Assembly: GCA_017694665.1 (NCBI GenBank)
Contig: JADIMP010000051.1
Coordinates: 1 to 64,000 of the forward strand
From: Candidatus Gallilactobacillus intestinavium
Lineage (GTDB): Bacteria; Bacillota; Bacilli; Lactobacillales; Lactobacillaceae
DNA: 64,000 nucleotides
Reading direction: 5' to 3'
How positions within the stretch are numbered: position 1 is the first letter of the stretch; every line of letters starts with the position of its first letter. Below, in pieces: positions 1 to 64,000 of the stretch. The notes below the pieces were generated by a model that was not told the origin of the DNA, did not search any database, and worked only from the letters and a program-made list of their open reading frames with translations. A program made the translations under genes and the position numbers.

Positions 1-1
1 T

Positions 2-1567
2 GGATACAAACCACTATTTACCTTTGCTAAGAATCCTAATTTTAACCTTGCTCAATTCAAAGGATACACAGGTACTATTAATATCACATTAAATTACACT
101 CATGGGGCTGTTCAACAACATAGTACAGTAACAGCTAAACGCCCAATTTCTGCAGTGTTTAGTAATGGGCAACCAGCTAATGTATTTAATGGTAAATCCA
201 ATGTAACTCAAACAATTACTTTTAACATTACTGGAATTAATGAGGTTGTTAATTCTGAAATGGCAAATGTTGTAGTAACTCCAGCAACACAAACTATGCC
301 AAGTTATCCAGTTCCACAAATTCCTGGTTTTACAACGACTATTGTATATGCAGGAAAAGGTGGTGAAATTATTAGCGGTGGTGGTAGCAATGGCGATAGT
401 TCAAATGTAAGAACAGCTACTGATGACAGTAATACGGTTGTTAAAGAAGTTGACAATGTTAAACCTAATCAAGTTTTACCTCCTGTTGAGGTTATTTATG
501 CAGCTCAAAATGCACAAGGAACTTTCTCCAAGGGTAGTAATCCTAATGCTAGTGTATCTGGCGATAATGTAAACAATGGTGGTTCATGGACATTCAGTCC
601 ATTAATTCCAGCTGATGCTTCAAAAGATACAATTACAATTAACTTTGTTGATCCAAATGCTAACCGTGTAATTACTGACAATAATGGAACTATTTCTACT
701 ACTCAATCAGCTAATGGTAAAACTAACATTTGGTCTCAAACATTTGATGGTAATCAACTAGATCCACAACAAGTTGCTAATATTATTCAAACTGAATTAC
801 AAGAATTATGGAATCAAGGATATAAACCATTATTTACAGTAGGTCAAAATGTAACTGACTTTAATAATGCTTTATCTAAAGTTAACGGTAATTTAGTTTT
901 GAACTTAAACTTTACTCACCGTGTTGAACCTAAAGTCATTGGTTCTAAGACTGTAACTAAGACTATCCATTATGTATATAGTGGTACTAATCAACAAGCT
1001 GCTCCTGCAGTTACTCAAACAGTAACATTTAACGAAACTCAACCCGAAGATATGGTTAATGGAACAGTTATTGCTAATAGTCCAGTAACAGTAACACCTA
1101 CAAATGGTGAATTTCCTTCAGTAGCTTCACCAAATATTCCAGGATACAGAGCTAGTCAAGCACAAAGTACTGCTACACAAGTAACTAGTGCAGATGCCAA
1201 TGATCCTGCTGGACAATTTGATGAAACGATTACTTATACTAAGGATCCAAATGTACCAGTAAACAACAATAATAATACTAATAACAATGTTCCAACTAAT
1301 AATGCTCCGCAAACAGCAAATAGTGGATCATCTGTAACAACTAATGGTGTAAATGGAAGATATCAAGGTACTATTAATACCGGACGTGCTTATAATCGAG
1401 TAAACAAGGCTGCTATTAAGAAAGCTAATAAGAATGTAAATGGCTTTATTGGTTTACCAAAGACTGGTGAACAAAAGAGTACATTTATGTCAATCATTGG
1501 TTTAATGATTAGTGGTATTTTAGGTATGTTTGGTTTAGCAGATCGTCGTAAAGATTTAAACAAATAA
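2..1567 (+). CDS. LPxTG-anchored surface protein with B2/MucBP-like repeats, 5' end cut by window
   Basis: The frame is open from base 2, so this is the C-terminal 521 residues of a longer gene whose start lies outside the window; a GTG at 155 is internal. Two related modules are visible. Both contain a segment beginning GYKPLFT and ending in an N-L/F-T/N-Y/F-T-H strand, and each is followed by a B2-like stretch (VTQTITFN, VTQTVTFN, then P-x-I-P-G-Y/F). An Asn-rich linker (about 1260-1320) leads to the sorting signal LPKTGEQ near 1451, a hydrophobic helix and a basic tail, the classic sortase A substrate layout. The protein should be covalently fixed to peptidoglycan and probably binds mucin or another host or matrix glycan, an inference from the repeat family. 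A strong terminator follows and the next gene is a second, much larger anchored protein, so the two form a tandem adhesin pair. Exact domain assignment is uncertain because the repeats are divergent. Confidence 0.85.
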   Translation, partial: GYKPLFTFAKNPNFNLAQFKGYTGTINITLNYTHGAVQQHSTVTAKRPISAVFSNGQPANVFNGKSNVTQTITFNITGINEVVNSEMANVVVTPATQTMPSYPVPQIPGFTTTIVYAGKGGEIISGGGSNGDSSNVRTATDDSNTVVKEVDNVKPNQVLPPVEVIYAAQNAQGTFSKGSNPNASVSGDNVNNGGSWTFSPLIPADASKDTITINFVDPNANRVITDNNGTISTTQSANGKTNIWSQTFDGNQLDPQQVANIIQTELQELWNQGYKPLFTVGQNVTDFNNALSKVNGNLVLNLNFTHRVEPKVIGSKTVTKTIHYVYSGTNQQAAPAVTQTVTFNETQPEDMVNGTVIANSPVTVTPTNGEFPSVASPNIPGYRASQAQSTATQVTSADANDPAGQFDETITYTKDPNVPVNNNNNTNNNVPTNNAPQTANSGSSVTTNGVNGRYQGTINTGRAYNRVNKAAIKKANKNVNGFIGLPKTGEQKSTFMSIIGLMISGILGMFGLADRRKDLNK

Positions 1568-1591
1568 TTAAAATTTATTTGTGAAAAAATT

Positions 1592-1622
1592 AAGCTATCA
1601 TCGTAAGATGATAGCTTTTTTA
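1592..1622 (+). terminator. Rho-independent terminator of the first adhesin gene
   Basis: A perfect 11-bp stem AAGCTATCATC / GATGATAGCTT with a GTAA loop is followed by a T run. It lies 25 bp after the stop codon and separates the two adhesin genes into independent transcription units. Confidence 0.9.
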
Positions 1623-1692
1623 TTTGTGAAATAGTAAATTTTACGTAAATATTACAAGAATTTTAAATCGCTGTTAAGTCGGGTCTTTTTAC

Positions 1693-1721
1693 TTAACCAT
1701 TATTTAATTATGATATATTAT
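1693..1721 (+). promoter_or_regulatory. Candidate promoter of the giant adhesin gene
   Basis: TTAACC (1693-1698) and TATTAT (1716-1721) are separated by 17 bp in very AT-rich DNA about 45 bp before the start codon. The -35 is poor, so this is tentative. An inverted repeat, GTTAAGT (1673-1679) and ACTTAAC (1691-1697), overlaps the -35 element and could be an operator. Confidence 0.35.
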
Positions 1722-1763
1722 ATTTAACGATAAAAGATATATTAAGAGGTTATTCAAGCATAT

Positions 1764-4700
1764 ATGATTAGAAAAAAAGATTCTTATATTGGAGATAAAA
1801 AAGAACACATTAGATTATATAAAAAAGGTAAGTTATGGTTAGCATCTGCTATTAGTATGTTATCTGTTGGTTTAGGCTTATCAAGTAATGTAGATCAAGC
1901 AAAAGCTGATACTGCTAATGAAAATGCTGTTTCAGAAGAAACTAATGATAATAATTCAGCAGCATCAACTACAACAACGCAACAAAGTGCTGTTTCTAAT
2001 AATGCAACAGTAGCTAAAAATGCGGTTAATAATGCACGTACGACGGCAGCTAATTTAGGTTCAACTAGTGCATCTCAACAAGCTAGTTCATCTAGTAAAG
2101 TATCTTCTCAATCACAGCAAAAGCAAGCTTCACAAAATACTCAACAAGCTAAAAGTTCATCATCCAATGAGAAAACTGCAGTTAATAGTAGCAATCAAAG
2201 TAGTGTAACCTCTAGTTCTACACAAACTGTTAATACAAATCCGACATCTTCTACACAAGATAGTAATGTAAATGGAAAAGCAGCTATTGCTGCTAATACC
2301 GTAAAACAATTTAATGATGTTACTGAAACTATCTATGATGAACGAATTGGTAGTGATAATGAAAAGCATATTAATAGTAATAATGCTTCAACAATTGCAA
2401 ACTTGAATTCAACACAATTTAACTCTATTTCTAAGTTTCCAACTCCGGGCGATGCTGTTACCGTCAATATCTACATTATGGGTCAAGGTACGTCTGACAG
2501 TTCAAATAATATTTTGAATGGTCAAACAGGAGATGGACATTTGGCTGGTGGAGCCTTTAGTTACGGTGGATACATGTATGAAAATTATGAAGGATTGATT
2601 GTGCCTGGTAGTTGGTGGAATGCCAATGCAGTACAAGCTACGATTGCTAATTATTTAAACAGTCGTCATTTGATGATTGATACAACTAAAGGGGATATTT
2701 ATCAGGGTCAACATCAAGGATACAATATGTCTAGTGAAAAAATACATAGTGCATATTATGACTATGATCCTGCAACTTGGACTTATCAAATTTACATTTA
2801 CACTTTACCAGCCAAATATACAGTTAAGGTTAATTATGTTGATGATGACGATGGTGATAAAGTAGTTAAAACAGTTACTTTGCCAGCATCTGCTGGAACG
2901 GTTAAGATTGGTTCAGGAACAGTTGATGTACCTGATTCAAGTCGTGGAGGTTATCGCCGCGGAACTGTAATTCATTATGATCCTACTAGTGATATTGCTA
3001 GTTTAACAGGATATGCACCGGCTACAACGGCAGATGGTCAAACACATAATATTCGTGTTAAAGGATTACCTTTATACGGTAATAAAGCTCAAGTTCAAAC
3101 AATTACGATTCATTTAAAACATGCTACTAAACAACAAGTTGAAACTAAAACATCAACACGTACAATTCATTATGAATATAATAATGGACAACCAATTGAT
3201 GGCGGAAAATATGATACTACAGATACAGTAACTTATACACGAACTGATACAATTGATGAGGTTACTGGAAGTATTATTAGTAGTACACCATGGGTAGCTA
3301 AAAATAACGTAACATCTTATCCAGAGCATACTAGTCCGACAGTTGCTGGATATATACCAGATCAACCAACAGTTCCTGCAGTAAGCAATGTTCCAGAAGG
3401 GACAGCTAATTCAACAGTAAATGTTATATATTCACCAAGGGTTGAAACGGTAACGATTCAATATGTTGATGATGATAACGGTGGATCGGTCATTAATAGT
3501 GTGCAATTAACGGGTACGTATGGTTCAACGACTACTTATGATCCAACTAGTGAAGAAAACGCCTTAAAGAAGAACGGTTATATCATTGGTAGTAGTAATT
3601 TGCCAGCTGATGGCGTTATTCCATTTAATAGTGATAACATTACTACTTACACAATTCATGTAACACATAGTAAATCAACTTACACGGCTCAAGATAATCC
3701 AAATAATCAATATGATTTAACCAAGACGATTAAACGTGTCATTAATTATGTTGATGCTAACGGTAATCCAATGCCGGGAATTACTGACACAATTACTGAT
3801 TCAGCAACATTTAACCGTACAGTTACGGTTGATAATGTTACGCATCAAGTGATCAGTTATTCTGATTGGGAGCCAGCTAGTGGATCAAGCACTTCATTCC
3901 CAGATCATAAAAGTCCTGAAGTCACTGGATACACACCAAGTGTGCAAGATGTTCCGGCCGAAACAGTAACAATTAACAGTGATAATCAAACAGTTACGGT
4001 GCGTTATACACCAAACGCAACGACCGTTCATATTAATTATGTCGATGACGATGAAGGCGGTAAAGTTGTATATACTGATTCAGTTTCTGGACCATATGGA
4101 TCAACGATTATTTATGATCCATCCGTTACCGAAAAGAATATGCAAACGTTAGGTTACATCATTGGTAATAGTAATTTACCTACTGGCGATAAGATTACTA
4201 TTCAAGATGTTAACGGTTCATTGCCAACTTATACTGTGCATATGACACACTCGAAGAAAAATATTAGTGGCGATTCTGGTGTGCCAAATGCAGCCGTTAA
4301 TAAAGATGTAAAACGTACCATTCATTATCAATATAGTGATGGTAGTGCAGTACCAGGATTAACTGATGTTGTGCAGAATATTCATTTCCATCGTACAGCA
4401 ACAGTCGATGGCGTTACTCATAAAGTGATTAGTTATACTCCATGGGTAGCTGATAATAATGATGAATTTCCATCAGTACAGTCACCAGTGGTTACTGGAT
4501 ATACACCAACGATCCAAGAAGTACCAGCAGTTCCGAATGTTTCTGAAAGTGATGATGATAGTAGCGTAACAGTTACATATACACCAAACAAAGAACATGC
4601 GGTAATTAACTATGTTGATTCAACCAACGGGAATATTGTACATTCTGATACAGTTAATGGTACTTATGGTCAAACCGTAACGTACGATCCAAGTGCTGAA

Positions 4701-7700
4701 GAAGCTACTTTACAAAATCAAGGTTACACAATTTCATCAACTGATTTTCCATCTAATGGGATGATTACCTTTAACGTTGATGGATATGTACCAACTTACA
4801 CAGTTTATTTAAATCATAGTAAGACAACTTACACACCACAAAATAATCCAAATAATCAATATAACTTAACGGATACGATTAAGCGTACTATTCATTATCA
4901 ATACAACAACGGAAATAGTATTCCGACAATTCCTGATGTAGTAGATACAATTACGTACCATCGTAATGCAATTGTTGATAATATTACCCATACGGTTACA
5001 TATACTCCATGGGTAGCTGATGATAATGTAACTAGTTTTCCAGAACATACTAGTCCATCATTAACGGGATATACACCAGATCAACCAACCGTACCGGAAG
5101 TAGATAATGTTCAAGCTGGTAGTACTGATCAATCCATAACGGTTACTTATACACCAATTCAAAGTCAAATCAACATTCAATATGTGGATGACGATAATGA
5201 AGGACAAGTTGTTTATACTGATCGTTTAACTGGTAGTTATGACAGTACAACAACTTACGATCCAAGTAACGAAGAAAAGATCTTGGAAGGTAAAGGATAC
5301 GTAATTGGTAGTTCTGATTTACCAGCTAATGGTCAAGTAACTTTCGGTGCTAACAAGATCACATACACCATTCATTTAACTCATGCGACAAAGACAGTTA
5401 ATACTGATAATAACAATAATCCAAACATTACTTTGACGCATGATGTAACGCGTACGATTCATTTCCAAGATAGTAATGGTAATGCTATCCCTGGATTAAC
5501 TGATGTTACCCAAACAGTACATTTCACTCGTACAGCTAAAGTCGATGCAGTTACTGGTCAAGCCATTAGTTATAGTGATTGGGAACCAACACCATCAACA
5601 AATGATACTTTACCAGCTTATCAAGCACCAACCGTAACTGGATATACACCAAATACCCAAACTGTGCCAGAAGTAGATAATGTAACTGAAAGTACACAAA
5701 ATAGTACGGTAACAATCACTTATACAGCCAATAAAGAACATGCGATTGTTAATTATGTTGATGACAGTGATGGTGGAAAAATTATCCATACTGATACAGT
5801 CAATGGTACTTATGGGCAAACTGTAACATACGATCCAACAGCTACTGATAATACTTTAACTGGACAAGGATACGTAATTGGTAGTTCTAACTTACCATCT
5901 AACGATCAAATCACCTTTAGTAATGATGGATATGTACCAACATACACAGTTCATGTAACACATAAGACAACAACTTACACACCAAGTACGAATCCAGATG
6001 GTAAATATGACTTAACTCATACGGTAAAACGTACCATTCATTATCAATACAGTAATGGTCAACCAATTCCAAATGTCAGTGATGTAACTGATTCTGTAAC
6101 CTTTAACCGTACGGTAACGGTCGATGATGTTACTGGTCAAGTGGTAAGTTACAGTAATTGGACACCGGATGGTTCAACAACCTATCCAAGTCATGTATCG
6201 CCAACGGTAACTGGATACACACCAGATCAACCAACAGTTCCAGAAATTACTGGTGTTTCTGAGGATAATACTGATACGACTGTAACGGTTAACTATAGTC
6301 CAAACAAAGAACATGCTGTAGTTAACTATGTTGATGACAGTGATGGTGGTAAAGTTATTCATACTGATACAGTTAATGGAACCTATGGTTCAACTGCAAC
6401 GTATGATCCAAGTAGTGAAGAAAGCACGTTAACTAAACAAGGTTATGTCATTGGTAGTTCTGATTTACCAGCCAATGGCCAAATTACTTTCAGTCAAGAT
6501 GGACAAGTACCAACATACACAGTTCATGTAACGCATGGAACGACAACTTACACACCACAAAACAATCCAAATGGCAAGTATCAATTAACTGATACAACTA
6601 CCAGAACCATTCATTACCAATACAGTAATGGAAATAATATTCCTGGATTAAGTGATGTTAAGGATAATGTTACTTATACTCGTACCGTAACGGTTGATAA
6701 TGTTACTGGCCAAGTGGTTAGTTACAGTGATTGGACACCAACTAATAATGTAACTAGTTTCCCAGCTCATCAAAGTCCAGCCGTAACTGGATATACACCA
6801 AATACGCAAACAGTACCAGAAGTGGACAATATTAAACCAGGTACTGCTGACAGCACAACAACGGTTACATATAGTCCAAATAAAGAACAAGTAACCATTA
6901 ACTATGTTGATGACGATGACAATGGCAACATTGTACATACTGATACAATTAATGGATTATTTGGTAGTACAACAACATACGATCCAAGTAACGAAGAAAA
7001 AGTCTTAGAAGGTCAAGGATACATTATTGGTAGTAGCAATTTACCATCCAATGACACAATTACCTTTAATGCAACTAATCAAACATATACGATTCATTTA
7101 ACGCATGCGACAAAGACGGTAAATCCAAGCAACAACACTAATCCAAATATTATCTTGACACATGATGTTACTCGTACGATTCATTATCAATACAGTAATG
7201 GTCAAGCTATTCCTGGATTAACTGATGTTACTCAAACAGTACATTTCACTCGTACAGCTAAGATCGATTCTGTAACTGGTCAAGCAGTAAGTTATAGTGA
7301 TTGGACGCCATCTAGTACAACAGATAACTTCCCATCATATCAAAGTCCAACGGTAACTGGATATACACCGGATAAACAAACAGTACCTGAAGTAGATAAT
7401 GTTACAGAAGATACTCCAGACAGTACAGTTAATGTTACTTATAGTGCTAACCCAGAACATGCCATTGTTAACTATGTCGATGACAGTGATGGCGGAAAAA
7501 TTATTCATACCGATACAGTTAATGGAACTTATGGTTCAACGGTAACGTATAATCCAACTAATACTGATAATACATTGACAAAACAAGGTTATGTCATTGG
7601 TAACAGTAATTTGCCAACCGGTGATAAGATTCCATTTAGTGTTGATGGATATGTGCCAACATACACAGTCCATGTAACTCATGGAACGACAACTTACACA

Positions 7701-10700
7701 CCAAGTACCAATCCAGATGGTAAATATCAATTAACACATAACGTAACGCGTACGATTCATTATCAATACAATAATGGGCAACCAATTCCTGGTGTTAAAG
7801 ATGTAATCGACACAGTCACATACAACCGTAATGTCACTGTTGATAATGTAACTGGCCAAGTAGTCAGCTATAGTAATTGGACACCAGCTGGTTCAACAAC
7901 CTATCCAAGTCATGTATCACCAACCGTAACTGGATATACTCCAGATCAACCAACTGTACCATCAGTTAGTGGCGTAGCAGAAAATGATAGTGATACTACA
8001 GTTACAGTTACATACAATCCAAATAAAGAACATGCTGTAATTAACTATGTTGATGATGATGAAAATGGTAAAGTCGTTCACAGTGATACAGTAGATGGTG
8101 TTTATGGTGGTACATCTACTTATGATCCAACTTCTGAAGAAGATACTTTAAAGAATGCTGGTTATACAATTGGTAGTTCTGACTTACCAGCTAATGGACA
8201 AATTACCTTTAGCCAAGATGGTCAAGTACCAACTTACACAATTCATTTAACTCATAGTACGACAACTTACACACCACAGACAAATCCAGATGGCAAGTAT
8301 CAATTAACAGATACGATTAATCGTACGATTCATTACCAATACAGTAACGGTGATGCTATACCTAATGTTAATGATGTAACTGATTCAGTTACTTATAATC
8401 GTACAGTAACGGTTGATAATGTTACTGGCCAAGTGGTAAGTTACAGTAACTGGACTCCAGTTAATAATGTAACTAGCTTCCCAGATCGTAAGAGTCCTGA
8501 AGTAACTGGATATACTCCAGATAAGCCAGATGTACCGGCAGTATCTGACGTACAACCAGGAACAAAAGACACTACTGTAACAGTTAACTATAGTGCTAAT
8601 AAAGAACAAGTAACGATCAATTATGTTGATGATGATAATGATGGTTCTATTGTTCATACCGATACAATCAACGGTTTGTATGGTAGTACAACGACTTACG
8701 ACCCAAGTAATGAAGAAAAAGTCTTAGAAGGTCAAGGTTATATTATTGGTAGTTCTGATTTACCAGCCGGTGACACAATTACCTTTAATGCAACTAACCA
8801 AACTTACACGATTCATTTGACTCACGCTACTAAGACTGTAAATCCAGATAACAACACTAATCCAAACATCATCTTGTCACATAATGTAACTCGTACAATT
8901 CACTTCCAATACAGTAATGGACAAGATATTCCTGGATTAACCGATGTCACTCAAACAGTAACCTTCACTCGTACGGCTAAGATTGATGCGGTTACTGGTC
9001 AAGCAATTAGTTACAGTGATTGGACTCCATCTGGAACTGATGATTTCCCAAGTTACAAGAGTCCTAGTTTGACTGGATACACACCAGATAAACAAAGTGT
9101 TCCAGAAGTAGACAATGTTTCTGAATCTGCTCAAGACAGTACAATCAATGTTACTTATAGTGCTAACCCAGAGCATGCCATTGTTAACTATGTTGATGAT
9201 GACGATGGTGAAAAGATTGTTCATACTGATACAGTTAATGGAACATTTGATTCAACTGTAACTTATGATCCAACTGATACAGATAAAACCTTAACTGGAC
9301 AAGGTTACATTATCGGTAGTTCTAACTTGCCAACCGGTGATAAGATCACCTTCAGTAATGATGGATATGTACCAACATACACAGTGCATGTAAGTCATGC
9401 TACACATACAGTAAATCCATCAAATAATCCAGATCCAAGTAAGATTACCTTAACGCACGACGTGACTCGTACAGTACATTATCAATACAGTAATGGACAA
9501 TCCATTCCTGGATTAAGTGATGTAACGCAAACAATTCACTTTACTCGTACGGCTAATATCGATAGTGTTACAGGTCAAGTAGTTAGCTATGGTAACTGGA
9601 CTCCATCTGGTAGCGATGACTTCCCATTAGTACCATCTCCACAAGTTAATGGATATACTCCAGATCAAACTAGTGTACCATCAGTAACCGATGTTCCAGA
9701 AGATACACAAAATAGTACAGTTAACGTTACTTATAATGCTAATAAAGAGCACGCAGTCGTTAACTATGTTGATGACACTGATGGCGGTAAAGTCATTCAT
9801 AGTGATACAGTTAACGGAACCTTTGGCTCAACCGTAACGTATGATCCAACTAGTGAAGAAGATACATTAAAGAATTCTGGATATGTTATTGGTAATAGTG
9901 ATTTACCTGCTAATGGTCAAATTACTTTTAATACAGATGGACAAGTACCAACATACACAATCCATGTAACTCATGGAACAACAACTTACACGCCACAAAC
10001 AAATCCAGATGGCAAATATCAATTAACTGATACCACAACTAGAACTATTCATTATCAATACAGTGATGGTCAACCAACCAGCATTAAGGATGTAACCGAT
10101 ACAGTTACATACAACCGTAATGTCACTGTTGATAACGTAACTGGTCAAGTGGTAAGTTACAGTGATTGGACACCAGTTAACAATGTGACTGGCTTCCCAG
10201 ATCATCAAAGTCCAAGTTTAACAGGATATACTCCTGATAAACCAGATGTACCAGCAGTATCTGATGTACAACCAGGTACAGCTAACAGCACAGTAACAGT
10301 TACATACAGTGCTAACAAAGAACAAGTAACGATTAATTATGTTGATGATGACGAAGATGGCAAAATTGTTCATACTGACGTTATTAATGGTTTATATAAT
10401 ACAACCACAACATATGATCCAAGTAATGAAGAAAAAGTGTTAGAAGGTCAAGGTTATGTCATTGGTAGTTCTAACTTACCAGCTGGTGGTAACATTACCT
10501 TTAATGCAACCGATCAAACTTACACAATTCATTTGACTCATGGTACATCCACAGTTAACCCAAGTAACAATACCAATCCAAATATTGATTTAACTAAAGA
10601 TGTAACTCGTACAATTTACTATCAATACAGTAATGGACAACCTGTACCTGGATTAACTAATGTAACTCAGACAGTTCATTTTACTCGTACAGCTAAGATC

Positions 10701-13700
10701 GATTCTGTAACTGGTCAAGCAATTAGCTACAGCGACTGGACACCAAGTGGTTCAGATACATTCTCTGAAGTTAAATCGCCACAAGTAACTGGATACACAC
10801 CAAATATTGCTAGTGTTCCAGCTGTACAAACAGTAACTTCTGACACGAAGAGTAGTGCGATAACAGTTATTTATAACGTTAACTCAGAACATGCGATTGT
10901 TAACTATGTTGATGATGACGATGGTGAAAAGATCATTCATACTGATACAGTTAACGGAACATTTGGATCAACTGTAACTTATGATCCAACCAACACAGAT
11001 ACTACATTAACTAACCAAGGATATATTATCGGTAGTTCTAACTTACCAACTGGCGATAAGATCACCTTTACACATGATGGATATGTGCCAACATACACAG
11101 TCCACGTAACTCATGGTACGCACACTGTTACACCTGCTGATAATCCAGATCCAAGCAAGATTACTTTGACACACGATGTAACTCGTACCATTCATTACCA
11201 ATACAGTAACGGTCAATCTATTCCTGGATTAGGTGATGTAACTCAAACAATTCATTACACTCGTACAGCTAATATTGATAGTGTTACAGGTCAAGTAGTC
11301 AGTTATGGTGATTGGACACCATCTGGAACTGATGACTTTCCATCTGTATCATCACCACAAGTTAATGGATACACTCCAGATCAACCTAGTGTTCCTGCTC
11401 AAACTGATGTACCAGAAGATACTCAAAATAGTACGGTAACAGTTAACTACAATGCTAATAAAGAACATGCGGTAATTAACTATGTTGATGATAGTGATAA
11501 TGGTAAGATTATCCATACTGATACAGTTAATGGAACGTTTGGCTCAACTGAAACTTATGATCCAAGTTCTGAAGAAGGTACTTTAACTAAACAAGGATAT
11601 GTCATTGGTAACAGCAACTTACCAACTGGCGGTAAGATCACGTTCAGTACCGATGGATATGTACCAACATACACAATCCATGTAACTCATGGAACGACAA
11701 CTTACACGCCACAAAACAATCCAAATGGTAAATATAACTTAACTGACACGACAACTAGGACAATTAAGTATCAATACAGTAATGGTCAACCAATTGCAAG
11801 CATTCCAAATGTTACAGATACAGTAACTTACAACCGTACTGTAACCGTTGATAATGTTACAGGTAATGTCATTAGTTATAGTGATTGGACACCAGTTGAC
11901 AATGTTACTGGATTCCCAGACCACAAGAGTCCAGCATTAACTGGATATACTCCTGATAAGACTGATGTACCAGCTGTAAGCAATGTACAACCAGGTGCAG
12001 CTGATAGTTCAGTAACAGTTACATATAGTGCTGATAAAGAACAAGTAACGATTAATTATGTGGACGACGATGAAGATGGTAAGATCGTTCATACTGATAG
12101 CATTAGTGGATTATATGGCAGCACAACAACATACGATCCAACTAATGAAGAAAAAGTGTTAGAAGGTCAAGGTTACATTATTGGTAATAGTAATTTACCA
12201 GCCGGTGGTAATATTACCTTTAACGCAACTGATCAAACTTACACGATTCATTTAACTCATGCTACAAATACAGTAAATCCAAGCAATAACACTAATCCAA
12301 ACATTGTATTAACTCATGATGTAACTCGTACAGTACATTATCAATACAGTAATGGACAAGCTATTCCAGGATTAAATGATGTAACGCAAACAGTACACTT
12401 TACTCGTACGGCTAAAGTCGATGCAGTTACTGGCCAAGCAATTAGTTATAGTGATTGGACACCATCTGGAACTGATACATTCCCAGAAGTTAAATCACCA
12501 CAAGTAACTGGATATACACCAGATAAGCAAAGTGTTCCTGCTAGTGCTACTGTTAATGAAACTGATCAAAACAGTACTGTTAATGTCACATATAGTGCTA
12601 ACCCAGAACATGCGGTTATTAACTATGTTGATGACGACGATGGTGGTAAAGTTATTCATTCTGATACAGTTAATGGAACCTTTGGCTCAACTGTAACGTA
12701 TGATCCATCAGCAACTGATAGTGCTTTAACTAAACAAGGATATGTCATTGGTAACAGTGATTTACCAGCCGGTGATCAAATTCCATTTAGTGTGGATGGA
12801 TATGTACCAACATACACAGTTCACGTAACTCATGGTAGTCATACAGTTACACCAGCTGATAATCCAGACCCAACTCAAATTATCTTAACGCATGATGTAA
12901 CTCGTAAGATTCATTACCAATACAGTAATGGACAACCAATTCCAAACGTTAGTGATGTAACGCAAACTATTCACTTTACTCGTACGGCTAATGTCGATAG
13001 TGTAACTGGTAAAGTAATTAGTTATGGCGATTGGACACCATCTGGAACTGATGACTTCCCATTAGTTCAATCTCCACAAGTAACTGGATACACACCAGAT
13101 CAAACCAATGTACCATCTGAAACAAATGTTCCAGAAAGTACAGCTGATAACACAGTAACAGTTACATATAGTGCTAATAAAGAACACGCAGTTGTTAACT
13201 ATGTTGATGATACTGATGGTGGCAAGATCATCCATACTGACACAGTAAACGGTACCTTTGGTTCAACCGTAACGTATGATCCAAGCACTGAAGAAGGTAA
13301 TTTAACTAAACAAGGATATATCATTGGTAGCAATGATTTACCAACTGGTGACAAGATTACCTTTAGTCAAGATGGTCAAGTACCAACATACACAGTTCAC
13401 GTAACTCACGGTACCCATACTGTTACACCAGACCAAGATCCAACTGATAAATATCAAACATCACATACAATTACTCGTAAGATTCATTATCAATACAGTA
13501 ATGGACAACCAATTCCAAATGTTAGTGATGTAACTGATTCAGTAACTTATCATCGTACAGCTACTGTTGATAATGTTACAGGTAATGTTGTCAGCTACAC
13601 TGATTGGGCACCAGTTAACAATGTAACTGGTTATCCAGATCGTAAGAGTCCAGCGGTAACTGGATACACACCAGACAAACCAGACGTACCAGCTCAAACT

Positions 13701-16700
13701 GATGTTCCAGAAACAGCTCAAGACAGCAACATAACTGTTACATATAGTGCTAATCCAGAACATGCGGTTGTTAACTATGTTGATGATGATGAAAACGGTA
13801 AAGTTGTTTACAGCGATACTGTAAATGGTGTTTATGGAGGTACATCTACATATAATCCAAGTAGCGAAGAAACTAAATTGAAGAATGCTGGATACATCAT
13901 TGGTAATAGTGATTTACCAGCTAATGGTCAAATTACCTTTACTAAAGATGGCGATGTTCCAACATACACAATTCATTTAACACATAGTACACAAACTGTT
14001 GATCCATCAACTAACCCAGATCCAAGCAAGATCATCTTAACGCATGATGTTACTCGTACTATTCACTATGAATACAACGATGGTAATAGTATTCCTGGAT
14101 TAAGCGATACGATCGATACAGTTCACTGGACTCGTACAGCTAAGATCGATAGTGTTACTGGAGATGTCATCAGTTATGGACCATGGCAAATTGATGGAGT
14201 AGATGCTTATCCAAGTCATGTATCTCCACAAGTTGCTGGATTCAAGCCAGATATTCAATCTGTTCCACAAGTAACTGGAATTAAGGAAACAGATAACAAC
14301 ACTACCGTTACTGTTAAATACAGTCCAAACGCAGAACATGCTGAAGTTCAATATGTTGACGATGATGAAAATGGTAAAGTAGTTGTTACTGACGAAGTAC
14401 CAGGAGATTATGATCAAACTGTAACTTACGATCCAACAGCAATTGAAAACAAATTACGTGGTGAGGGTTACATTATTGGTAATAGTAATTTACCAGCTAA
14501 TAACCAGATTTACTTCGGTAACGATGGTTATGTACCGGTATATCGTGTTCATTTGACTCATGGAATGAAGACTGTTCCAGCAGCAGATGATCCAACTAAC
14601 CAATACAACACAACATCTAAAGTTACTCGTACGATTCATTATCAATACAGTAATGGACAACCTGTACCTAGTTTGCCAGATCGTGTTGATTCTGTAACTT
14701 ATACTCGTACAGCAACAGTTGATGAAGTAACAAATAAACCAGTTAGTTACACTGATTGGACAACAACTAACAATACAATGCCATATGTTCAAATTCCATC
14801 CTTAACAGGTTACACACCTAACCAAACATCAGTTAAGGCTGAAACTGGAGTTGAACAAAACTGGCATTCATGGACTGATACAGTTACTTACACACCAAAT
14901 GCAGAACATGCCGTCGTTAACTATGTTGACGATACTGATGGTGGCAAGATCATCCACAGTGATACTGTCAGTGGTGTATATGACGGAACAACAGTTTACG
15001 ACCCAAGTTCTGAAGAAAGTACTTTAACTAAACAAGGATACGTCATCGGTAATAGTAATTTACCAGCTGGTGGTAAGATTACCTTTACTCAAGACGGTCA
15101 GGTACCAACATATACAATCCATGTAACTCATGGAACCCATACAGTAACACCTGCTGAAGATCCAGATAACAAGTATCAAACATCACACAGCATCACTAGA
15201 ACAATTCATTACCAAAACAGTAATGGACAACCATTGTCTGGTGTAAGTGATGTAACTCAAACAGTGACATACCACCGTACAGCAACAGTTGATAGTGTAA
15301 CTGGTAAGACATTAAGTTACACTGATTGGCAACCAGTAGGTACACCAGATTATCCAGCACAACAAAGTCCAGCGGTAACTGGATACACGCCTGATACACA
15401 AACAGTACCAGAAGTGGATAATATACCAGAAACAGCTCAAAACAGCACGGTAACAGTAACGTACAATGCTAATAAAGAGCATGCGGTCGTTAACTATGTT
15501 GACGATACTGATGGTGGCAAGATTGTACACAGTGATACAGTCAATGGTTACTTCGATCAAACCTCAACCTACGATCCAACTAGTGAAGAAAACACATTGA
15601 AGAACCAAGGTTACATTATTGGAAGCACTGACTTACCAGCTAATGGTAAAATCACCTTCACTAAAGATGGCGATGTACCAACCTATACAATTCATTTGAC
15701 TCATGGAACACATACTGTTGACTCTGATCAAGATCCAGACAACAAGTATCAAACTTCACACAGTATTACTCGTACCATTCACTATCAATACAGTAATGGA
15801 CAAAACATTCCTGGTGTAAGTGATGTAACACAAACTGTCACATATCACCGTGTAGCAACGGTTGATAGTGTAACTGGTAAAGCATTGAGTTACACTGATT
15901 GGCAACCAGTAGGTACACCAGATTATCCAGCACAACAAAGTCCAAATGTTGTTGGATACACGCCAGATCAACCAACTGTACCAGAAGTAGATGATGTTCC
16001 AGAAACAGCATCTAATAGTACAGTTACCGTTAACTACAACGCCAACAAAGAACATGCCGTAGTTAACTATGTTGATGACACGGATGGTGGCAAGATTATC
16101 CATACTGATACAGTCAATGGATACTTCGATCAAACATCAACCTACGATCCAAGTTCTGAAGAAAACACGTTGAAGAATGCTGGATACATCATTGGTAATA
16201 GTGACTTACCAGCTGGTGGTAAGATTACCTTTACTCAAGATGGTCAAGTACCAACATATACAATTCACGTAACTCATGGCACAACAACATACACGCCACA
16301 AACAAATCCAGATGGCAAGTATGATTTAACCCATGTCATTAACCGAAACATTCATTATCAATACCAAAACGGTCAACCAGTACCATCAGTTAAAGACATA
16401 ACTGATACAGTAACTTATAACCGTACGGTAACAGTTGATAATGTAACGCACCAAGTAGTAAGTTATAGTGATTGGACACCAGAAAACGGTGTATCTGACT
16501 TCCCAGATCATCCAACACCAACTGTTACAGGTTACACACCAGACAAGACTGATGTACCAGAAGTAGCAGTACAACCAGATGACAAGAGTCAAACAGTAAC
16601 AGTAACTTACAACAACAATCCAGAACATGCGGTTGTTAACTATGTTGACGACACGGATGGTGGCAAGATTGTACATAGCGATACAGTTAATGGACATTTT

Positions 16701-19175
16701 GATGAAACATCAACGTATGATCCAACTAGTGAAGAGAATACTTTGAAGAATCAAGGTTACATTATTGGAAGTACCGACTTACCAGCTAATGGCCAAATTA
16801 CCTTCACTAAAGATGGCGATGTACCAACATACACGGTTCATTTAACTCATGGAACCCATACAGTTGACCCAAGTCAAGATCCAGACAACAAGTATCAAAC
16901 ATCTCATAGCACTACTAGAACAATTCATTATCAATACAGTAATGGTAATGCTGTTCCAGGTGTTAAAGATGTAACCCAAACTGTAACGTACCATCGTACA
17001 GCAACGGTCGATAGTGTAACTGGTAAGACATTAAGTTACACTGATTGGCAACCAGTAGGCACACCAGATTATCCAGCACAACAAAGTCCAGCAGTAACTG
17101 GATACACTCCAGATACACAGACTGTGCCAGAAGTTGACAATGTACCAGAAGATGCACAAAACAGTACTGTAACAGTAACGTACAACGCTAATAAAGAACA
17201 TGCGGTCGTTAACTATGTTGACGATACCGATGGTGGCAAGATTGTACATAGTGATACAGTGAATGGATACTTCGATCAAACATCAACGTATGATCCAACT
17301 AGTGAAGAAAATACGTTGAAGAACGCCGGATACATCATTGGTAATAGTAATTTACCATCTAATGGCCAAATTACCTTTACTCAAGATGGTCAAGTTCCAA
17401 CATACACGGTTCATTTAACTCATGGAACGCATACTGTTGACTCTGATCAAGATCCAGACAACAAGTATCAAACATCACATAGTACAACTAGAACAATTCA
17501 TTACGAATACAGTAATGGACAAAACATTCCTGGTGTAAGTGATGTAACGCAAACTGTCACATATCATCGTGTTGCAACGGTCGACAGTGTAACTGGTAAA
17601 GCATTAAGTTATACCGATTGGCAACCAGTTGGTAATCCAGCTTACCCAGCTCAAGATTCACCAAAAGTAACTGGATATACACCAAACATAGCCACTGTTC
17701 CGGAGGCAGATAACATTCCAGAAACAGCAGCTAATAGTTCAGTTACGGTTGTCTACAGTGCAAATCCAGAACATGCGGTAATCAATTATGTTGATGACAC
17801 AGAAGGCGGCAAGATTATTCATTCTGATACAGTGAATGGTCACTTCGATCAAACATCAACGTATGATCCAAGTTCTGAAGAAAACACATTAACCAAACAA
17901 GGATATGTCATCGGTAATAGTAATTTACCAGCCGGTGGTAAGATTACCTTTACTCAAGATGGACAAGTACCAACGTACACAATTCATGTAACACACGGTA
18001 CAACAACATATACACCAGAAGACAATCCAAATGGTAAGTATGACTTAACTAATACTCATCACCGTATCATTCGTTACACAACCACTGATGGCGAACAAAT
18101 TACTTCAACAACTGATACAGTAACGTTCCACCGTAAAGTAATTGTGGATAATGTTACAGGTAAAATTGTTAAGTATACTCCTTGGGTAACTGACAATGGT
18201 TCAAGTACTGGAACTTATCCAGAACATACCAGTCCAGCTGAACCTGGATTATATCCAGAAAGTAATACCACACCAGCTGAAACAGTTACACCAGATTCAC
18301 CAGCAACGGAAATTATCAATGTTCAATATGGTAGAAATAAAGAACATGCCATCGTTAACTACGTTGATGATGACGAAGGTGGTAAGGTAGTTGCTAGTGA
18401 TACAGTAAACGGAGTATTCGGTGGTGAAACTACATACGATCCAACTAACACTGAGAATAAGTTGAAACATGATGGTTATGTCCTTGGCGACAGTAATTTA
18501 CCAAAAGATGATCAAATTGACTTTAGTCAAGATGGTAAAGTACCGGTTTACACAGTTCACATGACTCATGGAACAACGACAATTAATCCAAGCACAGGAT
18601 ACGCTGCTGGTAAGAGATACGATAAGACATATGATTTAACTCATGATGTAACTAGAACAATCAAGTATCAATCAGCTGATGGCAAGACGCTTGCTTCAAC
18701 AGTTGTTGATACAGTGCACTTTACAAGAACTGCTAAGATTGATGCAGTTACAGGTAAAGTAATCAGTTACAGTAAATGGGTAGTTGATGGAACTGATTCA
18801 TTCCCAGGACATGAATCACCAAGCATCAATGGATACACTCCAGATCAAACAAGCATTAATGGTGAAGATGACATTACTGCTAACATGCAAGATCAAACAA
18901 TTACGGTTACTTACAAGGCAAATCCAAAACCACAAGCTAAAGGCAATGGATATGGTCAAGGTGGTAATGGTAATGTTGATCTAGCAGATCCGGCAGATCT
19001 AAAACCAGCTACATTACCAATGACAGGAGCTAATAATCAAGTTGAAGGTACCTTGAGTATCGTTGGTTTGACCTTAGCTGACATCTTAGTAATGTTTGGT
19101 TTAGCAGGAGCTTATCGTAAACAAAAAGTAGGCGATTTGACGCGTGAGGAAGATCAAACTACTGGTAAAAAATAA
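1764..19175 (+). CDS. Giant 5,803-residue MucBP/Mub-B2 repeat adhesin, LPxTG-anchored
   Basis: A complete, uninterrupted 17.4-kb gene. Residues 17-25 (RLYKKGKLW) match the KxYKxGKxW-type signal peptide with one conservative change; a hydrophobic core follows and cleavage is likely after AKA (residue 48). Residues about 50-180 are Ser/Thr/Gln/Asn-rich, like the region that is O-glycosylated in serine-rich adhesins. Residues about 225-352 are a unique aromatic-rich domain I do not recognise. Then come 28 units, each a MucBP domain (N/Q-YVDD... to ...TYTVHVTH) plus a Mub B2-like domain (RTIHYQYSNG... VTGYTPD... VTVTY). The end is a Gly/Asn linker, LPMTG at 5751-5755, a membrane helix and a charged tail. 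The likely role is a very long fibrillar adhesin for mucin, glycans or other cells. The start is ATG with AAGAGG 14 bases upstream, a rather long spacing. It is followed by its own terminator and so is probably monocistronic. Repeat count and order are read directly; ligand and glycosylation are inference. Confidence 0.95.
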   Translation: MIRKKDSYIGDKKEHIRLYKKGKLWLASAISMLSVGLGLSSNVDQAKADTANENAVSEETNDNNSAASTTTTQQSAVSNNATVAKNAVNNARTTAANLGSTSASQQASSSSKVSSQSQQKQASQNTQQAKSSSSNEKTAVNSSNQSSVTSSSTQTVNTNPTSSTQDSNVNGKAAIAANTVKQFNDVTETIYDERIGSDNEKHINSNNASTIANLNSTQFNSISKFPTPGDAVTVNIYIMGQGTSDSSNNILNGQTGDGHLAGGAFSYGGYMYENYEGLIVPGSWWNANAVQATIANYLNSRHLMIDTTKGDIYQGQHQGYNMSSEKIHSAYYDYDPATWTYQIYIYTLPAKYTVKVNYVDDDDGDKVVKTVTLPASAGTVKIGSGTVDVPDSSRGGYRRGTVIHYDPTSDIASLTGYAPATTADGQTHNIRVKGLPLYGNKAQVQTITIHLKHATKQQVETKTSTRTIHYEYNNGQPIDGGKYDTTDTVTYTRTDTIDEVTGSIISSTPWVAKNNVTSYPEHTSPTVAGYIPDQPTVPAVSNVPEGTANSTVNVIYSPRVETVTIQYVDDDNGGSVINSVQLTGTYGSTTTYDPTSEENALKKNGYIIGSSNLPADGVIPFNSDNITTYTIHVTHSKSTYTAQDNPNNQYDLTKTIKRVINYVDANGNPMPGITDTITDSATFNRTVTVDNVTHQVISYSDWEPASGSSTSFPDHKSPEVTGYTPSVQDVPAETVTINSDNQTVTVRYTPNATTVHINYVDDDEGGKVVYTDSVSGPYGSTIIYDPSVTEKNMQTLGYIIGNSNLPTGDKITIQDVNGSLPTYTVHMTHSKKNISGDSGVPNAAVNKDVKRTIHYQYSDGSAVPGLTDVVQNIHFHRTATVDGVTHKVISYTPWVADNNDEFPSVQSPVVTGYTPTIQEVPAVPNVSESDDDSSVTVTYTPNKEHAVINYVDSTNGNIVHSDTVNGTYGQTVTYDPSAEEATLQNQGYTISSTDFPSNGMITFNVDGYVPTYTVYLNHSKTTYTPQNNPNNQYNLTDTIKRTIHYQYNNGNSIPTIPDVVDTITYHRNAIVDNITHTVTYTPWVADDNVTSFPEHTSPSLTGYTPDQPTVPEVDNVQAGSTDQSITVTYTPIQSQINIQYVDDDNEGQVVYTDRLTGSYDSTTTYDPSNEEKILEGKGYVIGSSDLPANGQVTFGANKITYTIHLTHATKTVNTDNNNNPNITLTHDVTRTIHFQDSNGNAIPGLTDVTQTVHFTRTAKVDAVTGQAISYSDWEPTPSTNDTLPAYQAPTVTGYTPNTQTVPEVDNVTESTQNSTVTITYTANKEHAIVNYVDDSDGGKIIHTDTVNGTYGQTVTYDPTATDNTLTGQGYVIGSSNLPSNDQITFSNDGYVPTYTVHVTHKTTTYTPSTNPDGKYDLTHTVKRTIHYQYSNGQPIPNVSDVTDSVTFNRTVTVDDVTGQVVSYSNWTPDGSTTYPSHVSPTVTGYTPDQPTVPEITGVSEDNTDTTVTVNYSPNKEHAVVNYVDDSDGGKVIHTDTVNGTYGSTATYDPSSEESTLTKQGYVIGSSDLPANGQITFSQDGQVPTYTVHVTHGTTTYTPQNNPNGKYQLTDTTTRTIHYQYSNGNNIPGLSDVKDNVTYTRTVTVDNVTGQVVSYSDWTPTNNVTSFPAHQSPAVTGYTPNTQTVPEVDNIKPGTADSTTTVTYSPNKEQVTINYVDDDDNGNIVHTDTINGLFGSTTTYDPSNEEKVLEGQGYIIGSSNLPSNDTITFNATNQTYTIHLTHATKTVNPSNNTNPNIILTHDVTRTIHYQYSNGQAIPGLTDVTQTVHFTRTAKIDSVTGQAVSYSDWTPSSTTDNFPSYQSPTVTGYTPDKQTVPEVDNVTEDTPDSTVNVTYSANPEHAIVNYVDDSDGGKIIHTDTVNGTYGSTVTYNPTNTDNTLTKQGYVIGNSNLPTGDKIPFSVDGYVPTYTVHVTHGTTTYTPSTNPDGKYQLTHNVTRTIHYQYNNGQPIPGVKDVIDTVTYNRNVTVDNVTGQVVSYSNWTPAGSTTYPSHVSPTVTGYTPDQPTVPSVSGVAENDSDTTVTVTYNPNKEHAVINYVDDDENGKVVHSDTVDGVYGGTSTYDPTSEEDTLKNAGYTIGSSDLPANGQITFSQDGQVPTYTIHLTHSTTTYTPQTNPDGKYQLTDTINRTIHYQYSNGDAIPNVNDVTDSVTYNRTVTVDNVTGQVVSYSNWTPVNNVTSFPDRKSPEVTGYTPDKPDVPAVSDVQPGTKDTTVTVNYSANKEQVTINYVDDDNDGSIVHTDTINGLYGSTTTYDPSNEEKVLEGQGYIIGSSDLPAGDTITFNATNQTYTIHLTHATKTVNPDNNTNPNIILSHNVTRTIHFQYSNGQDIPGLTDVTQTVTFTRTAKIDAVTGQAISYSDWTPSGTDDFPSYKSPSLTGYTPDKQSVPEVDNVSESAQDSTINVTYSANPEHAIVNYVDDDDGEKIVHTDTVNGTFDSTVTYDPTDTDKTLTGQGYIIGSSNLPTGDKITFSNDGYVPTYTVHVSHATHTVNPSNNPDPSKITLTHDVTRTVHYQYSNGQSIPGLSDVTQTIHFTRTANIDSVTGQVVSYGNWTPSGSDDFPLVPSPQVNGYTPDQTSVPSVTDVPEDTQNSTVNVTYNANKEHAVVNYVDDTDGGKVIHSDTVNGTFGSTVTYDPTSEEDTLKNSGYVIGNSDLPANGQITFNTDGQVPTYTIHVTHGTTTYTPQTNPDGKYQLTDTTTRTIHYQYSDGQPTSIKDVTDTVTYNRNVTVDNVTGQVVSYSDWTPVNNVTGFPDHQSPSLTGYTPDKPDVPAVSDVQPGTANSTVTVTYSANKEQVTINYVDDDEDGKIVHTDVINGLYNTTTTYDPSNEEKVLEGQGYVIGSSNLPAGGNITFNATDQTYTIHLTHGTSTVNPSNNTNPNIDLTKDVTRTIYYQYSNGQPVPGLTNVTQTVHFTRTAKIDSVTGQAISYSDWTPSGSDTFSEVKSPQVTGYTPNIASVPAVQTVTSDTKSSAITVIYNVNSEHAIVNYVDDDDGEKIIHTDTVNGTFGSTVTYDPTNTDTTLTNQGYIIGSSNLPTGDKITFTHDGYVPTYTVHVTHGTHTVTPADNPDPSKITLTHDVTRTIHYQYSNGQSIPGLGDVTQTIHYTRTANIDSVTGQVVSYGDWTPSGTDDFPSVSSPQVNGYTPDQPSVPAQTDVPEDTQNSTVTVNYNANKEHAVINYVDDSDNGKIIHTDTVNGTFGSTETYDPSSEEGTLTKQGYVIGNSNLPTGGKITFSTDGYVPTYTIHVTHGTTTYTPQNNPNGKYNLTDTTTRTIKYQYSNGQPIASIPNVTDTVTYNRTVTVDNVTGNVISYSDWTPVDNVTGFPDHKSPALTGYTPDKTDVPAVSNVQPGAADSSVTVTYSADKEQVTINYVDDDEDGKIVHTDSISGLYGSTTTYDPTNEEKVLEGQGYIIGNSNLPAGGNITFNATDQTYTIHLTHATNTVNPSNNTNPNIVLTHDVTRTVHYQYSNGQAIPGLNDVTQTVHFTRTAKVDAVTGQAISYSDWTPSGTDTFPEVKSPQVTGYTPDKQSVPASATVNETDQNSTVNVTYSANPEHAVINYVDDDDGGKVIHSDTVNGTFGSTVTYDPSATDSALTKQGYVIGNSDLPAGDQIPFSVDGYVPTYTVHVTHGSHTVTPADNPDPTQIILTHDVTRKIHYQYSNGQPIPNVSDVTQTIHFTRTANVDSVTGKVISYGDWTPSGTDDFPLVQSPQVTGYTPDQTNVPSETNVPESTADNTVTVTYSANKEHAVVNYVDDTDGGKIIHTDTVNGTFGSTVTYDPSTEEGNLTKQGYIIGSNDLPTGDKITFSQDGQVPTYTVHVTHGTHTVTPDQDPTDKYQTSHTITRKIHYQYSNGQPIPNVSDVTDSVTYHRTATVDNVTGNVVSYTDWAPVNNVTGYPDRKSPAVTGYTPDKPDVPAQTDVPETAQDSNITVTYSANPEHAVVNYVDDDENGKVVYSDTVNGVYGGTSTYNPSSEETKLKNAGYIIGNSDLPANGQITFTKDGDVPTYTIHLTHSTQTVDPSTNPDPSKIILTHDVTRTIHYEYNDGNSIPGLSDTIDTVHWTRTAKIDSVTGDVISYGPWQIDGVDAYPSHVSPQVAGFKPDIQSVPQVTGIKETDNNTTVTVKYSPNAEHAEVQYVDDDENGKVVVTDEVPGDYDQTVTYDPTAIENKLRGEGYIIGNSNLPANNQIYFGNDGYVPVYRVHLTHGMKTVPAADDPTNQYNTTSKVTRTIHYQYSNGQPVPSLPDRVDSVTYTRTATVDEVTNKPVSYTDWTTTNNTMPYVQIPSLTGYTPNQTSVKAETGVEQNWHSWTDTVTYTPNAEHAVVNYVDDTDGGKIIHSDTVSGVYDGTTVYDPSSEESTLTKQGYVIGNSNLPAGGKITFTQDGQVPTYTIHVTHGTHTVTPAEDPDNKYQTSHSITRTIHYQNSNGQPLSGVSDVTQTVTYHRTATVDSVTGKTLSYTDWQPVGTPDYPAQQSPAVTGYTPDTQTVPEVDNIPETAQNSTVTVTYNANKEHAVVNYVDDTDGGKIVHSDTVNGYFDQTSTYDPTSEENTLKNQGYIIGSTDLPANGKITFTKDGDVPTYTIHLTHGTHTVDSDQDPDNKYQTSHSITRTIHYQYSNGQNIPGVSDVTQTVTYHRVATVDSVTGKALSYTDWQPVGTPDYPAQQSPNVVGYTPDQPTVPEVDDVPETASNSTVTVNYNANKEHAVVNYVDDTDGGKIIHTDTVNGYFDQTSTYDPSSEENTLKNAGYIIGNSDLPAGGKITFTQDGQVPTYTIHVTHGTTTYTPQTNPDGKYDLTHVINRNIHYQYQNGQPVPSVKDITDTVTYNRTVTVDNVTHQVVSYSDWTPENGVSDFPDHPTPTVTGYTPDKTDVPEVAVQPDDKSQTVTVTYNNNPEHAVVNYVDDTDGGKIVHSDTVNGHFDETSTYDPTSEENTLKNQGYIIGSTDLPANGQITFTKDGDVPTYTVHLTHGTHTVDPSQDPDNKYQTSHSTTRTIHYQYSNGNAVPGVKDVTQTVTYHRTATVDSVTGKTLSYTDWQPVGTPDYPAQQSPAVTGYTPDTQTVPEVDNVPEDAQNSTVTVTYNANKEHAVVNYVDDTDGGKIVHSDTVNGYFDQTSTYDPTSEENTLKNAGYIIGNSNLPSNGQITFTQDGQVPTYTVHLTHGTHTVDSDQDPDNKYQTSHSTTRTIHYEYSNGQNIPGVSDVTQTVTYHRVATVDSVTGKALSYTDWQPVGNPAYPAQDSPKVTGYTPNIATVPEADNIPETAANSSVTVVYSANPEHAVINYVDDTEGGKIIHSDTVNGHFDQTSTYDPSSEENTLTKQGYVIGNSNLPAGGKITFTQDGQVPTYTIHVTHGTTTYTPEDNPNGKYDLTNTHHRIIRYTTTDGEQITSTTDTVTFHRKVIVDNVTGKIVKYTPWVTDNGSSTGTYPEHTSPAEPGLYPESNTTPAETVTPDSPATEIINVQYGRNKEHAIVNYVDDDEGGKVVASDTVNGVFGGETTYDPTNTENKLKHDGYVLGDSNLPKDDQIDFSQDGKVPVYTVHMTHGTTTINPSTGYAAGKRYDKTYDLTHDVTRTIKYQSADGKTLASTVVDTVHFTRTAKIDAVTGKVISYSKWVVDGTDSFPGHESPSINGYTPDQTSINGEDDITANMQDQTITVTYKANPKPQAKGNGYGQGGNGNVDLADPADLKPATLPMTGANNQVEGTLSIVGLTLADILVMFGLAGAYRKQKVGDLTREEDQTTGKK
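5155..13755 (+). repeat. Higher-order repeat: five copies of a three-unit (about 1,719 bp) block
   Basis: Units 5-19 follow an A-B-C order five times. Type A (units 5, 8, 11, 14, 17) has SNEEK-V/I-LEG followed by a shortened ITF-NATNQ-TYTIHLTHAT hairpin, with KEQVTINYVDDD in the last four copies. Type B (6, 9, 12, 15, 18) has EHA-I/V-VNYVDD, a T-D-x-L motif and DGYVPTYTVHV. Type C (7, 10, 13, 16, 19) has EHAV, SEE-x-L and DGQVPTYT (DGYVPTYT in unit 16). The GAACAA that opens type A falls at 6885, 8604, 10320 and 12039, steps of 1719, 1716 and 1719 bp. Confidence 0.85.
14905..18345 (+). repeat. Second higher-order block: two copies of a three-unit repeat
   Basis: Units 22-24 and 25-27 repeat the same order. 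Units 22 and 25 share TVDSVTGKTLSYTDWQPVG, units 23 and 26 share HRVATVDSVTGKALSYTDW, and units 24 and 27 share the GTTTYTP linker and DLT motif. CTGGTAAGAC at 15301 recurs at 17020, again 1719 bp apart, and the surrounding several hundred bases look about 90% identical by eye. Confidence 0.8.
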
Positions 19176-19182
19176 TTAAAAG

Positions 19183-19219
19183 AAAAGCACTTAGTCTTAA
19201 TTGACTAAGTGCTTTTTTT
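19183..19219 (+). terminator. Rho-independent terminator of the giant adhesin gene
   Basis: A 14-bp stem AAAAGCACTTAGTC / GACTAAGTGCTTTT with a TTAATT loop and a T run lies just after the stop codon. Confidence 0.92.
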
Positions 19220-19598
19220 GTTTACTTCTTAATAAAGAAAGAAATGTAATCATTGATTAATAAAAGCTATCATTTTATTCGCTTTAAATAAAAAACGGGG
19301 AAATGATTTTCCCCGCAATTCATTGGTACAATGAATTATTAAGCATATATGAATAGTAATTTTTAATTACTATTTGTTGGTAGTCAAACTGTTTAACTAT
19401 CAACGACATTAATTATACACTTATTGAATAGAAAAACTATCAAATTAGGGTAAAAAAAACTTATAATTAAATTATCGCTAAAATGATCAGGAATCCAATT
19501 ATATTGTGTATATTTATTAATAAATTGTTTAAGTATAAATAATTTGTATATTATTGTGGAATAATTAATCACTTAATTTAAGAAAACGAAAAAGATTG
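19220..19598. other. Gene-free AT-rich stretch between adhesin and str operon
   Basis: No convincing coding sequence lies here on either strand. Apart from the candidate minus-strand RNA at 19289-19405, the rest, especially 19441-19598, is AT-rich with runs of A and T and no element I can name. Confidence 0.6.
19289..19405 (-). ncRNA. Candidate small RNA of about 117 nt with four hairpins
   Basis: Read on the minus strand, a TATAAT (plus 19412-19417) with TTGATA 20 bp upstream (19438-19443) would start RNA near 19405. The predicted transcript is almost filled by four hairpins: 19376-19404 (14-bp arms, one mismatch and one wobble), 19352-19374 (10-bp perfect arms, 3-nt loop), 19317-19337 (8-bp arms), and 19296-19315 (8-bp GC-rich arms CGGGGAAA/TTTCCCCG) followed by a U run that makes a good intrinsic terminator in this direction only. 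No open reading frame of note lies inside. The -35 spacing is long. I do not recognise an RNA family; it does not look like 6S, SRP or tmRNA. Confidence 0.5.
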
Positions 19599-19627
19599 TT
19601 TACAAGGATGAAGAGAGAGAGTATAAT
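19599..19627 (+). promoter_or_regulatory. Promoter of rpsL-rpsG
   Basis: TTTACA (19599-19604), a 17-bp spacer and a consensus TATAAT (19622-19627). Transcription should start near 19634, giving a leader of about 63 nt. Confidence 0.8.
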
Positions 19628-19640
19628 TCATTTGTTAGTC

Positions 19641-19676
19641 AAATTATGAACCACCTGGATGTGTGGCTCATGAAAT
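19641..19676 (+). promoter_or_regulatory. Structured rpsL leader hairpin
   Basis: The leader can fold with AATTATGAACCAC pairing to GTGGCTCATGAAATT, leaving a two-base bulge and a CTGGAT loop. It ends about 7 nt before the Shine-Dalgarno AAGGGAGG. A role in feedback control by a ribosomal protein (S7 or S12) is an inference from its position; I have not matched it to a known family. Confidence 0.45.
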
Positions 19677-19696
19677 TATGAAGGGAGGACTTTTAG

Positions 19697-20110
19697 ATGC
19701 CTACAATTAACCAATTGGTTCATAAAGGTCGTAAATCTAAAACGTCAAAATCAAAAGCACCAGCATTGAATGTTGGTTATAACAGTTACAAGAAGGAACA
19801 AATTAACAATCCTTCACCACAAAAACGTGGAGTTGCTACTCGTGTCGGCACAATGACACCAAAGAAGCCTAACTCTGCTTTGCGTAAATATGCGCGTGTG
19901 CGTTTATCTAACTTAATTGAAGTAACAGCATATATTCCTGGAATTGGTCATAATCTTCAGGAACATAGTGTGGTATTAATTCGTGGTGGTCGTGTTAAGG
20001 ACTTACCAGGAGTTCGTTACCATATTGTTCGTGGTGCTTTAGATACTGCCGGTGTTACTGACCGTAAACAAGGTCGTTCTAAGTACGGAACTAAGAAACC
20101 TAAGAAGTAA
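19697..20110 (+). CDS. rpsL: 30S ribosomal protein S12
   Basis: Decoding-centre protein of the small subunit. The 137-residue length is normal for the family. The two loops that contact 16S rRNA are intact: [11 protein letters not shown] (54-64) and GGRVKDLPG (97-105). Lysines occupy the positions equivalent to E. coli K43 (here K57) and K88 (here K101), the streptomycin-sensitive state. A strong AAGGGAGG ribosome binding site precedes the ATG. It is first in a two-gene unit with rpsG and, unusually, has the giant adhesin rather than rpoC immediately upstream. Confidence 0.98.
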
Positions 20111-20143
20111 AATAATCGTGATTGAATAAGAAAGGAAGATATT

Positions 20144-20614
20144 ATGGCTCGTAAAGGACATATTCCAGCACGTGAAGTGTTACCAGACCCAATTTATAAT
20201 TCTAAATTGGTTACTCGTTTAATTAATCATTTAATGATTGATGGTAAAAAAGGTACTGCTTCAACTATTTTATATGGTGCCTTTGACATCATTAAAGAAA
20301 AAACAGATCAAGAACCACTAGAAGTATTTGAAGAAGCAATGAACAATATTATGCCAGTGCTTGAAGTTAAAGCACGTCGTATTGGTGGTTCTAACTATCA
20401 AGTACCAATTGAAGTACGTCCAGAACGTCGTACAACATTAGGTTTACGTTGGTTAGTTCAATATTCCCGTTTACGTGGTGAGCATACTATGACTGAACGT
20501 TTAGCTAATGAAATTATGGATGCTGCTAACAATACAGGAGCTTCTGTTAAAAAACGTGAAGATACACATCGTATGGCTGAAGCTAACCGTGCTTTTGCCC
20601 ATTATCGTTGGTAA
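20144..20614 (+). CDS. rpsG: 30S ribosomal protein S7
   Basis: Primary 16S rRNA binder that nucleates the 30S head. It has the standard 156 residues, with the family segments [19 protein letters not shown] and [15 protein letters not shown] at the C-terminus. It lies 33 bp after rpsL with a GAAAGGAAG ribosome binding site. A terminator follows at once, so rpsL-rpsG is separated from fusA here. In many bacteria S7 represses its own operon; the rpsL leader hairpin is the only candidate target visible. Confidence 0.98.
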
Positions 20615-20619
20615 TTAGC

Positions 20620-20649
20620 AAAAACGCCTACATTTGTGGGTGTTTTTTT
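20620..20649 (+). terminator. Terminator after rpsG
   Basis: AAAAACGCCTACA pairs with GTGGGTGTTTTT (G-T wobbles allowed) across a short loop, followed by a T run. A weak promoter-like pair, TTTACA (20647-20652) and TATTAA (20671-20676), overlaps its end and could restart transcription for fusA. Confidence 0.75.
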
Positions 20650-20714
20650 ACAAGTACAGTAATTAGTGCTTATTAACTTTAAATGGAATTTAAGAAAAAT
20701 AAGGAGAATAATTC

Positions 20715-22802
20715 ATGGCAAACAAACGTGAATTTCCATTAGAAAAAACTCGTAATATCGGAATCATGGCCCATATTGATGCCGGTAAAACAACTTTAAC
20801 CGAAAGAATTTTATACTATACTGGTAAAATTCATAAAATTGGTGAAACTCATGATGGTGCTTCCCAAATGGACTGGATGGCCCAAGAACAAGAACGTGGA
20901 ATTACCATTACTTCCGCTGCTACTACTGCACAATGGAAAGATCATCGAATCAATATTATTGATACCCCAGGACACGTGGACTTCACGATCGAAGTTGAAC
21001 GTTCTCTTCGTGTTTTGGACGGATCCATTGCAGTTTTAGATGCCCAAGCTGGGGTAGAACCACAAACTGAAACTGTTTGGCGTCAAGCTTCAACTTATGA
21101 AGTTCCAAGAATTGTCTTCATTAATAAGATGGATAAAATTGGAGCTGATTTTGATTATTCAGTTAAAACTTTAGGTGAACGTTTACAAGCTAATGCGCAT
21201 GCCATTCAAATGCCAATTGGAGCTGAAGATGAGTTTGAAGGGGTTATTGATTTAATCGCAATGAAAGCTGATCTTTATGATGAAGATGAATTAGGAACTA
21301 AATGGGATACTGTTGAAATTCCTGATGAATATAAAGAAGAAGCCCAAAAACGTCGTGAAGAATTAATTGAAGCTGTGGCTGATGTTGATGATGAATTAAT
21401 GGAAAAATACCTTAATGGTGATGAATTAAGTAATGATGAAATTAAGGCGGCTATTCGTCGTGCTACATTAGCTAACAAATTCTTCCCTGTTTTAGCTGGT
21501 TCTGCTTATAAGAATAAAGGGGTACAAATGTTAATGGATGCGGTCGTTGATTACTTACCATCTCCATTAGATGTTAAACCTTATTCTGCTACTAACCCAG
21601 AAACTGGTGAAGAAGAAGACTTAATTGCTGGTGATGATAAAGACTTTGCTGCGTTAGCATTTAAGATTGCTACTGATCCATATGTAGGACGTTTGACTTT
21701 CATTCGTGTTTACACTGGTACTTTACAATCTGGTTCTTATGTTTTAAATGCTACTAAAAACAAACGTGAACGTGTTGGTCGTTTGATGCAAATGCATTCT
21801 AACCAACAAAACGAAATTCCAGAAGTATTTTCTGGAGATATTGCGGCAGCAATTGGTTTGAAGAATACTACAACTGGTGATTCTTTAACTGATGTTGATC
21901 ATCCATTACATCTTGAATCAATGGAAATTCCAGATCCAGTTATTCAAGTAGCGGTTGAACCTAAGACTAAGGCTGACCAAGATAAGATGAATACTGCTTT
22001 ACAAAAATTAGCTGAAGAAGATCCAACCTTCCGTGCTGAAACTAATCCAGAAACTGGTGAAACTTTAATTTCTGGAATGGGTGAATTGCATTTGGATATC
22101 ATTGTTGATCGTATGAAGCGTGAATTCAAAGTGGATGCTACTGTTGGTGCTCCACAAGTTGCTTATCGTGAAACAATTACTAAATCAGTTCAAGTTGAAG
22201 GTAAGTTCATTCGTCAGTCCGGTGGTAAAGGACAATATGGTGATGTTTGGATTGAATTTACACCAAACGAAACTGGTAAAGGTTATGAATTCGAAGATGC
22301 CATTGTCGGAGGAGTTGTGCCACGTGAATACATTCCTTCTGTTGATCAAGGATTACAAGAAGCAATGGCTAATGGTATGATTGCCGGCTACCCAGTAGTT
22401 GATGTTAAAGCTAAGTTATATGATGGTAGTTACCATGATGTTGACTCTTCTGAAGCAGCTTTCAAGATTGCCGCTTCTATGGCTTTACATGAAGCCGCTA
22501 AGAAAGCTGATCCAGTTATTTTGGAACCAATCATGAAAGTTGATATTGTGGCTCCTGAAGATAACTTAGGAGATGTTATGGGTCATGTAACTGCTCGTCG
22601 TGGAACTGTTGATGGTATGGAAGCACGTGGAAACGCACAAGAAGTTCATGCGTTTGTTCCATTAGCAGAAATGTTTGGTTATGCTACAACATTACGTTCC
22701 GCTACACAAGGACGTGGAACATTTACCATGACATTTGATCATTACTCACCAGTACCAAAATCAATTCAAGAAGAAATTGTTGAAAAAAATGGTGGTAAAT
22801 AA
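20715..22802 (+). CDS. fusA: Elongation factor G
   Basis: Translational GTPase that drives translocation and, with RRF, ribosome recycling. It has 695 residues, the usual size. The GTPase motifs are intact: AHIDAGKTT (19-27), DTPGHVDF, and NKMDK. Domains II-V follow in order, with the domain IV segment [16 protein letters not shown] and the C-terminal [11 protein letters not shown] region. TAAGGAG lies 7 bases before the ATG. A terminator follows it. The str cluster here lacks tuf, which must be elsewhere in the genome; that arrangement is common in lactobacilli. Confidence 0.98.
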
Positions 22803-22813
22803 TTAATTTTTTT

Positions 22814-22847
22814 AAAAGAAGCAATGAATATCATTGCTTCTTTTTTA
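22814..22847 (+). terminator. Terminator after fusA
   Basis: A 14-bp perfect stem, AAAAGAAGCAATGA / TCATTGCTTCTTTT, with a 3-nt loop and a T run. Confidence 0.92.
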
Positions 22848-22907
22848 TTGCCTAAATTAAAATATTTCATTTTTAATGAAAATGTAATAAAAAAACGTTA
22901 AAAAACG

Positions 22908-22936
22908 TTGCTGCTATTGAGAAATGATGGTATGAT
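22908..22936 (+). promoter_or_regulatory. Main promoter of the S10-spc-alpha cluster
   Basis: TTGCTG (22908-22913), a 17-bp spacer and TATGAT (22931-22936). The start should be near 22943, leaving a leader of about 150 nt before rpsJ. Confidence 0.75.
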
Positions 22937-22944
22937 AAATAGGT

Positions 22945-23090
22945 ATTTGCGTATGCTTCAGGGTGAAGTATGCACAAAAAACGGTTCAGCAATGATGTGA
23001 AAGGTTGCGACACACCCGGATGCTTTGCCATGGTGTGGCGGTAATTTTCACGGAGTTAGCCTATTTGAAAAATAGACGTTAGGAGGAAAA
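22945..23090 (+). promoter_or_regulatory. Structured S10-operon leader
   Basis: The leader contains a strong hairpin GCGTATGCTTC / GAAGTATGCac (22949-22975). A branched domain follows, closed by GTGAAA (22997-23002) and TTTTCAC (23045-23051), with an inner CACACC/GGTGTG helix (23011-23016 / 23032-23037). A last small hairpin CTATTT-GAA-AAATAG (23061-23075) abuts the AGGAGG. In other bacteria ribosomal protein L4, whose gene is third in this operon, represses its own operon through such a leader. That L4 acts here is inference. Confidence 0.6.
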
Positions 23091-23096
23091 CCTAGT

Positions 23097-23405
23097 ATGG
23101 CAAGCAAAAAAATTCGTATTCGATTAAAAGCTTATGAACATCGAATCTTAGATCAGTCAGCTGATAAGATTATCGAAACGGCTAAAAGAACTGGGGCAGA
23201 AATTTCTGGACCAATTCCTTTACCAACAGAACGTACATTATATACTTTGCTACGTTCACCACATAAGTTTAAGAAATCACGTGAACAGTTCGAAATTAGA
23301 ACTCACAAACGTTTAATCGATATTATCAATCCAACTGCTAAAACGGTTGATTCATTAACTAAGTTAGAATTGCCAAGTGGTGTGGATATTGAAATCAAAC
23401 TTTAA
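23097..23405 (+). CDS. rpsJ: 30S ribosomal protein S10
   Basis: Head protein of the 30S subunit and, in other bacteria, NusB partner in antitermination. It has 102 residues, typical. [17 protein letters not shown] at the start and [19 protein letters not shown] in the long loop are diagnostic. First gene of the S10 operon, behind a structured leader and TTAGGAGG. Confidence 0.98.
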
Positions 23406-23421
23406 TTAATGGAGGTCACTC

Positions 23422-24084
23422 ATGACAAAAGGAATCTTAGGGAAAAAAGTCGGGATGACACAAATCTTTACCGAACAAGGTGAACTAATTCCTGTTACTG
23501 TAATTGATGTGAATACTAACGTTGTTCTTCAACTTAAGTCAGAAGAAAACGAAGGTTACAACGCAGTACAGTTAGGATTGGGAGATAAGCGTGAAGTTTT
23601 GTCAAACAAGCCCGAACAAGGTCATGTTGCAGCAGCAAAAACGGCTCCTAAGCGCTTCATTCGTGAAATTCGTGATGCAGAATTAGGAGACGATGTAAAA
23701 GTCGGCGATGAAATCAAAGCAGACATTTTTGATGAAGGAGAAGCAGTCGACGTAACTGGAATCACGAAAGGTCATGGGTTCCAAGGAAATATTCATAAGG
23801 ATGGCCAAAGACGTGGACCGATGGCTCATGGTTCTCGTTATCACCGTCGTCCTGGTTCCATGGGAGCTATTATTAATCGTGTATTTAAAGGAAAGCCATT
23901 GCCAGGAAGAATGGGTAACCATAAAGTAACGATGCAAAACTTAAAAGTTGCTCGTGTAGATACTGAAAACAATGTCTTGTTAATTAAAGGAAATGTTCCT
24001 GGAGCTAACAAATCATTTGTTGTTATTAAAAGTTCAGTAAAAGCTGGCTTGAAGAAAAATAATCATCATAGTGAAAAGAAATAA
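23422..24084 (+). CDS. rplC: 50S ribosomal protein L3
   Basis: Early-assembly 23S rRNA binder whose extended loop reaches the peptidyl-transferase centre. The loop signature [13 protein letters not shown] and the start [16 protein letters not shown] are clear. At 220 residues it is about ten longer than most homologues, owing to a basic His/Asn/Lys-rich tail ([10 protein letters not shown]). It sits 16 bp after rpsJ with ATGGAGG upstream. Confidence 0.98.
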
Positions 24085-24103
24085 TTAGTGAAGGAGGAAC
24101 ATT

Positions 24104-24730
24104 ATGACTACCAGTGTTGATTTATTTAAACAAGATGGTAAAAAGAACGGAACCATTGATTTAAATGATAATGTGTTTGGCATTGAACCCAACAATGGTG
24201 TAATTACAGATGTTGTTTTAATGCAACGTGCAGCAATGCGCCAAGGTACACACTCAGTTAAAAATCGTAGTGCTGTATCCGGTGGGGGAAAGAAGCCATG
24301 GCGTCAAAAAGGAACTGGTCGTGCACGTCAAGGATCAATTCGTGCTCCACAATGGCGTGGTGGAGGAATTGTGTTTGGCCCTACACCTCGTTCTTATGCT
24401 TATAAATTACCGCATAAAGTTCGCCAATTAGCAATGCGTTCGGCGTTATCACAAAAAGTTTTAGATAAGAGCTTAAAGGTAATTGAAACATTAAACTTTG
24501 ACAAACCTAAAACAGCAGATTTTAAACAAATTCTTGATGCTTTAGATATGAAGAAAAAAACATTAGTAATTGTAGAAGACGACAATGAAAACGCTGCTTT
24601 ATCTGCTCGTAATTTGGCTAATGTAACTATTCTTCCTGCTAAAGGTGTTAATGTTTTAGATATTGTTAATAATGAAGCAATGCTCTTTACTAAGGCTGCA
24701 CTTACTCAGGTAGAGGAGGTATTTGCCTAA
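24104..24730 (+). CDS. rplD: 50S ribosomal protein L4
   Basis: Binds 23S rRNA domain I and lines the exit tunnel with its loop ([20 protein letters not shown], matching the tunnel loop of the family). It has 208 residues, normal. It is the best candidate regulator of the upstream S10 leader. Its stop overlaps the rplW start as TAATG, so the two are translationally coupled. Confidence 0.98.
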
Positions 24731-25017
24731 TGGATGCTCAAGACATTATTTTACGTCCAGTAGTTACAGAAGCTTCAATGGCTGATGTTGATGAAAAACG
24801 TTACACTTTTGATGTTGCTTTAAATGCAACTAAACCAGAAATTAGAAAAGCTATTGAAAAGATCTTTGATGTTCAAGTAGCTAAAGTTAATGTAATGAAC
24901 GTTAAAGGGAAACCAAAGCGTCGAGGCCGTTATAACGGATATACAAGTAGAAGACGTAAAGCAATTATTACTTTAACGGAAGATTCAAAGAAGATTAAAT
25001 TATTTGATGAAGAATAA
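24730..25017 (+). CDS. rplW: 50S ribosomal protein L23
   Basis: Exit-site protein that docks trigger factor and SRP. It has 95 residues. [11 protein letters not shown] near the start and the basic loop [20 protein letters not shown] near the end are as expected. The start codon overlaps the rplD stop, with GGTAGAGGAGG inside rplD. Confidence 0.97.
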
Positions 25018-25068
25018 TTAATAAATTATGCATCGCAGAAGCGATACGATAACTAGGAGGAAATAACT

Positions 25069-25902
25069 GTGGGAATTGTTAAATATAAAGCAACCACTAA
25101 TGGCCGTCGTAATATGACAGGTTCTGATTTTAGTGAAATCACTAAAAAAGCTCCGGAAAGATCATTATTAGAATCTACTAAACACAAAGCAGGTCGTAAT
25201 AATCAAGGTCGCATGACTGTACGTCATCGTGGTGGTGGAGTAAAACGTGCTTATCGTATTATTGACTTTAAACGTAATAAAGATAATTGCAAAGCAACTG
25301 TTAAAGCAATTGAATACGATCCAAATCGTACTTCTAATATAGCTTTAGTTGTTTATGAAGATGGAACTAAAGCTTACATTTTAGCACCAAAAGGATTAAC
25401 TGTTGGTAGTGTGATCGAATCAGGCGCAGACGCTGATATTAAAGTTGGTAATGCATTGCCATTAAAGAATATTCCTGATGGAACAATTATTCATAATATT
25501 GAACTACATCCTGGTAAAGGTGGACAAATTGCTCGTTCAGCTGGTTCATCTGCACAATTACTAGGTAAAGAAGGTAAATATGTTTTAGTAAGATTATCTT
25601 CTGGTGAAGTTCGTATGATTTTAGCTACTTGTAGAGCTACAATTGGTGCTGTTGGTAATGAACAACATGAATTAATTAAGTTAGGTAAAGCTGGACGTAA
25701 GCGTTATGCTGGTCAAAGACCTCACGTTCGTGGATCAGTTATGAACCCTAACGATCACCCTCATGGTGGTGGTGAAGGTAAAGCTCCAGTTGGTCATCCG
25801 TCACCAATGTCTCCTTGGGGTAAAAGAACTGCCGGTAAGAAGACTCGTAATCATAAAGCTCGTTCTAATAAGCTAATTGTACGTGATCGTCGTAATAAAT
25901 AA
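25069..25902 (+). CDS. rplB: 50S ribosomal protein L2
   Basis: Needed for subunit joining and close to the peptidyl-transferase centre. It has 277 residues. The C-terminal region keeps [17 protein letters not shown] with the functionally important histidine loop. A GTG start is used, supported by AGGAGG eight bases upstream and by the family start MGIVKYK. Confidence 0.98.
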
Positions 25903-25926
25903 TTAGTTTGAGAGGAGGAAAATATA

Positions 25927-26205
25927 ATGGGTAGAAGTTTAAAAAAAGGACCATTTGCTGATAAGCATTTATTAAAGAAAATCGAAGCACAAGCTGATCA
26001 AGAAAAGAAATCAGTAATTAAAACTTGGTCAAGACGTTCCACAATTTTCCCAAGTTTTATTGGTTACACAATTGCTGTTCATGATGGACGCAAACATGTC
26101 CCGGTTTATATTTCTGAAGACATGGTTGGACACAAATTAGGTGAATTTGTCCCAACACGTACTTTCCGTGGCCATGCGGGATCTGACAAAGTAACTGGAA
26201 AATAA
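25927..26205 (+). CDS. rpsS: 30S ribosomal protein S19
   Basis: Head protein next to the A-site finger. It has 92 residues. [12 protein letters not shown] at the start and [16 protein letters not shown] near the end are diagnostic. It is preceded by GAGAGGAGG. Confidence 0.98.
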
Positions 26206-26221
26206 TTAGGAGGACTATAAA

Positions 26222-26569
26222 ATGGCTGAACAAATTACATCTGCTAAAGCAACCGCTAAAACAGTTCGTATTGCTGCTCGTAAGGTTCGTCTAGTTATTG
26301 ACCTTATTCGTGGTAAAAGCGTGAATGAAGCTTTTGCAATTTTAAAGTTCACTCCACGTGGAGCTGTTGAGGCAGTTGAAAAAGTTTTAAAATCTGCAGT
26401 TGCTAATGCAGAAAACAATTTTGACTTAGATCGTGCTGATTTAGTTGTATCTGAAGCATACGTTAACGAAGGACCAACATTAAAACGTTTCCGTCCTCGT
26501 GCTAAAGGATCTGCTTCACCAATTAATAAGCGTACAAGTCACATCACAATTGTGGTATCAGAAAAGTAG
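26222..26569 (+). CDS. rplV: 50S ribosomal protein L22
   Basis: Exit-tunnel protein that forms the constriction with L4. It has 115 residues. Its beta-hairpin includes [21 protein letters not shown], with the macrolide-related tip intact. It follows rpsS by 16 bp with AGGAGG. Confidence 0.98.
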
Positions 26570-26581
26570 GAGGAAGCAAAA

Positions 26582-27241
26582 GTGGGTCAAAAAGTAAATC
26601 CAAACGGACTTCGTGTTGGAATCATTAGAGATTGGGAAGCTAAATGGTATGCTGATAAAGACTATGCTTCCTGGTTAATTGAAGACGTTAAAATTAGAGA
26701 ATTTATTGAAAAGAAATTAGCTGATGCTTCAATTTCAAACATTGAAATTGAACGTGCAGCTGGAAAAGTTATTTTATCTATTCATACTGCTAAACCAGGA
26801 ATGGTTATTGGTAAGGGTGGATCAGAAGTTGAAAAACTTCGTAAACAAATTACTAAATTGACTGGCAAACAAGTTCATATCAATATTATTGAAATTAAAA
26901 AGCCTGATTTGGATGCTCATTTAGTTGGTGAATCAATTGCTCGTCAATTAGAACAACGTGTTGCATTCAGAAGAGCCATGAAAGGTGCTATTCAAAGAAC
27001 AATGCGTGCTGGCGCACATGGAATTAAAACTCAAGTGGCTGGTCGTTTGAATGGTGCTGATATGGCACGTACGGAAAGATATTCCGAAGGTACAGTTCCT
27101 TTACATACATTACGTGCTGATATTGATTATTCATGGGATGAAGCAAAAACTACTTATGGTGTAATTGGAGTTAAAACTTGGATCTATCGTGGTGAAGTTT
27201 TACCTGCAAAGAAGAAAAATAAGCGTCAAGGAGGCAGATAA
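26582..27241 (+). CDS. rpsC: 30S ribosomal protein S3
   Basis: Forms the mRNA entry pore with S4 and S5 and has ribosomal helicase activity in other bacteria. It has 219 residues. The KH domain motif is [21 protein letters not shown] start is used, with TAGGAGG upstream and the family start [11 protein letters not shown]. Confidence 0.98.
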
Positions 27242-27664
27242 ATGTTAGTACCTAAACGTGTTAAACATCGTCGCGAATTTCGTGGCCATATGCGTGGGGA
27301 AGCCAAGGGCGATCGTAATGTAAGTTTTGGTGACTTTGGTTTACAAGCAACCACATCATCATGGATTTCTAATCGTCAAATTGAAGCTGCCCGTATTGCA
27401 ATGAATCGTTATATGAAACGTGGTGGAAAAATTTGGATTAAAATTTTCCCTCACAAATCATACACTTCCAAAGGTGTTGGAGTTCGTATGGGTAATGGTA
27501 AAGGAGCTCCTGAAGGCTGGGTATGTCCAGTTAAACGTGGTAAGGTAATGTTTGAAGTTGGTGGTGTTTCTGAAGAAGTTGCACGTGAAGCTCTTCGTTT
27601 GGCTAGCCACAAATTACCAGTTAAAACAAAAATCGTTCAACGCGAAGAAGTAGGTGGTGAGTAG
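27242..27664 (+). CDS. rplP: 50S ribosomal protein L16
   Basis: Organises the A-site tRNA region of the large subunit. It has 140 residues. The start [15 protein letters not shown] and [18 protein letters not shown] are conserved. The ATG directly abuts the rpsC stop, with the ribosome binding site inside rpsC, implying coupled translation. Confidence 0.98.
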
Positions 27665-27665
27665 T

Positions 27666-27866
27666 ATGAAAATGAAAGATATTAAAGCATTAACCACTGA
27701 TGAAATGATTCAAAAAGAATCTGAATATAAAGAAGAACTTTTTAATCTTAGATTTCAATTGGCAACTGGTCAATTAGAAAATACTGCTCGATTAAAACAA
27801 GTTCGTAAAAATATTGCACGCATTAAAACGGCTTTGCGTCAACAAGAATTACAAAATAATAATTAA
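27666..27866 (+). CDS. rpmC: 50S ribosomal protein L29
   Basis: Small exit-site protein, mostly an alpha-helical hairpin. I place the start at the ATG at 27666, one base after the rplP stop, because AGGTGG lies 8 bases upstream and the product (66 residues, MKMKDIKAL) then matches the family. An in-frame upstream GTG at 27654 would add four residues with no ribosome binding site. Confidence 0.93.
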
Positions 27867-27887
27867 TAAATAAAGGAGACGTATTTC

Positions 27888-28151
27888 ATGGCTGAACGTA
27901 ATGCACGTAAAGTTTACCAAGGACATGTTGTATCTGACAAAATGGACAAAACCATTATTGTAGCCGTTGATACATATAAAAACCATCCAGTATATGGTAA
28001 ACGTGTTAAATATACTAAAAAATTTGTTGCTCAAGATGATAACAACGAAGCAAAAAAGGGCGATACAGTAAGAATTATGGAAACTCGTCCATTATCTAAG
28101 ACTAAACACTTCCGTTTAGTAAAAATTGTAGAAAAAGCAGTTATTTTATAA
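27888..28151 (+). CDS. rpsQ: 30S ribosomal protein S17
   Basis: Primary 16S rRNA binder with an OB fold. It has 87 residues. [17 protein letters not shown] and the [14 protein letters not shown] segment identify it. AAAGGAG precedes the ATG. Confidence 0.98.
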
Positions 28152-28182
28152 TAAGTAGACAATTGCGGAAGGAGGAAAAAAT

Positions 28183-28551
28183 ATGATTCAACAAGAAACT
28201 CGTTTAAAAGTTGCTGATAATTCCGGTGCCCGTGAAATTTTGGTTATTAAGATTTTAGGTGGTTCAACCCGTAAATCAGCAAATGTCGGAGACGTAATTG
28301 TTGCTACTGTTAAACAAGCAACACCAGGCGGGGTTGTAAAAAAAGGTGATGTAGTTAAAGCAGTTATCGTAAGATCTGTTTCAGGTGTACATCGTAATGA
28401 TGGTTCTTATATTAAATTTGACGATAATGCTGCGGTAATCATTGGAAATGATAAAACTCCTAAAGGAACACGTATTTTTGGACCTGTTGCTCGTGAATTA
28501 CGTGACGGAAACTTTATGCGAATTGTTTCTTTAGCACCTGAAGTATTATAA
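28183..28551 (+). CDS. rplN: 50S ribosomal protein L14
   Basis: Subunit-interface protein that contacts 16S helix 14. It has 122 residues and starts [16 protein letters not shown], invariant in the family; [14 protein letters not shown]-type sequence is near the end. First gene of the spc part; spacing to rpsQ is 31 bp with GGAAGGAGG. Confidence 0.98.
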
Positions 28552-28578
28552 AAATTACGTTAATAGGAGGATCTGTCG

Positions 28579-28887
28579 ATGTTATTAAAAACAGGAGACA
28601 AAGTTCGTGTCATTGCTGGTAAAGACAAAGGCAAAGAAGGCACTATTAAACAAATTTTGTCGAAAACTAATCGCGTCGTAGTTGATGGAGTTAATAAAAT
28701 TAAAAAACATCAAAAGCCTAATGATGAATATCCTCAAGGCGGTATTGTTGATGTTGAAGCACCTATTCATGCTTCCAATGTTATGATTCTTGATCCTAAG
28801 ACTAATGAACCAACTAGAATTGGTGTAAAAATTGAAAAAGACAAAAAAATTCGTGTTGCAAGAAAAACAGGCAACAAATTAGATTAA
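28579..28887 (+). CDS. rplX: 50S ribosomal protein L24
   Basis: Assembly-initiator protein. It has 102 residues. The KOW motif is [17 protein letters not shown] near the N-terminus. ATAGGAGG lies upstream. Confidence 0.98.
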
Positions 28888-28913
28888 TAACGTAAGAAAG
28901 GAGGACATAATTA

Positions 28914-29456
28914 ATGACTAGTCGTTTAAAAGACCGCTTTGATAATGAAGTTAAACCTTCATTAATGAAAAAATTTAATTATAGTTCAGTAATGCAAGTA
29001 CCTCATCTAGATAAAATTGTTTTAAATATGGGTGTTGGTGATGCAACCACTAATTCTAAACATTTAGATGAAGCAGTGCAGGAATTAGAATTAATATCTG
29101 GACAAAAGCCATTAATTACTAAGGCTAAAAAATCAATCGCTGGTTTTAGACTTCGTGAAGGTATGTCAATTGGAGCTAAAGTCACTTTACGTGGTGAAAG
29201 AATGTATGACTTTTTAGACAAGTTAATTAACGTAGCTTTACCACGTGTGCGTGATTTCCATGGAGTTTCAAATAACTCTTTCGATGGTAGAGGAAACTAT
29301 ACTTTAGGTATTAGAGAACAATTGATTTTCCCTGAAATTAATTATGATGATGTTAATCGTGTTCGTGGTTTGGATGTAGTTATCGTAACAACTGCCAACA
29401 CTGATGAAGAATCACATGAATTATTAAAACAATTTGGAATGCCTTTTAGTAGATAA
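28914..29456 (+). CDS. rplE: 50S ribosomal protein L5
   Basis: 5S rRNA binder of the central protuberance. It has 180 residues. [16 protein letters not shown] and [19 protein letters not shown] are family signatures. It is preceded by AAAGGAGG. Confidence 0.98.
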
Positions 29457-29471
29457 TGGAGGAATTAAAAT

Positions 29472-29657
29472 ATGGCTAAAAAAGCAATGATTGCTAAATG
29501 CAAACGTCCAGCAAAGTTTTCATCACGTGAATATACACGTTGTGAACGTTGTGGTCGTCCACATTCAGTTTATAGAAAATTCCATCTTTGCCGTTTATGC
29601 TTGCGTGATTTAGCACATAAAGGACAAATTCCTGGAATGAAAAAATCTAGTTGGTAA
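29472..29657 (+). CDS. rpsN: 30S ribosomal protein S14, zinc-binding type
   Basis: Head protein. It has 61 residues with two CxxC pairs (C24/C27 and C40/C43), which marks the short zinc-binding C+ form. A zinc-independent paralogue, if any, is not in the window. It lies 15 bp after rplE with TGGAGG. Confidence 0.97.
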
Positions 29658-29684
29658 AAGATTTAACATAAAGGAGGCTAAACT

Positions 29685-30083
29685 ATGTCGATGTCAGACC
29701 CAATTGCAGATTTTTTGACTAGAATTCGCAATGCTAACATGGCACATCACAATTCAGTTGAAATCCCTGCATCTAAAGTAAAAAAAGATATGGCCGAGAT
29801 TTTGAAAAATGAAGGATTTATCAAAGATGTTGAATACATTGATGATAATCGTCAAGGAATGATTCGTATTAACTTAAAATACGGAAAAGAAGGTCAAAAA
29901 GTCTTAACTGGATTAAAACGTATTTCTAAACCTGGTTTACGTTCTTACGTTAAAGCTGATTCAGTTCCTAGAGTATTAAATGGTTTAGGAATTGCAATCA
30001 TTTCTACTTCTGAAGGTGTTATCACTGATAAAGAAGCACGTAAGAAGGGAATCGGTGGCGAAGTATTAGCTTATATTTGGTAA
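29685..30083 (+). CDS. rpsH: 30S ribosomal protein S8
   Basis: Central 16S rRNA-binding assembly protein; in enterobacteria it represses the spc operon. It has 132 residues, starts [18 protein letters not shown] and ends [13 protein letters not shown], both typical. AAAGGAGG lies upstream. Confidence 0.98.
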
Positions 30084-30102
30084 AAGATTGGAGGTGTAAT
30101 TT

Positions 30103-30639
30103 GTGAGTCGTATTGGATATAAAGTAGTTAATTTGCCAGATGGTGTAGAAATTAAGCAAAATGGTAATGATGTTACCGTTAAAGGCCCTAAGGGAGAATT
30201 GACTAGAGCTTTTTCTGATCAAATTACTATGAAAATTGATGGTAACGTAGTTTCATTTGATCGTGAAAAAGATGATAATAAAACAAAAGCTTTGCATGGA
30301 ACAATGCGAGCTAATTTCGCTAATATGGTTGAAGGAGTAACCAAAGGTTTCTCTAAAACTTTAAATTTAGTTGGAGTTGGATATCGTGTTCAATTGCAAG
30401 GTAAGAAATTGGTATTAAATGTTGGTTATTCACAACCTGTTGAAGTACCTGTACCAGAAGAAGTAAAGGCTGAAGTTCCTGATAATACAACTATTAAGAT
30501 TTCTGGTATTTCTAAACAAGAAGTTGGCGATTTTGCTGCTCAAATACGTGGCATTCGTCCACCAGAACCATATAAAGGTAAAGGTATTCGTTACGAAGAT
30601 GAATACATCAGACGTAAAGAAGGTAAAACTGGTAAATAG
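30103..30639 (+). CDS. rplF: 50S ribosomal protein L6
   Basis: Large-subunit protein near the factor-binding site. It has 178 residues in two similar halves. The C-terminal signature [17 protein letters not shown] is present. A GTG start is used with TTGGAGGTG upstream. Confidence 0.98.
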
Positions 30640-30686
30640 TTTTATTGTTGTAAATTTAATAAATATTAATTATGAGGTGAATTATT

Positions 30687-31043
30687 GTGATTTCAAAACC
30701 AGATAAAAATAAAACACGTAAGCATAGACATACACGTGTTCGTGGTAAAATTTCTGGTACTGCGCAGCGCCCCCGTTTGAATGTTTATCGTTCTAATTCA
30801 AACATCTACGCTCAAGTCATTGATGACGTAGCGGGTGTGACGCTGGTAAGTGCCTCAACTTTAGAAAAAGATGTAAAAGGAAATAGCAAGACTGAGAAAG
30901 CAGCTTTTGTAGGTGAAACAATTGCTAAGCGAGCAGTAGAAAAAGGAATTACTGAAGTTGTTTTTGATCGTGGTGGATATTTATATCACGGACGTGTTCA
31001 AGCTTTAGCTGATGCTGCGCGTGAAAATGGTCTTAAATTCTAA
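30687..31043 (+). CDS. rplR: 50S ribosomal protein L18
   Basis: 5S rRNA-binding protein. It has 118 residues. [20 protein letters not shown] and [20 protein letters not shown] are typical. A GTG start with TGAGGTG 8 bases upstream; the 47-bp gap after rplF is the largest in this part of the cluster. Confidence 0.97.
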
Positions 31044-31058
31044 TAGGAGGAAAACTGA

Positions 31059-31559
31059 ATGGCTTTTATTGATCCAAATAAATTAGATTTAGAAGATAAC
31101 GTTGTTGCAATTAATCGTATTACAAAAGTTGTTAAAGGTGGTCGTCGTCTTCGTTTTGCTGCTTTAGTAGTAGTTGGCGATCATAATGGACATGTTGGTT
31201 TTGGAACTGGTAAAGCTCAAGAAGTTCCAGAAGCAATTCGTAAAGCGGTAGATGCAGCACATAAAAGTTTAATTGAAGTGCCTGTTGTTAACGCCACTCT
31301 TCCACATGAAGTAATTGGTGTTTATTCAGGAGCTAAAGTTATGTTAAAACCAGCTGTTAAAGGTTCTGGAGTTGCTGCTGGTGGAGCAGTTCGTGCTGTT
31401 ATGGAATTAGCTGGTATTGAAGACGTAACTAGTAAATCATTAGGAGAAAGTACACCAATTAATGTTGTACGTGCTACTTTTGATGGATTAAGTCGTATGA
31501 AACGTATTGAAGAAGTTGCTGAACAACGTGGAGTTTCAGTAGAACATTTAGCTGAATAA
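31059..31559 (+). CDS. rpsE: 30S ribosomal protein S5
   Basis: Fidelity protein next to S4 at the mRNA entry. It has 166 residues. The N-terminal double-stranded RNA-binding loop ([20 protein letters not shown]) and the [19 protein letters not shown] segment are intact. TAGGAGG lies upstream. Confidence 0.98.
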
Positions 31560-31572
31560 AGGAGGAATAACG

Positions 31573-31758
31573 ATGGCTGATAAAGTAAAGATTACTTTAA
31601 TAAAAAGTGCTGTTCATCAAAAACCAAAAGTAAAAAATGTTGCTTATAGTTTAGGATTGAAACGCGTTAATAGTTCGGTTATTCGTCCTAATAATGATGC
31701 AACTCGTGGAGCTATTTTTAAAATAGCACATTTAGTTTCTGTTGAAGAAGTTAAATAA
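31573..31758 (+). CDS. rpmD: 50S ribosomal protein L30
   Basis: Small large-subunit protein of 61 residues. KITLIKSAVHQKPKVKN and SLGLKRVNSSVIRPN match the short bacterial L30 family. AAGGAGG lies upstream. Confidence 0.96.
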   Translation: MADKVKITLIKSAVHQKPKVKNVAYSLGLKRVNSSVIRPNNDATRGAIFKIAHLVSVEEVK

Positions 31759-31787
31759 TTTAGTTATTAAAAAGGAGGTGTAATCGA

Positions 31788-32222
31788 ATGAAATTAAATG
31801 AATTGCAACCAAATGATGGTTCTAGACAAGAACGTCTTCGTAAAGGAAGAGGAGCTTCTTCTGGCATGGGTAAAACTTCTGGTCGTGGTCAAAAAGGACA
31901 AAAGGCTCGTGGGAAAGTACGTGTTGGTTTCGAAGGTGGACAAATGCCACTTTATCGTAGAATGCCTAAACGTGGTTTTAATAACATTAATCGTAAAGAA
32001 TATGCCATTGTTAATTTGAACGATCTAAATCGTTTTGATGATAATAGTGAAATTAATCCAGTTAATTTAGTAGAAGCTGGTTTAGTTAAGAACGAGAAGC
32101 AAGGAATCAAAATTTTAGGTAACGGTGAATTAAAGAAAAAATTAACTGTTCATGCAAACAAATTCTCAGCATCTGCAAAAGAAGCAATTGAATCTGTTGG
32201 TGGTAAAGCTGAGGTGATTTAG
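31788..32222 (+). CDS. rplO: 50S ribosomal protein L15
   Basis: Late-assembly 23S rRNA binder. It has 144 residues: [20 protein letters not shown], then the Gly/Arg/Lys-rich tail [20 protein letters not shown]. The stop abuts the secY start. Confidence 0.98.
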
Positions 32223-33566
32223 TTGATTTCAACATTATCCAACGCTTTTAAAAATCGAGAGATTAGAAAAAAGATTTTTTTTACTTTATTTGTATTAATT
32301 ATTTATCGTTTGGGATGTTATATAACAGTTCCAGGAATTAATGCTCATGCATTAGCGTCAGTAGCTAACTCTGGGTTAGTTAATGTATTAAATATGTTTT
32401 CTGGTGGTGGCCTAACTAATTACTCTTTATTTGCAATGGGAGTATCTCCATTTGTTACTGCACAGATTATTATTCAATTATTGCAAATGGATATTGTTCC
32501 TAAATTTGTTGAATGGAGTAAACAAGGAGACGTTGGAAGGCGAAAGTTAAATCAAGCAACACGTTATTTAACGATTGTTTTAGCTTTTGTACAATCAATT
32601 GGTATTACTGCTGGTTTTAATGCGTTAACACCAATGCATTTAGTTAAAACTCCTAATGTTAATACATTTATAACTATTGGTATATTGTTAACATCTGGAA
32701 CGATGTTAGCCACTTGGATGGCTGATATGATTACACAACGTGGTTTAGGAAATGGAATTTCTGTTTTAATTTTTGCTGGAATAATTGCTCGGATGCCAGT
32801 TGGAATCAAACAATTATGGACAGAAAATATTACAAACGCAACGAATAAATCACAAATGTGGCGTGGTGCTGCTTTTTTAATTGCTCTATTAATTATTGTA
32901 TTGATTATTGTAGTAGCGGTTACCTGGGTTCAACAAGCAGAGCGCCGTATACCAATTCAATATATGAAAAGAGCTACTCAATCTGGATCAGGTAGTTATC
33001 TACCATTAAAAGTAAATGTGGCGGGAGTTATTCCGGTTATTTTTGCTAGTTCATTGATTTCTACTCCACAAATGATTTTGATGCTTTTCCAAAAAGCCCA
33101 TGGATCTGAAAGTTGGTATCGTAACTTATCTAATGTATTTAATATGCAAACCACTTCAGGGGCAATTTTATATACTATTTTAATTATTTTGTTCACTTTC
33201 TTTTATGCATTTGTTCAAGTTAATCCAGAGAAATTAGCAGAAAATCTTCAAAAACAAGGTAGTTATATTCCTAGTGTTTGGCCTGGAGATGAAACTAAGA
33301 AATATGTTTCTAGCTTATTAATGAAGTTAAGTGTTGTAGGATCCATTTTCTTAGGTGTTGTTTCTCTAGTACCGTTATTGGCTAGTGATATATGGGGATT
33401 AAATGAATCTATTGGTTTAGGAGGAACTTCTCTATTAATTGTAGTTGGAGTTTCAATTGATATGATTCGACAATTAGATGGATTAATGATGAAACGTCAA
33501 TATGTTGGATTCATACATAATGAAGATATTAAGTCTTATCAAATGGAGAAAGAAAATGGCAATTAA
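32223..33566 (+). CDS. secY: Preprotein translocase channel subunit SecY
   Basis: Core channel of the Sec translocon in the cytoplasmic membrane. It has 447 residues, with ten hydrophobic segments expected and the family stretch [20 protein letters not shown] in the plug region. The start is TTG directly after the rplO stop, with GAGGTG six bases upstream. By position and sequence this is the housekeeping SecY, not the SecY2 of the accessory Sec system that often exports KxYKxGKxW adhesins. Its end overlaps adk by 11 bp. Confidence 0.97.
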
Positions 33567-34221
33567 TTTAGTATTAATGGGTTTACCTGGAGCAGGTAAA
33601 GGAACTCAAGCTCAAAAAATAGAAGCTAATTATTCAATGCTACATATTTCTACTGGTGATATATTTCGTAATGCTATTCAGAACCAAACTGAAATGGGAA
33701 AACAAGCACAGAAATATATCGATAAAGGTGAATTAGTACCTGATGAAGTAACTGATGGCATTGTAGCTGATCGTTTAAATCAAAAAGATATTTACAATAA
33801 TGGATTTATGTTGGATGGATATCCACGTAATTTAGAACAAGCTAAAGCTTTACAAAAATTATTAACGGATACTAATCGTCATTTAGATGCTGTTATAAAT
33901 ATTGATGTTGATCCAGATATTTTAGTGAAACGTTTATCTGCCCGTTATATTTGTAAAAAATGTGGAGCTACTTATAATAAAATAAGTAATCCTACTAAGA
34001 AAGCGGGAGTTTGTGATTTTTGTGGCTCTGAAGAATTTTATCAACGAGATGATGATAAGCCAGAAACTGTTAAGAACAGATTAGATGTAAATATTAAAAT
34101 GAATACACCTTTAATAGATTTTTATAAAGAACAAAATATTCTTTATAATATAAACGGTGATCAAGATATTGACCAAGTATTTAAAGAAATTATTCAAGTA
34201 TTGGATAATTTATCAAACTAA
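33556..34221 (+). CDS. adk: Adenylate kinase, zinc LID type
   Basis: Interconverts AMP + ATP and 2 ADP. The start is the ATG at 33556, overlapping the secY end, because GGAGAAAG lies just upstream and the product (221 residues) then begins [16 protein letters not shown]; an in-frame ATG-less extension upstream would add 18 unrelated residues. The P-loop is GLPGAGKG (9-16). The LID carries four cysteines (C133, C136, C153, C156) that should bind zinc, as in other Gram-positive enzymes. DGYPRN covers the AMP site. Confidence 0.97.
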
Positions 34222-34223
34222 AG

Positions 34224-34252
34224 TTGAATTGTGTGCATTATGTTTTTATGAT
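34224..34252 (+). promoter_or_regulatory. Candidate internal promoter before infA
   Basis: TTGAAT (34224-34229), a 17-bp spacer and TATGAT (34247-34252) lie in the 82-bp gap after adk. It could give infA-rpmJ-rpsM-rpsK-rpoA-rplQ extra or separate expression. Confidence 0.6.
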
Positions 34253-34303
34253 ATGCTACATAAGTATTGACTAAGGTTATATGTGCTAAGGGAGGAATCT
34301 TTT

Positions 34304-34519
34304 TTGGCTAGTGATGTAATTGAAATTGAAGGAACAGTTAAAGAAACTTTACCAAATGCCATGTTTAAAGTGGAATTAGAAAATGGTAAGGAAATTTTAG
34401 CACATGTTTCAGGTAAAATAAGAATGCATTATATTCGTATTTTGCCAGGAGATAAAGTTACAGTTGAAATGTCGCCTTATGATTTGACAAAAGGGCGAAT
34501 AACGTATCGTTTTAAATAA
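34304..34519 (+). CDS. infA: Translation initiation factor IF-1
   Basis: S1/OB-fold factor that blocks the A site during initiation. I use the TTG at 34304, giving 71 residues ([12 protein letters not shown]), the family length, with GGGAGGAAT upstream. An in-frame GTG at 34283 would put the ribosome binding site inside the gene. The end KGRITYRFK is conserved. Confidence 0.95.
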
Positions 34520-34539
34520 ACTTTTTTATGGAGGCTATT

Positions 34540-34659
34540 ATGAAAGTAAGACCATCCGTTAAGCCTATGTGTGAACATTGTCGTGTTATTAAGCGTCACG
34601 GCCGTGTAATGGTAATTTGTTCAGCAAATCCTAAACATAAGCAAAGACAAGGAAAATAA
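34540..34659 (+). CDS. rpmJ: 50S ribosomal protein L36
   Basis: Smallest large-subunit protein, 39 residues, beginning [14 protein letters not shown]. The zinc ligands C-x2-C, C and H are present, so it is the zinc-binding form. TATGGAGG lies upstream and rpsM follows in 18 bp. Confidence 0.97.
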
Positions 34660-34677
34660 TTAAGAGAGGGAAAAAAT

Positions 34678-35043
34678 ATGGCTCGAATTGCAGGAATTGA
34701 CCTACCACGTGATAAACGTATTGTGGTTGGTTTAACTTATATTTTTGGAATTGGAAATAGTTCTGCTAAGAAAATTTTAGCAGAAGCAGGAGTTAGTGAA
34801 GATATTCGTGTACGTGATTTGGCTCCCGAAGATGAAGATAAAATTCGTGCGGTAGTTGATAAATATAAGGTTGAAGGTGATCTTCGCCGAGAAATTAGTA
34901 TGAATATTAAAAATTTACAAGAAATTGGTTCGTATCGTGGTATGCGCCATCGTCGTGGTTTACCTGTAAGAGGACAACATACTAAGAATAACGCACGTAC
35001 TCGTAAAGGCCCAGCTCGAGCAATTGCTGGAAAGAAGAAATAA
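34678..35043 (+). CDS. rpsM: 30S ribosomal protein S13
   Basis: Head protein forming inter-subunit bridges and touching P-site tRNA. It has 121 residues. [21 protein letters not shown], in that family form, opens it; the basic tail [15 protein letters not shown] contacts tRNA. Confidence 0.98.
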
Positions 35044-35058
35044 TTAAGGAGGTAAACT

Positions 35059-35448
35059 ATGGCAGGAAAGAAGACAACTCGTAAACGTCGTGTAAAAAAG
35101 AACATAGAAAATGGTGTTGCACACATTCACGCAACTTTTAATAATACTTTAGTAATGATAACTGACGTGCAAGGAAATGCTGTTGCTTGGTCATCAGCTG
35201 GTGCTTTAGGATTTAAGGGTAGTCGTAAGTCAACTCCATTTGCTGCACAAATGGCAGCTGAAGCAGCAGCTAAAAGTTCTGAAGAACATGGTATGAAAAC
35301 TGTTGAAGTAGTTGTTAAAGGACCTGGTTCTGGTCGTGAATCAGCTATTCGTGCATTACAAGCAGCAGGATTAGAAATTACATCCATTCGTGATGTTACA
35401 CCAGTACCACACAACGGATCTCGTCCTCCAAAGCGTCGTCGTGTTTAA
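35059..35448 (+). CDS. rpsK: 30S ribosomal protein S11
   Basis: Platform protein. It has 129 residues. [16 protein letters not shown] and the C-terminal [19 protein letters not shown] are diagnostic. AAGGAGG precedes the ATG. Confidence 0.98.
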
Positions 35449-35493
35449 TTTTTAATTATTAAATGGATGACTAATAAAAAAGGGGTAAATTGA

Positions 35494-36438
35494 ATGATCG
35501 AATTTGAAAAGCCAAATGTTTATAAGGTAGAAGAAAAAGAAAATTATGGTAGATTTGTTGCAGAACCATTGGAACGTGGTTATGGAACTACCTTAGGAAA
35601 CTCTTTACGTAGAGTATTATTATCTTCCTTACCTGGTGCGGCAATAACAAGTATTCAAATTGATGATGTTTTACATGAATTTTCTACGATTGATGGAGTT
35701 GTAGAAGATGTTACACAAATTATTTTAAATATTAAGAAAATTGCTTTAAAAATCTCATCTGAAGATGAAAAAGAACTAGATATTGCAGTAAAAGGTCCGG
35801 CAACTGTAACTGCTTCAGATATAAGTAAGGATGCAGATGTTCAAGTAATGAATCCGGATCAATATATCTGTACAGTAGCTGATGGTGCTGAATTTAAAAT
35901 GCACTTAACTGCTAATACAGGACGTGGGTATGTTTCGGCAGATGAAAATAAAGAATTAAATACTGAAATGCCAATAGGTGTACTACCAGTAGATTCTATT
36001 TATACCCCAATTGAACGTGTTAATTATCAAGTAGAAAACACACGTGTTGGACATCGTAATGATTATGATAAGTTAACTTTAGATGTATGGACAGATGGAT
36101 CAATTTCACCAAGTGAAGCTATTAGTTTAGCTGCTAAAATTTTGACTGAACATTTGGCAATGTTTGTAGATTTGACTGAAACGGCTCAAAATGCTGAAAT
36201 TATGGTTGAAAAAGAAGAAACAGTTAAAGAAAAGATGTTAGAAATGACAATTGAAGAGTTGGATTTATCAGTTCGCTCTTATAATTGTCTAAAACGTGCT
36301 GGAATTAATACTGTTCAAGAATTAGCTGATATGACTGAAGCTGATATGATGAAGGTTCGTAATTTAGGACGTAAGTCATTGGATGAAGTTAAAGAAAAGT
36401 TAGCTGAGTTAGATTTATCTTTAAAAACTGAAGAGTAG
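35494..36438 (+). CDS. rpoA: RNA polymerase alpha subunit
   Basis: Assembly scaffold for RNA polymerase and contact point for UP elements and activators. It has 314 residues. The N-terminal dimerisation domain has [21 protein letters not shown]; the C-terminal domain starts near residue 245 with [19 protein letters not shown] and ends [17 protein letters not shown]. It lies inside the alpha operon between rpsK and rplQ. The usual rpsD is absent, as in many Firmicutes. Confidence 0.98.
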
Positions 36439-36453
36439 TAAGGAGGAATAAAT

Positions 36454-36837
36454 ATGGGTTATCGAAAATTAGGTCGTACAAGTTCACAACGTAAAGCTTT
36501 GTTACGTGATTTAACAACTGATTTAATTTTTAATGAAGAAATTAAGACAACCGAAGCTAGAGCTAAAGAAGTACGTAAATTTGCTGATAAAATGATAACT
36601 TTAGGTAAAAAAGGCACTTTACAAGCTCGTCGTCAAGCAATTTCTTTTTTAAGAGATGTTGTAGTTGCTAAAGAAGATGATAATGGGGAAGTAGTTGCTC
36701 AATCAGCAGTTCAAAAGTTGTTTGATGAAATTGCTCCTCGTTATGCAGAACGCAATGGTGGATATACACAAATGTATCGTACAATGCCTCGTCGCGGAGA
36801 TGCAGCACAAATGGTTATTTTAAAATTAGTTGATTAA
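36454..36837 (+). CDS. rplQ: 50S ribosomal protein L17
   Basis: Exit-tunnel region protein. It has 127 residues. [20 protein letters not shown] and the end [15 protein letters not shown] are family hallmarks. Last gene of the ribosomal cluster; 170 bp without a gene follow. Confidence 0.98.
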
Positions 36838-36859
36838 TTTATTTTAATATTTTGGCTTA

Positions 36860-36887
36860 TTGGAATCACTGGTATCTTAAGTATAAA
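36860..36887 (+). promoter_or_regulatory. Candidate promoter after rplQ
   Basis: TTGGAA (36860-36865), a 16-bp spacer and TATAAA (36882-36887). It would transcribe the membrane protein and the ecf genes, but through the terminator-like hairpin at 36950. Confidence 0.45.
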
Positions 36888-36949
36888 GTGTTAAGATGAT
36901 TACATATTATTAGTATGTATAGTTTAGCTTGAATGGGATTTTTGTCTCG

Positions 36950-36976
36950 CACTTTTGATATCAAGTGATTTTTTTT
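36950..36976 (+). terminator. Weak terminator or attenuator before the 37.0-kb gene
   Basis: CACTT / AAGTG arms around TTGATATC, followed by eight T's. The stem is short, so termination may be partial. It could end the ribosomal operon or attenuate a transcript begun at the promoter just upstream. Confidence 0.45.
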
Positions 36977-37007
36977 ATATAAAAATAAATTGGTTGAGTG
37001 ACTATTT

Positions 37008-37514
37008 ATGAAAAAAAGAAAACGTGCAAAATTAATTACACTTATATTAGTGATAACTTTTACACTATTATCATTAGGGGCTGTTGCAGTTACTACCATT
37101 AATGCAGGAATTGAACATCATCAACATGAGTCTAAATTAAAAAAAATGAGTGAAAAAGCTGCTAAAGTTTTACCTAAAGAGGCATACAAACCGGGAGTAT
37201 ATAAATTAAAAGAAAAAAAGTACTTTAATAATTATAAGATAAGTGCTGAATTGGTAGTAAACGATAAAGGAATTATTAAACATGTAGAATTTGATCAATT
37301 AGATCAATTTAATTTTGTTAATCCTCAAACATCTACAGAAATAGATCAGTGGAATAGTAGTTTGTTACGCCATCAAGATTTATCTAAATTATCGTGTAAT
37401 GATAGCAATCAAACTGATTTTTTTAACTTGTATAAAAAGTATATGAAAAAGTTAATTAATATGGCCCATAGTGGAAAAGTCAATTATGTAGTCATAAATA
37501 ATGAGGATAATTAA
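37008..37514 (+). CDS. Unrecognised membrane-anchored extracytoplasmic protein
   Basis: It has 168 residues. A basic start (KKRKRAK) and one hydrophobic segment at about 9-33 act as an uncleaved anchor or signal. The outside part is basic and contains PGVYKLKEKKYFNNY, then an alternating strand pattern (ISAELVVNDKGIIKHVEFD), faintly like small extracellular binding domains such as FMN-binding folds, but no flavinylation motif is present. I cannot name a family. It lies between rplQ and ecfA1, two bases before the latter, so it is probably cotranscribed with the ECF transporter. Because of that coupling a role linked to the transporter or the envelope is possible but unproven. Confidence 0.75.
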   Translation: MKKRKRAKLITLILVITFTLLSLGAVAVTTINAGIEHHQHESKLKKMSEKAAKVLPKEAYKPGVYKLKEKKYFNNYKISAELVVNDKGIIKHVEFDQLDQFNFVNPQTSTEIDQWNSSLLRHQDLSKLSCNDSNQTDFFNLYKKYMKKLINMAHSGKVNYVVINNEDN

Positions 37515-37516
37515 TT

Positions 37517-38350
37517 ATGCAATCGATTATAAATATTGATCATTTAACGTGTCAGTATAGTGATCAAATTGTATTAAAAGATATTTCTTTGCAAATACCA
37601 AATAATAAATGGATTACAATTGTTGGAAAAAACGGTAGTGGAAAAAGCACTTTAGTTAAGGCAATTGATGGCTTAATTGATATTAAAAGTGGAAATATTG
37701 TTGTAAACGGATATTCGCTGAAAAATGATTTAAGTTTTGTGCGAAATTCAATAGGTATTATGTTTCAAAATCCAGATAGCCAGTTTGTTGGAGCAACGGT
37801 TGCTGATGATATTGCTTTTGGTTTAGAAAATAAGCAGTACAGTCAGTTAAAAATGGATGAAGTTATTGATAAAGTATTAAATGTTGTAAATATGAATAAA
37901 TATAAAAATACAGCACCTAATTTATTATCTGGTGGTCAAAAGCAACGTGTTGCTTTAGCGGGTATTATTGCAATGGGATCTCCTGTTATTATTTTAGATG
38001 AAGCAACTAGTATGATTGATCCTAATGGACGTAAAATTATATTAAATATATTGAAAAAATTGATTAAACAAGGAAAAACTGTTATATCAGTCACCCATGA
38101 TTCTGAAGAAATAGCAAAATCTGATTATGTAATTGGATTGGATAATAAAAATGTTATCTATCATGGTTCACCATCATTGTTATTTGAAAATTTAGAATTA
38201 TTGGATAAATTATCCTTAGGTAAGCCTTTATCTTTAAGAATTTTGGATGGTTTAAAGTCTGCAAAGTTATTAGATAAGAAAGATAATTATGCTTATTTAG
38301 ATGATGAAAAGGTCATGCAATTAATATGGAAATTATATTTAAAAATGTAG
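37517..38350 (+). CDS. ecfA1: ECF transporter ATPase EcfA1
   Basis: One of the two ATPases of the shared energy-coupling module for vitamin and micronutrient uptake. It has 277 residues. Walker A is GKNGSGKST near residue 39, the signature is LLSGGQKQRVALAG, and Walker B is VIILDEATSMIDP. It overlaps ecfA2 by 25 bp. The ecfA1-ecfA2-ecfT-truA order after the ribosomal cluster is standard for Firmicutes. Substrate-specific S components are not in the window. Confidence 0.95.
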   Translation: MQSIINIDHLTCQYSDQIVLKDISLQIPNNKWITIVGKNGSGKSTLVKAIDGLIDIKSGNIVVNGYSLKNDLSFVRNSIGIMFQNPDSQFVGATVADDIAFGLENKQYSQLKMDEVIDKVLNVVNMNKYKNTAPNLLSGGQKQRVALAGIIAMGSPVIILDEATSMIDPNGRKIILNILKKLIKQGKTVISVTHDSEEIAKSDYVIGLDNKNVIYHGSPSLLFENLELLDKLSLGKPLSLRILDGLKSAKLLDKKDNYAYLDDEKVMQLIWKLYLKM

Positions 38351-39195
38351 ATTATATTTATCAGCCTAATACACCATTTCAAAGACAAGCGTTATTTGAT
38401 ATAAATTTAGTTATTCCACATGGAAAAATAACATCCATTATAGGCAATACTGGTAGCGGAAAAAGTACGTTGATTAAACAAATAAATGGATTATTAAAAC
38501 CAACGAATGGAGAAATAAGCTTGGGTGACAAGGTTATTAATAATAATATTAATAGTCATGATCTATTAGAAATTCGTAGAAATGTAGGCATGTTATTTCA
38601 ATTTTCAGAACGACAATTATTTAGTTCGACAGTTGCTGAAGATATTAAGTTTGGCGGAGTTAATTATCATTTATCGCCTGATGAATTAGAACATAATTTT
38701 ACTGATATTATTAACTTATTAGAAATTGATAACAGTTTATTAAATAAATCTCCGTTAGAATTATCAGGCGGTCAAATGCGTAAAATTGCTTTGGCTGGAG
38801 TATTAATTTACCATCCTAAGGTATTAATATTAGATGAACCTACTATTGGTTTAGATGGAAAAACACATTTAGACTTTATGAATGTTTTTAAGCAATTACA
38901 AGAAAAATGGGGGCTAACCATCATAATGGTAACTCATCAAATGGAAGATGTGGTCAATTATAGCGATAATGTAGTATTTATGAATGATGGCAAAGTACTT
39001 GTTCAAGGCGACGTAAAGAATGTCTTTAAAAACAATCAACAATTAATGATTGAAAAGAATATGATGACAGATGTAATGGAATTTTCTTTGAATTTATATA
39101 AAAAACAAAAGGATTGTCATTTATTTGAAAATTTGCCATTGACTATAGATGAATTAATTAAAAAAATAAAATTAGGATTGAATATTGATGAATAA
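38326..39195 (+). CDS. ecfA2: ECF transporter ATPase EcfA2
   Basis: Second ATPase of the ECF module, forming a heterodimer with EcfA1. It has 289 residues. Walker A is GNTGSGKST, the signature is LELSGGQMRKIALAG, and Walker B is VLILDEPTIGLDG. The FSERQLFS stretch is in the Q-loop region. The start lies inside ecfA1 and the end overlaps ecfT by 11 bp, so the three are translated as a coupled set. Confidence 0.95.
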   Translation: MEIIFKNVDYIYQPNTPFQRQALFDINLVIPHGKITSIIGNTGSGKSTLIKQINGLLKPTNGEISLGDKVINNNINSHDLLEIRRNVGMLFQFSERQLFSSTVAEDIKFGGVNYHLSPDELEHNFTDIINLLEIDNSLLNKSPLELSGGQMRKIALAGVLIYHPKVLILDEPTIGLDGKTHLDFMNVFKQLQEKWGLTIIMVTHQMEDVVNYSDNVVFMNDGKVLVQGDVKNVFKNNQQLMIEKNMMTDVMEFSLNLYKKQKDCHLFENLPLTIDELIKKIKLGLNIDE

Positions 39196-39985
39196 TATTA
39201 ATTTAGGAAAATACATTCCTATTGAATCTTATGTTCATAAATTAGACGCTAGAACTAAAATTTTAATTTCTATATGGTTGATTGTTATTTTATTTTTGAT
39301 GCATAGTTATTTATCTTTTGTAGTTGCTTTTTTTGCATTGGTATTAATGATCTACTTTTCAGATTTATCTATAAAATTTTTCATTAAAGGAATTAAACCA
39401 TTAGTTTGGCTTATTTTATTGACAGCTATTTTGCAACTGTTATTTACTACTGGAGGAGTAGTTTATTGGCATTGGTTATTTTTAAATATTACTAGTAATG
39501 GAGTTCATTATTCTATTGTTATTTTTTTGAGATTTTTTTTAATTGTTTCTTATGCAAGTTTATTAACAATGACGACATCTCCATTAATGATATCTGATGG
39601 ATTAGGATCTTTATTGAAACCATTAAAATATTTACATTTACCTATTGATCAGTTTACTCTTATGTTATCAATTGCTTTACGTTTTATTCCTACTTTATTA
39701 GATGAAACAATTATAATAATGGACTCTCAAAGATCTCGTGGAGTTGATTTTAATGATGGGGGATTATTTAAAAGAATGAAAACTTTTATTCCCATATTGA
39801 TTCCACTATTTATTAATACAATAAATAAAGCTAATGATTTGTCTATTGCAATGGAAGCTAGAGGATATGACGATCAAATTGATCGTACGCATTACCGTCA
39901 ATTAAAATTTAGTAAATTAGATTTAATTGCATTACTTTTTATTTTAATAATTTCTGTTTTAGAGTTGAGGTTACCTATTATATGA
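39185..39985 (+). CDS. ecfT: ECF transporter transmembrane subunit EcfT
   Basis: Membrane scaffold that couples ATP hydrolysis to toppling of the S component. It has 266 residues with several hydrophobic helices. The two coupling-helix motifs are recognisable as SQRSRGVDF and AMEARGYD (x-R-G). KLDARTKI at the N-terminus is typical. It overlaps truA by 4 bp. Confidence 0.95.
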   Translation: MMNNINLGKYIPIESYVHKLDARTKILISIWLIVILFLMHSYLSFVVAFFALVLMIYFSDLSIKFFIKGIKPLVWLILLTAILQLLFTTGGVVYWHWLFLNITSNGVHYSIVIFLRFFLIVSYASLLTMTTSPLMISDGLGSLLKPLKYLHLPIDQFTLMLSIALRFIPTLLDETIIIMDSQRSRGVDFNDGGLFKRMKTFIPILIPLFINTINKANDLSIAMEARGYDDQIDRTHYRQLKFSKLDLIALLFILIISVLELRLPII

Positions 39986-40731
39986 ATCAAAGATATAAAA
40001 TAACAATTGAATATGATGGTACTAACTTTTTTGGATTCCAAAGGCAACCTCATTTACGCACGGTTGAGGGAGTTTTGCATAGTGTCGTTAATAAATTATC
40101 TAAAACAAGTGAAGATATTATTGTTTATGGATCTGGACGAACTGATGCAGGAGTGCATGCTCATGGTCAAGTAGTTCATTTTGATTTACCTAATTTTATT
40201 CCTGCCGAAAACCTGCGATTAGCTTTAAATAGTATGTTTCCTTTAGACATGGCGGTTAAAAAAGTTGAACTTGTTAGTAATGATTTTCATGCACGTTTTT
40301 CTACAAAAGGGAAAAAATATCGCTACATAGTATCAACATCGTCCTTTGTAGATCCCTTTAAACGTAATTACACTGGCCATTATAAGTATCCTGTAGATAT
40401 TAAAAAAATTAGAAATGCTATTCCCTATTTGATAGGTAAACATGATTTTACTAGTTTAGTAGCTTCAGGAAGCCAGGCTAAGTCAAATGTTAGAACAATT
40501 TATTCTATAACCGTTAAAAATAAAGATAAAGAAAATGAATTAATTTTTGATTTTTATGGTAGTGGTTTTTTGTATAAGCAAATTAGGATTATGGTGGCTT
40601 TATTATTAGAAATAGGTAATGGCAAACGTGATGCAGATTCAGTACCTCAATTATTAGCAGTTAAAGATCGCCGTTTAGCTAGAAGAACGGCACCTGCTAG
40701 TGGATTATATTTAGAAGAGGTTATTTATTAA
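39982..40731 (+). CDS. truA: tRNA pseudouridine(38-40) synthase
   Basis: Isomerises uridines 38-40 in the anticodon stem of many tRNAs. It has 249 residues. The catalytic aspartate lies in GSGRTDAGVHAHGQVVHF near residues 50-67; YDGTNFFGFQRQ opens the domain. The start overlaps the ecfT stop (ATGA). Confidence 0.96.
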   Translation: MNQRYKITIEYDGTNFFGFQRQPHLRTVEGVLHSVVNKLSKTSEDIIVYGSGRTDAGVHAHGQVVHFDLPNFIPAENLRLALNSMFPLDMAVKKVELVSNDFHARFSTKGKKYRYIVSTSSFVDPFKRNYTGHYKYPVDIKKIRNAIPYLIGKHDFTSLVASGSQAKSNVRTIYSITVKNKDKENELIFDFYGSGFLYKQIRIMVALLLEIGNGKRDADSVPQLLAVKDRRLARRTAPASGLYLEEVIY

Positions 40732-40740
40732 GGATTTATA

Positions 40741-40769
40741 TTGACTTGATAATTTAAATAATTTAAAAT
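40741..40769 (+). promoter_or_regulatory. Promoter of rplM-rpsI
   Basis: TTGACT (40741-40746), a 17-bp spacer and TAAAAT (40764-40769), close to consensus, about ten bases after truA. Confidence 0.8.
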
Positions 40770-40782
40770 GTTAGCTGGTATT

Positions 40783-40828
40783 GTTTGCCCCACGATAAGC
40801 CCCGGAAAGTTATTATCGAGTGTCAAAC
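40783..40828 (+). promoter_or_regulatory. L13-type ribosomal protein leader
   Basis: GTTTG (40783-40787) pairs with CAAAC (40824-40828), enclosing a CGATAA/TTATCG helix and a GCCCCGGAAAG loop, just before the rplM ribosome binding site. The position and the conserved-looking loop fit the L13 leader known upstream of rplM in Firmicutes, where L13 feedback is expected. Confidence 0.7.
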
Positions 40829-40852
40829 AAAAATGAATGGAGGAATTTAATT

Positions 40853-41296
40853 TTGCGTACAACTTATTTAGCAAAACCTGGAGAAGTAGAACGAAAATGG
40901 TATGTTATTGATGCAACTGATGTTTCTTTAGGTCGTTTAAGTACAGTAGTTGCTTCTATTTTGAGAGGGAAAAATAAACCAACATTTACACCTAATGTAG
41001 ATACAGGTGATTTTGTAATTGTTATTAATGCTAGCAAAGTTGCTTTAACAGGTAATAAAGAAAAAGATAAAATCTATTATCATCATTCTAATTATCCTGG
41101 TGGATTAAAAGCAATTTCTGCAGGTGATTTAAGAACTAAAAATCCAGTAAGATTAATTGAAAATTCAGTTAAAGGGATGCTTCCTTCAGGAACATTAGGA
41201 CGTAAGCAATTAAAGAAATTACATGTTTATGCTGATGAAAAACATGAACATGAAGCACAAAAACCAGAAAAATTAAATATTGATGATTTAATTTAA
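40853..41296 (+). CDS. rplM: 50S ribosomal protein L13
   Basis: Early-assembly large-subunit protein. I start it at the TTG at 40853, with GGAGG nine bases upstream, giving [20 protein letters not shown] and the family length of 147 residues. The in-frame GTG at 40820 would add 11 residues encoded by the leader structure itself. [19 protein letters not shown] near the end is diagnostic. Confidence 0.95.
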
Positions 41297-41320
41297 TGAA
41301 GAAAGGAGGATATTATTAAT

Positions 41321-41713
41321 ATGTCTGATGTACAATATTATGGAACAGGTCGTCGAAAGACTTCTGTAGCTAGAGTTAGATTAGTTCCAGGTAATGGTAA
41401 AATTACAGTTAATGGAAAAGATATAGAAAGTTATATTCCGTTTGCTAATTTACGTGAAGTTATTATGCAACCATTTAATGTTACAGAAACATCAGGTAAT
41501 TATGATGTTTTAGTAAATGTAAATGGTGGAGGATTTTCTGGACAAGCAGGTGCAATTCGCCATGGAATATCTCGTGCTTTGTTAACAGTTGATCCTGATT
41601 TTCGTTCATCATTAAAATCTGCTGGTTTATTAACTAGAGATGCAAGAATGAAGGAACGTAGGAAACCAGGACTTAAGAAAGCACGTAAAGCTTCACAGTT
41701 CTCTAAACGTTAA
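41321..41713 (+). CDS. rpsI: 30S ribosomal protein S9
   Basis: Its C-terminal tail reaches P-site tRNA. It has 130 residues: [16 protein letters not shown] at the start, [12 protein letters not shown], and the end [12 protein letters not shown], all typical. It pairs with rplM as usual and is followed by a strong terminator. Confidence 0.98.
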
Positions 41714-41732
41714 TGTTTTTTATCTTAACTTT

Positions 41733-41769
41733 AAAAGTAGTTTAAGTTATTACTTAAACTACTTTTTTT
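41733..41769 (+). terminator. Terminator after rpsI
   Basis: A perfect 15-bp stem, AAAAGTAGTTTAAGT / ACTTAAACTACTTTT, with a 4-nt loop and a T run. Confidence 0.93.
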
Positions 41770-41808
41770 CTTTATAATTATTTTGATACATTATATGGTA
41801 GGATAAGG

Positions 41809-42405
41809 ATGAAAAAAAATAATATACGTAAATTAGTCATAATATCTATAGTATCTTTTTGTCTATTATTTACTGGTTATAAAATTATTAATTTGATTAA
41901 GGCTCCTATTAATAATAATGAACAAATAATTTTATCTAATGAAGATAAAGAAAATTTTATTAAAAAGGTTGCTCCATATGCGGTGTATGTTCAAAAAAAG
42001 ACTCATGTTTTGGCTAGTATACAGATAGCACAAGCTATTTTAGAATCTAACTGGGGTCAATCTACTTTATCTAAAAAATATAATAATTATTTTGGCATTA
42101 AAGCTAGTGGAACAAATCCATTTGTGATAATGAATACAGAAGAGTATATAAATAATCGATATGTAACAGTGAAAGCCAAATTTGCACGATTTGATAATAT
42201 TGGAGAATCGTTTATGATGCATGCTGAGTTATTTACTCAAAATAAACGTTATGAAAATGTTGTTAATGCTAGTAATTATATTCAAGCGGCCTATGCTTTA
42301 AAAAATGCGGGATATGCTACAGATATAAGTTATACACATAAAATTATTAGTTTAATCAAATCTTATCATTTGTATAAGTATGATCAAAACAGCTTGGGAG
42401 AATAA
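41809..42405 (+). CDS. Membrane-anchored endo-beta-N-acetylglucosaminidase (GH73)
   Basis: Peptidoglycan hydrolase that cuts glycan strands after N-acetylglucosamine. It has 198 residues. One hydrophobic segment at about 9-28 serves as signal or anchor; the rest is a single GH73 domain. The catalytic glutamate is probably E79 in AILESNWGQS, followed by KYNNYFGIK and the C-terminal KNAGYATDISYTHKI typical of the family. No cell-wall-binding repeats are present, so it is a minimal enzyme. It sits 3 bp before the PurK-like gene. Confidence 0.88.
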   Translation: MKKNNIRKLVIISIVSFCLLFTGYKIINLIKAPINNNEQIILSNEDKENFIKKVAPYAVYVQKKTHVLASIQIAQAILESNWGQSTLSKKYNNYFGIKASGTNPFVIMNTEEYINNRYVTVKAKFARFDNIGESFMMHAELFTQNKRYENVVNASNYIQAAYALKNAGYATDISYTHKIISLIKSYHLYKYDQNSLGE

Positions 42406-42407
42406 TT

Positions 42408-43511
42408 ATGTCTATATCAAATTACACTTTGGGAATTATTAATCATAATTTACCTGTAAGTTTAAAAATAGCGGAGGAAGCACATAATTTATCTATAAAT
42501 GTGGTTTTATTAAGCGATATTGAATTATCTAATAGCTATAAATGTGCATTTGATAATGTTATTATTGGTTCTCTTTTGAGTAAAAATATTTTAAAAACAT
42601 TTGCAAATAAATGTGATATAGTAACATATCTTTCTAATAATGTACCTATAAGTACTTTGAAATATTTAAATGATAAAGTTGATTTAGTCCAAGGGCTTGA
42701 ATTAATTTCAATAATTAAAGATCGTTCTTTAGAAAAACGTTTATTCGAAGAAATTAATGTAAATAATTATCCTTATACAGTTGTTACTCAATTAGATGAT
42801 ATTTATGGTTCAATTAGTTCTATTGGTTTTCCTGCTGTTTTAAGTCCAATACAGAGGAAATCAGAAGAGCAAAAATTATTGATTAATTCTCAAGCTGATA
42901 TTGCTTTGGCATCTGATATGTTATTAAAAAACGGTCCACATATATTAGAAGCTAGATTAAAGAATAGTATTGATTATGATGTTTATATGGCCAAAAGTTC
43001 CTCCAAGGAAAACAATATTCGTGTTTTTCCTGCTTTAAGGATTCAGAAGACGTCTAATGGATTATTAGAAGCTTATTTAAGTAATGATTTGTTATCATCT
43101 GAATTAATTTCTGAAATGAAAAGATTATCCACGTTGATAGCTATGAAGATAAACTATTATGGATTATTTAAAATTACTTTATCTATAAGTAAAAGTAAGA
43201 ATATCTTTGTTAAAGGTATTTCAATAGATATAAATGAAATTAGTATGATTTTTAATAAAGCATTTAATATTAATGCTATTGATTTACATTTGCGATCTTT
43301 GCTAGGGTTATCATTACCTTTACTTAAGCAATATAATCCAGTTATTTTAGCAACGTTTAATAAAGATGTCATTGATTCTATAGATCGACAATTATTAATA
43401 AAAAATAATTGGAAATTTTATTATTTGAACGATGATAATGGATATATTATTTTGCAACCTAATTCTTTAAAATTAGGATTAAATCAATTATTGGCAACAA
43501 ATATTTGGTAA
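42408..43511 (+). CDS. Degenerate PurK-like ATP-grasp protein
   Basis: It has 367 residues, the length of PurK (N5-carboxyaminoimidazole ribonucleotide synthase). The general layout is recognisable: an N-terminal Rossmann-like start (LGIINHNLPVSLKIAEEAH), a KRLFEEINVNNYPYTVV segment like the PurK K-x-x-L-x-x-x-x-I-P region, and IGFPAVLSP. However, the glycine-rich nucleotide loop and the GYDGKGQ motif are missing, so it is unlikely to be an active PurK. PurK-like genes just upstream of pcrA are, to my recollection, frequent in lactobacilli. The frame is intact, so it is not an obvious pseudogene. Function unknown. Confidence 0.6.
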   Translation: MSISNYTLGIINHNLPVSLKIAEEAHNLSINVVLLSDIELSNSYKCAFDNVIIGSLLSKNILKTFANKCDIVTYLSNNVPISTLKYLNDKVDLVQGLELISIIKDRSLEKRLFEEINVNNYPYTVVTQLDDIYGSISSIGFPAVLSPIQRKSEEQKLLINSQADIALASDMLLKNGPHILEARLKNSIDYDVYMAKSSSKENNIRVFPALRIQKTSNGLLEAYLSNDLLSSELISEMKRLSTLIAMKINYYGLFKITLSISKSKNIFVKGISIDINEISMIFNKAFNINAIDLHLRSLLGLSLPLLKQYNPVILATFNKDVIDSIDRQLLIKNNWKFYYLNDDNGYIILQPNSLKLGLNQLLATNIW

Positions 43512-43523
43512 TAGAGGTTATAC

Positions 43524-47757
<4,234 letters not shown>

Positions 47758-47786
47758 TTAGTTAATAATATTAAGAAGGTTTTTGT

Positions 47787-48896
47787 GTGAAAAAATTTAA
47801 AATTGTAATTTTGTTGTTTTTATCATCATTGGTGTTTACTTCTTGTGGAGGAGATGTACCTAAAACAGGAGCAGGTATATCCAATAAAACACAAATTACT
47901 GGGAAAATAGACAATGATAATTATAGAAGTGTTATTCAACACGGACATTATTTAACTAGTAAAACACGTGGATTGACAAATAATCAGGATCAAAATAATT
48001 TAGATGTCAAAAGCTTTGAATCTGGGTTATTAGATATTTCTAAAAAACAATTTAGCATTAAAAAGTACATTTTTCAGGAAGGTCAATATATTAGTAGTGC
48101 TAAAGCTCAGGATTGGTTAGAAAGAAAATCACATAAAAATCCAGAAGGATTGAATCCTTCTGATAAAAAATCTCCTATTTATCTTCAATCCATTGAAGAA
48201 CAAGATTATATGAAACAGAGTGGAAAGAAATTAAAACTATCTGGTATGACAATTGGCCTATCGTTAAATTCTGTTTATTATTACGATAAGGGAAAAAGCG
48301 GTACACAAGAATCAGAAAATATTTCAGATCAAGATTTAATTAATCAAGGCGAAAATATTGCAAATAAAGTAATTAAAAGAGTTAGACAAATTAAGGGAGT
48401 AAGCGATAATTTGCCCATTGTTATTGCTTTATATAAACAATCTTCTGAAGATAGTTTGGTAGGAGGCACTTTTGTTAAGTTTACAGTTAATAAAGGTGGT
48501 TCTATTATAAATTGGCATAATGTAAATGAAAGAAATGAAATTTTGCCTTCAATAGGAGGAGATAATAGCAATAATGATCATTCTACTATCTCTAGAGATT
48601 TTGATGATTTTAAAAATCAGGTGCAAAATTTCTTTCCTAATTTAAGTGGAGTAGTTGCTCAAGTACATTATACTAATGATAATTTAAGTGGGATGAATAT
48701 AACAATTACGACACAGTTTTATAGTGAAACAGAGATTATTAGTTTTACGCAATATATTGCACAAATAGCTCCTAAATATTTGCCAGGTGGAGTACCTATT
48801 AATATTACAGTGCAATCTACTAATGGCATACAATCATTTTTAAGTAGAAAACAGAATCAGACTAAATTTTACTCACATGTATTTACTTCATATTAA
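47787..48896 (+). CDS. camS: CamS-family sex pheromone lipoprotein
   Basis: It has 369 residues with a lipoprotein signal peptide: KKFKIVILLFLSSL then FTSC, so C20 would be lipidated. The homologous enterococcal and staphylococcal CamS precursor releases a peptide pheromone from its signal sequence; the mature protein's role is unknown. The pcrA-ligA-camS order is conserved across lactobacilli and enterococci. The start is GTG (47787), with AGAAGG 10 bases upstream. Whether the signal peptide here yields an active pheromone cannot be seen. Confidence 0.9.
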   Translation: MKKFKIVILLFLSSLVFTSCGGDVPKTGAGISNKTQITGKIDNDNYRSVIQHGHYLTSKTRGLTNNQDQNNLDVKSFESGLLDISKKQFSIKKYIFQEGQYISSAKAQDWLERKSHKNPEGLNPSDKKSPIYLQSIEEQDYMKQSGKKLKLSGMTIGLSLNSVYYYDKGKSGTQESENISDQDLINQGENIANKVIKRVRQIKGVSDNLPIVIALYKQSSEDSLVGGTFVKFTVNKGGSIINWHNVNERNEILPSIGGDNSNNDHSTISRDFDDFKNQVQNFFPNLSGVVAQVHYTNDNLSGMNITITTQFYSETEIISFTQYIAQIAPKYLPGGVPINITVQSTNGIQSFLSRKQNQTKFYSHVFTSY

Positions 48897-48969
48897 TTTT
48901 GAAATATTTTAGGTAAGTAATTTATAATTATTAGACTGTTATTTTTTATGATGCTTTAGAGGTTAAATA

Positions 48970-50988
48970 ATGAAAAAAGAGAAACGTGATAAATTAACTT
49001 TTGCTGGAATGTTAATTGCTATTGGAATTGTATATGGAGATATTGGTACTTCTCCACTATATGTTGTTAAAACAATTTTGCAGGGAAATGGTGGTTTCGT
49101 TCACTCTAATATTGAATTAATTTATGGAAGTATTTCTCTTATTTTTTGGACAATCATGATTTTAACAACAGTCAAATATGTTTGTATTGCTTTAAATGCA
49201 ACTAATAAAGGTGAAGGCGGTATATTTGCTTTATATACATTGGTTAAAAATAAGGCAAAATGGTTGCTTGTTCCAGCCTTAATCGGTGGGGCAGCTTTGT
49301 TAGCAGATGGAATGTTAACTCCGGCCGTTACAGTAACAACTTCTGTAGAAGGATTAAAAGATGTTTCAATTAATAATATTCCTTTGATAAAGAATCAAAC
49401 AGAAGTTGTTTTTATTACTGTAATAATTTTATCAATTTTATTTTTGTTACAGCGTTTTGGAACTCGTTCTATAGGTAATATGTTTGGTCCTATAATGATG
49501 ATATGGTTTACCTTTATTGGTGTGGCAGGTTTTATTAATATGTTACCTAATTTAGGAATTTTAAAAGCACTAAACCCTTATTATGCTTTGCATATTTTGT
49601 TTTCTCCAGATAATAAAGCCGGTATATTTATTTTGGGGAGTATTTTTTTAGCCACTACAGGAGCCGAGGCTTTATATTCAGATGTTGGACATGTTGGGAA
49701 GCATAACATTGATGGTAGTTGGCCGTATGTATTTTTATGCTTAATTTTAAATTATTTAGGACAAGGTGTTTGGGTAATTGAACATTTGCATAATGCTGGT
49801 AATTATGCTCATGTAGGTGACTTTAATCCGTTCTTTGAAATTTTACCAGGAAATTGGCGTTTTGTAGGTATAGTGTTAGCTACTATTGCTGCAATTATTG
49901 CTTCTCAAGCTTTAATTACTGGATCTTACACTTTAGTATCAGAAGCTGTAGGATTAAAATTATTGCCAAGATTAAAAATTAATTATCCTACATTGAATCA
50001 CGGTCAAATTTATATGCCGGCGGTTAATAATATTTTATGGATAACTTGTGTGGGGATTGTATTTTATTTTGGAACATCATCTAAGATGGAAGCCGCATAT
50101 GGACTAGCAATAACCGTTACAATGTTGATGACAACGATTCTTTTATATCATTATCTTAAAGATAAAATGCAAAACTTATTTTTGCCGTTATTGATGGTTA
50201 CTTTTTTTGGCACTTTAGAAACGATGTTTTTCATATCATCAATGGTTAAATTTGTGCATGGTGGTTATGTTACTGCAATTATTGCTGGATTAATACTGTT
50301 AGTAATGTATATATGGTATTATGGAAAATCTCTTCGTGAAAAAAGTGAACAACATTCAGCTTTTGTGAGTTTGGATGATTATAAGGATCAATTAATTGCT
50401 TTAAGTAAAGACGAAAGTCATCCGTTATTTGCGACTAATGTAGTTTACATGACTAAGGTTAAAAAACATCATTGTATTAAGCGTGAAATTTTGTATTCAA
50501 TTTTAGATAAACGTCCTAAACGTGCTGATGCTTACTGGTTTGTAACAGTTAACGTTACTGATGAACCTTATACTGCTAAATATGATGTAGATATGTTGGG
50601 AACTAAAAATATTATTATTGTACAATTATATTTAGGTTTTCGAAGGTCACAGAGAGTTAATTTATACTTAAGAGCTATTGTTAACGATTTAATGGAAAGT
50701 GGTGACATAGATAAACAACCTCAAAAATACACAACAACTAAGGGAAGAAATGTTGGTGATTTTAGTTTTGTAATTGTTCAAGAAGAATTATCTCCCGAAA
50801 CAGAATTAATAAGTGCTTTTGATAAAACGATGATTCAGATGCGGGTAGCCTTGCAGAATGTTACCAGTTCACCAGCTTCCTGGTTTGGTTTAGAGTTTGC
50901 AGATGTTGTAAATGAAAAAGTGCCTTTAATTTTAGGTAAACGTAAAGTTCCTAATATTAGAAGAATGAGACATAAATCAAATAATTAA
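48970..50988 (+). CDS. kup: Kup-type potassium uptake protein
   Basis: Low-affinity K+/H+ symporter of the KUP/HAK/KT family. It has 672 residues: about twelve hydrophobic segments over the first 460 residues, with the signature GIVYGDIGTSPLYVVK near residue 18, then a soluble C-terminal domain. The promoter region is only 73 bp, too short for a full c-di-AMP riboswitch, which controls some kup genes. Confidence 0.95.
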   Translation: MKKEKRDKLTFAGMLIAIGIVYGDIGTSPLYVVKTILQGNGGFVHSNIELIYGSISLIFWTIMILTTVKYVCIALNATNKGEGGIFALYTLVKNKAKWLLVPALIGGAALLADGMLTPAVTVTTSVEGLKDVSINNIPLIKNQTEVVFITVIILSILFLLQRFGTRSIGNMFGPIMMIWFTFIGVAGFINMLPNLGILKALNPYYALHILFSPDNKAGIFILGSIFLATTGAEALYSDVGHVGKHNIDGSWPYVFLCLILNYLGQGVWVIEHLHNAGNYAHVGDFNPFFEILPGNWRFVGIVLATIAAIIASQALITGSYTLVSEAVGLKLLPRLKINYPTLNHGQIYMPAVNNILWITCVGIVFYFGTSSKMEAAYGLAITVTMLMTTILLYHYLKDKMQNLFLPLLMVTFFGTLETMFFISSMVKFVHGGYVTAIIAGLILLVMYIWYYGKSLREKSEQHSAFVSLDDYKDQLIALSKDESHPLFATNVVYMTKVKKHHCIKREILYSILDKRPKRADAYWFVTVNVTDEPYTAKYDVDMLGTKNIIIVQLYLGFRRSQRVNLYLRAIVNDLMESGDIDKQPQKYTTTKGRNVGDFSFVIVQEELSPETELISAFDKTMIQMRVALQNVTSSPASWFGLEFADVVNEKVPLILGKRKVPNIRRMRHKSNN

Positions 50989-51023
50989 ATATATATAATA
51001 AAGAATGTTATATAGGAGACAAT

Positions 51024-51338
51024 ATGAGTGATTTAAATTCAATTTCAGATGAAGAAGTTAAGCATATAGCAGAATTGGCTAAGTTATCTTTAAATGAAGA
51101 AGAGACTAAAAAATATTCTTCAGAATTAACTAATATTTTAAATATGATAGATAGTTTAAATAAAGTAAATACTGATGATGTTAAACCTACAACAAATATG
51201 TCAAACGAATTAGCCAGATTGAGAGAAGATAAAGCTGTTATTAATAAAGGCGAATGTGAAGCTTTATTAAATAATGCTCCCGAGATAGAAAATGGCTTTA
51301 TTAAAGTTCCGTCAATCATCAATGAAGAGGAAAAGTAA
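51024..51338 (+). CDS. gatC: Asp/Glu-tRNA amidotransferase subunit C
   Basis: Stabilising subunit of GatCAB, which amidates misacylated Glu-tRNA(Gln), and Asp-tRNA(Asn) where needed. It has 104 residues. ISDEEVKHIAELAKLSLNEEE and the C-terminal ENGFIKVPSII are typical. First gene of gatCAB; ATAGGAG lies upstream. gatA follows in 3 bp. Confidence 0.96.
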   Translation: MSDLNSISDEEVKHIAELAKLSLNEEETKKYSSELTNILNMIDSLNKVNTDDVKPTTNMSNELARLREDKAVINKGECEALLNNAPEIENGFIKVPSIINEEEK

Positions 51339-51341
51339 TTT

Positions 51342-52787
51342 ATGTTGGATTATAAAAACGTTGAAGAGTTACATAAAGATCTTGTTAATAAAAAAATTTC
51401 AGTAACAGAATTAGTAAAAGAAACTTTAAATAGTATTAAACTTCATGAAAGTAAGTTAAATGCTTATATATCAATAAATGAAGAACAAAGTTTAAACATG
51501 GCTGCTAAGATAGATAAAAAAGGTGTTAATCCCGATAATCTGTGGGAAGGAATACCGATAGCAGTTAAAGATAATTTAAATACAAAGGGTATTTTGACTA
51601 CAGCAGCTTCTAAAATATTAAGTAATTTTAAACCGATATACGATGCTACAGTTGTACAAAAATTAAAAGAAGCAGGGGCCATAATTATAGGTAAAACTAA
51701 TTTAGATGAGTTTGCCATGGGAAGTTCTTCAGAGACATCTTATTATGGAGCGGTTCATAATCCTTGGGATTTAGAAAGAGTTCCTGGAGGATCATCAGCT
51801 GGATCAGCTGCGACAGTTGCTTCTAGAGATGTTTTAGTTTCTTTAGGATCTGACACGGGTGGATCTATTCGTCAACCAGCAGCTTTTAATGGAGTTGTAG
51901 GAGTTAAACCAACTTATGGTCGTGTTAGTCGGTGGGGATTAATTGCTTTTGGTTCTTCGTTTGATCAAATTGGATCAATAGCAACTAATGTTCAGGATGC
52001 AGCTAGTTTACTTACTTTAATTTCTGGTATGGATGTTAAAGATGCTACTTCTTCGTCAAAAAAGGTACCTGATTTTAGACAGAAATTAACTGGTAATATT
52101 GAGGGGTTAAGAATAGGAGTTCCCAAAGAATTTTTTGGTGATGGTGTAGATCCTAAAATTTGTTCTTTAATTAAGGATTCTTTAAAGGTGTTTAAAGAAC
52201 AGGGGGCCCTTATTGAAGAAGTAAGTTTACCTAATAGTATATATGGAATACAAGCTTATTATGTTTTAGCACCGGCAGAAGCATCTTCTAATTTGCAAAG
52301 GTTTGATGGGATAAGGTATGGTTATCGTGCCGATAATATTAATAATTTAGAAGATTTGTATGTAAAAACAAGAACAGAAGGATTTGGTGACGAAGTCAAA
52401 AGAAGAATCATGTTAGGTACATATGCTTTATCTGCCAGTTCATATGAAGCTTTCTTTATTAAAGCAGCTAAAGTTAGAACTTTAATTATTAATGACTATA
52501 AAGAATTATTTAAAAAATATGATATTATTGTAGGCCCTACTACACCTAGCGTTGCATTTAAATTTGGCGATAAAAAAGATGAGACATCGATGTATATGAA
52601 TGATATGTTAACAGTTACTGCTAATATTGCTGGTTTGCCTGCAATGAGTGTTCCAGCAGGATTAGTTGATGGATTACCAGTAGGATTACATATTATTGGA
52701 AAACCTTTTGATGAAGTAACATTGCTTAATGCTGGATATACCTTTGAAAAAATAAATAATTTTAATTTAAAGCCAAATATTGATTAG
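51342..52787 (+). CDS. gatA: Asp/Glu-tRNA amidotransferase subunit A
   Basis: Glutaminase of GatCAB, releasing ammonia that is channelled to GatB. It has 481 residues. The amidase-family Ser-cisSer-Lys triad is intact as K76 (IAVKDNL), S151 (PGGSSAGS) and S175 (DTGGSIRQP). The order gatC-gatA-gatB is standard. Confidence 0.97.
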   Translation: MLDYKNVEELHKDLVNKKISVTELVKETLNSIKLHESKLNAYISINEEQSLNMAAKIDKKGVNPDNLWEGIPIAVKDNLNTKGILTTAASKILSNFKPIYDATVVQKLKEAGAIIIGKTNLDEFAMGSSSETSYYGAVHNPWDLERVPGGSSAGSAATVASRDVLVSLGSDTGGSIRQPAAFNGVVGVKPTYGRVSRWGLIAFGSSFDQIGSIATNVQDAASLLTLISGMDVKDATSSSKKVPDFRQKLTGNIEGLRIGVPKEFFGDGVDPKICSLIKDSLKVFKEQGALIEEVSLPNSIYGIQAYYVLAPAEASSNLQRFDGIRYGYRADNINNLEDLYVKTRTEGFGDEVKRRIMLGTYALSASSYEAFFIKAAKVRTLIINDYKELFKKYDIIVGPTTPSVAFKFGDKKDETSMYMNDMLTVTANIAGLPAMSVPAGLVDGLPVGLHIIGKPFDEVTLLNAGYTFEKINNFNLKPNID

Positions 52788-52799
52788 AAGGAGATAATA

Positions 52800-54227
52800 A
52801 TGAATTTTGAGACGACAATTGGATTAGAAGTTCATGTAGAATTAAAAAATAATTCTAAAATATTTAGTCCGGCTCCAGTACGTTTTGGTGATGATCCGAA
52901 TATTAATACAAATGTCATTGATTGGGGATATCCAGGAGTATTGCCAACCCCAAATAAAGGTGTTATAGAATATGGAATGAGAGCTGCAGTAGCCTTACAT
53001 GCCAAAATAAATCAGCATACTCATTTTGATCGTAAAAATTATTTTTATCCAGATAATCCCAAAGCTTATCAAATTACTCAATCAGATATTCCTTTGGCTG
53101 AAAACGGATGGATAGAAATTAATACTAATGGTAATTATAAAAAGATTGGTATTTCTGAAATGCATATTGAAGAAGATGCTGGTAAAAATTCTCATTCAGA
53201 TAATGGATATTCATATGTAGATTTAAATCGTCAAGGAACAGCTTTAATTGAAATTGTTTCTAAGCCCGATATATCTTCTCCAGAAGAAGCTTATGATTTT
53301 TTAAGAACATTAAGACAACGTATTCAATTTACAGGTATTTCAGATGTTAAAATGGCGGAAGGATCAATGCGGGTTGACGTTAATATTTCTATTAGACCAT
53401 TTGGTCAAGAAAAATATGGTACTAAAACAGAATTAAAAAATATTAATTCATTTAATTTTGTTCGCAAAGGATTAGAGTTTGAAGAAAAACGCCAACAACA
53501 GATTTTGTTAAGAGGCGGAACTATAAGGCCAGAAACCAGAAGATACGATGAGAACACTGGTGAGACAGTTTTAATGCGTGTTAAGGAGAATAGTGAAGAT
53601 TATCGATATTTTCCTGAACCTGATATTCCAGATGTAGATATTAGTGATGATTGGCTTAATAGTGTTATAAGTTCTATGCCAGAGATGCCAGAAGCTAGGA
53701 GAAAGCATTATGTAGATGATTTAGGGTTAACTGATTATGATGCTATGGTATTAACTCAAACTAAAGAAATGTCAGACTTTTTTGATGAAACAGTATCCTT
53801 TGAAGTGGATCCAAAATTAGTGTCAAATTATTTGCAAGGTGATGTAAATGCTTATTTGAATGATAAACAAGTTGATTTACAGGACACTAAGTTAACTCCT
53901 AAACACTTAGCCGATATGATTAAATTGTTAATGAATGAAACAATTTCTTCTAAAATGGCTAAAAAAGTATTTAAGGCTATAACTAATGGTGAAGATCCTA
54001 ATGAATATGTTAAAAAGAATAATTTAAGTCAAATTTCGGATACTAATCAATTATCTGAAATCATTAATAATGTTTTAAATGATAACGAACAATCTATTAT
54101 TGATTACCACAATGGTAAAGATCGTGCATTAGGATTTTTAGTTGGACAGGTAATGAAGCTGACTCATGGTCAAGCTAATCCTAAAATTGTTAACAAGTTA
54201 TTGTTAGACGAATTATCTAAACGTTAA
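52800..54227 (+). CDS. gatB: Asp/Glu-tRNA amidotransferase subunit B
   Basis: Kinase and transamidase subunit that activates the tRNA-bound Glu/Asp. It has 475 residues: [12 protein letters not shown] at the start, [18 protein letters not shown], a helical domain and the YqeY-like tail that binds tRNA. AAGGAGAT precedes the ATG. Confidence 0.97.
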
Positions 54228-54245
54228 TAAGTGTGGTGGTTCTTC

Positions 54246-55193
54246 ATGTCAAAGTTACGTGCTCGTATAATATATAATCCTTCTTCAGGAAGAGAAACAA
54301 TAAAAAATGAACTAGCCAGTATATTAAATGTATATGAACAAGCAGGATATGAAACTAGTGCATTTGCTACTACTCCTGAATTAAATTCAGCTAAAAATGA
54401 AGCTAGGAGAGTCGCATTAGAAGGTTTTGATTTAATTGTAGCTGCTGGTGGAGATGGTACAGTTAATGAAGTCGTTAACGGTATTGCTGATTTAGACAAA
54501 CGCCCGACTATGGCAGTTATTCCAGCGGGAACAACTAATGATTATGCACATGCTTTGGGAATATCTAAAGGATCATTTTTGGAATCTGCAAAGGTTATTA
54601 ATAAACATCAAATGGTTAAAATGGATATTGGCCAAGCTAATCAAAAATATTTTATGAATATTGCTGGAGGAGGATTGCTAACTGAATTAACATACGGTGT
54701 TCCAGCTGACATGAAAACTATTTTTGGATATTTAGCTTATGTAGCTAAAGGGGTTGAATTATTACCGCAAATAAAGCCTATAAACATGAGAATAGAATAT
54801 GATGAAGGAATCTTTGAGGGAAAGGCTTCAATGTTTTTGTTAGGTTTGACTAATTCAATTGCGGGTTTTGATCAGTTGGTTCCTAATTCATTATTAGATG
54901 ATGGTAAATTTAGTCTATTAATAATTAAAACGGCGAATGTAGCTCAAATTTTAAAATTAGCTGCGATGGCTTTAAATGGCAGTAAACATGTAAATGATAA
55001 TAACGTCATTTATACAAGGACAAGTCATGTTAAGATTAGTGTTCCAGATGGCGAGAATATAAAAATTAATTTAGATGGAGAGTATGGTTCAGATACTCCA
55101 GTAGATTTTATTGATCATAAGCAACATATAAAAATGGTTGTTGATATGGATTCAATTAAATCTACTCATATTACAGATAGAAAGCTTATTTAA
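54246..55193 (+). CDS. dagK: Diacylglycerol kinase (DgkB/DagK type)
   Basis: Soluble lipid kinase that recycles diacylglycerol, from lipoteichoic acid synthesis, to phosphatidic acid. The GGDGT catalytic motif lies at 68-72 and IPAGTTNDYAHAL binds the nucleotide. I place the start at the ATG at 54246 (MSKLRARIIYNP), which gives 315 residues; an in-frame GTG 15 bases earlier would add MWWFF with no better ribosome binding site. Its own site (GTGGTGG) is weak. It follows gatB by 18 bp, a pairing common in lactobacilli. Confidence 0.92.
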   Translation: MSKLRARIIYNPSSGRETIKNELASILNVYEQAGYETSAFATTPELNSAKNEARRVALEGFDLIVAAGGDGTVNEVVNGIADLDKRPTMAVIPAGTTNDYAHALGISKGSFLESAKVINKHQMVKMDIGQANQKYFMNIAGGGLLTELTYGVPADMKTIFGYLAYVAKGVELLPQIKPINMRIEYDEGIFEGKASMFLLGLTNSIAGFDQLVPNSLLDDGKFSLLIIKTANVAQILKLAAMALNGSKHVNDNNVIYTRTSHVKISVPDGENIKINLDGEYGSDTPVDFIDHKQHIKMVVDMDSIKSTHITDRKLI

Positions 55194-55216
55194 GAATTAA
55201 TAAGCTTTCTATTTTT
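55179..55216 (+). terminator. Terminator overlapping the dagK 3' end
   Basis: AGAAAGCTTAT and ATAAGCTTTCT form an 11-bp stem around a 10-nt loop that contains the stop codon, followed by a T-rich tract. Confidence 0.75.
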
Positions 55217-55244
55217 ATTATTAATTGTTAAGGTAAATTAATTT

Positions 55245-56600
55245 ATGATATTACATAAAAATGATGAATATGATGTAGACATTATAGATATCAGTTATGA
55301 AGGATTAGGTGTTGCTAAAATAAATGGAATTACTATTTTTATACCTAATAGTATAACTGGAGAAAAAGTTCATGTTGCTATAACTAAGGTTTGTAAAAAT
55401 TATTGTTTTGCTCGTGTTATAAATTTTTTAAAAATTAGTAGTAAAAGAAGAAAAGAAGTAGATCATAGATATACACAAACAGGAATTGCTCCATTACAGC
55501 ATTTAAAATATAACGAACAATTAAAGTTTAAACAAAAACGGATTATTGAATTATTAAAAAAACAAAATATGGATAATGTTAAAGTAGAAGAGACTATTCC
55601 GTCTCCAATTGAAAATCATTATCGTAATAAAGCTCAAATTCCTGTACGTTTAGTAAATGGACAAATTGAAACAGGCTTTTATAAAAAAGGTAGTCACACT
55701 TTGGTTCCAATTGAAGATTTTTATATTCAAGATAAAGAAATAGATGATTTAATAGTTTTAATTCGTAATTTACTTCGCAAATATAACATAGAGCCGTTTG
55801 ATGAATTACATAATTCAGGAATAATTAAAAACATTGTAGTTAGAAGATCTAAATGTACTCATGAAATTATGTTGGTCTTGGTGACTAAAACTAAAAATGT
55901 ACCATTTTTGGATGAATTGATTAATAATATAATTCATGAAAACGGTGATGTAGTAAGTATTATACAAAATATAAATAGTAGAAATACTAATGTAATTTTG
56001 AGTGATAAAAATGTGTTGTTATATGGCAAAGATCGTATAGAAGATAAAATATTAAATCATGTTTTTAGAATATCAGCTAATTCATTTTATCAAATCAATC
56101 CTTATCAAACTGATAATTTATATAAACTATTGATCGATAAACTAGAACTAAAAAATACAGATAATGTAATTGATGCTTATTGTGGGATTGGAACAATAGG
56201 TATTAGTTTGGCAGACTATGTTAATAAAGTATATGGAATAGAAATAGTTCAAGATGCAATTAATGATGCAATAAAAAATGCGAAATTAAATAATATTGAT
56301 AATATTAAATTTAGTGTGGGAAATGTGGAAAATTATTTAAATGAATTTAATTATTTTAACCCATCTGTTATGGTAGTTGATCCACCTAGAAAGGGATTAG
56401 TTTCTGAATTTATTGATGCTGTTGCTAATTTTAATATTAATAAGATTGGGTACGTAAGTTGTAATCCTGCTACTTTAGTAAGAGATATTCATCATTTTTA
56501 TAATTTAGGATATAAAATTAAAGAAAATAAAATTTATCCAGTGGATCAGTTCCCTCAAACACCTCATATTGAAAGTGTTACAATTTTAGAACGCAGTTAG
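55245..56600 (+). CDS. rlmD: 23S rRNA (uracil-C5)-methyltransferase, RlmD/RlmCD family
   Basis: Adds a C5 methyl to uridine in 23S rRNA; in Gram-positives one enzyme often modifies both U747 and U1939. It has 451 residues: an N-terminal TRAM domain (about 1-58), the SAM motif DAYCGIGTIG (near 309-318), DPPRKGL, and the catalytic cysteine C406 in SCNPATLVRD. The four cysteines that hold the [4Fe-4S] cluster in E. coli RumA are absent; the equivalent region reads YTQTGIAPLQHL. Cluster-free versions seem usual in this group. Some annotations call it rlmCD. Confidence 0.92.
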   Translation: MILHKNDEYDVDIIDISYEGLGVAKINGITIFIPNSITGEKVHVAITKVCKNYCFARVINFLKISSKRRKEVDHRYTQTGIAPLQHLKYNEQLKFKQKRIIELLKKQNMDNVKVEETIPSPIENHYRNKAQIPVRLVNGQIETGFYKKGSHTLVPIEDFYIQDKEIDDLIVLIRNLLRKYNIEPFDELHNSGIIKNIVVRRSKCTHEIMLVLVTKTKNVPFLDELINNIIHENGDVVSIIQNINSRNTNVILSDKNVLLYGKDRIEDKILNHVFRISANSFYQINPYQTDNLYKLLIDKLELKNTDNVIDAYCGIGTIGISLADYVNKVYGIEIVQDAINDAIKNAKLNNIDNIKFSVGNVENYLNEFNYFNPSVMVVDPPRKGLVSEFIDAVANFNINKIGYVSCNPATLVRDIHHFYNLGYKIKENKIYPVDQFPQTPHIESVTILERS

Positions 56601-56634
56601 TTAAATGTTATAATGGTATTGTTACGTATTTAAT

Positions 56635-56670
56635 AAAAACACACTCAACCAATTAGTTGAGTGTGTTTTT
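56635..56670. terminator. Bidirectional terminator between rlmD and yjdF
   Basis: A 15-bp perfect stem, AAAAACACACTCAAC / GTTGAGTGTGTTTTT, with A/T runs on both flanks. It serves the plus-strand methyltransferase gene and the convergent minus-strand yjdF, whose stop codon it touches. Confidence 0.92.
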
Positions 56671-56671
56671 A

Positions 56672-57091
56672 TTAATGTCCTTGATGTTTTTTAATTTTTT
56701 TGATTTGTCTTTTTTGAAAGCGATCAATTGCGATTTGTTTTTTATTTTTTGATTTTTGTTTTTTTGAATTTTCCTTTTTAAGGTTAAGTTGTTGTTTTAA
56801 TGCAGTTTGTGCTTTTGTACTAATTGTGTGTTTTTTAACAGCTTTTGCTGCTTGGCGTTGTAATCGTTTGGGATTAGTATGCTTTAAACTTGATTTTTTG
56901 TTATCATCAATTTGGTGGAAATTTAGTAGTCTATAACGTTGGTTAATTAAATTTATAATTATTGAAGTCTTAGGAAGTGAACTTCCAAGAGTAATCTTTG
57001 CTATTGAGTAACTTTTTTCATCGTGTACTTCAAAGATGCCTTGATAAAAAGAACCATCGAAAATTATCGTTAAACAAGTATGAATTATCAT
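56672..57091 (-). CDS. yjdF: YjdF-family protein (DUF2992)
   Basis: It has 139 residues. The first third (TCLTIIFDGSFYQGIFEVHD) and the middle (NPKRLQRQAAK, STKAQTAL) match the YjdF family; the C-terminal half is a long Lys/Gln-rich helix, suggesting nucleic-acid binding. The molecular function is unknown in all members. In other Firmicutes the gene is controlled by the yjdF RNA motif, which binds azaaromatic compounds, so a role in toxin or xenobiotic response is suspected. A structured leader is present here too. The start is ATG with GGAGGG upstream on the minus strand. Confidence 0.85.
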   Translation of the reverse strand: MIIHTCLTIIFDGSFYQGIFEVHDEKSYSIAKITLGSSLPKTSIIINLINQRYRLLNFHQIDDNKKSSLKHTNPKRLQRQAAKAVKKHTISTKAQTALKQQLNLKKENSKKQKSKNKKQIAIDRFQKRQIKKIKKHQGH

Positions 57092-57114
57092 TCATATCCC
57101 TCCTAAATAAATTG

Positions 57115-57199
57115 AAAACGGGACATCCCGGAGGGAAGGATACTGACTACTATTTACAGTAGCATCTGGACTACCAACCAGATTGTGTTTTTGTTTTCA
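57115..57199 (-). promoter_or_regulatory. Probable yjdF-motif riboswitch
   Basis: The minus-strand leader of yjdF can form three stems in order: ATCTGG/CCAGAT (arms at 57164-57169 and 57178-57183), CTACT/AGTAG (57147-57151 and 57158-57162), and CGGGA/TCCCG (57119-57123 and 57126-57130) followed by TTTTC. Its position directly before a yjdF gene is the main reason for the call; I could not run a covariance model. A TATAAT for this strand lies at 57206-57211, with no clear -35. Confidence 0.6.
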
Positions 57200-57297
57200 A
57201 TTGTTATTATACTAAATTAATAATTTAAATCATTAATTGGTATAAAACATATCATCAATTATTCTTTCATATATTAATTTTTAAATTAAAAAACATT

Positions 57298-58164
57298 TTA
57301 TTTTAATAATAATTGTTCTAGTTTTTGTGATGTAGGTATAGAAAATTTTCTACCAAATAAAGCATTAGTTTGTTTTATATCTGATAAATCAGATTCATCT
57401 AAAATTTTAGGGGTTAATACATGCTTTTCTATCCATTGAAAGTTGTAGTAACGTAAGTTGCTATGTTTTTTTCCTTTATTAAATAAAGTCTTCATAAATT
57501 TAGAATCCCAAATTATTGTTTGCATAAACAATTCATCAGGACAATAAGTGTTCTTAAATATGTAAAATATTTTATTTTTATTTTGTAGAATAAATTCTAC
57601 CAATGGTTTAGTTATACTAAACCATTGTGAGCCTGATTTAATTGTTATATTATTTGATCGTTTAATTCCAACATACTTTTGAATTAAACATGATCCAAAG
57701 TCTAAGTATTTTAAAAAAGACCTTTTTTTCATACCAAATTTATCTTGTAAAAAATGATATTGTTGATATCTTAGATTAAATCTTTCAGGGTTTTCTAGTT
57801 TTAAATTATCATTAACTTCTATAAAATTGGTATTTTGATGATTATCGAAAAAATTATATATTGATGGTAATGGTTTTAGTAGATAATCTTGTCCTGATAA
57901 TAAATGGTAAAAATCATAAGCTCTATTTTTGTTTGCTAGTTCTAATAAAGATAATTCAATTTTAACTAATGAAAAACCGCCCCATTTACCAGGTATAAAA
58001 TTATTAAAAAATAGATTGGCTTTCTTTACTTTATAAACGTATGGTTTATCTTTAGGATCTAGATTTATGAAAATATCATTTCTTTCATTATCTAATGCTT
58101 TAATTAGACTGTTTAGTTGATCAATTTCTTTGTGAGCTATTATTAAAAATGCATGTTTTCCCAC
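57298..58164 (-). CDS. Core-2/I-branching-type glycosyltransferase (GT14-like)
   Basis: It has 288 residues. AFLIIAHKEIDQLNSLIKAL, INLDPKD, KWGGFSLVKIELSLLELA and YDFYHLLSGQDYLLKPL are the hallmark blocks of the Branch domain, which in bacteria adds sugars to surface polysaccharides. It ends with a CPDELFMQTI motif, including the likely catalytic acidic residue. No membrane segment is present. It is a single gene, with a GTG start supported by GAGGT eight bases upstream, divergent from the helicase gene. Probable role in cell-surface glycan decoration; the acceptor is unknown. Confidence 0.85.
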   Translation of the reverse strand: MGKHAFLIIAHKEIDQLNSLIKALDNERNDIFINLDPKDKPYVYKVKKANLFFNNFIPGKWGGFSLVKIELSLLELANKNRAYDFYHLLSGQDYLLKPLPSIYNFFDNHQNTNFIEVNDNLKLENPERFNLRYQQYHFLQDKFGMKKRSFLKYLDFGSCLIQKYVGIKRSNNITIKSGSQWFSITKPLVEFILQNKNKIFYIFKNTYCPDELFMQTIIWDSKFMKTLFNKGKKHSNLRYYNFQWIEKHVLTPKILDESDLSDIKQTNALFGRKFSIPTSQKLEQLLLK

Positions 58165-58219
58165 TGTTAGTACCTCATTATCATTTTAAGTATATATTAT
58201 AACTTTTGAAGGTTTGTAA

Positions 58220-59458
58220 ATGAATATAAATAATTTGACTCAGGAATTAAATATTTTAGGATTCAAATCACCAACAGCTATTCAAAAAGAAGTTTGGAAT
58301 CCTTTAACGAGCGGTGAAAATATTATTGGAATTTCTCCAACTGGATCTGGAAAAACTTTAGCTTTTTTATTACCGTTAATAAATAATGTAAAAAAAGGAA
58401 ATAAATCTCAATTATTAATTATTGAACCAAATCAAGAATTAGCAATGCAAACATTAAAAGTCGTTAGGAATGTTTGTAATAAGTTAAATATTGATTTAGG
58501 TGTTGGAAATTTAATAGGCGGAGTTAATATAAATCGTCAAGAAATTTTTATTAAAAAAAATCATCCTGAAATTTTAATAGGAACTTTAGGTAGAATTACT
58601 GAATTAGTAAGTAAAAAAAATAAGTGGTTTAAGAATATTAATTCTGTGATATTTGATGAGGCCGATGATTTATTTAGTCCAACAAACGATTTAGTTATAT
58701 TTCACTTAATAAACTTATTCAATGTTGAATTGCAATTATCCTTTTTTTCTGCCACATTAACTGAAACTCTGAAGAATAAAGTAAAAAGGGTTACTAAAGA
58801 TAATTATGAAATTATAAATACGTATGAATTAGACGATACTCAGGGTAAAATTATTCATGGTAATTTACTGATTAGAAATAAAAATAAGTTTAATTTAATT
58901 TTGAGAATAATTAGAGATACTAAATATAAAATTTTATTATTTACTAATGGAAGAGAATCTTTATATAAATTATCCTCTTTTTTAAATCACAATAAGGTTC
59001 GTCATAGTAAGTTGTTAAGTTCTCAAAATCATAATGTTAGATATAAAGAGCTAAACGATTTTAAAACAAATGAAACTAATCTATTGTTAGCGACAGATAT
59101 GTCATCACGTGGTATTGATATTCAAAATATAGATATAGTTATTAATTATGATTTACCGGATAGTAATATAAAATACATTCATCGTACTGGAAGAACTGGG
59201 CGAATGTTTCATGATGGAATGGTTATTAATTTAGGTAATGATCACGACTTTAGAATTTTAAAAAGATTAAATAAAAATATTGAATTTCATAAAGCATTTT
59301 TTATTAATAAAAAGTTTTATTTGGATGCATTACCTAAAAAAGACATTCATGAATATTCCAATAATTTTTCTTTAAATGAAAAATCTGTTAAAAAAAGAAA
59401 AAATAAAAAGAAGAAACGTAACAAAAATAAAGGTGTTAGAATGAAAAATCGTAAATAA
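58220..59458 (+). CDS. DEAD-box RNA helicase
   Basis: It has 412 residues. Q motif region FKSPTAIQKEVW, motif I SPTGSGKT (39-46), motif II DEAD in VIFDEADDLF, motif III SAT, and motif VI HRTGRTGR are present; the C-terminus is a Lys/Arg/Asn-rich tail (KKRKNKKKKRNKNKG) likely to bind RNA. It is closer in size to the CshB/YfmL class than to CshA. Likely roles are ribosome assembly or cold adaptation. Confidence 0.92.
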   Translation: MNINNLTQELNILGFKSPTAIQKEVWNPLTSGENIIGISPTGSGKTLAFLLPLINNVKKGNKSQLLIIEPNQELAMQTLKVVRNVCNKLNIDLGVGNLIGGVNINRQEIFIKKNHPEILIGTLGRITELVSKKNKWFKNINSVIFDEADDLFSPTNDLVIFHLINLFNVELQLSFFSATLTETLKNKVKRVTKDNYEIINTYELDDTQGKIIHGNLLIRNKNKFNLILRIIRDTKYKILLFTNGRESLYKLSSFLNHNKVRHSKLLSSQNHNVRYKELNDFKTNETNLLLATDMSSRGIDIQNIDIVINYDLPDSNIKYIHRTGRTGRMFHDGMVINLGNDHDFRILKRLNKNIEFHKAFFINKKFYLDALPKKDIHEYSNNFSLNEKSVKKRKNKKKKRNKNKGVRMKNRK

Positions 59459-59504
59459 TAATGTAATATGTAATATGTTATGTATTGTTTACGATTTTAT
59501 TTAC

Positions 59505-59577
59505 GATCCCATAGTTTAACTGGATAAAACTACTGCCTCCTAAGCAGTCGCTCTCAGTTCGAGTCTGAGTGGGATCA
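59505..59577 (+). tRNA. tRNA-Arg (anticodon CCU)
   Basis: A full cloverleaf: acceptor GATCCCA/TGGGATC, D arm, anticodon stem ACTGC/GCAGT with loop CTCCTAA (anticodon CCT, codon AGG), T arm CTCAG/CTGAG with TTCGAGT, and discriminator A. CCA is not encoded (ATTG follows). Confidence 0.95.
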
Positions 59578-59590
59578 TTGGAGAATGTTT

Positions 59591-60220
59591 ATGCATAATG
59601 ATGTTTTAAAGTTTTTAACTCAAAATCCTACCGAAGAAATAGCAAAACAATTATTGGGATGTGAGTTGTCTTTCTATGGTAATTCAGAAGTTGTTAGTGG
59701 ATATATTGTAGAAACTGAAGCCTATTTGGGAGATAAAGATACTGCTGCACATTCATACAAACATCGAAAAAGTAATGCCAATAAATCTTTATTCAAACAA
59801 GGCGGACATTTGTATGTACATACAATGCGTGGATTAATATTGATGAATATTGTGTGTCAAGAAGAGGGAATTCCTCAAGGTGTTTTATTGCGGGCTATAG
59901 AACCTAATAAGGGAATAGATTTAATGCACAAAAATCGTCATTGTAAAGATTTTAATGAATTAACTAATGGTCCTGCTAAATTAACTCAAGCTTTTGGAAT
60001 AAAGGATTTATCTTTAGATGGATCAAAAGTAAATGATGATTTAATTAATTTAAATATTAAGGATAAAAAAATACCTAAGGAAATTGTGTCAAGTGCAAGA
60101 ATAGGTGTTAGTAAAGGCTCTTGGGAAAAGAAACCATTAAGATTCTATGTTCAAGGTAATCCTTATGTTTCTAAAACAAAAAAGAGCTCATGGAATATGA
60201 ACTCTTTAGGATGGAATTAA
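59591..60220 (+). CDS. 3-methyladenine DNA glycosylase (AAG/MPG type)
   Basis: Excises alkylated purines such as 3-methyladenine and hypoxanthine. It has 209 residues from the ATG at 59591, preferred to the ATG at 59585 because TTGGAG lies seven bases before the former and one before the latter. GYIVETEAYLGDKDTAAHSYKHR contains the catalytic glutamate (ETEAY); HLYVHTMRGLILMNIV and NGPAKLTQAFGI are family blocks. It begins 14 bp after the tRNA and ends against the stop of the convergent GtrA-like gene with no terminator visible between them. Confidence 0.93.
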   Translation: MHNDVLKFLTQNPTEEIAKQLLGCELSFYGNSEVVSGYIVETEAYLGDKDTAAHSYKHRKSNANKSLFKQGGHLYVHTMRGLILMNIVCQEEGIPQGVLLRAIEPNKGIDLMHKNRHCKDFNELTNGPAKLTQAFGIKDLSLDGSKVNDDLINLNIKDKKIPKEIVSSARIGVSKGSWEKKPLRFYVQGNPYVSKTKKSSWNMNSLGWN

Positions 60221-60628
60221 TTATTTAACTGTTTTAAAGATATACCACTTTGAAAAAATATAATTTGCAATGTTAGTTATACATTGGTCAATTATTTTTA
60301 CTATTATTGGATCTTTTTTCAAAATAGATATACCAATGAATAGTATTATTATATCCATTATTAATGTAATAGCTCTAAAAAAGTAAAAAGATAATAACTC
60401 GTGTATTAGTTCTTTTTTAGTTTCGGCATGAGACATAAACACCCATAATTTATTTGTACAAAATGCAAAAGTAGTAGCAATAAACCATCCAATTGCATTT
60501 GCAATTTGATAATTCATAGGAGTCCATGTGTTTAGTACTGCGAAAACAGATATGTTAATTAAAAATGCACATGTTCCCCAAACGCCGTATTCAATTAAAT
60601 CAGTATGCTTTTTAATCCAATTTAACAT
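60221..60628 (-). CDS. GtrA-like membrane protein
   Basis: It has 135 residues and four hydrophobic helices. EYGVWGTCAFLINISVFAVL opens it and YIFSKWYIF closes it, both typical of the GtrA family, which is thought to move or present undecaprenyl-linked sugars during surface glycosylation. It lies in a region of glycosyltransferases and a flippase, which supports that role. Confidence 0.88.
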   Translation of the reverse strand: MLNWIKKHTDLIEYGVWGTCAFLINISVFAVLNTWTPMNYQIANAIGWFIATTFAFCTNKLWVFMSHAETKKELIHELLSFYFFRAITLIMDIIILFIGISILKKDPIIVKIIDQCITNIANYIFSKWYIFKTVK

Positions 60629-60699
60629 AATAATTAATCCAACTGATAAGATTAGTGTAACGATATAATTTTACCAGTAACGTTATTAAAATCAATATG

Positions 60700-61146
60700 T
60701 TAATTTTGAATTTTATTTATAATATTTTCTACAAATAAGTCTAAATCTTTAATATCTTTTTCATCTGGTTCTAAGTTTATTTTTAACGATTTACTGCCTT
60801 GAATAGCTCCTGTTTTTTTAAATTGTTCTTCAAATTTATCGACAGCTGTACAGAAAAATTCACCGTAAGCAGTATCACCTGAACCTGCTACTCCAAAAAC
60901 TTTATTAGATAAATCTAATTGACCAAGATCTTCGAAGAAGTCTAATCCTTCTTCTGGTAAATGACCTTCATCGTATGTATAAGGAGTTACGATACAAATA
61001 TCTACATCTTTGAATTCTGATGGATCTATTTGGGATATTTCTTCTTCTTTAGTTTCTATTCCGTGGTCTTCTAAATCTTCTGTAATAATATCTGCAATGT
61101 CTTCGTTGTTTCCTGTTATAGTTGCAAAAATAACTTCAGCTTTCAT
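60700..61146 (-). CDS. Flavodoxin
   Basis: Short-chain FMN protein of 148 residues. The phosphate loop TITGNNEDIA (9-18) binds FMN; aromatic flanks are in VTPYTYDEGHLP and GSGDTAYGEF. It is strongly acidic, as flavodoxins are. Its ATG shares a base with the TAA of the flippase gene, so it is translationally coupled to it. The electron partner is unknown; pyruvate formate-lyase activase or ribonucleotide reductase are possibilities by family. Confidence 0.93.
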   Translation of the reverse strand: MKAEVIFATITGNNEDIADIITEDLEDHGIETKEEEISQIDPSEFKDVDICIVTPYTYDEGHLPEEGLDFFEDLGQLDLSNKVFGVAGSGDTAYGEFFCTAVDKFEEQFKKTGAIQGSKSLKINLEPDEKDIKDLDLFVENIINKIQN

Positions 61147-62582
61147 TATAAATCTCCTTTTTTAAATATTAATTTAATGACATTACTAAATTCGTAAATT
61201 ATTTGTGCTTTGGTTATAAACATTCCAAACGCATAAAGTATTATTCCAACAAATATTTCTAAAATAATGTGAGATACAGTGATTGGCCAATGATTAGATA
61301 AGGCGTGGACTATTAAATACATGATTAAACCACAAATAAAATATTTCCATTGTCCTTTGAACATTTTTTTAATTGATAGTTCTTTTCGGACACGTAAAAC
61401 TTGATATGCAGTAACTACTAATTCAGATATTGTGGTAGCCAATGCTGTTCCTGATGTTCCAAAAATATGTATTAATGGAATGTTGATAATAATGTTACAA
61501 ATTGCACCTAAAGTAACAGATAAGGTATATGCTGTCATTTTATTTATTGGCATTAAATATTGTCGACCAATAACTGTAGACCATGCAATAAGAACTAAAA
61601 TTGGGGATTCTCTTACGATTACAGGACCACTAGCGATGTATTGCGGGCCAAAGAATTTAATAGCAAATTTGGTTCCAATTGCAGCTAAGCCAAACATTAA
61701 AGGGAAAGAAATTGCTGATACAAAATTCATATTTCTATATAAACTTAATTTAACACCCTTCATGTTACCTTTTGCGAATCTATTAGCAATTTTAGGTAAC
61801 ATTACAGATCCAGTAGCTGTTACTAATGCTAAGACTGTTCTAACTATATTATCACCAAAGGTAAAGAAAGCAACAGATGATACATTTACTAAGTGTTGTA
61901 ACATTGACTTATTTAAGATGGAGTATACTTGAACTGCTACATTTGGAATGAATAATATAAATGATGGTTTTAAATGTTTTAGAAAATTAAGGTGTTTTAT
62001 GTGGACTTTAACTAATGTTTTAGGCAAATATGACCATAATGATAAGGCGCCTATAAATTGAGCTCCCCCTTGGATAATGGTGTATTTTATTAGATCTGAT
62101 GGTGATTTTACTAAAATAAATATTAAAATTATGGAAATTACTTTAACAACTGTATTTTTGGTTACCGTCTTTTGAAAATCTTCTAAAGCCATAAAATACC
62201 ATGAAATATCGAAACTATATGACAATAACCACAATAATTGAAGCAATTGAATGGTTAAATACTCATTATTCCATGCGATATAAATTAAAAAGCAAATAAA
62301 AGATATTCCTGTTGTGAATAATTGTAATAACTCAATTTCCCAAAAAATTTTAGAACGATCAAATGGATTATCACGATGATAAGCTATTTCACGGTTAGCA
62401 TATAATCCAATTCCTAAATCTCCTAATATTATAAAATACTGCATTGTATTAAACGTAGCAGTATAAATACCGTTAGCATGAGGTAGTAATACTCTAGAAA
62501 CGTAAGGTTGAGTTATTAAAGGAATAATCATTAACAATATTTGATAAGAAGAATTATAAATTATATTCTTTATAGTCTTCAT
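61146..62582 (-). CDS. Polysaccharide (Wzx-like) flippase
   Basis: Integral membrane protein of 478 residues with about 12-14 hydrophobic helices and an MATE/Wzx start (SSYQILLMIIPLITQPYVSRVL). It should flip lipid-linked oligosaccharide repeat units across the membrane for capsule, exopolysaccharide or wall polysaccharide. AAAAGGAATC lies upstream on the minus strand. It heads a two-gene transcript with the flavodoxin. Confidence 0.93.
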   Translation of the reverse strand: MKTIKNIIYNSSYQILLMIIPLITQPYVSRVLLPHANGIYTATFNTMQYFIILGDLGIGLYANREIAYHRDNPFDRSKIFWEIELLQLFTTGISFICFLIYIAWNNEYLTIQLLQLLWLLSYSFDISWYFMALEDFQKTVTKNTVVKVISIILIFILVKSPSDLIKYTIIQGGAQFIGALSLWSYLPKTLVKVHIKHLNFLKHLKPSFILFIPNVAVQVYSILNKSMLQHLVNVSSVAFFTFGDNIVRTVLALVTATGSVMLPKIANRFAKGNMKGVKLSLYRNMNFVSAISFPLMFGLAAIGTKFAIKFFGPQYIASGPVIVRESPILVLIAWSTVIGRQYLMPINKMTAYTLSVTLGAICNIIINIPLIHIFGTSGTALATTISELVVTAYQVLRVRKELSIKKMFKGQWKYFICGLIMYLIVHALSNHWPITVSHIILEIFVGIILYAFGMFITKAQIIYEFSNVIKLIFKKGDL

Positions 62583-62631
62583 AAATACTGATTCCTTTTA
62601 AATAGAATAACATTCATAGTTTAAATTATTT

Positions 62632-62661
62632 TTGTATTGATATGCAATAAACATATATAAT
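62632..62661 (+). promoter_or_regulatory. Candidate promoter of the terminal glycosyltransferase genes
   Basis: TTGTAT (62632-62637), an 18-bp spacer and TATAAT (62656-62661), in the 114-bp divergent gap after the flippase start. Confidence 0.55.
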
Positions 62662-62696
62662 TATTTTATTATTAAATTTATTTATTGGACGGATAT

Positions 62697-63749
62697 ATGA
62701 CAAAAAACATAGTTAGCGTTGTTTTGCCTAAAAGTAATAATGCAATGTCTAAGGCAAAAGAGGATATAACCAATATTTTGGTAAACAATGGTTTTAACGA
62801 TATAAGTATCACTGAACCGAGTAATAAGTTTAAAAAGTTGAATTTTAATTTGTTAATTAATAAATTAAAAAATTATAAATGGAATGCAAATAATGATGTA
62901 CTTGTATTTCAATATCCAACTATGTTAGGCCCAATAATTAATAATTATACAATGGATTGGGTTTTGAAAAATAAAATAAATAGTATAGTTATTATTCATG
63001 ATATAGACTCTATAAGGTTTCCCAATAGAAAAAATTATTATTCTAATTTAAACAATGAAATTAATTTTTTTGATAAATTTAATTTTATAATTGTGCCTAA
63101 TGAAGCGATATCTAAATTATTAAGAAGTAAAGGCATTAATGGAAACAAAATTATAATTATGCAAATTTATGATTATCTAGATTCTAGTATTTTAAAAAAG
63201 GATGATAAGTTTTCTATTAATGAGCAACCATTTAGGGTTTCTTTTGCTGGTAATTTAGATAAAGCTACATTTTTATCTAAGTTAAAAGATATAAAAACAC
63301 CCATTGATGTTTTTGGTGATTTTACAACTGAAATGAAGTTTCCTAAGAATGTAACTTATAAAGGAAGTAAAAATCCAGAGGAAATTTCTCAATACTTATC
63401 AGGATTTGGATTAATATGGGATGGTTCGAGTTGTGATACTTGTTTGGGAAACTATGGTAAGTACTTGAAATATAATTCACCACATAAACTTTCACTTTAC
63501 ATTGTATCTAAAATACCGGTTATTATTTGGAAGCATGCGGCAATGGCTAATTTTGTGGAAAAAAATAATATAGGTTTTACTATAGACAAGATTAGTGATA
63601 TAGACGAAAAATTGTCTAAACTTACGATGCATGATTATGATATATTATTAAAGAATGTAAAAGATTTATCGAATAAATTATTAAATGGATATTTTACATT
63701 AGAAGCAGTTAATAAATCTATAGAAATGTTGGGTAAAAATAACGAATGA
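62697..63749 (+). CDS. Gtf3/galactofuranosyltransferase-like sugar transferase
   Basis: It has 350 residues from the ATG at 62697 (preferred to a TTG at 62685 that lacks a better ribosome binding site). VLVFQYPTMLGP, VIIHDIDSIR, the SFAGNLDKA strand and WDGSSCDTCLGNYGKYLKY-NSPHKLSLYI are typical of the GT-B group that is annotated either as beta-1,6-galactofuranosyltransferase or as Gtf3, the second-sugar transferase of serine-rich adhesins. I cannot decide between a polysaccharide and an adhesin-glycan role. The stop overlaps the next glycosyltransferase start (ATGA). Confidence 0.8.
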   Translation: MTKNIVSVVLPKSNNAMSKAKEDITNILVNNGFNDISITEPSNKFKKLNFNLLINKLKNYKWNANNDVLVFQYPTMLGPIINNYTMDWVLKNKINSIVIIHDIDSIRFPNRKNYYSNLNNEINFFDKFNFIIVPNEAISKLLRSKGINGNKIIIMQIYDYLDSSILKKDDKFSINEQPFRVSFAGNLDKATFLSKLKDIKTPIDVFGDFTTEMKFPKNVTYKGSKNPEEISQYLSGFGLIWDGSSCDTCLGNYGKYLKYNSPHKLSLYIVSKIPVIIWKHAAMANFVEKNNIGFTIDKISDIDEKLSKLTMHDYDILLKNVKDLSNKLLNGYFTLEAVNKSIEMLGKNNE

Positions 63750-64000
63750 AATATGTACCTGTAGTAGTCACATTTAATAGATGTGATTTATTAAAAAAAT
63801 CTTTAGATTCTTTATTAAATCAAACAGTGAAACCACAAAAAATAGTCATTATAGATAATGCTTCAACTGATGATACAGAAAAAGTAGTTCAGAATTATTT
63901 AAATAATTCTGATCTTTTTCATTATGTAAAGTTATCTGAAAATATTGGTGGGTCCGGTGGCTTTTCTAGGGGAGTTAAAGAAGCGATGAAATTTCACCCT
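63746..64000 (+). CDS. Family-2 glycosyltransferase, 3' end outside window
   Basis: The first 85 residues are present: MKYVPVVVTFNRCDLLKKSL, VIIDNASTDDT and ENIGGSGGFSRGVKEAM. The GT-A start and the GGSGGF motif fit galactofuranosyl- or rhamnosyltransferases of the GlfT2 type. It overlaps the preceding gene by 4 bp, so the two are coupled, probably in a surface-polysaccharide locus that continues to the right. Confidence 0.85.
   Translation, partial: MKYVPVVVTFNRCDLLKKSLDSLLNQTVKPQKIVIIDNASTDDTEKVVQNYLNNSDLFHYVKLSENIGGSGGFSRGVKEAMKFHP

Follow-up and report, generated by a model that had tools for sequence, protein, structure and literature searches.

How does a giant adhesin built from many copies of one domain pair come to its length, by the copying of single units or of larger blocks? 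The question is raised by a gene of Candidatus Gallilactobacillus intestinavium that lies in the window (i.e., the whole 64,000-nucleotide stretch of DNA analysed here) and carries a long array of Mub units, in which a first-pass annotation had seen a three-unit higher-order repeat.

The gene and its setting

The open reading frame and its parts are as follows:
1764-19175, + strand: giant Mub-type LPxTG adhesin, 5,803 aa (Pfam KxYKxGKxW_sig, MucBP_2, Muc_B2)
1764-2816, + strand: N-terminal region (aa 1-351) with KxYKxGKxW signal, a stretch rich in S/T/N/Q and a unique segment (Pfam)
2817-18914, + strand: 28 Mub units in tandem, each composed of MucBP_2 plus Muc_B2 (motif cutting and Pfam)
18915-19175, + strand: linker, LPMTG, hydrophobic segment and charged tail (translation, by eye)

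The KxYKxGKxW export signal was recognized by PF19258 (E=2e-10) and, above its cut-off, by TIGR03715, and the tandem pairs of MucBP_2 (PF17965) and Muc_B2 (PF17966) score above the Pfam cut-offs, while the LPMTG motif with its hydrophobic stretch and charged tail was read by eye from the translation, without a profile match. The genome encodes two sortases. By analogy with its family, the product would be a cell-wall-anchored mucus-binding adhesin, with a presumptive role in adhesion and as a stalk. An accessory Sec route (SecA2) for this KxYKxGKxW adhesin was considered and set aside, as the sole SecA found in the assembly scores above the canonical SecA cut-off and below that of SecA2.

The N-terminal region has weak relatives elsewhere, and a search with it as query returned no named relative. 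Its signal region is also present in three further proteins of the same genome (L055, L054 and L056, at G000:C86:965-1555, G000:C65:14286-14780 and G000:C107:509-1003), so this small genome (1.28 Mb in 110 contigs, about 91% complete, with named lactobacilli among its family-level relatives) carries several such surface proteins. A second adhesin gene lies alongside: positions 2-1567 of the window hold the C-terminal end of an LPxTG adhesin, including one Muc_B2 domain, truncated by the contig start, and the two adhesin genes form a tandem pair just upstream of the str/ribosomal-protein cluster. Directly downstream comes rpsL (our reading of the open reading frame at 19697-20110), then rpsG, fusA and a large ribosomal-protein cluster.

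A three-unit period in the array

Cutting the array at the conserved YVD[DS] motif gave 28 units of 189-192 aa, save the first (209 aa), and thus bore out the basic repeat that had been proposed. Five of them, spaced regularly, start at 5163, 6885, 8604, 10320 and 12039 (gaps of 1722, 1719, 1716 and 1719 bp) and are here called type A; the last four positions, used as anchors in the first-pass annotation, are indeed where units 8, 11, 14 and 17 begin, and its other pair of anchors (15301 and 17020) marks one and the same site within units 22 and 25, at a spacing of 1719 bp. The putative structural period of 573 residues that it derived is arithmetically correct. The array is divided as follows:
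5163-13757, + strand: units 5-19, five A-B-C triplets (distance-3 identity 77.8% at the nucleotide level, p=0.0002)
5163-6884, + strand: triplet I, units 5-7, 1722 bp (unit cutting)
6885-8603, + strand: triplet II, units 8-10, 1719 bp (unit cutting)
8604-10319, + strand: triplet III, units 11-13, 1716 bp (unit cutting)
10320-12038, + strand: triplet IV, units 14-16, 1719 bp (unit cutting)
12039-13757, + strand: triplet V, units 17-19, 1719 bp, unit 19 transitional to type X (unit cutting, tree)
13758-14903, + strand: units 20-21, outliers breaking the three-unit phase (unit cutting, tree)
14904-18341, + strand: units 22-27, an X-X-C' triplet twice (+1719 identity, exact repeats)
18342-18914, + strand: unit 28, terminal outlier (unit cutting)

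The all-against-all identity matrix contains the excess at distance three that had been predicted. Over all units, mean DNA identity at distances 1 to 5 is 64.9, 65.3, 72.0, 64.8 and 64.0%, and within units 5-19 it is 66.8, 66.1, 77.8, 67.5 and 65.0%, with echo peaks at distances 6 (75.0%), 9 (74.1%) and 12 (72.8%). When the order of the units was shuffled 5,000 times, with distance 3 minus the mean of distances 1, 2, 4 and 5 as statistic, the observed excess was reached by none of the shuffles (p=0.0002), be it for all units or for units 5-19, for the whole unit or for either half-domain. Units 22-27 alone also have an excess at distance three, a weaker one (p=0.019) that stems from the Muc_B2 half. 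Compared by stretches of 30 residues, 87 of 138 had their nearest unit at a multiple of three.

Unit types and mosaics

In the protein tree, type A (units 5, 8, 11, 14 and 17 only) forms one clade at 100/100, and a two-residue deletion together with diagnostic residues is common to all five copies. The C-type units 7, 10, 13 and 16 cluster with units 24, 27, 2 and 4, the last two being C-like, and type X (units 22, 23, 25 and 26) is a single clade at 99/99, which unit 19 joins at 90/82. Units 20, 21 and 28 match no type. The A-B-C cycling had been proposed for five rounds in units 5-19 and two more in units 22-27; the five rounds stand, and the two later ones are repeats of another triplet, X-X-C'.

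Type B splits in two, i.e., (6,9) and (12,15,18), with the contrast lying mainly in the Muc_B2 half. The B units are mosaics: the start of this half is nearest to A units in 12, 15 and 18, and to unit 19 in 6 and 9. When block distances among the five triplets were compared across the types A, B and C, no significant correlation emerged (full-unit r of -0.26 to 0.34), so that the data do not retrieve a plain succession of whole-triplet copies; exchange between units or near-saturation may be the cause of these incongruent histories.

The longest exact repeat in the gene (57 bp) connects units 22 and 23, one unit apart, and the next ones (50, 44 and 43 bp) are all exactly 1,719 bp apart, joining units 22-25 and 23-26. 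Between 14900 and about 16200, DNA identity at +1,719 amounts to 74-89%; it is lower beyond. Both observations point to a C-terminal triplet whose duplication was probably a younger event than the A-B-C series. As no exact repeat exceeds 57 bp, the order of the units can be resolved with short reads, and inter-unit recombination is expected to be inefficient by now.

Age of the proposed duplications

Synonymous and nonsynonymous differences were counted by the Nei-Gojobori method, with codons shuffled among equal amino acids as a ceiling (pS of about 0.66-0.67). In units 5-19, pS is 0.507 and pN 0.139 at distance 3, vs. 0.533-0.568 and 0.264-0.290 at distances 1, 2, 4 and 5, the synonymous difference being significant (p=0.0034). 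Pooled within types, pS is 0.509 and pN 0.165, and between types they are 0.555 and 0.275, i.e., pN/pS is lower within types than between them. At 44 degenerate columns where the amino acid never changes, units of one type share their codons more often (identity 0.683) than units of different types (0.649; p=0.012); the excess at four-fold sites at distance 3 in units 5-19 is not significant alone (p=0.17). The lower synonymous divergence at distance three and the higher codon identity within types argue for descent rather than convergence. With pS within types at about 0.51 and the ceiling at about 0.67, the period persists mostly in amino acids. To judge from these counts, the period leaves a weak synonymous trace that supports descent by duplication, but the duplications are old. 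That the units might actively avoid sharing DNA identity was also considered and rejected, because codon shuffling shows that real units share more of it than recoded ones.

Other Mub arrays

For comparison, Mub arrays of at least eight units were gathered from many genomes by profile and protein searches (31 rows including that of the window, a few of them orthologous or taken from the same gene). The window array stands out among these rows with a distance-3 z score of 9.1. A weaker peak at distance three (z 2.7; units 1-4-7 and 5-8) was found in a nine-unit array of genome G363 (L096/L127). Most Mub arrays score best at a distance of one or two units, in line with single-unit copying, and the absence of a period of three in most of them indicates that the Mub fold does not force it. 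Arrays of up to 20 units in neighbouring genera are likewise without a three-unit period. In genus g23, which has no super-repeat, orthologous arrays of related species show a one-to-one match of units, with a length difference of a single unit (19 vs. 18, 17 vs. 16).

Genome G162 has four arrays (L082-L085, three of them in full as L124-L126) with a clean two-unit super-repeat. Their central units alternate, with about 91-98% identity within a type (one pair at 100%) and about 33% between types, and within-type pS is as low as 0-0.2; this super-repeat is cleaner and younger than the three-unit one of the window. L124, L125 and L126 are paralogous giant Mub adhesins of 5,002-5,041 aa. Taken together, the two-unit and three-unit cases indicate that super-repeats have more than one origin in giant Mub adhesins.

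Structure and stalk length

An AlphaFold2 model of units 8-10, for which overlapping triplets of the array itself served as alignment, reached a pLDDT of 91.6 and a pTM of 0.40, i.e., single units are well predicted and their mutual placing is not; a prediction of the triplet from a single sequence was of no use (pLDDT 39). Foldseek returned full-unit matches to the MUB repeats 4mt5 (TM-score by target 0.75) and 3i57 (0.78), and also matched the YwfG surface protein. The adhesin units are hence predicted by the model to have the Mub fold. A MUB repeat spans 110 A, and 14 repeats measure 174 nm (PMC5133854). At 11-12 nm per unit, the stalk would by analogy be roughly 300-350 nm long, with about 33-37 nm per triplet.

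How the array may have grown

We consider it likely that a Mub-type stalk was lengthened through the tandem copying of three-unit blocks, followed by divergence, half-domain exchange and purifying selection. The growth by three-unit blocks that the first-pass annotation had suggested is supported by the distance-3 excess, the type-specific deletion, the slight synonymous excess and the exact repeats at 1,719 bp. Most likely, unequal recombination would have duplicated such blocks in this lineage, giving rise first to an A-B-C series in the middle of the array and later to the X-X-C' duplication closer to the cell wall. Purifying selection would have acted during the long divergence that followed, in which units also exchanged some half-domains (e.g., the second halves of B), and the types would thus now be visible mainly in the protein sequence. 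Similar rod-like units would most likely set the length of the stalk and provide many weak contacts with mucin or glycans.

The same period might instead reflect position-dependent selection, with A, B and C as functional or structural modules held in register in a titin-like manner and a 573-residue period that is useful for ligand spacing or twist. The contrast between types is indeed much larger in amino acids (pN 0.275/0.165) than at synonymous sites (pS 0.555/0.509) and the types have persisted over a long time. However, near-saturated synonymous sites can yield the same contrast, units 20-21 break the phase, the second triplet is composed differently, and the period is missing in neighbouring genera with arrays of up to 20 units, and we thus regard this explanation as unlikely. 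That the triplet is a functional super-period, whose specialized A, B and C units are kept in register by selection, seems a little less likely again; if true, it would be a bacterial counterpart of the titin super-repeats, with ligand sites at every 33-37 nm or so of the stalk.

A recent satellite-like expansion with homogenization, in which the length of the array would still be shifting by threes, could account for the exact repeats of up to 50 bp at a distance of 1719 bp in units 22-27. Yet no pair of units has a pS under 0.41, no exact repeat is longer than the 57 bp in units 22-23, and recent Mub arrays elsewhere reach a pS of 0-0.2; already weakened by the synonymous data, such an expansion appears very unlikely. 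Lastly, the array might be an assembly artefact of a repetitive gene in a fragmented genome: the genome is in 110 contigs, is 91% complete and has a contig start inside the neighbouring adhesin gene. Against an artefact speak the single open frame of 5,803 codons, the fact that all units differ, and exact repeats of at most 57 bp, each spanned by ordinary short reads, which make it the least probable of all these explanations and a highly improbable one. Returning to block duplication, its likeness to satellite DNA, also claimed at first, is not supported for this array: within-type pS is 0.51, exact repeats end at 57 bp and the A, B and C block distances are uncorrelated. Identity at the multi-unit period is well above that of neighbouring units, as in a higher-order repeat, but the super-units are not near-identical and homogenized (69-84% DNA identity within types, pS of about 0.51). 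The satellite comparison suits the period-two array of G162 better.

Known systems offer several parallels, and nebulin is another documented case of multi-domain tandem duplication. With MUB of Limosilactobacillus reuteri ATCC 53608 and the Mub family, the adhesin shares a two-part unit of about 185-190 aa and a beads-on-a-string arrangement; MUB has 14 repeats of two types (PMC5133854), whereas the adhesin has 28 units in triplet phase. L124-L126 of G162 likewise have a super-repeat of whole Mub units within a giant adhesin, but it is of period two, young and truly satellite-like. Multi-domain duplication and protein super-repeats as such are already well documented (PMC1553488; PMC10665226). 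According to Bjorklund et al. 2006 (PMC1553488), such duplication is common in domain-repeat proteins, which have the same autocorrelation signature, one example peaking at three; the examples consulted are mostly eukaryotic and Mub is not among their families. In the A-band super-repeats of titin, domains at equal positions are most alike, most strongly so in mid-array, and a link of the period to the thick filament is assumed (PMC10665226), whereas no such partner is known for the adhesin. A small literature search, with subscription papers outside its scope, found no report of super-repeats in Mub proteins, an absence that weighs little.

If block duplication is the right reading, Mub giants of lactic acid bacteria are able to grow by entire domain blocks, three units here and two in G162, and this growth leaves a readable record in them. 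With both an old and a young example at hand, it may be asked whether block size is a matter of chance or is selected, the candidates for such selection being the length of the stalk, the avoidance of misfolding between like neighbours and the spacing of ligands.
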